From an uncultured Flavobacteriales bacterium (GTDB lineage Bacteria > Bacteroidota > Bacteroidia > Flavobacteriales_D > Sanyastnellaceae): a stretch of DNA of 64,000 nt. The notes below the pieces were generated by a model. The model made no database searches, was not told the origin of the DNA, and was given only the letters and a program-made list of their open reading frames with translations. The position numbers and the translations under genes are program-made. Position 1 is the first letter of the stretch; every line of letters starts with the position of its first letter. This document shows positions 1-64,000 of this stretch, piece after piece. The stretch spans positions 1 to 64,000 of the forward strand of contig CALSMK010000021.1 in NCBI GenBank assembly GCA_943787435.1. The letters run 5' to 3'.

Positions 1-2
1 AG

Positions 3-1061
3 ATTGATTTTGAGAGCGCCTTTGACCTCCATAAGTATGGGGCGTTCATCCAAGCCTCCAAGCCGATGGCAGACGGTCGCATCACCTTGAGTGGTGGATT
101 GAGGATGGATGGCAACGAAGTCAACGCCAACATGGCGAACCCCATTCGACAATTGAGCCCCCGTGTGGCCTTTCGTTGGAATTTTGCTCCGCGATGGAGC
201 CTCAATGCCAATACTGGTCGCTATTTCCAATTGCCCAGCTACTTGGTCTTGGGATACGCGGAGGATGGCCAGTTGGCCAATCAGGCAGCCGCGCGATACA
301 CGAGGTGCGACCAGGCCGTGGCGGGTCTGCGGTTTGATTGGGGAGAGCGGAACACCACGTTTGGCCTAGAGGGCTTCTTGAAAAGCTATCAAGGAAGTCC
401 AGTCAGCCGAGAGACGGGGATTGCGCTGGCCAACCTTGGTGCGGATTTTGGAGTCGTCGGCAATGAAGCCGTGCTCTTCGATGGTATTGGCCGTTCGTAT
501 GGTTTGGAGTTCCTTGCCCAGCGCAGACTCTACAAAGGGGTGTATGGTTTGTTGGCTTACACCTTGGTCCGAAGCGAGTATGAATTCGAGGGGGAGTTTG
601 CGCCGAGTGCCTGGGACAGCCGACACATCGTATCGCTCACCGGAGGAGCCAAGCTGAAGCGGGACTGGGAAGTGGGCGTCAGGTGGTTGTACAGCGGTGG
701 TTTGCCCTACACACCATACGACATCGACGTCAGCATGGATCGGGAGTATTGGGACAGTCAAGGGGTGCCTCAATTGGACTATGCTTTGTTGAATGCCAAC
801 CGAAACGCCTCTTTCAGTCAATTGGACTTGCGCGTGGACAAAAAGTGGTTCTTCAAGAATTGGAGCTTGGATGTGTTTATGGACATTCAGAACCTTTTTT
901 CACAAGTCCCAGACGCCCCGCCATCTCTAGATGTGTTGCGAGACCCCGCAACGGGGTTGCCCATTCCGGATCCTCAAAGCCCGGGACGTTATCAACCGAG
1001 ATACATCAATGCAAATGCGGGTACGGTGGTGCCGGCTATTGGTTTGATTGTTGAACTTTGA
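3..1061 (+). CDS. TonB-dependent receptor, C-terminal part (5' end outside window)
   Basis: Open frame continues upstream to the window edge; beta-barrel-like C-terminus (FAPRWSLNANTGRYFQLPSY..., DLRVDKKWFFKNWSLDVFMDIQNLF) typical of TonB receptor C-termini. Confidence 0.8.
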   Translation: MDFESAFDLHKYGAFIQASKPMADGRITLSGGLRMDGNEVNANMANPIRQLSPRVAFRWNFAPRWSLNANTGRYFQLPSYLVLGYAEDGQLANQAAARYTRCDQAVAGLRFDWGERNTTFGLEGFLKSYQGSPVSRETGIALANLGADFGVVGNEAVLFDGIGRSYGLEFLAQRRLYKGVYGLLAYTLVRSEYEFEGEFAPSAWDSRHIVSLTGGAKLKRDWEVGVRWLYSGGLPYTPYDIDVSMDREYWDSQGVPQLDYALLNANRNASFSQLDLRVDKKWFFKNWSLDVFMDIQNLFSQVPDAPPSLDVLRDPATGLPIPDPQSPGRYQPRYINANAGTVVPAIGLIVEL

Positions 1062-1064
1062 CGG

Positions 1065-1424
1065 GTGCGCATCGACAAGTTTTTATGGTCAGTCCGTCTC
1101 TTCAAAACAAGGTCTCTCGCTACTTCCCGTGTGAGAGAAGGCAAGGTTGAAGTGGATGGAGGGGCTGTGAAAGCCAGTCGCGAATTGAAAGTAGGGGAAG
1201 TGATCCGAATCAGGTCGGGTGCCCACTACGAATTGCACGAAGTATTGGGCTTTCCTAAAAGCCGAGTGGGGGCAAAGCTTGTCGATGATTATATCGCAGA
1301 CAAGACTCCAGATGAGGAGCGGCAGAGACAGGCCGTTACCCGAGAAATGATGAGGGAAATGCCCAAAGGGTTGGGTAGACCGACCAAAAAGGACCGCAGG
1401 AATTGGGATAAAATGAACCGGTGA
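1065..1424 (+). CDS. RNA-binding S4 domain protein (Hsp15/HslR-like), GTG start
   Basis: MRIDKFLWSVRLFKTRSLATSRVREGKVEVDG...; S4 fold signature and basic C-terminus. Confidence 0.85.
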   Translation: MRIDKFLWSVRLFKTRSLATSRVREGKVEVDGGAVKASRELKVGEVIRIRSGAHYELHEVLGFPKSRVGAKLVDDYIADKTPDEERQRQAVTREMMREMPKGLGRPTKKDRRNWDKMNR

Positions 1425-1428
1425 TCAA

Positions 1429-1878
1429 ATGAAGGGCTACGAGTTCAGTCGACTGTTACCAAGTGAGACTTGGCCTTTGAGGGCTGCTGTTTTATGGCCC
1501 GAAAAGGAGGTCGGTCCCAGCTGTGAGTTGAACGTAGATTCTGTCGAGGGCGCTCTTCATTTTGGCATCAAACAGAATGGTCTTGTGGTTTGCGTGGGGT
1601 CTTTCTTGCCCCAGGAACATCCTGAAAATCCTGAATTGACCTACCGGCTCAGGGCCATGGCGACGTCAGTGAACCACAGAAAAAAAGGCCTTGGAAGGAT
1701 GCTCATAGAAGGGGCTTTGGCCGAATTGATGAAGACGCAAGTCAAGGGTGTTTGGGCGGATGCTCGTCATGCCGCTCTGGGGTTTTATGCGAGGCTGGAT
1801 TGGGAGGTTTCCGGGCCCACCTACGAGGTGACAAATCGAGGGCTTCACCGACTTGTTTGGGTCCGAATTGACGAGTAG
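1429..1878 (+). CDS. GNAT family N-acetyltransferase
   Basis: LRAMATSVNHRKKGLGRMLIEGAL resembles acetyl-CoA binding motif A; 149 aa. Confidence 0.75.
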   Translation: MKGYEFSRLLPSETWPLRAAVLWPEKEVGPSCELNVDSVEGALHFGIKQNGLVVCVGSFLPQEHPENPELTYRLRAMATSVNHRKKGLGRMLIEGALAELMKTQVKGVWADARHAALGFYARLDWEVSGPTYEVTNRGLHRLVWVRIDE

Positions 1879-1910
1879 ATAAAACGTTTGTCGACTAAAA
1901 TGGGCAGGTA

Positions 1911-1936
1911 GTGATATTATACGCGTATAATAACAC
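1911..1936. promoter_or_regulatory. 26-bp near-perfect palindrome upstream of giant gene A
   Basis: GTGaTATTATACGCGTATAATAaCAC; inner 18 bp (1915-1932) is a perfect palindrome. Confidence 0.6.
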
Positions 1937-2073
1937 CCCTTGTTGGGTAGGCCTCCAAATTAAGGTACTGTAATACAGCAGATTGAGCGTCTGCAAAGCC
2001 GTTTGATTTTGGCGTGTAATAATTTCGATTTGGCGAGAACCCTTCTCACTTTCCGAAAGCCAAAAGTATCGCC

Positions 2074-5000
2074 ATGTCTTACCAGAAGTCTGTTGCGCTT
2101 CTCTCTTGCGCTTTTTTGTTCTCGGCTCTAGCCCCAGAATCAACAAAGGCATTCACTTCAGAGGCCCCCAAATGGGAATCTCACGAAGTGGTTGAACGCT
2201 CCCTCACCCCAGGACTCAATGCTGAGTTCTTTTTGACCCATCCGAAGTCCAATGCTGTGTCTCCTCCTGACACAGAAGGACCCGTGATCACGGCAACCGC
2301 TCCAGCAGATGTAACGCTGTATGGTTGCCACGATGACTTGACCTTCTCAGAAGGCGCCATGGGCAAGCCCACATATTCTGTCTACGACGATTGTGGGTCA
2401 GCGGCCGTGACCAAAACTTACTCGGACTCCTTTGCATACTGCGCGCAGGCAGACGATGCCACGCCCGAAGGCGGTTTGGTCATCACGAGAACGTTTACAA
2501 TCGTGGCGGAAGATTGCTATGAGAACACCACTACGGTGACTCTGGTACAAACCATCACGGTGGTCGACAACAACCTCCCTTCATTCGTAGAAGCACTCCC
2601 TGGCGATACAACAGTGGACTGCGCTTCTGTTCCTTTAGCTCCAGTATTGACGGCGACCGATACTTGTGACTCTGAAGTGAGCGTGAGCTACACGGAATTG
2701 GCGACGAATGATTGCTCTGGCATCACACGTACTTGGGTGGCAGTGGACGATTGCGGCAACAGCATCACCCACACTCAAAACATCACGGTAACAGACACCA
2801 CTGATCCAGTGATCACCGGCACCCCATCTGACATTGCCTTAAATAACGATGCCGAAAATTGTGGCGCCCAGGTGACTTGGACGGCGCCAACAGCAACGGA
2901 CAACTGTGCCCTCAAAAGCTTGGAGTCCGATCACGATTCAGGAGACACGTTCCCTGTGGGCACCACTTTGGTGACCTATACAGCCACGGACAGCTGTGGC
3001 AATACGGCCACCACTTCATTTAATGTGGTGATTACCGACGCCGAGGACCCAGTTTTGGTTGGTGTTCCCTCTGACATCGCTCAAGGGAATGACTTGGATT
3101 CTTGCGGTGCCATTGTGACTTGGACGCTCCCCACGAGCTCTGACAATTGCTCAGGTGACACGTTGGTCGGTTCTCATGCTCCTGGCGACTACTTCGCTTT
3201 GGGACAAACCACGGTGACCTACACAGCCACGGACTCTGTCGGAAATGACACAACCTCCACTTTCGTGGTGACCATTTCAGACGAGCAGAAGCCCGCCATT
3301 GATGGTCTGCCTTCTGATATTTCAGTGTTGGCCGGAGCTGACTCTTGCGGCACGGTGGTCAACTGGACGGCTCCCACCAGCTCGGACAACTGCTCTGTCA
3401 CCAGCTTTACCCCGTCATCTCCGTCCGGAAGCGTTTTTGCTGTTGGCACCCACACCATTAGTTATACTGCATCTGACGCAGCAGGAAATGACAGCATTGC
3501 CTCATTTGACATTGTGGTAGCTGACGCCGAGAACCCGGTGATCTCAGACATGCCGGAGGACATTACAATCACCGCTGAAGCGGACTCATGCAGTGCGATT
3601 GTGACGTGGCAAGGCGCTACGGCAGACGACAATTGTGATATGCAATCCCTGACTTCTGATTACAGTTCAGGAGATCGGTTCCCAGTGGGGGCAACATTGG
3701 TGACGTATACAGCTTTGGACATTCACGGGAATGACACCACAGCCACTTTCACCATCACCGTCACGGACGACCAAAGTCCTTCTTTGATTGGAATGCCTTC
3801 TGACATCACCCAAACCATGGATCAAGATTCATGCGGTGCAGTGGTGAGTTGGACGCCTCCAACTGTGGATGAGAACTGCAGTCAAACTTTGACCGCGTCA
3901 CACAATCCAGGAGACTACTTTCCTGCCGGTCCCACGACGGTGACCTACATCTCAATGGACCCTTCAGGGGGGGCGGACACCGCGAGCTTCACCATCACCA
4001 CAACGGACGATGAAGCGCCGGTCATCTTGAATACGCCAACAGACTTTGGCGTGGATTCAGACGCCGGTGTGTGCACGGCTGTCGCAACATGGACGCCTCC
4101 AACGGCCTCTGACAACTGTGGTCAGACCATGACCAGTACCCACAATCCGGGCGACACTTTTGAAAGTGGAGAGACTGTGGTGAGCTATGTGTCTGTGGAT
4201 GCTGCAGGCAACCAAGATTCTACGGCATTCACCATTACGGTTTCCGACAACGAGGCACCTGTGCTCACGGCCATGGCCATGGACACCACATCTGAGTGTT
4301 CTGGATTGACCGACACAACCGATCTCGATGCTTGGCTTGCCAACCATGGCGGAGCCACAGCCACAGACAACTGCGACAGCTTGGCTTGGACCCACAACTA
4401 TGCAGGAGACTGCACCGTTGAAGTGGGGGATTTCAATACCCACCAGCAAGGAGGTTGGGGCAGCACTTCAGGCGGTGTTCACGACAACCTGAACAACAAC
4501 TTTGACGCCATTTTCCCATCGGGTGTAACCGTCGGTTGCTCCGCGGGTTATGAGATTGTTTTTACAACCGCAGACGCCATTGAGACGTATTTGCCATGCA
4601 CTGGAGATGCTGAGTCTTTGGTGATTTCTCACTCTGGCCCCAATCCAGAAGCGAGCTCAGATCCTACGTGTTGGAACAATGCGCTGGTCAGCCAAATCCT
4701 GACAGCCAAGCTCAACGCTCAGTTTGATGCCAATTTGCCGGCATTCAGCAGTTCTGATTTGTTGTTGGGTGACTTGGTCGCGACCTCTGGTGTTTTCATG
4801 GGCATGTCTGCCAATGACATCATCGCTGTGGCAGATTCCATTGTAGGGGATTGCAGCACGAGCTACACCTTGAATGAGATCCGGGCTGTCTTGAACGACT
4901 TCAACCGGAACTACGCAGGTTCCCAAGTGGATGAAGGTCTTTTTGCTCCTGCGGCTTGTTTCTACGGGGACTGCGGTGGAACAGGCTCTGTGACCGTCAC

Positions 5001-8000
5001 GTTTACGGCTACGGACGAAGCGGGCAACACCAGCTCTACGACGGCTTCATTCACTTCAGTGGATACAACGCCTCCAACCATCAGTGCCCAGGACTACACC
5101 TTGGCATTGGACAGCACGGGCGCAGCCACGTTGACCGCAGCCAATGTGGACACGGGAACAGCAGATGCTTGTGGCTTCGATACCTTGACATTGAGCCAAA
5201 CGGCCTTTGATTGCTCCCACCTTGGAGATGTCACTGTGACCCTCACTGCTCTGGATGACTGCGGGAACAGCTCCACTGCGGACGTGACCATTACCGTCAC
5301 CGATACCATTGCACCCAACATCACCGAGGCCGACGTTGCCGACATTACACAAGATTCGGATGCGGACGTGTGCACGGCAGTGGTGACTTGGACCGACCCC
5401 AGCACATGGGACAACTGTGCGGGGGAGACCTTGTCTTATTCTCACGCCTCAGGGTCCACCTTTGATGTGGGCGTGACTACCGTGACCATCACGGTGACAG
5501 ACGGCTCTGCGAATGCAGACAGCCTGACCTTCGATGTGACCATCGAGGACAATCAAGTCCCAACCATTGCCGCCATGGCGCAGGTGGATGCGGAAACCAG
5601 CCCCACAACATGTGATGCTTTGGTTACCTGGACCGATCCCGTCACCTCAGACAACTGTCCTGGAGACACCTTGACCTATTCGCACGATCCTGGCAGCACG
5701 TTTGGGCTGGGCACCACAACGGTGACCGCTTATGTTACCGATGCCGCAATGAACACGGACAGCGTGAAGTTCGATGTGGTGGTGGTCGATGCCACTGACC
5801 CCGTCATCAACGGTATGCCTACGGACACCACCATCTCCAACGATTTGGATGCATGTGAAGCCGTTTACAATTGGACAGCTCCCTCAGCTGCGGACAATTG
5901 CGAGTTGGACACGTTGTATGCCGATCACGATTCTGGAGACAGCTTCCCTCTTGGTGCCACCGTGGTGACCTACACGGCTTTGGACGAAACGGGCAACGAC
6001 TCGTTGGCCACCTTTACCATCACAGTCGAGGACAATCAAGCCCCCACCATCGCTTCTTTGCCGGACACGACGTTGTCCAGTGAATTGAGCAGTTGTTCTG
6101 CGGTATACACTTGGCTGAATCCAGCCACCAGTGACAACTGCCCGGGAGAAACGATTTCTTCCTCTCACCCTTCTGGCTCGGCCTTCCCTGTGGGCTCAAC
6201 CACAGTGACGTTGACCGTCACCGATGCCTCACTCAACAGCGACAGCACGAGTTTTGTGGTGACCGTTTTGGACAATGAGAATCCCATCATTGCCACCATG
6301 AGCGACATCACAGTGAATACAGCCCCAGGTCTGTGCACGCAAACGGTCCCATGGACAGCACCCGCGGTTACGGATAACTGCGCGCTGGACACATTGACTT
6401 GTAGCCATACCCCAGGTAGCAGTTTTACTGCGGCGGGCAGCGGTGAGACTACGATTACCTACACAGCATTGGACTCTTCAGGAAATACCGCAACCGAGAC
6501 ATTCAAGATCATCGTGGTTGACAACGAGTTGCCTGTCATGACTGCGGCTTCAGACACCACTTTGGAGTGCGCTGAAAACAATGGAGCGGCTTTCAGCGCT
6601 TGGCTCGCCAATTATGGCGGAGCGACGGCGACGGACAACTGTACCGGAAACTTGACATGGACGAATGACCATGATGATAACGAGGAGCCCAACTGGATCT
6701 GTGGATACACGACATCAATTACGGTGACGTTTACTGCGACAGATGAAAGTTCAAACAGCTCTACGACAACAGCCACTTTCAACGTTGTAGACACGACGGA
6801 CCCTGTTTTTGACCAAACCCTTCCAGGTGACACCACTGTGAACTGCGAGAGTGTTCCTGCTGCTGTTGCGTTGACGGCCCAGGACGGATGCAGTGGCGAG
6901 ATCTCTGTGACTTACGTGCCAGACACGGTGCCTGGAGCATGCCCTCATGAATACACGATCAATCGGACTTGGAGCACAACGGACGATTGTGGGAATTCTG
7001 CAACGCACACTCAGGTGATCACGGTACAGGACACGGTTGCACCCCTCATTACTGTGCAAGCCATGGATTCGACCCTCGCTTGTGATGGAACTGACCACTC
7101 TGCTGACTTCGCATCATGGCGGGCAGCTTATGGAGGTGCCACAGCGACTGAAACCTGTGGAGACATCACGTGGACAGAGTCCTACGTGATGGGTTCAACT
7201 TGTGCTGGAGATTCTGCTGAAGTGACCTTCACGGCCACAGATGAATGCGGCAACTTCTCCACCACAACAGCCATCTGGAAGATGGAGGACGTGACCGCAC
7301 CCGTTCTTGTAACACCAGCTGAAAACGACACTGTTGAATGCGATGGTGCAGGCAACACAGCCGCAATTGTGGCTTGGCTGAGTGCAAATGCAGGCGCAAC
7401 AGCCACGGAGGAGTGTTCCGGTTTGAAGTGGAGCAATGACTTCTCAACCATGGGCATGACGTGTGGAAATACGAGTGCAGTCCAAGTTGTGTTTACAGCG
7501 ACAGACTCTTGCCAGAATGCGACGCAGACCGTTGCGACATTTGTGATCGAAGACACCACGCCTCCGAGCTTCGTTGAAGCTTTACCTGCCAATGGGACAT
7601 TTGAATGTGACGCAGTTCCTACTCCGGAAACGTTGACCGCCACAGACATCTGCGGAGGCAGCATGCCGGTTACGTTCAATCAGCAGAGGGTGGACAGCAT
7701 TTGTCCGGACACCTACAGGTTGATGCGGACTTGGACGACGGCGGATTCATGTGGAAACACGGCCAGCCATACCCAAACGTTGATCATCGAGGACACAAGT
7801 GCTCCTTTGGTCGTAGCCAAGGACGTTACGATTTACTTGGACGACAATGGTTCTGCGACACTCGTGGCCGATAGCTTGGACAACGGATCTTCTGACAACT
7901 GTTCAACACCTTTCTTCTCGGCAGACAATACCACTTTCAACTGCGGAAACCTGGGGGGCAATCCCGTTCTCTTGACCGCAAGCGACTCTTGTCTCAACAC

Positions 8001-11000
8001 CGCAAGCGCCACCGTGCAGGTGACCGTTCTCGACACCATTTCTCCAGTATTTGTGGATGAATTTGGATCACCCGCATTGGCGGAGGACAAAACCGTGGAA
8101 TGCGATGGCACTGACCACACCACAGATCTGAACAGTTGGATTGCCAACCATGGTGGGGCAGAAGCCGAAGACAATTGCTCGTCATTTGTTTGGAGCACCA
8201 GCGATACGACCTTTGTCCCCAGTTGCGGTAACTCTGGAAGCTATACCATGACGTTTACGGCAACGGATCCGAGTGGGAACTCAAGTTCAACAACCGCGTC
8301 GTACATCATCTCTGATACTGAACCACCTGTCATTGCATCAAGCGCTACCAATGTGACGGTGGAGTGTGATGGAAACGGCAATACGGAAGCCTTGGCCAGT
8401 TGGGTCGAAGCCAATGGTGGTGCTGGAGCCGTGTCCGATGCCTGCGGCGATGTCACATGGAGCAACAACTTTAGTGGATTCGGTGCCAGCTGCACGGGTA
8501 GCAGTGCGGTGGAGGTCACCTTCTATGCCACCGATGACTGCGGCAATGTCGCTTCCACATCGAGCATCTTCACCATTGAAGACACCACAGCGCCCTCACT
8601 TACAGCTGCAGCTGCAGATACCACGGTGGAGTGCGACGGTTCAGGAAACCTCAGCGATTTGCAGACATGGTTGGCCAATTATGGTGGTGCGACCGTTGAC
8701 GAGCTTTGTGGGCAAATCACTTGGACCATAGACACGCTGTCATTGGCCCCAGGTTGTGCATCTTCAGGAAGCCAAACCATCAACTTCACGGCAAGTGACG
8801 ATTGCGGAAACTCCGTTGCTTCGAGTGCCACCTTCAACATCATTGACAACACTCAGCCGAATGCGTTGGCCAATGATTTCACAGTCTACTTGGATGCCAA
8901 CGGTGTCGCTTCTATTGAAGTCGCTGACATTGATAACGGCTCAAATGATGATTGTGGTGACGTAACGATGGCATTGGATGTGAATTCATTCGATTGCGAT
9001 GATGTAGGTCCCAACCCTGTGACCCTGTCCGTTTGGGATGCGTGTATGAATGTTGATTCTGCAACGGTGACGGTCAATGTGACTGCCATTGACAGCCTGG
9101 CTCCAACGGTGGAGAACATGCCAGCCGATACAACGGTGACCGCAGATGACAGCAAGTGTTCTGCAATTGTGAATTTTGTCATGCCGACTGCCGCTGACAA
9201 TTGCGATGGAGGTTCATTGACCGCCTCACACAACCCAGGGGATGAGTTCCCGGTAGGAACCACAACGGTGACTTTCACAGTGGTGGACGCCAGTCAAAAC
9301 ACGGACTCAACCACCTTTGACATCACCGTAACGGATGACGAGTTGCCTGCATTCGCGCAGGTTCCAAGCAACATTTCAGTGAACAGCGATACCGGAGTGT
9401 GCACAGCCGCTCCACCTTGGACGGCTCCAGTCATTACTGACAATTGCGGCATTGACACCATCATCTCGACCCATGAAAGTGGAGATGTGTTCTCTTTGGG
9501 AACGACAACCGTAACCTACACGGCCACGGACATCCATGGCAACGTGGACAGCGTGAGCTTTACAGTGGAAGTCACCGATGCAGAGAAGCCAGCCATTGCA
9601 GGTCTTCCAGCAGACATTGCCCAAGGCAACGATGTTGGGGAGTGCACGGCAGCCGTTACATGGACATTGCCCACGGCGAGCGACAACTGCGAGTTGGATA
9701 CCCTGATTTCATCTCACCAAAGCGGGGACGTGTTCCCGCTTGGCGCAACCGTGGTGACCTACACTGCAACGGATGCCGCTGGAAATGATTCCATTGCCAC
9801 CTTCACAGTGACCATCAGTGACACAGAAAAGCCTGGCATCGAGAACTTGCCTTCCAACATCACCCAGACGAACGATGAGGACGTTTGTGGTGCGGTTATC
9901 ACATGGGAAGGCTACGATAGCACGACCGACTCCTACATCAATGTGGAAGAGAGTGACAACTGCCCTGGGGCCAACATTTCGTCCACACACAACAGTGGCG
10001 ATACGTTCCCAGTCGGTGTCACGACTGTGACCTACACGGCAATCGATGCCGCAGGGAATGATTCCATTGCCAGCTTTACGGTGACCATCACCGACGACCA
10101 GAAGCCAGCCATTGACGGACTTCCAGCTGACTTCTCCCAGACTGCGGATGCAGATTCATGCGGAGCGATGGTGTCTTGGACACCTCCGACCAGCTCGGAC
10201 AACTGCACGGGAGACACCTTGGCCACGAGCCACGAAGTGGGCTCATACTTCCCCGTGGGAACCACGACCAGTGACTTACACAGCTACGGATTCAGTGGGC
10301 AATGATTCTATCGCCTCATTTGTCATCACGGTGACCGACGATCAGGCGCCTGCCATCTTGGGATTGCCTGGTGATTTGAGTGCATCGAACGATCTTGATT
10401 CTTGTGGTGCCGTCATGACGTGGTCTGCGCCAAGCGCAGCCGACAATTGCACGGTGGATACCCTCTACTCCAGCCACGCCAGCGGAGACTACTTCCCTGT
10501 GGGAGTCACCACGGTGACTTACACGGCGGTTGACATTTACAGCAACTCGACGGATTCGACCTTCACAGTGACTGTGACAGACGATCAGGATCCTGCGATT
10601 ACAGCGGCCTCCGACACCACAGTGGAGTGCAATGGCTCTGGAAACACGGACGAGTTGAATGCATGGCTCGCCAACCATGGTGGAGCAACGGCTACCGACA
10701 AACTGTGATGCAGTCACCATTACCAATGACTACAACACAGCGGTCATGGCCGACTCTTGTGGAATGACGGGAACTGTTTTGGTGACCTTCACTGCCACAG
10801 ACGGTTCCGGCAACACGAGTACCACAAATGCAACGTTCATCATCCAAGACACGACCCCTCCAACGTTTGAACCCAATGGCGCATCTGAGGTCGTGGAATG
10901 CGATGGAAGCGGCAATGCCGATGAGCTCACAGCGTGGTTGGACATTTGGAACAATGGCATCACGGTCACAGACAATTGTGGCGGTGTTTCTGTCTCCAAG

Positions 11001-14000
11001 ACGAGCACCCTGCTCACAGATGAGTGCGGTGCAACCGGAGAAGCCAGTGTCACATTCGTGGCCACGGACGCCTGCGGCAATCAGACCGACACCACCTTGA
11101 CCTTCACCATTGAGGACACGACGCCTCCAACCTTGTTGACGACCGCTCAGGACTCCACGGTTGAATGTGACGGAGCAGGTAACCAGGATGCATTTGATGC
11201 TTGGCTCGCCAGTCATCGGTGGTGCCACGGCTGAAGATGTCTGCGGCAACTACACTTGGTCCAATAACTTCATCGCATTGAGCGACGATTGTGGAGCCAC
11301 GGGATCGGCTACGGTGACATTCTCCTGCCACCGACGAGTGTGGAAACACGAGCACAACCACTGCCACCTTTACCATTGAAGACACCACAGACCCAGCCAT
11401 CGCCTCCGAGGCCATTGACTTGACTGTGGAGTGTGATGGTGCAGGCAACCTGTCTGACTTGAATGGCTGGCTTTCAGCCAATGGCAATGCCGGCGCGGCT
11501 TCGGATGTGTGCGGCACATACACTTGGAGCAACGACTTTGTGGCCTTGAGCGACGATTGCGGTTTCACGGGCTCATCCACGGTGATCTTCACCGTCACAG
11601 ATGAGTGCAGCAACACCTCAACAACGTCTGCCATCTTCACCATCGAAGACACGACCGTGCCTGATGTTCCGGTCTTGACATGTCCAAAAGGATACCATCT
11701 TGTATGCCGACGCCAACTGCTTTGTGGACACCACCACTTCCAGCATTGGTTATGCGACGGCGACCGCTTTCGACGCGTGTGACTCACTTCCGACCATCAA
11801 CTTCTCTTACGTGGATGCCCCAGCGGTGTACACCTGCACTGCTGATGCAGACAATGCAGCGGAAGGCAGTTATGGGTTCACCAGAACCTGGACGTCCACA
11901 GTGACGGATGAGTGCGGATTGACGAGCGCAGCTGCAACGTGTGTTCAAACCATCACGGTTTTGGATACAGTGTCTCCAATTTTGGTGGCCGCTATGGACA
12001 CCACGGTGGAGTGCGATGGCGCTGGAAACCCAGCAGACCTCGCCGCTTGGTTGGCCAACAATGGAGGTTCCACAGGAACCGACAATTGCGATTCAGAGTT
12101 GGCATGGACCAACGACTATGACCCCGCCAACTTCGTGGATCTCTGCGGAGCCACGGGTTATGTGGTGGTGACCTTCACCGCCAAAGACGATTGCGGAAAC
12201 AGCTCATCTACCACAGCCACCTTCACCATTGAGGATACAACCCCACCGGCCTTCAGTGCCACGGCGGATGACCTTACAGTGGAGTGCGATGGTGCAGGCA
12301 ACTTGGCTGAATTGAACGGTTGGTTGAACAGCAATGCCAATGCTGCGGCATCTGACATCTGTGGAGGCGTGACCTGGTCTCATGACTTCATCGCGCTCTC
12401 CGACGATTGCGGAGCGACGGGAATGTCTACAGTGACCTTCACTGTGACGGACGATTGTGGCAACAGCGTCTACACGTCTGCCCAGTTCACCATCGAAGAC
12501 ACCACTGCACCCAGCATGGACGTCGAGTCGGCTGACTTGACAGTAGAATGCGATGGAGCCGGCAACCTCTCAGATTTGAACGGGTGGATCGCCAGCAACG
12601 GTGGCGCCAGCGCCAGCGACGATTGCAGCAGCGTAACCTGGAGCAACGACTTTGAAGGCCTCAGTGACGATTGCGGTGCGACGGGTGCGGCTACGGTGAC
12701 CTTCACGGCCACGGACGACTGCGGATTGAGCACCTCCACGACGGCGACCTTCACCATCGAGGACACGACCGATCCGAGCATCGACATCGCATCTGCTGAC
12801 CTCACGGTCGAGTGTGACGGTGCCGGCAACGAGACAGAGCTCAACAACTGGCTCTCCAGCCACGGAGGGGCCAGCGTCAAGCGACCTCTGCAGTGACCCT
12901 GTGATCACCCCGGTGGCCATCGGTGTCAGCAGCCTCATCGACGCCGGTCCGGACGGAACGTGGCCGCATGTAGGTGACGTTGACCACCACTGCTGACCCC
13001 ACAAGCGGAAACCCGCAGACCTTCCAGATCAACGTGACGTCCCTCCCGACTGGCGGTGCGATCTTCCGCGTGGTGAAGACGGTGGCCGACGGCAGCTGGT
13101 TCCAGGCCAACCCCCAGCCGCTGGTGCTCGGCATAAACACCATCACGGTGAGTGGCGTGGCCTTCCCGCGGAGCGTCAGGGTTCAGTTCTCCGATGGAGA
13201 CCCTCGAGTTTGATTCCCTGGTCATCAATGGCGAGGAGCAGATGTCCGCGCCCCCGACGGGTGTCACTTGGAGCAACGACTTCACGGCATTGAGTGACGA
13301 TTGCGGTGCCACGGGCAGTGCAACGGTCACCTTCACTGCAACGGATGCCTGTGGAAACACGAGCTTTACGACGTCGTCCTTCACCATCGAAGACACCACC
13401 GCTCCGAGCATGGATGTGGCTTCTTCCGACTTGACGGTCGAGTGTGATGGAAACGGCAACCCGACGGAGCTCAATGCTTGGTTGACCTCCAACGGCGGCG
13501 CTTCGGCTTCAGATATCTGCAGCGGCGTGACCTGGAGCAACAACTTCGCGGCCTTGAGCGACCTCTGCTCTGCCACAGGTGATGCAACGGTGACCTTCAC
13601 GGCTACGGATGATTGCGGCAACAGCACCTCCACTTCAGCCACCTTCACCATCGTCGATACGACGAACCCTGTGGTGAGTGGAGACGAGGTGGTCATCATC
13701 GACTGCTCTCAGTGGCCCTGGGAGACCTTGTATGAGCCCACCATCGATGAGCTCTTGGCCATCCAGGATACAGCGGGCAATCCCATCATCACCTTGGTTG
13801 AGGAGTGCGGATACTCCGACTTCCCGATTGACTACACATGGATGTCAGGTGGATGTCACTACGACCACCAGTTGGTTTACCGTCCGATTGACGATTGCGG
13901 TAACGTAGGAGACACCCTCTACCAGTTGATTCAGGTGGACGACTTCACCGATCCCGTCTTCACGTTCGTGCCGGCCGACACCATCGATCGCGTGCACGGA

Positions 14001-17000
14001 GAACGTCGCTGGCTTACCTCGAAATGGCCACGGCCGTTGATCGCCTGTGATCCGAGTGTCAACATGACGTTCACAGACAGCATTTCACGGAAATTCGCAG
14101 GGGGCTATGTCATCCTACAGAGAGTTCCGTGCTGAGGACTGCGGCTACAACATTGCACAGACGCCACGCAGACCATTACGGTGAGGCGATACGGTCGCTC
14201 CTGTCTTGACGGTGACCGGCACCGGCACGATGTTGCCTTGACCGGTTGCTTGCTCTACGGCTGACACCACGGAGGCTACGAACGGTTCTCCAGACCTGGA
14301 CTACCTCGGACAACTGCAAGGTACTGTGACTGTGACCTACACGGTCTCCGACGTCCTTGAAGCATTCACTGCTCGGCACGGCGAGACGACGCTCACCGCT
14401 GAGGGCAGCTTCATCGTCACGCGTACCTTCACGGTGACCGCTCATTGACGCCGCGGCCAATGCGACGACGACTTCAGCGTCGACCAGACGTTGACCCTCA
14501 CGGATGACAGCGCTCCGACGGTCAGCCTCACGGCTCCCGCCGACTCTCACGCTCTACCTGGATGCCACCTGCTTCGCAGCGGACAGTCGCCCACCCTGTA
14601 TCGGGTGACGCGAGCGGCTTCCTCGTGGATGCCACGGATCATCTGCGACACCGATGTGGCGCACACCATCACGCATGCAGACGACACGACCTACACGGGT
14701 GCGAGTCGACGGCGTGGGCAGCTTCGAGCATCTGTGCGGACCTACACCGTGACCGTCGCTGGACGACTGTGGCAACAGCAGCTTCGGCCACCACGAGCCA
14801 CAACGATCGCGGTGCTCGATACGCTCAACCCGAGCCATCACGCCGGACTTCCCGAACGACACCATCATCTATGCTGACGACAGCAACGGATACTTCGATC
14901 CGACGCCGAGCAGCACTGGAGTGCTCCTGCGGTGGACTACAGCGACAACTGCAGCGGTGCAGGTGACAAGTCACCTTCGGTTCCGTCGGTCAGATCTGTG
15001 CCCACGGGCGGTTTGATCATCACAGCCATCGGGGACCCGAACGACGCCGCTTCCAGCATGCCGCTTCGTGGAGATCCACAACAGCAGCGATGCGGACATC
15101 GACCTCAACGGTTACGCGTTGCAGCGCTGGACCAACGGCAACTCCGGACCGTCCACGGGCAGCAACATCGACCTCAGCTCCATCGGAACGTTGGCGCCGG
15201 GCACGTATGCTTGGATTGCCAACAACGCTGGATTCTCCGGATGCTACGGCTTCGCTCCCACACTCGTGGGCGGTACGGGCGGACCGGCGGACAGCAACGG
15301 TGACGACAACATCGCCATCATCGACGGCAGTTCCAACATCATTGACATGTTCGGTGTGGCTGGTGAAGACGGCTCCAACACCTGTCACGAGTTCGAGGAC
15401 GGCATCGCTCTGCGTGCCGGTTCCAACACGGACCCGAATGGCGGTGCTTGGGACGAGTCCGGTTGGATTGTGTACAGCGACGGCTCCAGTGCCAGCGGTT
15501 GTACCGATCACAATTCGAACCAATCCCAGAACGCTGCGGACATTGCACCGCTGGTGGGCAACTGGGCCGGTGCAGCTCCGCCTGCTCCGCCGACGGACTT
15601 CAACGCGGTCGACATCTCGTTCAACGACGTGACCACGAGCTACACGGCTTCAGCGTGCTACACGTTCGAGCGCACGTGGACGATCACGGTGACGGACAAC
15701 AATGGCAACGCCACGACGATGACGTCCTTGCAGACCATCCAGGTCGCCGATACCACGGCACCGGATATCGCTGCGGACGCCGACGCTACGGCAGCCTGCG
15801 ACTTCTTCGACTTTGACCTCTCCGCAGGAGATGAGTCTGCCACGATTGCCTACACCAGCTTCGAGCGAGCCTCAGCACCGGGCGGTCAGTATCACGGACA
15901 CCGGGAGACGCGAGGCGTGGACCACGCACTGGTCAACAACGCCGGGCCAGGCCGATGTCAACTTCACAGCCGCCAACGGGTGGTGAGCTCGGCTTCTCCA
16001 GCTATTTCTACTACGCTACGGGAAGTCTGGACGGTCTGTCCACCGATGCTGATTATGCCGGTGTGACCTCCGTTTCACGGGGAGCGGTAGGATGCGTTAC
16101 ACGGACGGAGCTCAGGGCTTCCAGATGACGGACGTGGACGGCCGGATGGAATTGACCTTCGATGAGGTTGATGTAAGCGATGGAGGTGTAGCACTGAGCA
16201 TCGGACGCCTTCGTCCAGAGCACAGGATGGGAGGCCGCTGATTTGGTCCGCATCTGGGTTGTTGCCGATGGCGGCGAAGTCGACCTGTTGAACACAACTG
16301 GTCAAGACATCGATAACTTGGGAATTGAGGATCAATGGATCACTTATACCCTCGATCTCGACGGATATGACTCTGCTGAGCTTCACGTCAGTCTGGCCAG
16401 CAACTCAGGTTCTGAAACGCTGTACATCGACAACATTTCCTTCAGCCAAGGCAACAGCCCAATGGCGGCGCTTTTGGCCAACGGTTATGTGTCCTTCAGC
16501 GACAATGTCGAGTTGGCCTACGACGGAGGCGGCGATCACTTCGATGCTGCTCCTTGTGAGGGTGCTTACGACATCGTCTACACTGCCACGGACAGCTGTG
16601 GCAACATGACTGAGTCAACCAGCGCATTGTATTGATCGACACCGTTGCTCCGGTTGCTCGTCCGAGCCTGCGGACACGGTCTCTTCGCCGATGCGGATTG
16701 CACGCCGACTACATCGATGGTGTGCCTTACCCAACAGCTTCGTCGTCGGACAACTGCGATGCGGATGCGGCCATCACGTCTTACCACGTCGACAGTCCGA
16801 AGCAGTACGCTTGCTTGCCCAGCACGGGTGCATTCACGCCTGCAGCGGACGTACACCTTCACGGCGACCGACAACTGTGGCAATACAACACGCACAAGTG
16901 AACCGTTTGGTGACCGTAGTGGATACGATCAGCCCGACCTTCAATGTGCTCTGTACCTAGCTGCGCTACGGTGAACATCGATCCGTTCTGCTCAGCGAAC

Positions 17001-19906
17001 ACCAGCACGACATTGGTGGTGATGCCCACGGTTACGGATGCTACGACAACTGTGACAGCAGTGTGGACATGGAGATCACCCACGTGGACAGTCGCTCCGG
17101 TCTACACATTGCAGCGATCCGATGGCAAGCACGAAGGTCACGTACACCTTCGTGCGGACGTTCACGGTGACCGGCACAGGATGATTGCGGCAACCAACGG
17201 TGACGACGGTGACGCAGAACATCACGGCCACTGGACATCACGGCGCCGACATCCTGGCTTGCCCCGATGGCAGACGAGGTGATCTACCTTGGATGCCGAT
17301 TGCTTGGCTGACCTGACTCCATCACGGCCATGCCAGTGGCATCGGCTTCGAGCCTGTGACACGATGTGGAGCTTCACGACCTACATATTCGATGGGCTCC
17401 GACTACACCTGCTCCAATGCAGATGGTGAGGCCGAAGGATCCTTCACCTTCACACGGACATGGACGGTGACGGCCACCGACGATGTGGACAACAGCAACA
17501 GTCAGCAGCCACTCAGCCTGTACTGTGGTGGCATCGATTGGCTCCGCCCTGGCTACAGCGAACATGGCCTGAAGACTATGCACGACTGATCTGGATGCAG
17601 ATTGCATGGCTGACCTCGTCGCCTGCGCGGCAGGTGGCTACGGCATCTTCCGAGGACGCTTGTGACAGCAATGTCAGTGTCCATCAGCTCATGCGACCAC
17701 GACACGACGCTGTTCGCTGTCAACGTCGGACGCCATGCTGCAAGGTGGATTCAGCTTCATCCGCACATGGACGAGTCACGGCAACGGACGACTGCGACAA
17801 CAGCCACAGCGACGCACGATCAGACCATTACCGCCAACGATGTGACTGCTCCAGTGTCAGACCCTCGAAACACTCCCGACCTACACGGTGGAAGGGTGCT
17901 ACGGCGACGTCGACCTTTCACCAGCCGCTGCGGGTACACCGAGGCTTCTGCTGAGGATGGTTGTGACAGCGAGTTGGACGTCGATGTGACTTACACGCAC
18001 GACAACCTGGCCTTCAACGAGGTGGTGGGTGACTACAGCCTTGTCATCGACACCATCAGCGGACCTGAAGAAGGCGTCATCGGCATCGACCACGGTGCGC
18101 ATGTACATCGAGACAGAGAATGAAGGTGACTTCATCAGTGCTGTTGCGGGAGACATTGTGAACCCAACGGGCATTCGCACCACCACGAGCTTCTATCAGA
18201 ACGCCCTTGGTAGCAATACGGCGAACAGCTTGAGCGACTTGCTCGTGGCTGCAGACCCCATGCTCGCTTATGACTCGTGGGTGACCATTGGAATTGAAGA
18301 AGCGCCAAACTCAGGTGATGGTGAAGTCGAGACTTCAACCATCGGCGATTGGGCCGCGGCATTCGCAGCGGGAGAGGACCTGTTGATCAGCGACTTCTTC
18401 GGAGGCAGCTGGTACACCATCTTCCCGAACAGCGCAGCGGTTGCAGGCGATGACCATCGTGTGTTGCTCGGCCAGTTCACCACGGACGGACAGATGAGCG
18501 GACAGCTGTTTGTTCAAGTCTTCCCGAACGGTGTGGGCGCGGATGAGCAACGGATGAGCTTCACCTTCGGCGATTGCGCAGAGGATGACGACACTCCTGA
18601 GGGCAGCTATTCATTCACACGCCGCTGGGAGAGTGTGGTGACCGACGACGCGAACAACCAAGACACGGCTGTGAGTTATCAGCACATCATGGTTCTCGAT
18701 ACGGAAGCACCGCAATTGACCAACACATGTGACATCGAGAACGGTGAGACCGTTGCCTACGATTGTCCAGGTGAAGGTGTTCTGGACTTCGATCCAGTGC
18801 CTGTTGCTTGCAATGTGACAGCCATTGACAATTGTGACTCCGAAGTCAATGTGAACTTGTTCACGGAGACCACAGGTTACATCCCAACCAATGACATTCG
18901 GAATTACTGCGCACCCATGACACCGGAAGCCCAGAGTGGCAACCAGACGTGTGATGATCGCGCACCGGAGTCCATGCGTTTGTTCAACTTCCCAGGTCTG
19001 GATGACAGCTTTGTCATGGCAGACGGAGAGAGCCTGGTACAGGTGAAGTCTGACGGTAGCTTGGAGATCTCTATGGAAATGGAGAACGGCGACGGAACAG
19101 GAGGATTCATCATGACGGCTTCATATGGAGTGGGTCAAGACTGGACCACTTGGCAAGCCAGTGGAAGCAACTACAAGAAGGACTGCGCTGAAATCTATCC
19201 AGGCGAGGCCGTTTGGGAGGATTGGGTGTACTTCTTGATGACCGAGGGTAGCTTGGAAGGAACAGGCATGTATGCTGGGTCCAGCTTCTCGTTGTCGCAC
19301 CAGCCAGCCAATGGCTACTACGGCCTGCAAATGGGTCTGGGTGCAAACAACAAGAACAGCAACTACGGTGGAAGTGCATGGTTCTTCTGGCAGGGCAACC
19401 TGTTCATGGATGGAACTGACATGGGCCCAATGGCCAGCTCGGGTGACTTCTACATGGACTTGGACTGCTGCTTGGAATGGCAAGTGGACTACTTCTACAC
19501 AGCCTTGGATGACTGTGGCAACCCAACCGGCTTCAGCTACAGCGAAGCCATGGGCACAGACCTCAACGGAGGTGGAGCTGATGTTTCCGGTGGACACACT
19601 GGAGGGCCAGTTGACATCACCAACGTGGGTGGAATCAAAGAGCCCATCCGAATCACTGGACTTGCTCCGAACCCTACAGACAACCAGAGTCAGTTGACCT
19701 TCTTGGTCAACCAGAACATGCGTCTGAGGGTGGACTTGTACACCATGGAAGGTCTCCTGGTTCAGGAGCTCTATGAAGGCAATGCCGTCACGGGTGTCCA
19801 GTACATGATGGACATCGATGCCGATCAACTCGCAGCAGGTATGTACCAAGTGCGGGTGAGCAGCAACGTCTACTTGGCGGTGAAAAAGCTGCTGGTTGCG
19901 GACTGA
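2074..19906 (+). CDS. Giant A: secreted HYR/Ig-like repeat protein with T9SS type A sorting domain (about 5,900 aa if frameshifts are repaired)
   Basis: Signal peptide at 2074; continuous repeat homology carried through successive ORFs in different frames (2074-10305, 10112-10708, 10659-11234, ... 18029-19906); C-term GLAPNPTDNQSQLTFLVNQNMRLRVDLYTMEG...AGMYQVRVSSNVYLAVKKLLVAD. Many apparent single-base indels between 10.26 and 18.1 kb. Confidence 0.85.
2795..4260 (+). repeat. HYR repeat block, about 6 units in A
   Basis: Recurring DPVI.G.PSDI....D..C.A.V.WT.PT..DNC......H.SGD.FPVGTT.VTYTA.D..GN....F.V...D. Confidence 0.85.
4410..4985 (+). other. Non-HYR domain inserted in the A repeat array
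   Basis: FNTHQQGGWGSTSGGVHDNLNNNFDAIFPSGVTVGCSAGYEIVFTTADAIETYLPC...LVSQILTAKLNAQFD... breaks a repeat after AGDC and rejoins at GSVTVTFTATDEAGN. Confidence 0.75.
5300..6540 (+). repeat. HYR repeat block, about 5 units in A
   Basis: Units ADVADITQDSD, AMAQVDAETS, GMPTDTTISND, SLPDTTLSSE, TMSDITVNTA. Confidence 0.8.
9090..10600 (+). repeat. HYR repeat block, about 6 units in A (one frameshift near 10269)
   Basis: Units NMPADTTVTAD, QVPSNISVNSD, GLPADIAQGND, NLPSNITQTND, GLPADFSQTAD, GLPGDLSASND. Confidence 0.8.
10600..13660 (+). repeat. Block of ~97-aa repeats with LTVECDGAGN / GATG...TVTFTATDDCGN motifs in A
   Basis: Repeated EDTTAPS...DLTVECDGAGNLSDLNGWL...GGASASD.CS.VTWSNDF..LSDDCGATG.ATVTFTATDDCGN. 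Confidence 0.8.
12895..13260 (+). other. Second inserted non-repeat domain within A repeat array
   Basis: ITPVAIGVSSLIDAGPDGTWPHV...LTTTADPTSGNPQTFQINVTSLPTGGAIFRVVKTVADGSWFQANPQPLVLGINTITVSGVAFPRSVRVQFSDGD.. splits a unit between SDLCS and GVTWSNDF. Confidence 0.65.
15000..15560 (+). other. Lamin-tail-like (LTD) domain within A
   Basis: GLIITAIGDPND...FVEIHNSSDADIDLNGYALQRWTNGNSGPSTGSNIDLSSIGTLAPGTYAWIAN...: LTD-like pattern. Confidence 0.6.
15845..16460 (+). other. Beta-sandwich/jelly-roll-like domain within A
   Basis: After frame repair: FERASAPGGQY...MELTFDEVDVSDGGVALSI...DLVRIWVVADGGEVDLLNTTGQDI...AELHVSLASNSGSETLYIDNISFSQGN. Confidence 0.5.
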
Positions 19907-19931
19907 TTTCTGAACACCATTGAACATTGAG

Positions 19932-19962
19932 CGGGCTGCCTTCGGGCAGCCCGTTTTTTTTA
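19932..19962 (+). terminator. Rho-independent terminator after A
   Basis: CGGGCTGCC-TTCG-GGCAGCCCG followed by a T tract; UUCG tetraloop. Confidence 0.9.
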
Positions 19963-20193
19963 TGTCCAACCCTGTCCGCTTGGTATAAGGTTTGTCCGTC
20001 GATGAAATCAGGCAATTCGATGCACTTGTAAGTGTACATTTTCGACGAAATAGAGGTGAGTTCATATTCGTCGACTCTTATAGGATTGAAAACCAGTCAT
20101 ATAAACAGAAACAAAATATAAGAACACCCCGACCAAATATAATGATAGACGAATGAATTAGTGGGAAATTACAAGTGACCAAATCACGTCACG

Positions 20194-23100
20194 ATGAACC
20201 CTCTTCGTTTGCCCCCCGGCTTGGCCATTTCCTTCATTGGGATGGCGTTTTGCTTCGCTTCCGTTCAATCTGTTTACGCCGATACTGGCGGATGGCAAGA
20301 TTGTGATTCTTCATGTTATGTGACGTCTTACAATCCAGTCAACGACACGGTGGCTTGTCTCGAGGACCTCGACGCATATGCATGTGCCGCTTTGACCATC
20401 ATCGATACTTGCACCATGGCTCAGACCATTGCTGCCCAGGTTCTCGGCAATGGGGCAGACAGCGTGACCACTTGTTCAGCCATCACGTCTCAAGGCATTG
20501 GTCCGGATGGAGCCTTGCGCATGTATGGCATCTCGAATTCAGGGTTGGTGGACAGCGACTACTTCATTGAAACCGAAGTCGGTCTTTCTTTCACGCAGTA
20601 CAAGAATGATGTGGCCATCTTGACGGGGGAGATTGCGGCCGAAGACAACCCTGACCAACGGTTTGAGGTCTTCATTGTATATGAAAACAGGGTGGATGGC
20701 TCAGATTGGGACGGTGGATTTAAACATGACATCGCATGCATTCCCCCCACAGACACCTGGGACATTTATACCATGAAGCCCGATCAAAGTCACCTGCTGG
20801 GCAAGGGAGACTTAGAGGGAAGTTTAATTCGTGTGACGCACGCACCCAGTTCACAATATTTCGGTTTCCAAGTTGGAGAAGGGGCCAACGACCACAATTG
20901 TGAATACGGAGCAGGAGGTTGGTTCAGTTGGGAAGGGTCCATTTGCGGAACAGAGTTGGCTGGAGCCATGGGTGATGTGATCGTAGACCTGGATTGCCAA
21001 ACAGAGTTTGATCCCTGCAATGCCAGATCAACGGCTCATTTCAGTGCATACATCGAGGACTGTGGTGTGCTTCAGTACTCCTACGACATTGTTCGCCATG
21101 ACGATACTGCACCCATCATTGCTGGTGTGCCGGCAGACACCATTCAGGATTGTGAATTGCCATTGTTGGAGCCCACGGGTGTGACGGTGTCGGATGATTG
21201 CCCAGAGCCAGGCTTCCCGACTTTGACTTTTGAAGGGACCTTTGAAATTGATCCACAGGATGGACACTGCAAGACCTATGAGCAGCGTTGGCGCGCAGAA
21301 GATGCCTGTGGCAATGTGAGCGAGTCTTCAAGGTTCATTCACACGTACGACAACGTGCCGCCATCGATGGTCGGGCAGGAGATTTTGGAGTTGGAATGCG
21401 ACCAGTGGCCCGGTGGAAACGAGCCACCCTTTGACGTGCTGGCGGAAGCCGGTATCATTGATGTGCAAGACAATTGCCTCATGGACACCGTCTTGATCGA
21501 ATACGGTGTCATGTCGGGTGGTTGCCACTATGACCATGTCTTGACTTACACCCCCGTCGATGCCTGTGGCAATGTTGGGGAGAGCTTGTACCAAATTGTG
21601 GTCATCCATGACACCAGCCCACCCGTTCTGGTGGACATGCCCGCAGACACCACGGTGTCGTGTGCCACGGATCCATCAGTGGTGAACGCGGTTCCCACCG
21701 CCACGGACAACTGCGATCCAGATGTAGACCTGTCCGTCACCTCTGCCATTTTGGACGATGGCGATGGATGTCCAGAGACCTTCATCATTGAACGCATCTT
21801 CACCGCTGTAGACTGTGGTTACAACCACACCATAGACACCCAATATGTCCATGTTGTGGACACTGTGGCACCTCTGCTTTCCTTGGATTTGCCGGAGAAT
21901 GTTGTGTTGGAAGGGTGTTTTGGAGAGGAGGACCTGAGCATTGAGCAGTTGGGTGATGCCGAGGCCTCTGCCACGGACGATTGTGGCGAGGTCACCTTGA
22001 CGTTAACGCACACCGATCAGCTTATCGAGGTGTGCAGCAATGGAGCGGGCGCCCCAAGGGGGTTCCGCATCGCTGGAACGCACTTGGACTTTGGTTGGCG
22101 TGGACTGCACCGGAAACTCAACCTCCACGTCCGGAACGCAAACCATCGAAGTGCAAGACAATACCGCACCGTCCTTATCTGGCGATCCTGTGGTCACATT
22201 GGCCTGTGCAGATTGGTTGGACGGGTTCAGTGGAGAGGAAGCCCTCGCGGCTGGGTTCATTGTGGCATCAGACAATTGTTTGCTGGACTCTGTTTCGGTG
22301 GCCATCGTGGGCCAGCTCAGCGGCAGTTGCGCCGGCACCTTTGAAGTGGTGTATACCGCTGTGGATGCTTGCGGATTGACAACGGATGCATCACAGATCA
22401 TCGAGCTCTTTGACAACGTTCCACCCGCCTTCACCTTGTTGCCCGAAGACGGCACCCTGTCCTGCGACGGAGATCCGTTGCCTTATGCCGAAGGAGAAGC
22501 CGAAGCTGAGGATGCATGCGGTTCGGTCACCATCACGGCCTCGGACGTCTTGGTCATAGATGGTTGTGGAGCCACTGCGGTTTGGGAGAGAACCCTCACG
22601 GCCACAGACGACTGTGACAACATCACAACCCACATCCAACGCTTCCAGCGTGAAGACAATGAAGGCCCCACCATCACATCCTTCCCCGATGATGTGGAAG
22701 CGTCTTGTGTGTTGCCTGCTTTTGACCCATCAGCGGTCACGGCCATGGACAATTGTGATGTGGCCCCAGTCATCCAACATTTTGATGACACCGTGAGCTA
22801 TTCCTGCAGTGGCACATTCGTGGTGGAGCGCCACATCGTGGCCACCGACTGCGCTGGAAATGCTTCAGAGGCCATCCAAACATTGAGCGTGGTGGACGAC
22901 ATCGCGCCCGACATGATTTCAGCCGGAGTCATGGTGACATTCTCATGCTCTGAGTGGGTGTGCGACATCGACTTGCTTCAAGAGCAAGGCTTCATTTCCG
23001 CCACGGACAATTGTGGTGAAGTGGATTTGAGCGTGACTTGTTTTGCCATGTCGGGCGGGTGCATCGAGCCATTTGGGACATACACCTTGCAGTACACGGC

Positions 23101-26100
23101 CACAGACCCCTGTGGCAATGCATCAACGGCCGAACAGATTTTGGTCCTGGTGGACGAGGAGGCCCCCGTGGGTGTTCTGGAATGTCCTGCTGATGTCACC
23201 TTGAATCTGGACTCGGAATGCAACTATGAATTGGGTGCGCCCAGTTCGGAAGATCCTTGGGGTCAGGCGTCAGGAAGTGCCACAGACAACTGTGACGCCA
23301 GTCCTGAGATGACCTTGTCTTTCAGTGACGGAGAGCCCCAATCCTCATGCGGAGTTGGCGGGAACATCACCATTGAAAGGACCCACACGTTGGAAGTGGA
23401 AGACCGCTGCGGGAACATCAGCACCGAGACCTGCATCCAAACCATTGTGTTCTTGGATACCCACGGTCCAGAGTTGGAGGTTTCACCGGTGTTTCCTCAG
23501 AACATCTTTGACTGTGTGGCCAATACCGATACTTCCATCGCGGCTTTGGGTTCTCCCACAGTCATGGCCACAGATGCATGTGGTGGCGAGGTCACCGTGG
23601 ACATCTCATATTCCGATTCCTTCACAACGTCCTGCGCTGGGGACGACAGCCAGCCCCAAGGAAGTGCAACTTTGGAGCGCACATTCACGGTCACGGCCAC
23701 CGACTGCGTGGGCAATGAGACCACCTCGGAAACCACTCAGATCATCAATTTCTTTGACATTGAGGCGCCTGAGCTGACCTTGACCTGCCCGGCTGATGCG
23801 ACGGTCTTGGCCGATTCGGATTGCAATGCCGATTTGGCCACCGACGTGCTGGGTCTACCCGGTGTATTGGCCACTGACAATTGCGACACAGAGGTGTCGT
23901 ACACCATCGAATTTACCGATGTGGAGACCCCAGGGGACTGTATCGGAAACCGCACCATTGCGCGGACATTCACGGTGGAGGCCATCGATGACTGTGGCCA
24001 GACCGAGTCTGCGACGTGCACACAAAACATCACCGTTTTGGATGAGGTGGCGCCAACGGTGTTCTTGACTTGTCCGGAGGATGCTCAAATTGAATTGGAC
24101 GACAACTGTGCTTGGCCCGGCGATTCTGGAGCACCAGATGTGATTGTGGCGGATGGTTGCGATCCCTCTCCCGTCATTGAGATTTCCCATGTAGACCACG
24201 ATACGCTTGCCTTGTGCACAGGAGATGACTCAAGCCCTGAGGGCAGTTTCTCTTTCATTCGGACGTGGACGGTTCAAGCAACGGATGACTGCGGCAACAG
24301 CCACATGATCAGCTGTGACCAATTGGTGACACTCTTGGATGTCTTGGCTCCGATCAACCATGGTTTGCAAACCTTGACGACCGACACGTTGGTGCTGGAC
24401 AACGATTGTTCCGTTGATCTCGCACCGGCCTTGTATCCAGCGTCTTCGGCGGAGGATGCTTGTGATGGTGAAGTGGCCCTCACGGTCGATTTCACAGACG
24501 ATCCTGCTGTCTACGAGGCCCAGTCCGATGGCGTGGCCCTGGAAATCGACACGTTGACCATGAGCGGGGTGGCTGGAATGACCACGTATCGGCTCTACGC
24601 TTCTTTGACGGACCTTTCAGACGTGCTATCGGCCGTGGTTGGAGAAGGAAACGATGCCACATGGATCACCTCTACTGCTCCTTTCTATCAGCATCCCGCA
24701 GGTGGAGCGACTCCACAGGGAATCAATCCTCTGTTGTTCGAGGCATTCCCAGAGTTGGAGTTTGACTCTTGGTTGACCATTGGAATCGAACAGGCTCCTG
24801 ACCCAGGAAATGGGGAGGGAGATGTCCAGCTGCTTCAGACATCCACCTGGGTGCAGGAGTTTGAAGCCGGAAATTCAGTGGCATTGAACAGCGGCTTCGG
24901 CGATGGTTGGTTCTCCACCTCCAACACCACCAATGGCGTTCCAGATGCTTCTGGTCGGGTTCTCATTGCTCAGCTGACCACAGCGGGTCATTTGAGCGGC
25001 CAACTCTACTTCCAAATCCTCGAAGGAGGAGTGGGTGGAACAGACGTGAGGTACACGCTGTCGTTTGGCAACGCCTGCACCGAGGAAGACGGGCTGCAAG
25101 AGGGCAGCTACACGTTTGTGCGGACTTGGCAGGGTGTGGCCACCGACGATTGCGGCAATGCCGATACCCTTTACACCTTCCAAAATGTAGCCGTTCTGGA
25201 TACGGCCGCTCCGCAGTGGACGGAGACCTGCGGCTTGGAAAACGGGGAAGAAATCACGCTGCCCTGTGCAGGAGAGGAGATCCTTGACTTTGATCCGATG
25301 CCGGACCCTTGTCTTGTGGATGCGGTTGACCAATGCGACACAGAGGTGGGCATTGCCCGGTTCGATGACATTGACCCAGATGCCCCAACGGGAGAGGTTT
25401 GCAACGTGTGTGCACCGTCTGATCCCGCACCAACCAATGGCGGATTGACCTGCGATGGAGAAGCTCCTCAATCGATGCGCTTGTTCAATTTCAATGGTGC
25501 TGCTGAGGCCTCATTCACGCTGACTTCAACAGAGTTGTCTAGGGTTCAAGTGGGCTGTGACAGCAGCTTGCTGGTGACGTTGAACCTGTCGGATGGAGCC
25601 GGAGGGGGCTTTGTTTATGAGGCCACTTACGAAGGTGGATGGGATTGGGAAAGCTGGAGCGGAGACGGTCATCCCGGTGAATCGGGGACGGGAGGTTCTT
25701 ACAAGCAAGACTGTCCTTCAATTTTTGACGGAAACCCAGTGTGGTTGGATTGGCATTACTTCATCCTGACAGGAGGATCTCTGGAAGGAACGGGAACCTA
25801 TGAAGGGAGTTCGTTCAACTTGTCTCACCAGCCATCGAGCATGTACTTCGGCTTCCAGGTGGGTGCAGGAGCCAACAACAAAAACGAAGAATATGGAGCC
25901 AGCGGCTGGTTCTTCTGGGACGGACAGTTGGTGTTGGATGGAGTGGCCCAAGGAAACTGGGCTTCCAGTGGTGACATCTTCTTGGACTTGAATTGCTGCT
26001 TGCCCTGGGAGGCTGAGCACGACTATGTGGCCCAAGACGATTGCGGCAATGCAGTCGCCTTTGAGTACACCGTCACCAATTCAGGAATCCCATCGGAGAC

Positions 26101-26437
26101 TGGAGCAGGTCTGCAGGGCAATGGCCACACCAGTGGCCCAGTGGTCTTGGCAGGAGGGGCTCCGGCAAAGTCGCCCATTCAAATTGTGGGCTTGATGCCA
26201 AACCCCACTTCCGACTTGGCCCAATTGCAGTTTGAGGTGTCCGAATCTCAGCGGTTGACTGTTCGTTTGCACACGATGTCGGGCGGACATCTGATGGATT
26301 TGTTTGATGCCGTGGCTGAGCCCAACATCATTTATCAGTTGCCCATCGATGTAGCGGGCATGGCCTCCGGCTTGTACCAACTCAGAATTGCAGGGTCGGA
26401 ATACAGCGAGGTGAGGAAGTTATTGGTCTCAGAATGA
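20194..26437 (+). CDS. Giant B: secreted Ig/HYR-like repeat protein with T9SS type A sorting domain; one apparent frameshift near 22,050
   Basis: Signal peptide-like N-term; ORF 20194-22344 and ORF 22040-26437 overlap, with repeat homology crossing at CSNGAGAPQGSASLERTWTL; C-term GLMPNPTSDLAQLQFEVSESQRLTVRLHTMSGG...ASGLYQLRIAGSEYSEVRKLLVSE. Confidence 0.85.
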
Positions 26438-26457
26438 GGGTATAATCAGGCGAAAGA

Positions 26458-26496
26458 CACATGAGAGAGACGCGAAATTCGCGCCTCTCTCATGTG
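26458..26496 (+). terminator. 17-bp-stem hairpin after B (no clear U tract)
   Basis: CACATGAGAGAGACGCG-AAATT-CGCGCCTCTCTCATGTG, one wobble/mismatch. Confidence 0.55.
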
Positions 26497-26544
26497 TTCA
26501 ATAAGGAAGGCGTCACCGAAATTGACGGCTTTGAGAATACAAGG

Positions 26545-26953
26545 TTAAAGCTACCGTCTGCCAGCAAATCGAGGTGCTGTGCACATGGATTGGGTGGCGC
26601 CAACTGGGAAAACGAAGGCCCGTTGAGCCATCTGGCCCCTTCGGAGACCTCATCCCTGGGCATTTGGGTCAGGCTGTGGCCGACCTGATCGCCATCGGAT
26701 CACCTCGCGATGACGATAACGTCATTATCGGGGTTTGGGGGACTTCTTGTTGGACTCCAACACGACCAAATTTGGAGGGTGTCCGGAGAGCAAAGCTGAT
26801 GTTTCACAACAAAATGTCCGTTCGGGCCACGATGACGCCTTCAGTGACGGATTGGCAGCAGTCGTGGCCATGCTCGACGACAACATCTGAACCAGTGCAG
26901 GTTCGGTCTTCGCTGTGTACAGCGAGGTTCGAAAACTCCTGATTGCTGACTAA
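26545..26953 (+). pseudogene. Remnant of an FG-GAP propeller/T9SS gene related to gene C
   Basis: Fragments GANWENEGPLSHLAP, FGDLIPGHLGQAVA, DLIAIGSPRDDDNVI, DGLAAVVAMLDDNI*TSAGSVF match C (GTNWGYEGSLSHMAPFGSLVTDQFGMAVA; GLLAIGVPRDDEYVI; GELAAIGATLDDNIYDDAGSVY); ends in YSEVRKLLIAD*, matching the B sorting tail EYSEVRKLLVSE. Confidence 0.75.
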
Positions 26954-26979
26954 GAAATATATTTTTCGATAAAAAACCA

Positions 26980-27012
26980 GAAAGAGGGAGTGTGACACCC
27001 CTCTTTTTTGTT
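26980..27012 (+). terminator. Terminator-like hairpin before gene C
   Basis: AGAGGGaGTG-TGA-CACcCCCTCT followed by TTTTT. Confidence 0.7.
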
Positions 27013-27143
27013 GGGTCGTCCCTTGAGGCGTGCGCTCTCGGCGATTGCAAACGCCCACAAGATTGACTATAGAATCGGGTTTTCTATCGATGAATTTCAT
27101 TGATTCCACCCCATTTTCACCATGACCAAACCTTGTTCACGCT

Positions 27144-30100
27144 ATGCTCAGCCTTCGCTGCTCTCTAAATGCGCCTTCAACGGCGCCCGTTTTTTCGAGA
27201 TTCACCACCCTCGCTTCTTTTTTGACCTTGGGTCTTTGGATGCTTTTGGCACCATCGGTACATGCTCAATGTCCGAATGACAACGATGCTTGGTTGACGT
27301 GGGACTTCACAACAGAAGGAGAAACCGCCTCAACTTCGTGCATTTTTAGTGGAGAACACAACATCTTGGAGGTGCTCGAGGCCGCGACATACGAGGTCAA
27401 CACATGTGCTTCTTCATGGGATACACAGCTCACCATTTATGACGTTGCGACTGGAGCAGTTGTCGCTTACGACGACAATGGGTGTGGATTGCAATCGACT
27501 GTGACTTTCACCGCTGCACAGGATGGGACCTACCTTCTCGTGATGGATGATGCTTCTTGTTCGGTTCCAGTGGGAACGGAATGTGGGTATATGGAAGCGA
27601 CACTGGTCAATTTGGGCATTCCCGGTGCTTGCGCTAACGCCGTTGTGGCGGTGTCTGGTGAGGTCTATGATTTCAACTTGGCAGCGGGCAATGGAGAGCT
27701 CAATCCGTCCGATGGGCCGAATGGAACTCCAGGAGATGAGGTGGTGTATGAATTCACTGCAACGGTGAATGGCACCCACAATGTGACGGTGACCAATGAC
27801 GATGGTTTGGTGGACTTGTTTGTGGGGGAGGTGTGTTCAGAGGATGACTTCACCTATGTAGAGCAGGTGTCTCAGTTTCACCTGCATTCGCTCGATTTGG
27901 TCGCGGGCTCCACATACTATTTCATGGTGGATGATCAAAACACAACAACCAACACAGGAACTTTCACCATTACAGACCCAAATTATTGTGGGTCAGGCAT
28001 AAACGAGTCGCATGCACTCGTTGCGAACGATACGCTGACCATTCAAGACAACACCTCAGACTTGCCTGACTGTTGTTTTTTCCAGCCTTCGAATGATGCC
28101 ACATACGAATTGATTGTGCCTGAATCGGGCAGCCTCTGGATTTCTGCCTGTGGGTCTTCTTTCGATACCTACATGTACCTCTCAACCTCGACTTGCGGAG
28201 GCATCACTTTGGCCGAAAACGACGATTTCTGTGGCAGTCAATCGCTCATAGAAGTAGATGTAACCGCGGGCACGTATTACGTGACTTTAGAGGGCAGCCA
28301 AGACACCGAGATGGGGGCCTTTGAGCTTGAAATACTCAATACGCCCTTCGCTCCTTATTCAGTGCATTCGAAGCATGCGAGCTCACAGCAGGGTGAGGGC
28401 TTGAAATACGGCTCTTCCGTTGCGATGAGTGGCGATGTTCTCGTGGTGGCAGATGAGCAAGAACACGTTGAGGTTTTGAGAAAGGCCGCTGATGGTTCTT
28501 GGGCATTAGAAGCCATCATTTCCGCTCCTTCAGCGGACATCAGTTTTGGTGCCCGTGAAGCACTGGCGACCAATGGTGATTGGATTGCCATAGGAGCCAA
28601 GTTGGATGACACATATGCCAGCAACGCAGGTGCCGTTCACATGTACAAATTCGACGGCACGAACTGGGGATACGAAGGCTCCTTGAGCCACATGGCCCCA
28701 TTTGGAAGTCTCGTCACGGACCAATTCGGTATGGCTGTGGCCATGGACGGAGACCGGATGGTCGTGGGTTCAAGGGCAGAGAATGGTGTAGGTGCGGCAG
28801 GAGCAGTTCACTATTTTCAGTACAACACCATGCTGGACATGTGGGTGGAGAGCGGCTTTATCGCCAGTGAGCACACTTCGGGCAACTCCACCAGCAAATT
28901 CGGTGAAAGCGTCGACATTTCTGGCGATTACTTGATTGTCGGTGAGCACAGGAACAACACCAATGGCAACTTTGCCGGTGCGGTTCACATCTACTCTTTC
29001 TACAATCAATGTTGGCACATCCAGAATGTGTTTTACGGTCACGAAGCCAACGATCAGTTGGGTCGGTCTGTGGCCATCAGTGGCGACAATGCGGTGGCTG
29101 GTTCTCCGTTCGCCGACATGAACGGACTCAATGAGTCTGGCGCGGCAACGCTTTATCAATTGACGCCATTCAGCGGGGGAGAGTCTTTTTGGTCGGAGAC
29201 ATTCCACTTTGCTCCCGATGGGACAGCAGCTGGAGATTGGTTTGGAGATGCAGTAGACATTGACGGTGGTCTTCTCGCCATCGGAGTGCCTCGCGATGAC
29301 GAATACGTGATCAATGGAGGCGCGGGTTACTTCCTCTTTGACTGCACAGGTGGTTCTTTGAACTGCGTGAATGAGGGCTTTGCCTGCGATGCCATGCAAA
29401 ATGACCGTTTGGGATTTGATGTGGCGGTCAGCGGTGAATTGGCTGCCATCGGTGCCACTTTGGATGACAACATTTATGATGACGCAGGATCGGTTTACAT
29501 CCTCGGTTCCAACGACATCGGCTTCGAGTGCGACCTCACGGCTCCAGGTGATACCGAAACCGATTTGATTTCAGCGGACGATTCAGGCGCCAGCGCTTCG
29601 GATGACACGACCCGCAATACCACACCTGATTTTGATGTTTTCCTTCCCGGAGGAAGCGGACTTTCTGTGACCGAAGGATACTTGGCACAGGCGGGTGATG
29701 CCCTCATATTCTACCTCGAAGGCAGCGGAGACAGCACGACTGTGATTTTGTCCGAAGACGACATCGACAGCGGCGTGTACAACTTCGAGTTTGTCTACCC
29801 TGGACCCGTCCTTGAAGATGGTGTTTACACCTTCTGCTCTTACCTGATTGATGTGTTTGGCAACGTGGGTTCCACAGACTGCGTGACCATTGTGGTTGAC
29901 AACGAAGATCCAGAGCCAGTCCTTGACTTTGGTGCCTCTGCCATCGCAGGCTCTGACACGACGCTTTACCTCGACAACAGCGGTAACGTCGTCTTGAACA
30001 TTGAGGGCAGCGACAACATCTCCGCTACGGACAACATCGCGATGGATACACTCTATGCCGACATCACGGACTTCGATTGCGACGATGCCGGCACCATCGT

Positions 30101-33100
30101 CGAAGTGACCCTCACAGCGGTTGACTTGGCGGGCAACATCAGCACCACCACATTTGACTTGGCCATTGAGGACGACATCGCGCCAGTTGTTTCAGTGCAA
30201 AACGTAACGGTACAGCTCCAAATGACGGGCACAGGCAGCTTGACAGCAGCCCAAGCCGACAACGGCACCACCGACAATTGCGGCATTGACAACCTCGCCA
30301 TCAGTCAAACCACTTTTGACTGTGACGATGTGGGTGACCAAACAGTGGTGTTTACTGCCACAGACCTCAGTGGCAATACGACCACGGCCAACTTTACCGT
30401 AACGGTGGAATTCAACCAGGCACCCAATGCCAATGCCCAAGACGTCACATTGGAGCTCGACGCTAATGGCAATGCCAATACCACGGCTGCTGCTGTCGAC
30501 AACGGTTCGGGCAGCGCCTGTGCCATCGGCAGTCTGAGCCTCAGCCAAACGGATTTCACTTGTGCCGATTTGGGCGACAATCCTGTCACCTTGACGGTGA
30601 TCGATTCCTATGGGAATGTTTCTACTGCGACCGCGACGGTGACCGTAGTAGACCTCTTGGCTCCGACCCCTGTGACACAGAATGTGACATTGCAGCTCGA
30701 TTCTGCGGGGATGGTCAGTCTGACTGCAGCCGAAGTGGACAATGGCACCATTGAAAATTGCAGCTTGGACAACCTCGCCATCAGCCAGACTGATTTCGAT
30801 TGCACAGATGTGGGCACCAGCACCTTGGAGTTCTCTGCAAGGGACATCAGCGGAAACACCGCCACGACCAACTTTACAGTGACAGTGGAGGACAACGTGG
30901 CCCCTGAGGCCATCGCCCAGGACTTGACCATTCAATTGGATGCTACGGGCAATGCTGCCACCACAGCAGCAGCTGTAGACAATGGTTCGAATGATGCCTG
31001 TGGCATCGCCAGCCGGAGCCTGAGCCAAACGAACTTCGGTTGTGCCGATTTGGGCCCCAACAACGTGACCTTGACGGTGACAGATAACAATGGCAATGAG
31101 TCCACGACAACAGCTGTGGTCACAGTGGAGGACATCGCCCCTACCATTGCCATCGCTCAAGACTTGACCGTTGAATTGGATGCAGCAGGCATTGCATTCA
31201 TCACAGCCCCTCAGGCGGACAACGGTTCCAATGATCCATGTGGCATCGCCTCCACGACTGTGAGTCAGTCGGGATTCGATTGTGACGACCTCGGAGCCAA
31301 TGAAGTGGACTTTTCCGCTACGGACATCAACGGCAATACAGCCACCGTGACCTTCACGGTAACGGTGCAAGACAACATTGACCCGACTTTGAGTGGCACG
31401 CCTTCCAACATCACGCTGTCCGTTGCGGCTGGGACATGCGGCGCTGCGGCGACGTGGACAGATCCTGCGGTCGCTGACAATTGTTCGGCCACCCTGTCTT
31501 CCTCGCACACCAGTGGCGCGACCTTTGACGTAGGCGTCACCACGGTGACGTTCACAGCCACGGACATTGCTGGCAACACGGCAACTTCGAGCTTTACGGT
31601 CACGGTGACCGACAACGAGGCACCCGTCATCTCGGACACGCCTGCGGCCATGACCCAAAGCAGTGATGCTGGCAATTGCAGCGCTGTTGTCAATTGGACG
31701 GCGCCAACAGCCGCTGACAATTGCGGGGTCGATTCTATGACAGGAGATGCCGCTTCCGGTGACACCTTCCCAGTAGGAACGACGACTGTAACCTACACGG
31801 CGACTGACATCCACGGCAACACGGCAACTTCGAGCTTTACGGTCACGGTGACCGACGACGAAGCTCCGGTGATTTCGGACAAGCCGACCAACATCACGCA
31901 AACTGCGGATGCCGGTCAATGCGCGGCCGGTGTGACCTGGACAGCCCCTACTGCTTCCGATAACTGTGGCATTGCCACCTTGACTGCTGATGCGGATCCA
32001 GGCGACACGTTCCCCGTGGGCACCACGACGGTGACCTACACGGCCGCTGACATCCATGGCAACATCACTACGGCGTCATTCGACATCACGGTGACCGACG
32101 ATGAGTCACCTGCCATCACAGGGATGCCATCCAACATTACCCAATCGAATGATGCAGGCATTTGCGGCGCGGCTGTGAATTGGACAGCCCCAGCGGGAAC
32201 AGACAACTGCACAGTGGCTTCCTTGACCTCGACCCACGACATTGGTGACACCTTCCCGGTGGGCACCACAAACGTGACTTACACGGTCACTGACGCGGCG
32301 GGCAACACGAACACAAGTTCCTTCACGGTCACCGTGACGGACGACGAGGCCCCCGTCATCTCGAATGTCCCAGCAGACTTCACCGTGTTGACAGCCAGTG
32401 GTGAATCCACTGCCATCGTCACTTGGCCTGAATTGCCCGCTGCTGCGCCCGAAGCTTCCGACAACTGCGGTGTGACTTCGTTCACTTCGACGCATGCCAG
32501 TGGTGACACGTTTAATGAAGGGACAACGACCGTGACTTACACCGCCATGGATGCTGCCGGCAACACCACCACCGCATCCTTCACGGTGACGGTGAGCGAC
32601 GGTGAAGCGCCGATCATCAGCGGAAACCCAACAGACATTACCCAAACTGCAGACGCAGGTGTGTGTTCGGCTGTGGTGAACTACACGGCGCCTACGGCAA
32701 CCGACAATGTGGAGGTTGTTTCATTCTCGGGCGACGCCGCATCGGGTGACACGTTCCCCGTGGGCACCACGACGGTGACCTACACGGCCATTGATGATGC
32801 AGGCAATACGACCACGTCCGACTTCACGGTGACCATCACCGATGACGAGGCCCCCGCCATCGCCGACACGCCAGCCAACATCACCCAAACGGCGGATGCC
32901 GGTCAATGCAGTGCTGTGATCAATTACACGGCACCGACCGCAAGCGACAACTGTGCAGTAACCTCTTTCTCGGGTGACGCAGCATCTGGCGACGCTTTCC
33001 CGGTGGGCACGACAACGGTCACCTATACGGCCGTCGACCCAGCAGGCAATACCACGACGACCAGCTTTACGGTGACCATCACCGACGATGAGGCACCGGC

Positions 33101-36100
33101 CATCGCGGGTACACCATCCAACTTCAACCAGACGGCGGATGCCGGCATTTGCGGAGCGGCGATTTCATGGACCGACTTGACCGCAAGCGACAACTGTGCT
33201 GTGGCCTCGTTGAGTGGTACGCACGATTCCGGAGACACCTTCCCAGTGGGAACGACGACTGTCACCTTCACGGCTTCTGACATCCATGGCAACACCACCA
33301 CATCGACCTTCACGGTAACCATTACTGACGATGAGGATCCTTCGATTTCAGGCACACCTGAAGACATCACGCAGACAGCGGATGCCGGAGTCTGCGGAGC
33401 CGCAGTAAGCTACACGCCTCCAACGGCCGCTGACAATTGTGGGGTGGATTCATTCACCTCGACCCATGACAGTGGCGACACCTTTGCGGTGGGCACCACA
33501 ACCGTCACTTACACGGCCACCGACGCGGCGGGCAACACCACCACGTCGTCCTTTACAGTGACGGTGTCTGACGATGAGTCACCGGTGATAGCTGGCATGC
33601 CAGGGAACATCACTCAAAGCAATGATGCGGGAGCTTGCAGCGCTGTGGTCAGCTATACAGCGCCAACAGCCAGCGACAATTGCGGCATCGCGTCATTCTC
33701 TGGAGATGCGGCCTCTGGTGACACCTTCCCGGTGGGCACGACGACCGTGACCTACACGGCCTCCGACATCCATGGCAATTCTACCACGGCGTCCTTCACC
33801 ATCACGGTGACCGACAGTGAGGCGCCTGTGATCAGTGGAACCCCCACGAACATCACCCAGACGGCGGATGCAGGTCAATGTTCCAGTGCAGTGACCTACA
33901 CGGCTCCAACCGCTGCGGACAACTGTGGCATGTCAGCGTTCTTTGGAGATGCAACTTCTGGCGACATCTTCCCGGTGGGCACCACAACGGTGACCTACAC
34001 GGCGTCTGACATTCATGGCAACATCAGCACGGCGTCCTTCACCATCACGGTGACCGACGATGAGAATCCGGTCATCAGCCCGACAGCAGAAGACGTGACC
34101 TACCAGCGCGATGGCAACGAAGGCACAGCCTATGATGCCTGGATTGCAGGCTATGGTGGCGCAGCTGCTACCGACAATTGCGGCATTGACGCTTGGTCGG
34201 ACAACAGCACGGGCTTGAGCGACGGTTGCGGAAGCACCGGCACGGAAACGGTGACCTTCACGGTGACCGACATCCACAGCAACAGCAGTGGCACGACGGC
34301 CACCTTTACGGTGATCGACGATTTCGCTCCGAGCTGCCCTGTCATCGACCTTACCGATGGCAGTGACAACGGACTGAGTGGAACGGACGACGTCACCAAC
34401 GATGACACGCCCACCATGCGCGTGCTCTTCACAGGAAGCGGCGTGGAGTCTGCGGAAGAAGGAGACATCGTAGAGTTGTACATCGGTGGTGTGCTGTTTG
34501 AGACGCAAACGGTGACCGATTTGGATGTGGCCAATGGCTACGCCGAGTTCGAGACCGGACCCTTTGCAGATGGCGCCGTGTCCTTCAGCGCCCGTCACAT
34601 CGACGACTGCGCACAGGCGAGCATCTTCGCCTTCCTCAACATCGTCATCCATACTACAGCTCCCTCAGCAATGGCTGATGGCTTGACCTTGTACTTGGAC
34701 ACTGACGGAAATGCCTCTATTGAAGCTGAGGATCTGGACGATGGCTCCAGCGACGACTTCACTGCAGTGGCTTTCTCGGCCAGTCAGACCGCATTCACAT
34801 GCGCTGACCTGGGGGACAATACAGTGACCTTGACCGTGACCGACATTGCTGGAAACACAGCTACTGCTGCGGCCACAGTAACGGTGGTGGACAACATCGA
34901 CCCCATCATTGTCGCTTCAAACATCACCAAGCAGCTCGATGCAGCCGGAAATGCGACGCTCACTTTATCAGAAGTGGCTTCGATCACCGACAACTGCGCG
35001 GTGGCTTCCTCCAGCATCGACATTGAATCTTTGGATTGCAGTGACGTTGGAGAGGTGACCATCACCATCACGGCAGCGGATCAGAGCGGCAACACCAGCT
35101 CTGCGACAGCGATTGTAACGGTAGAAGACAACGTGGCTCCCACGTTGGTCCTCGCCGACGCAGTCCTCTACCTCGATGAAGAGGGCTCAGCTTCCATCAT
35201 GGCTTCTGATTTGGACAATGGCAGCAGCGACGCTTGTGGCATTGCTGGATTCAACTTCGGCGCTGCAGGGGCGGATGGCCCTGGCATGACCTACGGTTGT
35301 GACGACGCTGGAATCAACACCATGACCGTTCAGGTAGAAGATGTCAACGGCAACGTGACCAGCGGATCGGTCAATGTGACGGTATTGGATACCCTCGCTC
35401 CTGTGCTCAACATCTTTGACCTCGAAGACTACACCTTGTATGCCGGAGAGACCTGCGTGAACATGGTAGACTTGTTTGCAGCAGGAACGCCTTGGTATGA
35501 AGCCACAGACAACTGCTTTTTCAGTGTGGAGATTCTGTACGACGAAATCAACGAGACCGGCATCGCAGGATGCCGTGAGTTTGATCGCCGTTGGGTGATT
35601 CAAGCCACTGACGCCTCAGGCAACATGTCGAGCGACACCACGTTGCAGCACATCACTGTGATTGACAACATTGCACCGACAGTCTTCCTTGACGGTGTTC
35701 CTGCTGACCTCTCCATCGAACTCGATGCAAATTGCAATGGCGACATGCCGGCAGCAGCAGCTGTCACGGCAAGCGCCACCGACAATTGCACGAATGCGCC
35801 TGCGTTGGGTGTGGTCTCCTACGTGGACAGTGCGCCAGCTTTCCTTTGTGGTGATGCCGGCAGCTACACAGTCTTGCGGACGTATATGGCCAGTGCCACA
35901 GACGACTGCGGAAACTCAGGAATGACCTCTCAGACTCAAACGGTGACGTTCATGGATGTGACTCCTCCACAGGTCACATTCAGCCATGGCATCAGCAACA
36001 ATGAGACATTGATGCAGAGCCAAGGAAACGAAGTGTTCGATTGGATCAACCTCACCATTCCGGTGGATTTGGGCGCTCAAGATGGCTGCGGAGGAGATGT

Positions 36101-37160
36101 TACCATCGACCAAGTCAGCTCATTCAGTGGTCTGCTTCCGACGGATGACATCGGCAACTATTGTGAAGGTCTCACCCCAGAGGCTTTCGCCAATGGAGAG
36201 ACATGCAACGGTGGCGCGCCAGCGGCGATGATTTTGGAGGGCGCCTATTTCGATGGAGCGGGCTTTACCGTCGTTGACGGCGGCATCAACCTGATCGAGA
36301 GCCATTACGACAACACCCTCTTTATTCAGGTGGAGATGGAAAATGCCGATGGAACAGGAGGATTTGTCTGGAGTGCGGATTACAACGCCGCGTTCAGCTG
36401 GGGACAATGGTCATCACTTGGCCGCGGATACAAGAAGGATTGTTCCGAAGTGATGCCAGGTGAAACACCTTGGACCGACTGGTCATTCTTGGTCATGCAG
36501 ACGGGCGGCATGCTGGGAACAGGCATTTACGCCGGTTCTGAGTTGAGCTTGACGCATCAGCCTATGAATTACTACTACGGACTGCAGGTTGGTCAAGGTG
36601 CCAACAACCAGAATGCACACTATGGGGCCAGCGCCTGGTTCTATTGGAGCGGACAGTTGGTTGTGGACGGAGTGTCTCAAGGGTCCATGGCCTCAAGCGG
36701 AGACATCATGCTCGACATGGACTGCACATTGCCATGGACTGCTGAGTACGATTACTCCATCTCTGATGCCTGTGGCAATACGACTGAATTTGGCTACGCC
36801 ATCCAAGGTGAGGACGAGTACAACCTCGATCCGCCTGTTGGGCTTTCAGGCGGGCACCAGCCGTTTGACGTCTCAGTCTCGGGTGGAATCAAGGAGCCCA
36901 TTCGCGTGACTGGATTGATGCCAAACCCAACAAGCAACGTGAGTCAGCTTGGGTTTGTGGTCTCCAACAACATGCGCCTCCGCGTGGATCTCTACAACAT
37001 GTCTGGCGAGCTCGTCCAAGAGTTGTACGATGGCAACGCCATGAGCGATGTGGAGTATTTGATGACCATCGATGCCCAAGGCCTCAACGCCGGCATGTAC
37101 CAGATCCGCATTGCGAGCAACGAGTACATGATCGTGAAGAAGCTGATGGTGTCAGAGTGA
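27144..37160 (+). CDS. Giant C: secreted 3,338-aa protein, FG-GAP-like propeller plus HYR/Ig-like repeats, T9SS type A sorting domain
   Basis: Uninterrupted ORF; signal peptide ending PSVHAQ; propeller repeats (FGESVDISGDYLIVGEHR..., LGRSVAISGDNAVAGSPFAD); HYR array; C-term GLMPNPTSNVSQLGFVVSNNMRLRVDLYNMSGELVQELYDG...MYQIRIASNEYMIVKKLMVSE. Confidence 0.9.
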   Translation: MLSLRCSLNAPSTAPVFSRFTTLASFLTLGLWMLLAPSVHAQCPNDNDAWLTWDFTTEGETASTSCIFSGEHNILEVLEAATYEVNTCASSWDTQLTIYDVATGAVVAYDDNGCGLQSTVTFTAAQDGTYLLVMDDASCSVPVGTECGYMEATLVNLGIPGACANAVVAVSGEVYDFNLAAGNGELNPSDGPNGTPGDEVVYEFTATVNGTHNVTVTNDDGLVDLFVGEVCSEDDFTYVEQVSQFHLHSLDLVAGSTYYFMVDDQNTTTNTGTFTITDPNYCGSGINESHALVANDTLTIQDNTSDLPDCCFFQPSNDATYELIVPESGSLWISACGSSFDTYMYLSTSTCGGITLAENDDFCGSQSLIEVDVTAGTYYVTLEGSQDTEMGAFELEILNTPFAPYSVHSKHASSQQGEGLKYGSSVAMSGDVLVVADEQEHVEVLRKAADGSWALEAIISAPSADISFGAREALATNGDWIAIGAKLDDTYASNAGAVHMYKFDGTNWGYEGSLSHMAPFGSLVTDQFGMAVAMDGDRMVVGSRAENGVGAAGAVHYFQYNTMLDMWVESGFIASEHTSGNSTSKFGESVDISGDYLIVGEHRNNTNGNFAGAVHIYSFYNQCWHIQNVFYGHEANDQLGRSVAISGDNAVAGSPFADMNGLNESGAATLYQLTPFSGGESFWSETFHFAPDGTAAGDWFGDAVDIDGGLLAIGVPRDDEYVINGGAGYFLFDCTGGSLNCVNEGFACDAMQNDRLGFDVAVSGELAAIGATLDDNIYDDAGSVYILGSNDIGFECDLTAPGDTETDLISADDSGASASDDTTRNTTPDFDVFLPGGSGLSVTEGYLAQAGDALIFYLEGSGDSTTVILSEDDIDSGVYNFEFVYPGPVLEDGVYTFCSYLIDVFGNVGSTDCVTIVVDNEDPEPVLDFGASAIAGSDTTLYLDNSGNVVLNIEGSDNISATDNIAMDTLYADITDFDCDDAGTIVEVTLTAVDLAGNISTTTFDLAIEDDIAPVVSVQNVTVQLQMTGTGSLTAAQADNGTTDNCGIDNLAISQTTFDCDDVGDQTVVFTATDLSGNTTTANFTVTVEFNQAPNANAQDVTLELDANGNANTTAAAVDNGSGSACAIGSLSLSQTDFTCADLGDNPVTLTVIDSYGNVSTATATVTVVDLLAPTPVTQNVTLQLDSAGMVSLTAAEVDNGTIENCSLDNLAISQTDFDCTDVGTSTLEFSARDISGNTATTNFTVTVEDNVAPEAIAQDLTIQLDATGNAATTAAAVDNGSNDACGIASRSLSQTNFGCADLGPNNVTLTVTDNNGNESTTTAVVTVEDIAPTIAIAQDLTVELDAAGIAFITAPQADNGSNDPCGIASTTVSQSGFDCDDLGANEVDFSATDINGNTATVTFTVTVQDNIDPTLSGTPSNITLSVAAGTCGAAATWTDPAVADNCSATLSSSHTSGATFDVGVTTVTFTATDIAGNTATSSFTVTVTDNEAPVISDTPAAMTQSSDAGNCSAVVNWTAPTAADNCGVDSMTGDAASGDTFPVGTTTVTYTATDIHGNTATSSFTVTVTDDEAPVISDKPTNITQTADAGQCAAGVTWTAPTASDNCGIATLTADADPGDTFPVGTTTVTYTAADIHGNITTASFDITVTDDESPAITGMPSNITQSNDAGICGAAVNWTAPAGTDNCTVASLTSTHDIGDTFPVGTTNVTYTVTDAAGNTNTSSFTVTVTDDEAPVISNVPADFTVLTASGESTAIVTWPELPAAAPEASDNCGVTSFTSTHASGDTFNEGTTTVTYTAMDAAGNTTTASFTVTVSDGEAPIISGNPTDITQTADAGVCSAVVNYTAPTATDNVEVVSFSGDAASGDTFPVGTTTVTYTAIDDAGNTTTSDFTVTITDDEAPAIADTPANITQTADAGQCSAVINYTAPTASDNCAVTSFSGDAASGDAFPVGTTTVTYTAVDPAGNTTTTSFTVTITDDEAPAIAGTPSNFNQTADAGICGAAISWTDLTASDNCAVASLSGTHDSGDTFPVGTTTVTFTASDIHGNTTTSTFTVTITDDEDPSISGTPEDITQTADAGVCGAAVSYTPPTAADNCGVDSFTSTHDSGDTFAVGTTTVTYTATDAAGNTTTSSFTVTVSDDESPVIAGMPGNITQSNDAGACSAVVSYTAPTASDNCGIASFSGDAASGDTFPVGTTTVTYTASDIHGNSTTASFTITVTDSEAPVISGTPTNITQTADAGQCSSAVTYTAPTAADNCGMSAFFGDATSGDIFPVGTTTVTYTASDIHGNISTASFTITVTDDENPVISPTAEDVTYQRDGNEGTAYDAWIAGYGGAAATDNCGIDAWSDNSTGLSDGCGSTGTETVTFTVTDIHSNSSGTTATFTVIDDFAPSCPVIDLTDGSDNGLSGTDDVTNDDTPTMRVLFTGSGVESAEEGDIVELYIGGVLFETQTVTDLDVANGYAEFETGPFADGAVSFSARHIDDCAQASIFAFLNIVIHTTAPSAMADGLTLYLDTDGNASIEAEDLDDGSSDDFTAVAFSASQTAFTCADLGDNTVTLTVTDIAGNTATAAATVTVVDNIDPIIVASNITKQLDAAGNATLTLSEVASITDNCAVASSSIDIESLDCSDVGEVTITITAADQSGNTSSATAIVTVEDNVAPTLVLADAVLYLDEEGSASIMASDLDNGSSDACGIAGFNFGAAGADGPGMTYGCDDAGINTMTVQVEDVNGNVTSGSVNVTVLDTLAPVLNIFDLEDYTLYAGETCVNMVDLFAAGTPWYEATDNCFFSVEILYDEINETGIAGCREFDRRWVIQATDASGNMSSDTTLQHITVIDNIAPTVFLDGVPADLSIELDANCNGDMPAAAAVTASATDNCTNAPALGVVSYVDSAPAFLCGDAGSYTVLRTYMASATDDCGNSGMTSQTQTVTFMDVTPPQVTFSHGISNNETLMQSQGNEVFDWINLTIPVDLGAQDGCGGDVTIDQVSSFSGLLPTDDIGNYCEGLTPEAFANGETCNGGAPAAMILEGAYFDGAGFTVVDGGINLIESHYDNTLFIQVEMENADGTGGFVWSADYNAAFSWGQWSSLGRGYKKDCSEVMPGETPWTDWSFLVMQTGGMLGTGIYAGSELSLTHQPMNYYYGLQVGQGANNQNAHYGASAWFYWSGQLVVDGVSQGSMASSGDIMLDMDCTLPWTAEYDYSISDACGNTTEFGYAIQGEDEYNLDPPVGLSGGHQPFDVSVSGGIKEPIRVTGLMPNPTSNVSQLGFVVSNNMRLRVDLYNMSGELVQELYDGNAMSDVEYLMTIDAQGLNAGMYQIRIASNEYMIVKKLMVSE
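30180..31380 (+). repeat. Five ~75-aa Ig-like repeats in C
   Basis: AQDVTLELDANGNA..TAAAVDNGS.DACGI.S.SLSQT.F.C.DLG.N.VTLTVTD..GN pattern. Confidence 0.75.
31378..34080 (+). repeat. Array of 11 HYR repeats (~84 aa each) in C
   Basis: Eleven consecutive units (SGTPSNITLS ... SGTPTNITQT); several share long identical DNA blocks. Confidence 0.9.
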
Positions 37161-37182
37161 TTCTGAGCCCATTCATGAAATG

Positions 37183-37220
37183 CGGAAGCCGGTCCCTAAG
37201 GGGGCCGGCTTCCTGCGTTT
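37183..37220 (+). terminator. Terminator hairpin after C
   Basis: GAAGCCGGTCCC-TAAG-GGGGCCGGCTTC then CTGCGTTTT. Confidence 0.75.
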
Positions 37221-37268
37221 TGGTCGGTTATCTTCGCGCCGCCATCACTGGCCAACAACCACCGCAAC

Positions 37269-38465
37269 ATGCCGCGCATCTCGACCAAGGGGCAAGCCAT
37301 GCCCGACAGCCCGATACGCAAACTTGCGCCCTTCGCCGTCGCTGCGAAGGCCGCAGGAAGACGGGTCCTCCATTTGAACATCGGTCAACCTGACATCGCC
37401 ACGCCAGACGTCGCTTTGGACGCTGTCAAGGGCATGGACAGGTCGGTGATTGAATACAGCCCCAGTGATGGCTTTGCCACCTATCGCGAAGGGTTGGCGG
37501 AATACTATGCCTCGGTGGATGTTCACGTTGCACCAGAGCAGGTCATCGTCACCACTGGTGGAAGTGAAGCCCTGGTGTTCGCGTTCCAAGCCTGTTTGGA
37601 GCCAGGCGATGAGGTGATCATTCCCGAGCCGTTTTATGCCAACTACAACGGTTTTGCCACCATGGCCGGTGTGAAGGTGGTTCCTGTGGCTTCCAGCATT
37701 GAGCAGGGTTTTGCACTGCCTCCAGTGGAAGACATCGCTGCCAAAGTTTCCAGCCGCACGCGCGCCATTTTGATATGCAACCCGGGCAATCCCACAGGCT
37801 ATGTGTACACCGATGAAGAGTTGGCCGCTATCCGCAACTTGGTGTTGGAGCACGACCTGTACTTGTTCGCCGACGAGGTCTACCGTGAATTCTGTTACGG
37901 AGATCAGCCGCCGACCAGTGTCCTTTCCCTCGAAGGGTTGGATGAGCATGTGGTGCTGATGGACTCTGTGTCCAAGCGGTACAGCATGTGTGGCGCTCGG
38001 GTGGGGGCGCTGGTGACGCGAAATGCTCAGGTCCACCAAGCATGCATGCGCTTTGCCATGGCCCGCTTGAGTCCCCCCACTTTGGGTCAGATTGCAGGCG
38101 AAGCCGCACTGCGCACCCCACGTTCGTATTTCGAAGACGTCAAGTCCGCTTATGTGGAGCGAAGGGATGCCTTGGTGGAGGGCCTTCGCGCGATTCCCGG
38201 GGTCACTGTGCCCACACCAGGTGGGGCCTTCTATGCGGTGGCGCGGTTGCCCATCGATTCCAGTGATGCCTTTTGCGAATGGATGTTGTCGGAGTTCCAT
38301 CTTGATGGAGAGACGGTCATGATGGCCCCCGCCACTGGGTTTTATGCCACACCGGGTGCAGGTCAGGATGAAGTCCGCATTGCCTATGTGCTCGAGACTC
38401 CGGCCATCCGACGTGCCGTGGCCATCATCGCTGCAGCCTTGCAGGAATATCCTGGGAGCCGCTGA
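37269..38465 (+). CDS. Pyridoxal-phosphate-dependent class I/II aminotransferase (AspC-like)
   Basis: NIGQPDIATPD, CNPGNPTGYVYT, DSVSKRYSMCGARVGALV motifs. Confidence 0.9.
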   Translation: MPRISTKGQAMPDSPIRKLAPFAVAAKAAGRRVLHLNIGQPDIATPDVALDAVKGMDRSVIEYSPSDGFATYREGLAEYYASVDVHVAPEQVIVTTGGSEALVFAFQACLEPGDEVIIPEPFYANYNGFATMAGVKVVPVASSIEQGFALPPVEDIAAKVSSRTRAILICNPGNPTGYVYTDEELAAIRNLVLEHDLYLFADEVYREFCYGDQPPTSVLSLEGLDEHVVLMDSVSKRYSMCGARVGALVTRNAQVHQACMRFAMARLSPPTLGQIAGEAALRTPRSYFEDVKSAYVERRDALVEGLRAIPGVTVPTPGGAFYAVARLPIDSSDAFCEWMLSEFHLDGETVMMAPATGFYATPGAGQDEVRIAYVLETPAIRRAVAIIAAALQEYPGSR

Positions 38466-38587
38466 AGCTGCGATTCATTCAATCAACCTCGCCATCAGGA
38501 GAGCCTTGGCTGCTGGTGTAGAGAAAGGGTGCTCGGATTGCAGCCCGTCGGAATGAGAAAAGATGAGGGCGGGTTAACTTTTGCCCC

Positions 38588-41500
38588 ATGAATCCATCTT
38601 TCTTCGGAGGCTTGATCGCCCTCTGTTTTTCATGTTTGTCTGTGACCACGGCTTTGGCCGACACCACCACGGTTCAAACGTATACGTTTGACGCGCAGAA
38701 TAACCCCGAGACCGCTTACGACAGCCCGGGTCGCCGTTGGTTCGACTTTCCTGCATCCGACAATGGGGTGGATTACGGCAAGGTCATCATGGAGTACACC
38801 CTCAAGTGTTTTGAGGATGGCACAGCCGGGAATTTGGGCTATGCCTGTGGCGAGTGGGATTACCTGTCCTACACCTACTTGTTTGATCACACAGGCCTTA
38901 TGGACAGCACCGCATTGCAGCATCCATTTCAGCTGCTGGCCGATGCGCCGTTTGATACCGCTTTGGTTGTGCCTTTTATAGAGGGGGTTCAGGATTCAAT
39001 ATGGATGCCTGCGGCACAACATCTGGTGGACGAAATTCTCAGCGAAGAGCTGGTCCAGCCGGGCGAAGTGGTCTTTGCGGATGGGCTGTTTGAAACGGCC
39101 GCTTCCAGACGGGCGCAGTACATGTGGACTGCAGAAGAGTTGTCTGCATTGGGAGCAGGGTCCATCGATCGATTGTATGTCCCCATGTTTGCAGGAGCAC
39201 CCCAAGCCAGAAGAATGGACCTCAAATGGGGATTGACGAGCGACACCGCCCTCACGGGATTCTTGGCATTGCCCAACACGGCTTATCAGTATGGGTTGTC
39301 TTCTTGGCAGTTCCAAGACAGCCTTTCCATTCGGTTGTCCCCGCCCATAGAATGGGACGGCGAAAGCAACCTCGTCCTCGAGTTTGCCCTTGACGATGTG
39401 TCGGTCGAAACAGACGGTGCTCAAGACGGCCATGTATTGGTGACCAATGCAGAAGGGAAGGGTTGGGCGTCCAGCGGATTCGATGGAGAGGTAGAGTTCA
39501 CCGCGCCGGACCGCATCGAAATCGACGTTGCTGATCTCGAGGGCTTGCAATCCGAAATCACGGTGGAGTGCTGGGTGTATGGAAACCCTGAGGCTCAGCC
39601 TCAAAACGGGACCCTGTTCGAAGGCATCAATGCCCAAAACCAGCGCGTGGTCAATGTCCACTTGCCTTGGAGCAATGGCCGTGTCTACTGGGACTGCGGT
39701 CAAGATGGGGGGTACGACCGGATTGATGCCCAAGCCCAAACCGAAGACTATGAAGGCCGTTGGAACCACTGGGCCTTTGTCAAGAATGCCGAGACCGGTG
39801 TGATGGAAATCTACCTCAACGGCGCACTCTTCCACAGCGGGACAGGAAAGGACAACCCCATCGAGGGCATTGTCAAGATGAACTTGGGTGCATCGGGCAA
39901 CGGCAACAATCGATACAACGGCCGGGTGGACGATTTCCGGGTCTGGTCACAGGCCTTGGACGGGGCCACCATCTCTTCTTGGATGAACCGCCAGCCCACA
40001 GCATGGCACCCCAACTATGATGCCTTGATGGTGGATTACCGATTCGATGGCGCCAACGGAACCGAAGAGGAGAACCACCACCCCGGCGGCGCGCCGGGCA
40101 TTCACCATGGCAGCACCCTGCGACGACCCACCCCAGGCCGTGAGCTGGCCAAGGGGCTGGAGCAAGAGCTTCCGGCCCATCGGTGGGCTTCGGTCGCGGC
40201 GAGTACTCTCGAGCTTCGTGGCCGATGGGGCCATCTTGGATCTGCAGCCCGTGGCCCCGTCCAGCTTGTCTTCTTGGGAGGTCCAGGGCAATGGTGTGGT
40301 CATGACCGACATCAGCTACCACTACGCGCCCGGTGAGACGTCCTTGGTGCCCTTTGTTTGGAGACACGCTGCCTTACCCGGTGCCGGGTGAGGCCGCGAG
40401 GTGATCAACGGGACCCTGGATTACTTCGGGGTGCCCTTTGATGTCATTGACCGTTATGAACTGTACCGTTACATCACGCCTTATGGCATTGGCTTGGACC
40501 TGGGGGACGACGGCTGGACGTGGTGGTATGACGTCACCGATTACCTGCCGCTGCTTGCGGGACAGTGTGGAGTTGCAGGCGGGCAATTGGCAGGAGCTGC
40601 TCGACCTCAAGTTTCACTTCATCGAAGGGGCAGCCCGCGCGCGACGTCTTGGGCGTAGAGGCCTTTTGGAAGGGCCAATACGGCCTGTCCACCTTTGATC
40701 AGAACGTGGTGGCCTATGAATACCACCCCGCGGTGCCGCGAGGAGATGTGGCGGTTGAAGACCCGCGCTTCAGGCCATGGTTTTGGCAGCGGCAACAACT
40801 GCGCCGAGTTCTGCTACAACACCCACAAGGTGCAGCGTCAACGGCCAAGAGCAGTGGTCGTGGGAAATCATGCGGGAGTGCGCGAGACAACGCCCTTGTT
40901 TCCCCAAGGCGGGACCTGGATTTACGACCGGGCGGGCTGGTGTCCCGGGGCTCCGGTCGATACCCGGGACATGGAGTTGACGCCGCTTGTTTCAAGTGAG
41001 GAGGCCGTTCACCGTGGACTACGACATTGATTTCGACCCCGACGGCAACTACCGCTTCGAGGGACAGATCATTTCCTATGGCGCGGCCAACCACAGCCTC
41101 GGATGCTGAGTTGGTGGAGGTTCTCGCGCCGAGCGGACCGAAGTTGGCCTCGCGCACCAACCCCATCTGCGACCGCCCTCAGGTGCTGCTGCGCAACAGC
41201 GGCAGCACGCCGCTGACCTCGTGCACCATCACCTTTGGATCTGCCCGACAACCTCCAGTCCTACACCTGGACGGGGCAGCTCGGCTTTCTCGAAGAAGAG
41301 GTCGTGGAGCTCGTCGCCCTCGATGCAGCCCTGTGGGATGGGCGATGCCGAAGAAGACCTGACTTTCGTCGCCAGGGTGTCCGCCCCCAATGGCGGCACG
41401 GACGAGGTGGCTTGGAACGATGAGGTCAGCAGCACTTTCCGCCGCCCTCCGACCTACACCTACATGGAGGACCCCGGCGATGAGGACGACAACCGGCTGA

Positions 41501-42093
41501 TCATGTTTCGTGCGCACCAACAGCACACCTTGGGAGAACAGCGCCAAGCTGGTGCACCAGGATGGCACGGTCTACTTCGACCGGACCTATCCGGAGGCCA
41601 ACACCCAGTACCGCGACACCGTCTACTTGAACCAGGGGTGTTACACTTTCGAATTTCAAGATGCCGACGACGACGGCATCAGCTTTCTGGGCCAACGACG
41701 ATGGCAGCGGATTCGTGCGCTTGCGCAAAGTGGGGGGCAATTGGATCACCTTCGAGCCCGACTTTGGCAAATCCATCGTGCACCGCTTTCACTTTGAGAC
41801 CAACCTGGTCAACAGCATCCAATCGGAGCCAGCCGCCGCTGAGGATTTCAAAGTGTTCCCCAACCCGGCCTCAGGGGCGGTGACTTTCCAGCTCAAAGGG
41901 TGGCAAGGCCCTTTCACATGGACACTGAGCGATGCGGCAGGAAGGCCGGTGCGCGAGGGCCTGGACAGGCCACCGCAGGACAGGGCTCTGCAAGGGCGCA
42001 TCCCTGTGGGCGACATTCCTCGGTGGAGTGCACCTGCTCACCTTGACCCAACCCGGCCGAATGGTCCGTGAGCGCGTGGTGGTCTTTGAGTAA
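38588..42093 (+). CDS. PNGase-F-like / LamG domain protein with T9SS sorting domain; 3' third frameshifted
   Basis: N-term KVIMEYTLKCFEDGTAGNLGYACGEWDYLSYTYLFDHTG resembles the PNGase F N-terminal region; LamG-like segment (ITVECWVYGNPE...RWNHWAFVKNAETGVMEIYLNGALFHSG); C-term FKVFPNPASGAVTFQL...RMVRERVVVFE. Multiple frame changes 40.1-42.1 kb. Confidence 0.7.
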
Positions 42094-42095
42094 GG

Positions 42096-42153
42096 TTTTA
42101 GAGGGGGTGATTGTAAGAAAACACTACTTTTTCACAACACACCCCCTCTAAAA
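42096..42153. terminator. 14-bp perfect inverted repeat with 30-nt loop between the T9SS cargo gene and glutamine synthetase
   Basis: TTTTAGAGGGGGTG ... CACCCCCTCTAAAA. Confidence 0.6.
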
Positions 42154-42251
42154 TCAACCCGTTGGCGAAAAAAATGACATTTTTATCGGTTCAGTCCGCA
42201 TTTAGGGAGGGGGGTGACCGCCTATTTTTGCGGTCAGTTACTGAAAAGAAC

Positions 42252-44442
42252 ATGTCAAACTACCGCATCACCGCCATTGAGGATGTCCTCGAGCGGTCTC
42301 CGAAGGTCGCCGTTCCGCCTTCATCCAAAATTTCCGAGTACTACGGTGACCTTGCATTCACCGTCAACGCCATGCGTGAGTATTTGACGGAAGAAGCCTA
42401 TGAGCACGTCGTTTCCGCCATGGTGGACGGCACCAGGATCGACAGGAAAATCGCAGACCAAGTCGCCAGCGCCTTGAAGGAGTGGGCCATGGCCCGCGGC
42501 GCGACACACTACACCCACTGGTTCCAACCGTTGACCGGCAGCACGGCAGAAAAGCACGACAGCTTCATCCAGCCCGACGGTCAAGGCGGGGCCATCGAGC
42601 GTTTCGACGGCAGTTTGCTCGTCCAACAAGAGCCGGATGCATCGAGCTTTCCCAACGGCGGGATCCGCTCCACTTTTGAGGCGCGGGGTTACACGCTGTG
42701 GGACCCAAGCAGCCCGCCCTTCCTGATCGAGCAGACCCTGTGCATTCCGACCATCTTCATCGCCTACACGGGACAGTCCCTGGACAACAAAGGCCCCCTT
42801 GTTGAAGGCGCTGACTGCGGTGGACAAGGCGGCCACTGAAGTCTGCCAGTACTTTGACAAAAACGTCACCAAGGTGGTCGCCACCCTGGGGTGGGAGCAG
42901 GAGTACTTCCTGGTGGACAAGGCGCTGTACAACGCCCGTCCCGACCTGAGCCAGACGGCCGTGCATTGTTGGGTGCTGCACCTGCCAAAGGACAGCAGCT
43001 CGATGACAACTACTTCGGCAGCATCCCGCCGCGCGTGATGGGCTTCATGCAGGAGTTCGAATGTGAAGCCCACAAGCTCGGCATACCCGTCACGACCCGC
43101 CACAATGAGGTGGCACCGAATCAATTTGAGGTGGCGCCCGTCTTTGAAGAGGCCAACCTCGCCAACGACCACAACCTGCTCCTCATGGACTTGCTGGAGC
43201 GCGTGGCCCAACGCCACGATTTCCGGGTGTTGGTGCACGAAAAGCCGTTTGCAGGCCTCAATGGTTCCGGCAAGCACAACAACTGGTCTTTGGGCACCAA
43301 TACAGGGGTGAACCTGCTCAAGCCGGGGACCAACCCCAAGACCAACCTGCGGTTTTTGACCTTCTTCGTCAATACCATCGCCGCCATCCACAAGCACGCT
43401 GATGTGTTGCGCGCGGCCATTGCCAGCGCAGGCAATGACCACAGGCTGGGCGCCAATGAGGCCCCGCCGGCCATCATCAGTGCCTTCATAGGCTCCAAGT
43501 TGACGGAGTTGCTCGATGCTGTGGAGGCCAACGTCAGCGCCGGCAAGATGAGCCCGGACGAAAAGACCGCTGTGAAGCTCGAAATCGGCCGCATTCCAGA
43601 GGTGTTGTTGGACAACACCGACCGCAACCGGACCTCGCCCTTTGCCTTCACCGGCAACAAGTTCGAATTCCGCGCCGTGGGCAGCGCCGCCAATTGCGCC
43701 CTGCCCATGACCGTGCTCAACACGATCATGACGGAGCAACTCGTCGACTTTAAGAATGCGGTTGACGGCCGGATCGCCAAAGGCGACAAAAAGGACGAGG
43801 CACTCCTCAAGGAGATCCAAAAGCTGATCAAGCAGAGCAAGTCCATTCGGTTCGAAGGCAACGGTTACGGCCAAGAATGGGTGGATGAAGCGGCGAAGCG
43901 CGGCCTCTCCAACCTGCTCGATACGCCGAGCGCTTTGGCCGTTTGGGAGCGAAAGGAAACCATAGCCCTGTTCGAGGGACTTGGCATCCTGAGCGCGGAG
44001 GAAATGGCGGCACGGACCGAGGTGGAGCTCGAGAACTACGTCATGAAGCTGCAGATCGAGGCCCGCGTGCTGGGTGACATGGTGACCAACCAGGTCCTGC
44101 CTGCCGTGATGGACTACCAAAGCGACCTTTTGGCCAATATCCAAGGCTTTATGGATGTGTATGGCGACGACACAGCTGAGGGCATGACCCGCGCGCAGCG
44201 CGGTATTCTTGGAGGAAATTTCCGCCGGGCTCTCCGCTACATACTCTGCCCTGGAGACGTTGCGCTTGGAACGTTCCAAAATCAACGAAATGGAAGGACT
44301 CCACGAAAAGGCCAAGGCTTATGCCGGCATCGTGAAGCCGCAAATGGACGACCTCCGCGTGCAAGTTGACCAGCTCGAGAAGCTCACAGAGGACAGCCGT
44401 TGGCCCTTCCCGAAGCTCCGCGAATTGCTGTTTACACGCTGA
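42252..44442 (+). CDS. Glutamine synthetase type III, with about three apparent frameshifts
   Basis: [45 protein letters not shown]..., [52 protein letters not shown]; homology moves between frames near 42.8, 43.0 and 44.2 kb. Confidence 0.9.
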
Positions 44443-44458
44443 TTCGCACATTGATTTT

Positions 44459-44504
44459 AAAGAAGGCCCCGGATTCGTTCACGCGATGTTCCGGGGCCTT
44501 CTTA
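44459..44504 (+). terminator. Terminator after glutamine synthetase
   Basis: AAGAAGGCCCCGGA ... TCCGGGGCCTTCTT, 14-bp perfect stem. Confidence 0.8.
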
Positions 44505-44529
44505 CATTCGCCCGTAAACCTCATTGGGA

Positions 44530-46564
44530 ATGTTGAACCTGTTTTCCGGATCTCCGGTCGCCATGCGCACGGCGCTAATGGCTTTTGTTGCTTTCATCGC
44601 GCTGCCTGTGGCCGCTCAAAACGACATGACGGCCGATGCCGACGCCGCCTTTGACCGCGGCGGATATTTCGAAGCCGCCAAGGACTATCAGGCATCATAT
44701 GCCAAACTCAAAGGCGACTTGGAAGAAAAGGGCCGCGTGTGCTACCGCATCGGCGAATGTTACCGATTGAGCCGTGCCCTTCCCGCAGCGGAGGAGTGGT
44801 ACAAGCGCGCCATCGACTTGAAGTGGGCAGACGACAACCCCAACGTCTTCAAGCACTACGGCATGGTGTTCATGGGCCAGGGAGAGTTTGACGATGCCGT
44901 CGAGCAATTTGAGAAGTACAAAGCAGCAGGCGGTGACGGCGCATTGGCCAACACCATGATTGAGTCCTGCAATGCCGCTGCCGAGAGCTTGATCATCAAC
45001 GACAGCCGTTTCGTAGTGGAGCCTTTGGTCATGGTCAACTCACCGAGTTTCGATTTCGCCATGGCCTTTGCCGATAAGCGCGGCGAAGAGGTCATTTTCG
45101 CCTCGAGCCGAAGCAGTTCCACCGGAAGCGGCGAAGACCCCATTACGGGGGAGAGCTACATGGATTTGTTCATGGCCGAAGTGGACCGCAAGGGCAAGTG
45201 GAGCATCCCGGAACCGCTCGGCAATACCATCAACAGCCCGAGCAATGAAGGCGGGGTGACCTTGGATTCCAAGTTCAAGACCTTGTACTTCACGCGCTGT
45301 CTCATCGACAAAGACAACAACTACCCTTGCGACATCTTCCGCGTCCCAGCGCGCGGGATCGCGAACTGGGGTGCTGCCGAGGAGCTCCCCGTCCTCGACC
45401 GCGAAGCAGGTGGACGATTCAGCTCTCAGGTGGGCCAGCCCTCTCATGACCCCGGATGACCATGTACATGGTCTTCGTCAGTGACATGCAAGGCGGGCAG
45501 GGCGGCACGCGACCTCTGGTACATCCAGTGGGACGACGCCTCCGAAGAGTGGGGCGCTCGCCACCAACATGGGCCCGGGCATCAATTCCGTCATCCGACG
45601 AGTATCTTCCCCCACATCCGCAAAAACGGCGACCTCTATTTCGCCTCGGAGCCGCCCCGGCGGCATGGGGGGGCTCGACATCTTGAAGGCCACGTGGGCA
45701 GGGAGACGGCATGAACTTCGAAGCCCCGGAGTTCATGGAGTACCCCATCAACTCCGCCAGCGACGACTTTGCCTTGGTCTACCACCCCAAGGACGAAAAG
45801 GGCTTCCTGAGCTCTTCCGACCGTCCCGAGAGCAAGGGCAAAGGACGACCTCTTCGCCTTTAGCCATGCCCCCGCTTGAGTTCGACTACGTGCCCTTACG
45901 TCTACGACTACGACACGGGCATGCCCATTGTGGGCGCCTCGGTCGCGGTCACAGGCCAGCGACGGCGACAGCGCTTCTGGCCGAGACAGACGGCGAAGGC
46001 GGTATTGCAGAGGGAAGGCGGCTGGGCCATCGGCGCGGAAAGCACCTATTCGGTGGAGCATCTCCATGGAGGGATACATCAGTGCCGGAGATCAGTTCAG
46101 CACCGTCGGCCTGTCCAAGTCCACCAACTTCATCAAGGAATACCTCCTGCGCGAGGTGGTGACCAACGAGGATTACCCCATGCCATTGGTGCAGTATGAA
46201 TTTGCGAAAGCGGACCTCATTGTGGACGCAGCAGTCAATTCCGAGACTCTTTGGATTACCTGGTCGACCTCTTGGACCGCAACCCAACCTTCGTGATTTC
46301 GTTGGAAGCCCACACCGATACCCGGGGTGGAAACCAAGCGAACGATGTGTGAGCCAGCGACGTGCAGAGACCTGTGTGAACTATCTCGTTGAGCGCGGAA
46401 TTGAGCGCGAGCGTTTGCAGCCTTTGGGCCGCGGAGAAACCATGCCTTTGATCAGCGACGCAGCGATTGCCGCCCTCGCCACTGAAGAAGAGCGTGAGGC
46501 GGCGCACCAGATGAACCGCCGGACCGTTTTCCGGATCACCAGCTTCGATTACGTACCCGAGTGA
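44530..46564 (+). CDS. TPR / PD40 propeller / CRD-like / OmpA protein, PorE-like T9SS component; middle frameshifted
   Basis: TPR-like N-term (DAAFDRGGYFEAAKDYQASYAKLKGD..., AAEEWYKRAIDLKW), PD40-like (RGEEVIFASSRSSSTG), YDYDTGMPIVGASV (CRD-like), OmpA C-term (RRAETCVNYLVERGIERERLQPLGRGE). Confidence 0.65.
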
Positions 46565-46569
46565 GTGAA

Positions 46570-47763
46570 ATGAGTTCCGGTTCTACCACACAGGACCGGT
46601 ATGCCCGGCGCGGAGTCTCCTCGGGAAAGGAGGAGGTTCATGCCGCGATTTCAGGCATCGACAAAGGGTTGTTCCCCAAGGCGTTTTGTAAAGTCGTTCC
46701 CGATGCTTTGACCGGCAGCGAAGAGCATTGCTTGGTCATGCATGCCGATGGCGCAGGCACCAAGAGTGCCTTGGCCTGGATTTACTGGAAGGAGACCGGC
46801 GATTTGTCGGTTTGGAAAGGCATTGCCCAAGATGCTCTGGTGATGAACATCGACGACCTGCTCTGCGTGGGTGCCACAGGTCCCATTTTGGTGAGTTCGA
46901 CCATCGGAAGAAACAAGCGCCTGGTTCCTGGTGAAGTCATCGCAGCCCTGATTCAGGGCACAGAAGAACTCATGGCCGAGTGGCGCAAATGGGGCTTGGA
47001 TGTCCGAGGGACAGGTGGCGAAACTGCAGATTTGGGCGATTTGGTGCGCACAGTGGTGGTGGATTCTACGGTGGTTTGCCGGATGGAGCGCGATCAGGTC
47101 ATTGACAATGCACGCATTCAGGAAGGCGACGTTGTGGTCGGTTTGGCCAGTGATGGCCAATCCAACTATGAGGCCGACTGGAATGGAGGCACGGGAAGCA
47201 ATGGCCTCACAAGTGCCCGCCACGATGTTTTCGGACCCGGCTGGAGAGAGAAGTACCCCGAGTGTTTTGACCCAGGGTTGCCAGAGGACCTGGTCTACAC
47301 AGGACCGTTCAACGTCACAGACGATGTGGACGGTGTTCCGGTGGATGCAGGAAAGTTGGTTCTGTCACCCACCCGGACCTACGCTCCCATCTTGGTGGAT
47401 TTGTTCAAGGCGGGTCGAGGGCCCCTTCACGGGCTGGTCCACTGCAGCGGCGGAGGCCAAACCAAGGTGCTCCACTTTGCAGACGAAAAGCTTCACATTG
47501 TCAAGGATGGCCTTTTTGAAACGCCTCCCTTGTTCAAGCTGATTCAAGAGCACAGCGGCACTGCATGGCGAGAGATGTATCAGGTCTACAACATGGGCCA
47601 CCGAATGGAGGTGTACACCACGCCTGAGCATGCCCAAGTGGTGATTGACACCGCGCAGAAGCATGGTGTGGAAGCCAAAGTGGTGGGGCGTGTTGAGGCG
47701 CGTTCAGCCGGGGCTCCGCGATTGACCATCCAAGGTCCGTTGGGCCAAGAAACGTACAGCTGA
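46570..47763 (+). CDS. purM: Phosphoribosylformylglycinamidine cyclo-ligase (AIR synthase)
   Basis: [17 protein letters not shown]..., [44 protein letters not shown]. Confidence 0.85.
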
Positions 47764-47764
47764 G

Positions 47765-48856
47765 ATGGAAGGGCTGCTGGATCGGCTGGCGGCATTGGAA
47801 GACCGGCATCGGGAGTTGTCGCTTCGGGTGATTGACCCTGGTGTGATTTCAGACCCTGAGGCTTACCGAACGGCGATGAGGGATTACAACCTTTTGGATC
47901 CCATTGTCAAGCGTGTTCAAGAATACAGACAGGCTTGGGAAAGCTTGGCCGAGGCCAAGCAAGACATGGTCAGCGACGATGCGGAACTCAAGGACATGGC
48001 CCGTGAAGAGGTCGTTCGTTTGGAGTCGGTTATGCGGGGCCTGAGTGAAGAGCTGCAGGAAGCCCTTGTTCCCGACGATCCCAGTGACCAGCGCGACTGC
48101 GTATTGGAGTTGAGGGCTGGAACAGGGGGCGACGAGGCGGCCATATGGGCGGGCGACTTGTTCCGGATGTACCACAGGTATGTGGAAGGCAAGGGTTGGA
48201 AGCTCGAAGTCATCAGCGCCCACGATGGAACGGCAGGAGGCTACAAGGAAATTGTGGCGCGGGTTTCCGGAAACGCAGTCTTTGGTCACTTGAAGTACGA
48301 GAGCGGGACGCACCGTGTTCAAAGGGTCCCGGCCACGGAATCGCAAGGTCGCATCCACACCAGTGCTGCCACCGTGGCCATATTGCCCCAAGCAGAACAG
48401 TCCGACTTCAAGCTGGACCTCAAGGACATTCGCAAAGACACCTTCAGGGCGAGTGGTGCCGGGGGGCAGCATGTCAACAAAACCGAAAGTGCCGTCCGGT
48501 TGACCCATATGCCGACAGGCGTGGTGGTCGAGTGCCAAGATGGACGTTCTCAGCATGCCAATTATGACCAGGCGCTGGGGGTGTTGCGAACCCGACTTTG
48601 GGAGGCCGAAGATCGGGTCCGGCGTGCATCTGAAGCCGCAGAAAGGAAATCTCAGGTGGGCACGGGCGACAGGTCGGGAAAAATCCGGACGTACAACTAC
48701 TCCCAAGGCCGCGTCACAGACCACCGCATTGGCCTTACGGTGCATGCTCTGGAACGGGTTCTGGGGGGAGACTTGCAAGAGATTGTCGATGCCCTTCGCA
48801 CCGTGGAGCGCACCGAGCGCTTGAAGCAAGCGGGCATAGGAAGTGGTGCTTCCTGA
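47765..48856 (+). CDS. prfA: Peptide chain release factor 1
   Basis: [77 protein letters not shown]. Confidence 0.95.
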
Positions 48857-48897
48857 CTTGGGTTGGGCATCGTTTTAGAAAGGTATCTTCGCCAGCC

Positions 48898-49719
48898 ATG
48901 GACCGACAGTTGCTCATCGAAACCATCCGTGCCAAGCAGTCTTTTCTCTGCGTCGGATTGGACCCTGATCCCGCCCGCATTCCCGCCCATTTGGGCACCG
49001 GACCAGAGGCTGTATTGGCCTTCAATCGGGCGATCATTCAGGCGACCTCTGATTTGGCGGTGGCCTACAAGCCCAATGTGGCCTTCTACGAGGCGATGGG
49101 CGCGGATGGGTGGAACGTTTTGGCGGAGACCATGGCCGCTATTCCTTCGGACTGCCTGCGGATTGCAGATGCCAAACGCGGGGACATCGGCAACACTGCC
49201 ACCCGTTATGCCCAGGCCGCGTTTGAAGCATGGGGGGCCGATGCCGTGACTGTCGCGCCTTATATGGGGCGTGACAGTGTCGAGCCCTTTTTGGCCTTCG
49301 AGGACAAGTGGACCATCCTGCTGGCCGCCACGTCCAATCCGGGAGCAGAAGACTTTGAATTTCACGGTGGCCAAAACGGATCGCCCTTGTGGCGGAAAGT
49401 TTTGGAGGTGAGTCAACAATACAAGGGCGCTGAGCGCTTGATGTATGTGGTGGGGGCGACCCGTCCAGAATGGCTTGCGGAGGTCAGGGCTGTGGTGCCG
49501 GAGCGCTTCTTGTTGGTGCCAGGTGTCGGGGCCCAAGGTGGAAGCCTTGAGGCTGTGTGTAAGGCCGGTTGGGCCGAGTCTTTGGCTGGCGGGTTGCTCG
49601 TCAATGTGGGGCGCAGCTTGATGTACGCATCGGCAGGAGAGGATTTTGCAGAGGCAGCCCGAACAGAAGCTTGGCAACTCCAAAAGGCCATGGCCTTGGA
49701 ATTGAGCGCATCCCGTTAA
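48898..49719 (+). CDS. pyrF: Orotidine 5'-phosphate decarboxylase
   Basis: CVGLDPDPARIP, AYKPNVAFYEAMG, LRIADAKRGDIGNTATRYA. Confidence 0.93.
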   Translation: MDRQLLIETIRAKQSFLCVGLDPDPARIPAHLGTGPEAVLAFNRAIIQATSDLAVAYKPNVAFYEAMGADGWNVLAETMAAIPSDCLRIADAKRGDIGNTATRYAQAAFEAWGADAVTVAPYMGRDSVEPFLAFEDKWTILLAATSNPGAEDFEFHGGQNGSPLWRKVLEVSQQYKGAERLMYVVGATRPEWLAEVRAVVPERFLLVPGVGAQGGSLEAVCKAGWAESLAGGLLVNVGRSLMYASAGEDFAEAARTEAWQLQKAMALELSASR

Positions 49720-49728
49720 CTTTCCGCT

Positions 49729-50757
49729 GTGCTCTACCGGTTCAAATCATTCAGTCGAATTGCCCTGTCCTTGACCGTGGTCATGCTGGTGGTTGTGATG
49801 GGCAGCGTGGGCTTCATGGTTTTGGAGGACTACACCTTCATCGAAGCCTTCTATATGACCATGATCACCGTGAGCACGGTGGGCTTTCGAGAAGTGCATG
49901 AACTCAGCCCGAATGGGATGGTGTTCACCTCACTGCTTATCATTTTCTCCATCGGTACATTCGCGTACACCATCTCCGCCATAACAACGTACTTCGTGGC
50001 AGGGGAATATCGGGACCTCTTCAAGGCAAGGAAATTGGAACGCACCATCGACAACCTGGACAATCACGTGATCGTTTGCGGCTACGGCCGTGTCGGCGAA
50101 AAGGCCTATGCAGACCTGCAGGCCAAGGGATACGACGTGGTCATTGTAGAAAAAGACGAAGAGCTGGTCTCTCAACTGAGGGAAGGGTTGACCCCGCTTG
50201 TCATCGCTGGAGACGCCACCAAAGACGATCGCTTGATGGCGGCAGCTGTGGAGCGCGCCCGTGCGGTCATTTGCACCCTGCCAAGCGATGCGGACAACCT
50301 GTATACGGTTCTTTCTGTTCGTGAACACAATGAGCGAGCCATGCTCATCAGCCGGGCCTCTCAAGCGGCTTCTGTGGCCAAATTGAGGAGGGCTGGGGCA
50401 GACAATGTGATCATGCCCGACACAGTGGGTGGAGCGCATATGGCATCACTGGTTGTCAATCCCGATGTGATGGACTTCATTGACCACATTCGGATTCAAG
50501 GAAAGGACGCCATCAACCTCGAGGAGGTCGACGTGAAAGACCTGCCCAGTGAATTTCGGTTGCCCACCTTGGGAGAGGTGGATGCCAGGAACCGCTTGGG
50601 TGTGAATGTCATCGGAGTCAAAACATCAGCAGGAGAGTTCATCATCAATCCAGGGCCGAACACTCCATTGGATAACGCCTGCAAGCTCTTTGTGCTCGGA
50701 AGCGAAAACCAGTTGCGTTTGCTCAACCGATTGTTCGGTTTGCAAACTCCGGAGTGA
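49729..50757 (+). CDS. Ion channel with TrkA-N/RCK domain (Kch-like)
   Basis: Two TM segments flanking [15 protein letters not shown], then [31 protein letters not shown]. Confidence 0.88.
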
Positions 50758-50821
50758 TTCCCGCGGTCGGGAGCATGTTGCGGGTCCTATATTGCGCCCA
50801 ACGCAAACCAAACAAGATTTC

Positions 50822-52366
50822 ATGCAACGCCTGATCGCCGCCAGCACTGCGCTGTTCGCCCTATTTGTTCTTCCTTTTCAAGCTGCCGCAGCCACTGTGG
50901 ACGACGCCATTAACAGCGTGATGGGACCTGTAACAGAGGTCATCACTTCTGTGATTTTCTGGAGCGTTGAGATTGGTGGATTCACCGTTCCATTCGTTTT
51001 GATTTGGTTGTTTGTGGGCGCCCTGTTTTTTACCGTTTACTTCAAGTTCATCAACATCCGAGCTTTTGGACATGCTTTGGATGTGGTCAGGGGCAAATAC
51101 GACGACCCCAGCCACCAAGGCGAGGTGTCTCATTTTCAAGCGCTGACGGCAGCTTTGAGCGGTACGGTCGGTGTCGGCAACATTGCGGGTGTGGCCGTCG
51201 CGGTGTCCTTGGGAGGGCCTGGCGCTACGTTCTGGATGATCATCGCAGGGCTTTTTGGAATGAGCAGCAAGTTCATTGAGTGCACCCTTGGGCTCAAGTA
51301 CCGCCGGCAGAACCCCGATGGATCGGTGTCAGGAGGCCCCATGTATTATTTGCGAGATGGCCTCGCTAAGCAGGGCAAAGGAGGGCTGGGTAAGGTTCTC
51401 GCGGTTCTGTTTGCCATCGCATGCATCGGAGGTTCATTTGGTGGAGGCAACATGGTGCAAATCAACCAGGCCACTCAGCAGTTGATTGCGGTAACCGGAG
51501 GAGAATCCAGCATCTTGTTTGGTCAGGGTTGGATGTTCGGTGTTTTGATGGCCTTGGTGGTGGGTGTGGTGATTTTGGGTGGCATCAAGTCCATTGCCAA
51601 AGTGACCGATAAGATTGTTCCATTTATGGTTGGCATCTACATTTTGGGTGCGCTCTGGGTCATCTTGACTAACCTCGGTGCGGTTCCCACTGCTTTTGGG
51701 AGAATCATCAGCGGCGCCTTCGACACCGAAGCGATGTACGGAGGTCTTGTCGGGGTTTTGATTCAAGGCATCCGTCGCGCGGCATTCTCCAATGAAGCCG
51801 GTATTGGATCGGCATCGATTGCGCACAGTGCTGCCAAGACCGATGAGCCAGTGAGCGAAGGCATTGTGGCTTTGCTCGAGCCATTCATTGACACCGTTGT
51901 GATTTGCACAATGACCGCTTTGGTGATTGTCATTACGGACTATGGTCAGTACGACGCTGTCACGGTGCTTGGCAATGCGCAATCCGGTTCACTGGATGCC
52001 ATTGGTCTCACTTCGAGTAGTTTTGAGCAGAGCATCTCTTGGTTCCCAGGAGTGCTTTCGCTGGCCGTCATTTTGTTTGCGCTGTCCACCATGATTTCAT
52101 GGAGCTATTACGGCCTCAAGGCATGGACATACTTGTTTGGGGAAACCAGAGCGGCTGACTTGAGCTACAAGGCCATCTTTTGTGTCTTTGTGGTGGTGGG
52201 TTCAGCCATCAGTGCAAGCAGTGTTTTTGACTTTGGCGATGCGATGATTTTCGCCATGTGTTTCCCGAATGTTCTTGGTTTGTACTTCCTCGCAGGAGAA
52301 GTTCGGGGAGACCTTACCGATTACCTCAAACGGGTCAAGTCCGGAGAGATCAAGCGGTACGACTGA
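50822..52366 (+). CDS. Alanine/glycine:cation symporter (AGCS family)
   Basis: [66 protein letters not shown]. Confidence 0.93.
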
Positions 52367-52372
52367 TTTCCT

Positions 52373-53341
52373 TTGCGCGAGCCATGGGGGCCTCCTCCGT
52401 TGAGGTCGGAGCGCATCGGCGCTTGGCTGTTGGGTGCAGCTCTGTTTTTTTGGTCGGGTGTCGAATTGTGGCGCACCCAAAGGAAGTTCACTCCTGAGCC
52501 CATTGGCGTAGAGGTTCTTCTGCATGCATTGGGCACGCTTCCAAGTGCCCCAAATCAGCCGGTGGGCTCGAGGTTGAGCCCTTTGTCGCCGAATCCTCTG
52601 GTAGCGGATTCGTCTCCGATTTTGGTGGAATCCTTAGATTCGGCAGCTTGGGTGAGCTTGGGTTTAAGTCCTCGTCAAGCCGCCTCAGCCATCCGTTATC
52701 AGAATGCTGTGGGCGGTATTACACGCCCTGATATGTTGGAGCGCATGCGGGTTTTGCCAGAGGAGTGGATGGAGAACCATCGCCACAGGTTGGTGTTTCC
52801 TCCTGTGGATGCCCATCGCATCGACAGGGCTGTTCAAGGTTCAAGTCTTGGACCTTCACCTGCTCTTCCTCCTCGAGAGTGTTCGGGCGAATCGACGCCC
52901 CATCTATTGGTTCCTGACTTCGACCCTGCTGACCGTGTGGATCTGAATCTGGCAGACAGTTTGGAGCTTTTGTCGATTCGGGGTGTGGGGCCTTGGGTCA
53001 CGGCGAAAATTTTGAAGTCAAGGCGGCAGTGGGGCGGTTTTTCGGACACACTTCAGCTCAAACAGGCTTTGGGTTGGGACAGCTTGGCCCTTGCCCTGAT
53101 GGGCAAGTTCAAATGCTCTCCCGAACACGTTCGCCGTCTTTGCACTGAGGAGCTTGATGCGGGAGCTTGGGCGAATTTGCCAGGGGTTTCACGCAAACAA
53201 GGTCAAGTCGTTGCGAGGTATGTGAACGAGCATGGTGGCGAATTGCAAAGTTTGATGAGGTGCGGAGTTCTGGATTCGGTGTGTTGGAGTCAACTTTTGC
53301 CTCATTTAAAAACCTGCAGGCCCACAACGGAGAATCATTGA
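52373..53341 (+). CDS. Helix-hairpin-helix (ComEA-like) protein
   Basis: VDLNLADSLELLSIRGVGPWVTAKILKSRRQWGGFSDTLQLKQALG; TTG start predicted. Confidence 0.75.
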   Translation: MREPWGPPPLRSERIGAWLLGAALFFWSGVELWRTQRKFTPEPIGVEVLLHALGTLPSAPNQPVGSRLSPLSPNPLVADSSPILVESLDSAAWVSLGLSPRQAASAIRYQNAVGGITRPDMLERMRVLPEEWMENHRHRLVFPPVDAHRIDRAVQGSSLGPSPALPPRECSGESTPHLLVPDFDPADRVDLNLADSLELLSIRGVGPWVTAKILKSRRQWGGFSDTLQLKQALGWDSLALALMGKFKCSPEHVRRLCTEELDAGAWANLPGVSRKQGQVVARYVNEHGGELQSLMRCGVLDSVCWSQLLPHLKTCRPTTENH

Positions 53342-53347
53342 CGACCT

Positions 53348-54517
53348 TTGCACCATAAACCGGATGCAATGAACTTCCAGGAAAATGAAACCATCTCAGC
53401 CATACGGGTCATGGTGAGAGATTTTGCGGCGCGAGAAATCCATCCTCATGTGATGGAGTGGGACGAAGCTCAACACTTCCCCCGTGAGGCTTTCTCCAAA
53501 ATGGGAGAACTTGGCCTTTTGGGGATGCTCGTTCCAGAAGAGTTTGGCGGCGCGGGATTGGGCTACCACGAATACTCCGCAGCCATAGAGGAGCTGGCAG
53601 CTGTTTGCGGCTCTGTGGGTTTGAGCATGGCGGCCCACAACAGCTTGTGCACCAATCACATTTTGACGTTTGGTAGCCAAGCGCAGAAAGAGCGTTTTTT
53701 GCCAAAGTTGGCTTCAGGAGCTCACATTGGGGCCTGGGGGCTCACAGAGGCGGGCACTGGGTCAGATGCCATGCGGATGCGGTGCACTGCGGTTCAAGAC
53801 GGAGAGGATTGGATTTTGAATGGGACCAAAAACTGGATCACCCATGGGCTAAGCGCAGAGGTGGCTGTTGTGCTGGTGAGAACGGGTGAGTTGCTCGACA
53901 GCCATGGCATTACTGCCATGGTCGTGGAACGGAACATGCCCGGATTCAAGGGCGGAAAGAAAGAGAACAAGCTGGGCATGCGCGCAAGCGAGACCGCTGA
54001 GCTCATTTTTGAGGACTGTCGAGTTCCGGCTTCTCATGTCCTTGGTGAAGTGGGGGAGGGGTTCATTCAGGCCATGAAGATTCTGGATGGCGGTCGAATC
54101 TCAATCGCCGCCTTGTCACTTGGGATTGGAAGAGGTGCTTATGAAGCGGCCCTGAAATATGCCAAGGAGAGGGAACAGTTCGGTCAGCCCATTGCTCATT
54201 TCCAAGGCATTGGATTCAAGTTGGCTGACATGGCGCTGAGCATAGAAGCGTCCAGGCTGCTCATCAGTAAGGCCTGCTGGGCGAAAGAGAATGGAGGCGA
54301 TGTCACCCGGTTGGGGGCCATGGCGAAATATCAGGCTTCGGAAATGAGCGTGTCTGTTGCCACAGATGCCGTTCAGATTTTTGGTGGTTACGGTTATACC
54401 AAGGATTTCCCAGTGGAAAAGCACTACCGAGATGCCAAGCTCTGCACCATCGGTGAGGGGACATCTGAAATTCAAAAACTCGTGATTTCGAGGGGGCTGA
54501 TTAAAGACGGGGTATAA
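53348..54517 (+). CDS. Acyl-CoA dehydrogenase
   Basis: LVPEEFGGAGLGYHEYSAAIEELA, AWGLTEAGTGSDA, QIFGGYGYTKDFPVEKHYRDAKL. Confidence 0.93.
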   Translation: MHHKPDAMNFQENETISAIRVMVRDFAAREIHPHVMEWDEAQHFPREAFSKMGELGLLGMLVPEEFGGAGLGYHEYSAAIEELAAVCGSVGLSMAAHNSLCTNHILTFGSQAQKERFLPKLASGAHIGAWGLTEAGTGSDAMRMRCTAVQDGEDWILNGTKNWITHGLSAEVAVVLVRTGELLDSHGITAMVVERNMPGFKGGKKENKLGMRASETAELIFEDCRVPASHVLGEVGEGFIQAMKILDGGRISIAALSLGIGRGAYEAALKYAKEREQFGQPIAHFQGIGFKLADMALSIEASRLLISKACWAKENGGDVTRLGAMAKYQASEMSVSVATDAVQIFGGYGYTKDFPVEKHYRDAKLCTIGEGTSEIQKLVISRGLIKDGV

Positions 54518-54578
54518 TCCTGAGTTGGCCATCCTAATTTGCCCGAAACCTCGTATCTTCGCGGACCAATTTTCCATC

Positions 54579-54767
54579 ATGCTCGTTATTCCGGTTAAGG
54601 AAGGAGAAAACATCGAACGTGCTCTCAAGCGCTTTAAAAAGAAGTTCGATCGCACAAAAACTGGGCGTATGCTCCGCGCCCGTAAAGAATACGTCAAGCC
54701 AAAGACGGTTCGTCGTGAGGCGATGAAGAAGGCCGTTTACAAAAACAAGAAGGCTTTGATGGGCTGA
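54579..54767 (+). CDS. rpsU: 30S ribosomal protein S21
   Basis: MLVIPVKEGENIERALKRFKKKFDRTKTGRMLRARKEYVKP. Confidence 0.93.
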   Translation: MLVIPVKEGENIERALKRFKKKFDRTKTGRMLRARKEYVKPKTVRREAMKKAVYKNKKALMG

Positions 54768-54817
54768 TAATTTGTGGCGAGACATTGGTCTAGGTATTAT
54801 TGAACAACCAAACCAAA

Positions 54818-55723
54818 ATGTCTTCCGCACTTGCCCCCCAAAAGCCCTTACAGGCTTTCCTGCATTTTCTCGAAAAGGAGAAAAGAGGGAGTGTGCATAC
54901 GCTGCGCTGTTATCGCTCAGACTTGAACCAGTTCCAACGGTTTTTGAACGATAAATATGACCACCAAGAATTGGTGGGAATTGATGGTGATTGGGTCCGC
55001 TCTTGGGTCGTTCACATGATGCAAGAGGGCAGAAGCCCAAGGACCATTCACAGAAAAGTCAGCGCTTTCCGCACATTCAATCGTTTTGCCCGTCGCATGT
55101 CCTTCACGGACAGAGATCCGAGCAATGGAGTTTCACTTCCCAAGCTCGAGAAGAGGGTGAGAGAAGTGGTTCCAGAGCGGAACATCGCGGCCCTTCTCGA
55201 CAGTTCCATTTTTCCGGACTCCTGGTCAGGTCTCAGAGACCGACTCATGATGACTTTGCTCTACGAGACAGGCATCAGGCAGGATGAGCTCATCAAGCTG
55301 CGTCACGCAGATGTTCAGGTGAGCAGGAGGACCATCAAGGTGTCTGGTAAGGGAGGTCGAGAGCGTTTGATTCCCGTCTCTGAAGATTTGTTGGACATGG
55401 CCGAGCAGTACATGCGCGGACGCCCCGGTGTAAGCGATGTCCTGATTGTAACCGATGGCGGTCGAGAGCTCTATCCAGCGTTTGTTTACCGCAGGGTTAA
55501 CCACTATATTACGGAGACGAGCTCGCTGAACAAGTGCAGCCCACACGTCATCCGGCATTCGTTCGCCACCCACCTCTTGAACAGAGGGGCGGACATCAAT
55601 GCAGTGAAAGAGTTGCTTGGTCACAGCAGTTTAAATGCGACACAGCACTACACACACGTCAGCACCAAGCGGCTGAAGGACGCACACAAAGGGTCGGCAC
55701 TTGATACGCGAGGCATCTTCTGA
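54818..55723 (+). CDS. Tyrosine recombinase XerC/XerD-like
   Basis: LYETGIRQDELIKLRHAD, HVIRHSFATHLLNRGADINAVKELLGHSSLNATQHYTHVS; catalytic R...HxxR...H/Y. Confidence 0.9.
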   Translation: MSSALAPQKPLQAFLHFLEKEKRGSVHTLRCYRSDLNQFQRFLNDKYDHQELVGIDGDWVRSWVVHMMQEGRSPRTIHRKVSAFRTFNRFARRMSFTDRDPSNGVSLPKLEKRVREVVPERNIAALLDSSIFPDSWSGLRDRLMMTLLYETGIRQDELIKLRHADVQVSRRTIKVSGKGGRERLIPVSEDLLDMAEQYMRGRPGVSDVLIVTDGGRELYPAFVYRRVNHYITETSSLNKCSPHVIRHSFATHLLNRGADINAVKELLGHSSLNATQHYTHVSTKRLKDAHKGSALDTRGIF

Positions 55724-55748
55724 AGTCTCACTTTCAAGTACCCCTTAC

Positions 55749-56042
55749 ATGCAGATCCAAGTACAATCTATTCACTTCAAAGCAGACCAGAGTCTGGTCA
55801 ATTTCATCCAGGAGAAGCTCCAGAAGCTGACCCTCTTTCACCCAGGCATTCTCACTGCAGATGTTTATCTGCGATTGGACAAGGATCAAGAGCGTGAAAA
55901 TAAGAGGGTCGAGGTCAAGCTCGGCTTGCCCGGACCAGACCTCCACAGCGGTAGGCGCGCCGGCAGTTTCGAAGAGGCTGCAACAGAGGTTGCAGAGGCC
56001 TTGAGGAGGCAACTCGAGAAGGTCAGAGGGAAGGCGGCTTGA
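55749..56042 (+). CDS. Ribosome hibernation promoting factor / RaiA family
   Basis: MQIQVQSIHFKADQSLVNFIQEKLQKLTLFHPGILTADVYLRL; 97 aa. Confidence 0.88.
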   Translation: MQIQVQSIHFKADQSLVNFIQEKLQKLTLFHPGILTADVYLRLDKDQERENKRVEVKLGLPGPDLHSGRRAGSFEEAATEVAEALRRQLEKVRGKAA

Positions 56043-56081
56043 GCCGTTTACAATTCGGGGAATATCAGATGGTTTTTCCCC

Positions 56082-56113
56082 TTTGTACCCAGCGTATTCT
56101 ACACTACATTTGC
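56082..56113 (+). promoter_or_regulatory. Bacteroidota-type promoter: TTTG-N19-TACATTTGC
   Basis: Exact match to TTTG / TAnnTTTG consensus with 19-nt spacer, upstream of the tRNA-tuf cluster. Confidence 0.7.
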
Positions 56114-56142
56114 CCTCCCTAAATCGGGGAGGGCTTTTTTTT
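56112..56142 (+). terminator. Rho-independent terminator after hpf
   Basis: GCCCTCCC-TAAATCG-GGGAGGGC-TTTTTTTT. Confidence 0.92.
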
Positions 56143-56162
56143 GCCCTTGTTCTTTGACAGAG

Positions 56163-56236
56163 GCCGGTGTAGCTCAGTTGGCTAGAGCAGCTGATTTGTA
56201 ATCAGCAGGTCGGGGGTTCGAATCCCTCCACCGGCT
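56163..56236 (+). tRNA. tRNA-Thr (anticodon TGT), CCA encoded downstream
   Basis: Cloverleaf: GCCGGTG/CACCGGC acceptor, loop TTTGTAA, GGTTCGAATCC T arm. Confidence 0.96.
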
Positions 56237-56266
56237 CCATCATCGACCAAAAAGTATAGTACCAAA

Positions 56267-56349
56267 GGGGGTACGCCGGAGTTGGAGAGCCGGGGCAGAC
56301 TGTAAATCTGTTGTCTTAGACTGAATAGGTTCGAATCCTATTACCCCCA
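56267..56349 (+). tRNA. tRNA-Tyr (anticodon GTA)
   Basis: GGGGGTA/TACCCCC acceptor, loop CTGTAAA, long variable arm. Confidence 0.95.
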
Positions 56350-56371
56350 CAGTTTCCCATTTCATGGGCAA

Positions 56372-56445
<74 letters not shown>

Positions 56446-56482
56446 ACTTTGAAGTCGCCCAACGGGGCGCTTCGCGATTACT

Positions 56483-56554
56483 GCCGATGTAGCTCAGGGG
56501 TAGAGCGCTTCCTTGGTAAGGAAGAGGTCACGGGTTCAATTCCCGTCATTGGCT
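56483..56554 (+). tRNA. tRNA-Thr (anticodon GGT), CCA encoded downstream
   Basis: GCCGATG/CATTGGC acceptor, loop TTGGTAA. Confidence 0.95.
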
Positions 56555-56608
56555 CCATTTACAGAAGTACATCTATTAATAACGTTTAACATCTAAACAA
56601 ACCAAACC

Positions 56609-57796
56609 ATGGCTAAAGAAACGTTTGATCGTTCAAAGCCGCACGTGAACATCGGGACCCTAGGTCACGTGGACCACGGCAAGACGACCCTCACCGCCGC
56701 CATCACGAAAGTGCTTGGCGACTGCCGGTTTCAGCGAGGCTTCCTCGTTTGATCAAATTGACAACGCTCCCGAAGAAAAGGAGCGTGGTATTACCATTAA
56801 CTCTTCACACGTTGAGTACGCGACGGAAAACCGTCACTACGCTCACGTTGACTGTCCAGGTCACGCGGACTATGTGAAGAACATGGTAACAGGTGCTGCC
56901 CAAATGGACGGTGCCATCCTCGTTGTGGCTGCACTGATGGCCCCATGCCCAAACGCGTGAGCACATCTTGCTCGGACGTCAGGTTGGTGTGCCACGCATC
57001 GTGCCTTTCCTCAACAAAGTCGACATGGTCGATGACGAGGAGTTGCTTGAGCTTGGTCGAGATGGAGGTGCGCGAGCTCCTCAGCTTTTACGAGTACGAC
57101 GGGGACAACGTCCCTTGCATTCAAGGTTCTGCCTTGGGCGCACTCAACGGCGAGCAGAAGTGGGTGGACACCGTCCTCGAGCTGATGAAGGCTGTGGACG
57201 AGTACATTGAGCTGCCTGTTCGTGACAACGAGAAGCCATTCTTGATGTCAGTAGAGGACGTTTTCACGATCACAGGTCGTGGAACAGTGGCTACTGGTCG
57301 TATCGAGACGGGTGTGATCAACACAGGTGATGAGATTGACATTCTCGGTTTGAACGCCGAAGACATGAAGTCTACCATCACGGGTGTGGAGATGTTCCGT
57401 AAGATTTTGGACCGTGGTGAGGCCGGCGACAATGTCGGTTTGCTCCTCCGTGGTATCGACAAGTCTGACATCAAGCGTGGTATGGTGATTGCTGCTCCTG
57501 GCACAGTGACTCCCCACAGCAAGTTCAAGGCTGAGGTCTACATCTTGAAGAAAGAGGAGGGTGGTCGTCACACTCCTTTCCACAACAAGTACCGCCCCCA
57601 GTTCTACTTCCGCACCACGGACGTTACTGGCGAAATCTTCCTCGACGCTGGTCGTGAGATGGTGATGCCTGGTGACAACGTGACCATCAGTGTAGAGTTG
57701 ATCTACGGTGTGGCCATGTCTCCCGGTCTGCGCTTCGCCATCCGTGAGGGTGGTCGCACAGTGGGTGCTGGTCAGGTCACCGAGGTGGTCGGCTAA
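56609..57796 (+). CDS. tuf: Elongation factor Tu, with several apparent single-base indels between 56.73 and 57.06 kb
   Basis: [36 protein letters not shown] / [31 protein letters not shown] / [29 protein letters not shown] ... [11 protein letters not shown]. Confidence 0.95.
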
Positions 57797-57864
57797 GACG
57801 AACAACAACAATAACAACCAAGGGGAAAGAAGGTGCCCACAGGGGGCATCTTCTTTCGCCGTCT

Positions 57865-57937
57865 ACGGGCATAGCTCAATTGGTAGAGTAGCGGTCTCCA
57901 AAACCGTTGGTTGCAGGTTCGAGTCCTGCTGCCCGTG
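57865..57937 (+). tRNA. tRNA-Trp (anticodon CCA)
   Basis: ACGGGCA/TGCCCGT acceptor, loop CTCCAAA. Confidence 0.95.
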
Positions 57938-57954
57938 CAAAACACCGAATCCAC

Positions 57955-58176
57955 ATGGCAAACGTCATAGAATATGTGAAGGACAGCTACACCGAACTGG
58001 TGGAACGTGTCACTTGGCCGGCTCCCAAGCAATTGCAGGAGGCTTCCATCTTGGTGTTCATCGCATCGCTGCTCATCGCTGGGTTGGTTTTTGTGATGGA
58101 CTGGGTGTTCGGTGTGAACAATGCTGACAGCATCTGGCAAGGTGTGATCGGCATGATTTACACGTACGTCATTTGA
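57955..58176 (+). CDS. secE: Preprotein translocase subunit SecE
   Basis: [46 protein letters not shown]; tRNA-Trp-secE-nusG context. Confidence 0.93.
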
Positions 58177-58190
58177 ACCCGATGAAGACC

Positions 58191-58742
58191 ATGAGCGAAA
58201 TCGACAAGAAGTGGTACGTTGTGCGCGCCATCGGCGGGCAAGAGAATAAGGCCAAGGGATTCCTTGAGTCTGAAATCTCTGCGGCCGGCTTGTCGGATTA
58301 CGTGGGTCAGATTTTGATTCCAACTGAGAAGGTTCTTCAAATCCGGAATGGCAAGAAGGTCACGAAGGAAAGGAACCACTTCCCGGGATATGTATTTGTG
58401 GAGTGTGCCCTCGTAGGAGAGGTGCCCCACGTAATTAGAAACACCCCCAGTGTGATTGGATTCTTGGGTGCAGAGAAGAGGGGGGCCCCCCTTCCATTGC
58501 GTCCTCAAGAGGTGAGCAGGATGTTGGGCAGGATGGATGAACTCGCGGAAAGCGAGGAAGAATTGGCCATTCCGTTCAAGGTGGGTGAGGTCGTCAAGGT
58601 GGGCGATGGACCGTTTAACGGCTTCCATGGCACCATTGAGGAGATCAATGAAGAAAAGAGAAAACTCAAGGTGATGGTGAAAATTTTCGGACGGAAGACC
58701 CCGGTTGAACTCGGGTTCCTCCAAGTGGAGAAAGAGTCTTAA
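58191..58742 (+). CDS. nusG: Transcription termination/antitermination factor NusG
   Basis: [56 protein letters not shown]. Confidence 0.95.
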
Positions 58743-58870
58743 TCGAAGACGTGAACGAATTTTTATCAGAACCACTTTATAAATAAGGAACAGCCAGGAC
58801 GTCCCGTGCCCTGTCCCAGAATGCTTCCCTGGACACTGCGGCCGACCTGTTCATCATAAACAATAGATCC

Positions 58871-59308
58871 ATGGCTAAAGAAGTCGCCAAGATGGTCAAA
58901 CTGCAAGTGAGAGGTGGCGCTGCCAACCCCTCACCGCCGGTTGGTCCTGCACTTGGTGCGGCAGGTGTAAACATCATGGAATTTTGCAAGCAGTTCAATG
59001 GGCGTACCCAGGACAAAGCAGGCAAGGTTCTTCCGGTGGTCATCACCGTCTACAGTGATAAGTCTTTTGACTTCATCATCAAGACTCCGCCCGCAGCAGT
59101 GCAACTCATGGAAGCCGCCAAATTGAAGAAGGGTTCTCCGGAATCCAACCGACAGAAGGTGGGCAACGTGACGTGGGACCAAGTCCGCGCAATTGCAGAA
59201 GACAAGATGCCCGATCTCAATTGCTTTACCGCTGAGTCCGCCATGAAGGTGGTCGCTGGTACTGCAAGGAGCATGGGGCTGAACGTGACCGGCGATTCGC
59301 CTTTCTGA
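58871..59308 (+). CDS. rplK: 50S ribosomal protein L11
   Basis: [36 protein letters not shown]. Confidence 0.97.
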
Positions 59309-59329
59309 TCGTCAATTCATCTAACCACA

Positions 59330-60025
59330 ATGGCAAAACTGACACGCAAACGCAAAGCTGCGCTCGAAAAATTCGACGTGGACACAGCGTACCCGCTCGA
59401 CGAAGCAGCCGGACTCGTGAAGGAGATTTCCTCTGCGACTTTCGACTCTTCTGTTGACCTCGCCGTCAGCCTTGGCGTGGACCCGCGTAAAGCCAACCAA
59501 ATGGTGCGTGGCACGGTTTCGCTTCCTCACGGAAGCGGAAAAAATGTGCGCGTACTGGTTCTCTGCAACCCCGATAAGGAAGCAGAAGCCACGGAGGCAG
59601 GAGCGGACCACGTTGGCCTCGATGAATATGTCGAGAAGATCAAAGGCGGATGGACCGATGTGGATGTGATCATCACAACCCCCCAAGTGATGGGTAAAGT
59701 GGGTGCTTTGGGCCGAATTCTCGGACCCCGTGGCCTCATGCCCAACCCGAAGTCGGGTACAGTCACAATGGAGGTTGCGAAGGCCGTCCAGGACGTTAAG
59801 GCAGGTAAGATCGATTTCAAGGTGGACAAGTACGGCATCATCCATGCTTCCGTAGGGAAGGTGAGCTTCTCGAAAGAGAAGATCGCGGAGAATGCTGGCG
59901 AAGTCCTGCAAACCTTGGTTCGTTTGCGCCCGTCTGCTGCGAAGGGCACCTACATCAAGAGCGTATTTATCAGCTCTACGATGTCACCGGGTGTCCGGAT
60001 TGAATCGAAGTCTCTGAACAGCTGA
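59330..60025 (+). CDS. rplA: 50S ribosomal protein L1
   Basis: [17 protein letters not shown]; operon position. Confidence 0.97.
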
Positions 60026-60036
60026 ACCAGGAACCC

Positions 60037-60561
60037 ATGACACGCGAAGAAAAAAATCAAGCGATCGAGGAGCTCCAGGGGATGCTCAAGGACACCAATG
60101 TGGTGTACTTGGCAGACGCTTCGTCTCTGAATTCTGCCGACACGACAAAGTTGCGCGGGGAATGCTTTAAATCAGACGTCACAATCCGAGTGGTGAAAAA
60201 CACACTGCTGAAGATTGCGATGGAACGTACAGAAGAACGCAACTACGGCGAACTGATGGACGTGCTGAAAGGGCAAACCGCCATGATGACAAGCACAGTG
60301 GGCAATGCCCCTGCCAAGCTCATCAAGGAGTTCCGCAAAAACAGTGAGCGCCCCATTTTGAAGGGAGCTTACGTCGAAGAGGCTGTGTACATCGGGGACG
60401 ACCAACTGAAGGCCCTCACGGAGATCAAGAGCAAAGAGGAACTCCTCGGAGAACTCATTGGTCTGCTCCAGAGCCCAATGTCGAATGTCCTCGGCGCACT
60501 TCAATCCGGTGGAAACACCATTTCCGGACTGGTCAAAGCACTCGGCGAACGCCAAGACTGA
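60037..60561 (+). CDS. rplJ: 50S ribosomal protein L10
   Basis: Operon position; VVYLADASSLNSADTTKLRGECFKSDVTIRVVKNTLLKIAME. Confidence 0.95.
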   Translation: MTREEKNQAIEELQGMLKDTNVVYLADASSLNSADTTKLRGECFKSDVTIRVVKNTLLKIAMERTEERNYGELMDVLKGQTAMMTSTVGNAPAKLIKEFRKNSERPILKGAYVEEAVYIGDDQLKALTEIKSKEELLGELIGLLQSPMSNVLGALQSGGNTISGLVKALGERQD

Positions 60562-60609
60562 CTTTGACAACCCCATTCAACAATTAAGCAAACCCATATA
60601 CATTTTATC

Positions 60610-60987
60610 ATGGCTGATTTGAAAACCATGGCAGAAGCACTTGTCAACCTGACCGTTAAGGAGGTGAACGAGCTTGCAGAGATCATGAAAGAAGAGTACG
60701 GCATTGAGCCCGCAGCTGCTGCTGCTGTTGTTGCTGGACCCGCCGCAGGTGGTGGAGACAGTGCTGCAGAAGAGCAGACCGAGTTTGATGTGATCCTCAA
60801 AGCCGCTGGCGGTTCGAAGCTGGCCGTTGTGAAGCTCGTTAAAGAGCTCACCGGTCAGGGACTGAAGGAAGCCAAAGGCATCGTTGACGGAGCACCTGCC
60901 ACCTTGAAGGAGGCAGTTTCCAAGGACGAGGCCGAGGCCCTCAAGACCCAACTCGAGGAAGCCGGAGCAGAGGTTGAGATCAAGTAA
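60610..60987 (+). CDS. rplL: 50S ribosomal protein L7/L12
   Basis: [58 protein letters not shown]. Confidence 0.97.
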
Positions 60988-61008
60988 GATCACAACTCGC
61001 TGAATTTC

Positions 61009-61069
61009 AGAAGGTCAGGCTGGGCGCAGGTCCCGGTCTGACCTTCTTGTACCCTGTATCGAACAGGGT
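61009..61069 (+). promoter_or_regulatory. Two tandem hairpins in the rplL-rpoB spacer
   Basis: AGAAGGTCAG (61009-61018)/CTGACCTTCT (61038-61047) and ACCCTGT (61051-61057)/ACAGGGT (61063-61069). Confidence 0.65.
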
Positions 61070-61128
61070 GCACCCCCAAAGCCAACCTGCACGCCTGCGA
61101 TTTGTACCCCTCCGATAAGCCGCACAAT

Positions 61129-64000
61129 ATGTTGACGCCACAACTGCAGCAGCGACACTCTTTCGCCACCACCACACCGGATCTCGCCTATCCGGATTTT
61201 CTCGACATCCAACTCCGGTCCTTCCGCGAGTTCTTCCAGCTTGAAACCAAGCCGGAGGACCGCGATACAGAGGGCCTTTTTAAGGTGTTCAATGAGAATT
61301 TCCCGATCACGGACACGAGAAACCAATTCGTGCTGGAATTCCTTGACTATTTCATCGATCCACCGCGATACAGCATTGCAGAGTGCATTGAGCGTGGTTT
61401 GACCTACAGTGTTCCACTGAAGGCCAAGCTCAAGCTTTATTGCACCGACCCAGAACACGAGGACTTTGAGACCATTGTCCAAGACGTGTATCTGGGAACC
61501 ATTCCATACATGACCCCAAGGGGATCATTTGTGGTCAATGGTGCCGAGCGAATCATTGTCAATCAATTGCACCGTTCGCCTGGTGTGTTCTTCGGCCAGA
61601 GCCGTCATGCCAATGGCACGAAGCTCTACAGCGCGAGAATCATTCCTTTCAAGGGAAGCTGGATTGAGTTCGCCACCGACATCAACAGTGTGATGTACGC
61701 GTACATCGACCGGAAGAAGAAGCTTCCCGTGACCACTTTGTTGCGTTCCATTGGTTACGAATCTGACCGGGACATCCTCGGCATTTTCGACTTGGCTGAA
61801 GAGGTCAAGGTCTCCAAAGCTGGCGTGAAGCGAGTCTTGGGTCGCCGTTTGGCTGCCCGTGTCCTCAAGACCTGGATCGAAGATTTCGTGGATGAGGACA
61901 CTGGAGAGGTGGTCAGCATTGAGCGGAACGAGTTGGTCCTCGACCGTGACACGGTGTTGGAAAAGGAGCACATCGAGCTCATCGTAGAGTCCGGTTCCAA
62001 GTCCATCATCCTGCACAAGGAGGACATCAACCAGGCCGATTACGCCATCATCCACAACACGCTTCAGAAGGACCCTTCGAACAGCGAAAAGGAAGCGGTG
62101 GAATACATCTACCGTCAATTGCGTAACGCTGAGCCGCCAGACATAGATACGGCCCGCGGTGTGATCGACAAGTTGTTCTTCTCTGAGCAGCGCTACGACC
62201 TGGGCGAGGTTGGGCGTTTCCGCATCAACCGGAAGCTCGGAATCGACATGTCCGAAGAGTCACGCACGTTGACCAAGGACGACATCATCCTGATCATCAA
62301 GTTCCTCATCGACCTGGTGAACTCGAAGTCTGATGTGGACGACATCGACCACTTGTCCAACCGTCGCATTCGTACGGTGGGCGAGCAGCTGCACAACCAG
62401 TTCGGTGTCGGTTTGGCCCGTATGGCCCGGACCATTCGCGAGCGGATGAACGTTCGTGACAATGAGGTCTTTACGCCAACGGACTTGATCAACGCCAAGA
62501 CATTGAGCTCGGTGATCAATTCGTTCTTCGGAACGAACCAGCTGAGTCAGTTCATGGACCAGACCAACCCGTTGAGCGAGGTGACGCACAAGCGACGCAT
62601 CTCTGCACTCGGACCAGGTGGTCTGTCCCGTGAGCGCGCTGGCTTTGAGGTGCGAGACGTTCACTACACCCACTACGGCCGTCTCTGCACCATTGAGACG
62701 CCTGAAGGACCGAACATTGGTTTGATCAGTTCACTCTGCGTTTACGCCAAAGTGAACCGCCTTGGATTCATCGAGACTCCATACCGTGAAGTCAACGAAG
62801 GCGTAGCCAGAGTTGGTGGTGAAGGCATTTCTTACCTGTCTGCAGAAGAGGAGGACAGCGCCATCATCGCTCAGGCGACGGTGGGACTGAACGACGATGG
62901 AACGTTCAAGAACGACATCATCAAGGCCCGTCTTCAAGGTGACTTCCCACTTGTGGCTCCAACGGAGATCAAGTATGTGGACGTGGCTCCAAACCAGATT
63001 GCTTCGATTGCTGCTTCATTGATTCCTTTCCTGGAGAATGACGACGCCAACCGTGCTCTGATGGGATCGAACATGATGCGTCAGGCCGTGCCTTTGATGC
63101 GCCCCAACAGCCCAATTGTGGGCACGGGTCTCGAGAGCCAAGTGGCCCGCGACAGCCGTGTGTTGGTGACAGCAGAAGGAGACGGAGTGGTGGAATACGT
63201 GGACGGAAATGAAATCCACATCCGCTACCAAATGGATGAGAACGACCGCCTCGTGTCTTTCGAGGAGGACGTGAAAGTCTATGACATCACCAAGTTTGCG
63301 AAGACCAACCAAGGCACCTGCATCAACCTCAAGCCCATCGTGTCGAAAGGCATGCGTGTGGAGCGAGGTGACATCATGGTGGAAGGGTACTCTACACAAA
63401 GCGGAGAGCTCGCCTTGGGTCAGAACATGAAGGTGGCATTCATGCCTTGGAAGGGTTACAACTTCGAGGACGCGATTGTGATCTCTGACCGTGTGGTTCG
63501 CGAGGACGTGTTCACTTCACTTCACGTGACCGAGTACAGCTTGGAGGTTCGCGACACCAAACGCGGACAGGAGGAGCTGACCGCGGACATTCCAAACGTG
63601 AGTGAGGAGGCCACCAAGGACCTCGACGAGAATGGATTGATTCGCATTGGCGCCCATGTGGGAGCCGGCGACATTCTGATCGGCAAAATCACACCGAAAG
63701 GAGAAAGCGATCCGAGTCCAGAGGAGAAGTTGCTTCGTGCCATCTTCGGAGACAAAGCTGGCGATGTGAAGGATGCATCTTTGAAGCTCGGTCCAAGCGC
63801 CACGGGTGTGGTGATCGACAAGATGTTGTTCTCTCGCATGGTCAAGGACCGCAAATCAAAGGCGGCTGACAAGGCCATCTTGGAGACCATCGACGGCGAA
63901 TTCGATAAGGAAGCTGCGGTGCTTCGCAAGAGTCTGGTGGAGAAGCTGATGAAGATCATCGGTGGAAAGACCTCACAAGGCGTGATGAACTACTACAAGG
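61129..64000 (+). CDS. rpoB: DNA-directed RNA polymerase subunit beta (3' end outside window)
   Basis: Open to window end; [61 protein letters not shown]. Confidence 0.97.

Follow-up and report, generated by a model that had tools for sequence, protein, structure and literature searches.

An Uncatalogued Domain Family Nested in Split HYR Units of Giant Flavobacteriales Proteins with T9SS Tails

Introduction

What kind of domain recurs just ahead of the sorting tails of three giant genes in an uncultured marine Flavobacteriales bacterium, and what it may do there, is the question raised by the locus considered here, a stretch of 64,000 nucleotides that was analyzed as a whole (the window). A preliminary description of the three genes, A, B, and C, had taken the recurrent segment for an unnamed module of about 200 amino acids (18965–19550 in A), with close copies in B and C, and had noted that it lies where one would expect a ligand-binding or surface-anchoring head beside the sorting signal. 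Searches of genomes and curated domain collections, structure prediction, and comparison of the module with its surroundings bear on each of these points.

The Host Genes

The peptide quoted for A is real and is encoded in an open frame at 17990–19903; this reading frame terminates at 19906, and only the last 638 codons of A are open. Many frame changes interrupt A at about 10.3–18.1 kb (10300–18110). In a close relative the homologous frame stays open over 1,834 aa or more, and the changes in A are probably indel errors of assembly or sequencing rather than decay. B (20194–26437) is one gene cut by a single frameshift near 22043–22062, as both of its ORFs in the window match one 2,086-aa frame in a close relative, at residues 1–628 and 622–2086, respectively. 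By eye, a stretch of A at about 15090–15420 (VEIHNSSDADIDLNGYALQRW...) resembles a lamin-tail-like domain.

Extent and Conservation of the Module

Copies of the module in the window, together with its most conserved motif, are located as follows:

18968–19471 (+): module in A, C-terminal type (genome search, profile, AF2, hhalign)
25472–25996 (+): module in B, C-terminal type (genome search and profile searches)
36225–36725 (+): module in C, C-terminal type (genome search and profile searches)
20512–20997 (+): fourth copy, internal type, in the N-terminal part of B (profiles, E 8.7e-57 and 1.2e-53; internal clade in the tree)
19316–19384 (+): most conserved module motif in A, (Y/F)-x2-Q-x-G-x-G-A-N-x2-N-x3-G-x3-W-F (100-copy alignment)

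Used as a query against its own genome, the B copy finds 11 places, including the proposed close copies in A (1.9e-58) and C (7e-50), the internal copy of B (3.3e-17), B itself, and seven elsewhere; a wider profile finds 12 module copies in the same genome. The module of A is 53–55% identical to that of B and 51% identical to that of C, a likeness far above chance. The module proper is assigned to 18968–19471, a length of about 166 aa, because distant homologues that lack HYR units align in profile-profile comparison only over residues 98–265 of the segment and because AF2 folds 18971–19468 autonomously. The original figure of about 200 aa was therefore too large, with 19472–19550 representing the second half of a HYR-like unit. 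Comparison of the module with planctomycete and alphaproteobacterial copies by hhalign gives a probability of 99.7 and an E-value of 1.7e-26. One Gln and two Gly residues (Q, G, and G of the motif) are identical in 100 of 100 aligned copies from three phyla, and A, N, N, and W and a G-D pair are conserved at 92–97% over the 100 copies.

In Pfam and NCBIfam scans of the three long host segments and 11 diverse copies, matches other than sub-threshold noise were confined to the HYR-like flanks and the T9SS tails; divergent homologues from other phyla matched these collections only in their sorting tails, and module profiles found no match among PDB sequences. The module family is uncatalogued as judged against Pfam-A, NCBIfam 20.0, the PDB, and the literature searched. 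The view that it belongs to no named family thus stands, as the searches of Pfam, NCBIfam, and the PDB gave no whole-module match to any curated family, characterized Pfam families among them. The candidate DUF7781 (PF25003) was rejected as sub-threshold (best match 7.2e-4, 19.4 bits against a 25-bit gathering cut-off); its matches involve about 20 closely related copies, cover only the conserved core, and are partial (77–143 of 173), and none falls on the module in 12 divergent genomes. Likewise rejected was an Egh16-like match (0.02), partial and present in one member only. The literature searched yielded no work on HYR giants with T9SS and no paper naming DUF7781.

A check by AlphaFold and Foldseek, suggested in the preliminary description, gave a confident AF2 fold and no significant PDB match. 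The module is predicted to fold independently, since the AF2 model of the isolated module (61 sequences), which is all β save for two short helices, reaches a pLDDT of 95.0 and a pTM of 0.88; the model of HYR plus module (18677–19570, 58 sequences) reaches 92.2 and 0.85, respectively. With neither model did Foldseek find a PDB match at E ≤ 0.001, and for the module model no significant lectin or CBM fold match was found (best E 0.21). Avidin-like up-and-down β barrels (tamavidin, xenavidin, streptavidin) recur among the weak matches (E 0.44 at best; TM to target 0.42–0.46, prob 0.2–0.6) and have no sequence or motif relation to the module; they are not taken as a sign that the module binds biotin, and this fold was not adopted for it. 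Viral homologues were looked for as well, with none found by sequence and no significant match by fold.

Insertion into a Split HYR Unit

The placement of the module as a terminal head gives way to a different architecture when the repeats around it are considered. Simple HYR-like units in B measure 81–101 aa. Its last two units greatly exceed this: one has 287 aa, and the other is the C-terminal unit that bears the module. Around the module of A, the host unit is divided as follows:

18698–18859 (+): first half of the host HYR-type Ig-like unit (HYR profile positions 1–48; AF2 strands)
18860–18967 (+): linker with a conserved Cys, lying between HYR half and module
19472–19549 (+): second half of the split HYR unit (HYR profile positions about 57–81; excision test)

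When eight simple units were made into a first HYR profile, almost all C-terminal copies proved to be flanked by its complementary halves, positions about 1–50 before the module and about 57–89 after it. When the module is excised in silico and the junction is scored with a broader profile of 120 nonredundant units, 62 of 112 copies regain one complete HYR unit that spans the junction (52 of the 73 C-terminal copies and 10 of the 39 internal ones). No unit was restored when the downstream flank was shuffled (0 of 112) or when the sequence was allowed to run into the module (0 of 112). Internal copies, with divergent HYR flanks, are overrepresented among the 50 of 112 that fall below the strict excision criterion. 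From the excision results and the complementary halves it follows that the module is an insertion that splits a HYR-type Ig-like unit. HYR and HYR_4C repeats (PF02494, PF23237) build the rod of the giants and the split host unit itself, whereas the inserted module has a fold of its own and is no HYR variant, and profiles of these repeats match only its flanks.

The other overlong unit of B, just ahead of the module-bearing one, holds a different element:

24518–25072 (+): element of about 185 aa (GMTTYRLYASL...) in the HYR unit preceding the B module (unit 766–1053 of ORF 22040, 287 aa)

This element, which has no Pfam match, is a second candidate for split-unit display. A relative of it was noticed in A around 18050–18550, again in the HYR unit preceding the module.

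Sorting Signals and Position in the Host

As originally described, the C-terminal module of each giant is followed by a T9SS tail, and all three tails are recognized by PF18962 and TIGR04183, those of A and C at the curated cut-off of at least one of the two models and that of B just under:

19667–19897 (+): T9SS type A sorting tail of A (TIGR04183 24.7 bits, cut-off 23; PF18962 26.9 bits, cut-off 27)
26198–26428 (+): T9SS type A sorting tail of B (PF18962 23.9 bits, TIGR04183 20.8 bits, just under the cut-offs)
36921–37151 (+): T9SS type A sorting tail of C (PF18962 36.9 bits, TIGR04183 31.6 bits)

Export of the giants by T9SS is supported by these tails. A search for T9SS machinery in the incomplete genome found a partial sortase-like match in a 1143-aa frame (1.9e-12, 44.8 bits against a 420-bit cut-off). 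Type A tails of T9SS cargo are cleaved off, and the mature protein is either attached to the outer surface by its C-terminus or released. The C-terminal copy would thus lie near the cell surface rather than at the tip, given a C-terminal T9SS anchor, and the internal copy further out.

A strict association of the module with T9SS tails holds for one class of copies and fails for others. Among C-terminal-type proteins, TIGR04183 matches each of the 76 tails scanned (E ≤ 0.01), and C-terminal copies sit 103–141 aa from the C-terminus, nearly all at 120–141; it is with internal copies, VPLPA-CTERM and PEP-CTERM proteins, and untailed tandem copies that the linkage breaks down. The distance to the C-terminus reaches about 2,200 aa in other homologous copies, and some copies occur without HYR units. 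In eight proteins from Alphaproteobacteria and planctomycetes, a leader, a single module, and an exosortase-type tail make up essentially the whole chain; seven of these proteins score above the VPLPA-CTERM cut-off and one, from a planctomycete, above the PEP-CTERM cut-off; the Rhodobacterales homologues are small single-module proteins that end in VPLPA-CTERM. In four planctomycete relatives, two or three modules occur in tandem in one protein with no recognized sorting tail. In the planctomycete protein pair of L117, DCNxNGxPDECD repeats that look EF-hand- or dockerin-like by eye stand directly before the module.

Because the homologous core is paired with T9SS type A, VPLPA-CTERM, and PEP-CTERM tails, the module is a choice-of-anchor-like domain family. 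It resembles the choice-of-anchor domains of NCBIfam in combining one extracellular domain with different C-terminal sorting signals; it differs in that no named NCBIfam choice-of-anchor model matches it. Among choice-of-anchor domains, the CAA lectins of Acanthamoeba are known to bind cellulose (PMC6541295).

Distribution and Ancestry

Within the genus, 16 of 16 relatives hold 5–20 module copies each, and across the order the module is present in 87 of 249 sampled genomes, in many of them as multiple copies. For the phylum, an earlier and narrower profile, with at most eight candidates scored per genome, found it in 3 of 396 sampled genomes. A contig-wide profile scan, for which a narrower alignment was used, gave 74 loci, nearly all from marine Flavobacteriales, together with Saprospiraceae, Marinicaulis, Roseobacter, and a planctomycete. 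A profile built from Bacteroidota copies alone (Z = 1e6) recovers the copies of Marinicaulis (1.2e-19), the planctomycete L117 (1.5e-15 and 1.5e-10), and Roseobacter (8.5e-11). The module was found in 9 of 199 Planctomycetota genomes and in 9 of 198 genomes of the Roseobacter's order, and a broad draw from the class of Marinicaulis returned 1 of 190 genomes, Marinicaulis itself, which suggests that the search is specific. The family is common to Bacteroidota, Alphaproteobacteria, and Planctomycetota. Plasmid-borne copies were considered and set aside, as the sole plasmid match, to a PKD-domain protein of an Aureispira plasmid, is weak (E 6e-4).

The giants of Bacteroidota often pair an internal copy with another just ahead of the tail. 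In a tree of 100 copies, midpoint-rooted and with several long distant branches, the C-terminal copies form a single clade (100/97) and the internal copies separate into two groups, of which one is placed closer to the other phyla. Given this separation of the C-terminal clade from the internal copies, the pair is ancient, and recent duplication within each protein was rejected. One contig labeled as a Chryseobacterium gleum MAG has a C-terminal-type copy that groups with Cryomorphaceae, and its label may reflect misbinning.

Proposed Function and Alternatives

With the family, its nesting, its predicted fold autonomy, its two paralogous positions, and its several anchors established, the module can be proposed, at about even confidence, to be a noncatalytic ligand binder projected from a split HYR unit, with a polysaccharide on the cell surface or close to it as the most likely ligand. 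The module occupies one loop of a HYR unit, splits that repeat in two, and would be held out sideways from the rod, where it would bind its ligand without catalysis, with T9SS, or the exosortase system in relatives, exporting and anchoring it. Each giant typically has two ancient versions, of which one lies far out on the rod and the other in the final HYR unit ahead of the sorting tail; such a pair might allow a single protein to hold two ligands or to bridge two surfaces.

The proposal draws on work with RTX adhesins, in which emergence from a split Ig-like domain marks a ligand-binding domain (PMC12077191; PMC10865825). As the module emerges from a split HYR unit, it may by analogy be counted as a ligand-binding domain off the HYR rod. 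In FrhA (PBD/SBD), MpIBP, and AhLap (CBM), as in the module hosts, a folded domain arises where an Ig-like unit is split, within a very long surface protein built of repeats; those adhesins differ in using T1SS and an RTX extender where the module hosts use T9SS and HYR. The likeness is architectural only, with no sequence relation to the module found, and the FrhA and MpAFP peptide-binding domain with split domain is among the top Foldseek matches of the HYR-plus-module model at a nonsignificant level (E 0.011, TM 0.11). Retention of 5–20 copies per genome across the genus is counted in favor of ligand binding. Counted against it are the transfer of the split-domain criterion by analogy from T1SS/RTX adhesins, the failure to find a significant lectin or CBM fold match, the 50 of 112 copies below the strict excision criterion, and the conserved Q, N, N, W, D, and many G residues, which could be structural. 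Also on this side is the expected position of the C-terminal copy near the cell, where host contact is unlikely. The same position favors a surface or matrix polysaccharide as the ligand of that copy. A polysaccharide ligand would also be in keeping with the exosortase-type tails of relatives, since PEP-CTERM sorting was first described as exopolysaccharide-associated (PMC1569441).

That same association, together with the near-C-terminal position of the module beside T9SS type A, VPLPA-CTERM, and PEP-CTERM tails, lends something to a special case of ligand binding in which exopolysaccharide or LPS of the cell itself is the ligand and the module keeps surface proteins in the matrix under any sorting system. 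Internal copies far from the tail fit this poorly, and it is best treated as a tentative possibility. Stated for the family as a whole, the idea would be that a β-domain family of three phyla, without a close relative of known structure, binds extracellular polysaccharide of the producing cell as a common matrix-attachment part for any sorting system and, in Flavobacteriales, came to be inserted into the HYR repeats of giant adhesins, in two fixed places; in this form it is rather doubtful.

Other readings dispense with such a ligand. The single clade of C-terminal copies, their narrow range of distances from the C-terminus, and their uniform T9SS type A tails would also suit an export adaptor that caps the HYR rod, presents the tail to the translocon or sortase, and binds no outside ligand. 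This is unlikely, as the module fold is not tied to T9SS: homologues occur as far as about 2,200 aa from the C-terminus, beside VPLPA-CTERM or PEP-CTERM tails, and without HYR units. Homotypic assembly, in which copies bind each other so that giants form a lateral sheath or bridge neighboring cells, could account for two ancient copies about 5 kb apart in each giant and for the tandem modules of planctomycetes, but the small single-module proteins of Rhodobacterales count against it, and it appears quite unlikely. A surface-displayed enzyme domain, for example a glycan-active one, is very improbable: an invariant Q and near-invariant N, N, W, and D across three phyla speak for it, but the module has no recognizable catalytic set, and neither the Pfam, NCBIfam, and PDB searches nor any significant Foldseek match links it to an enzyme.

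Significance

The analysis goes beyond the preliminary description in finding the module nested in a HYR unit, common to other phyla and sorting systems, and accompanied by an ancient internal paralogue. A domain family missing from Pfam, NCBIfam, and the PDB is present in over a third of the sampled genomes of its order and in two other phyla. Its architecture suggests that display of a ligand unit from a split domain, known from T1SS RTX adhesins, is also used by T9SS HYR giants. A practical rule also follows for the large surface proteins of marine Bacteroidota that lack annotation: to find their binding domains, seek overlong HYR units. Applied to the window, this rule already picks out the second insert of about 185 aa.
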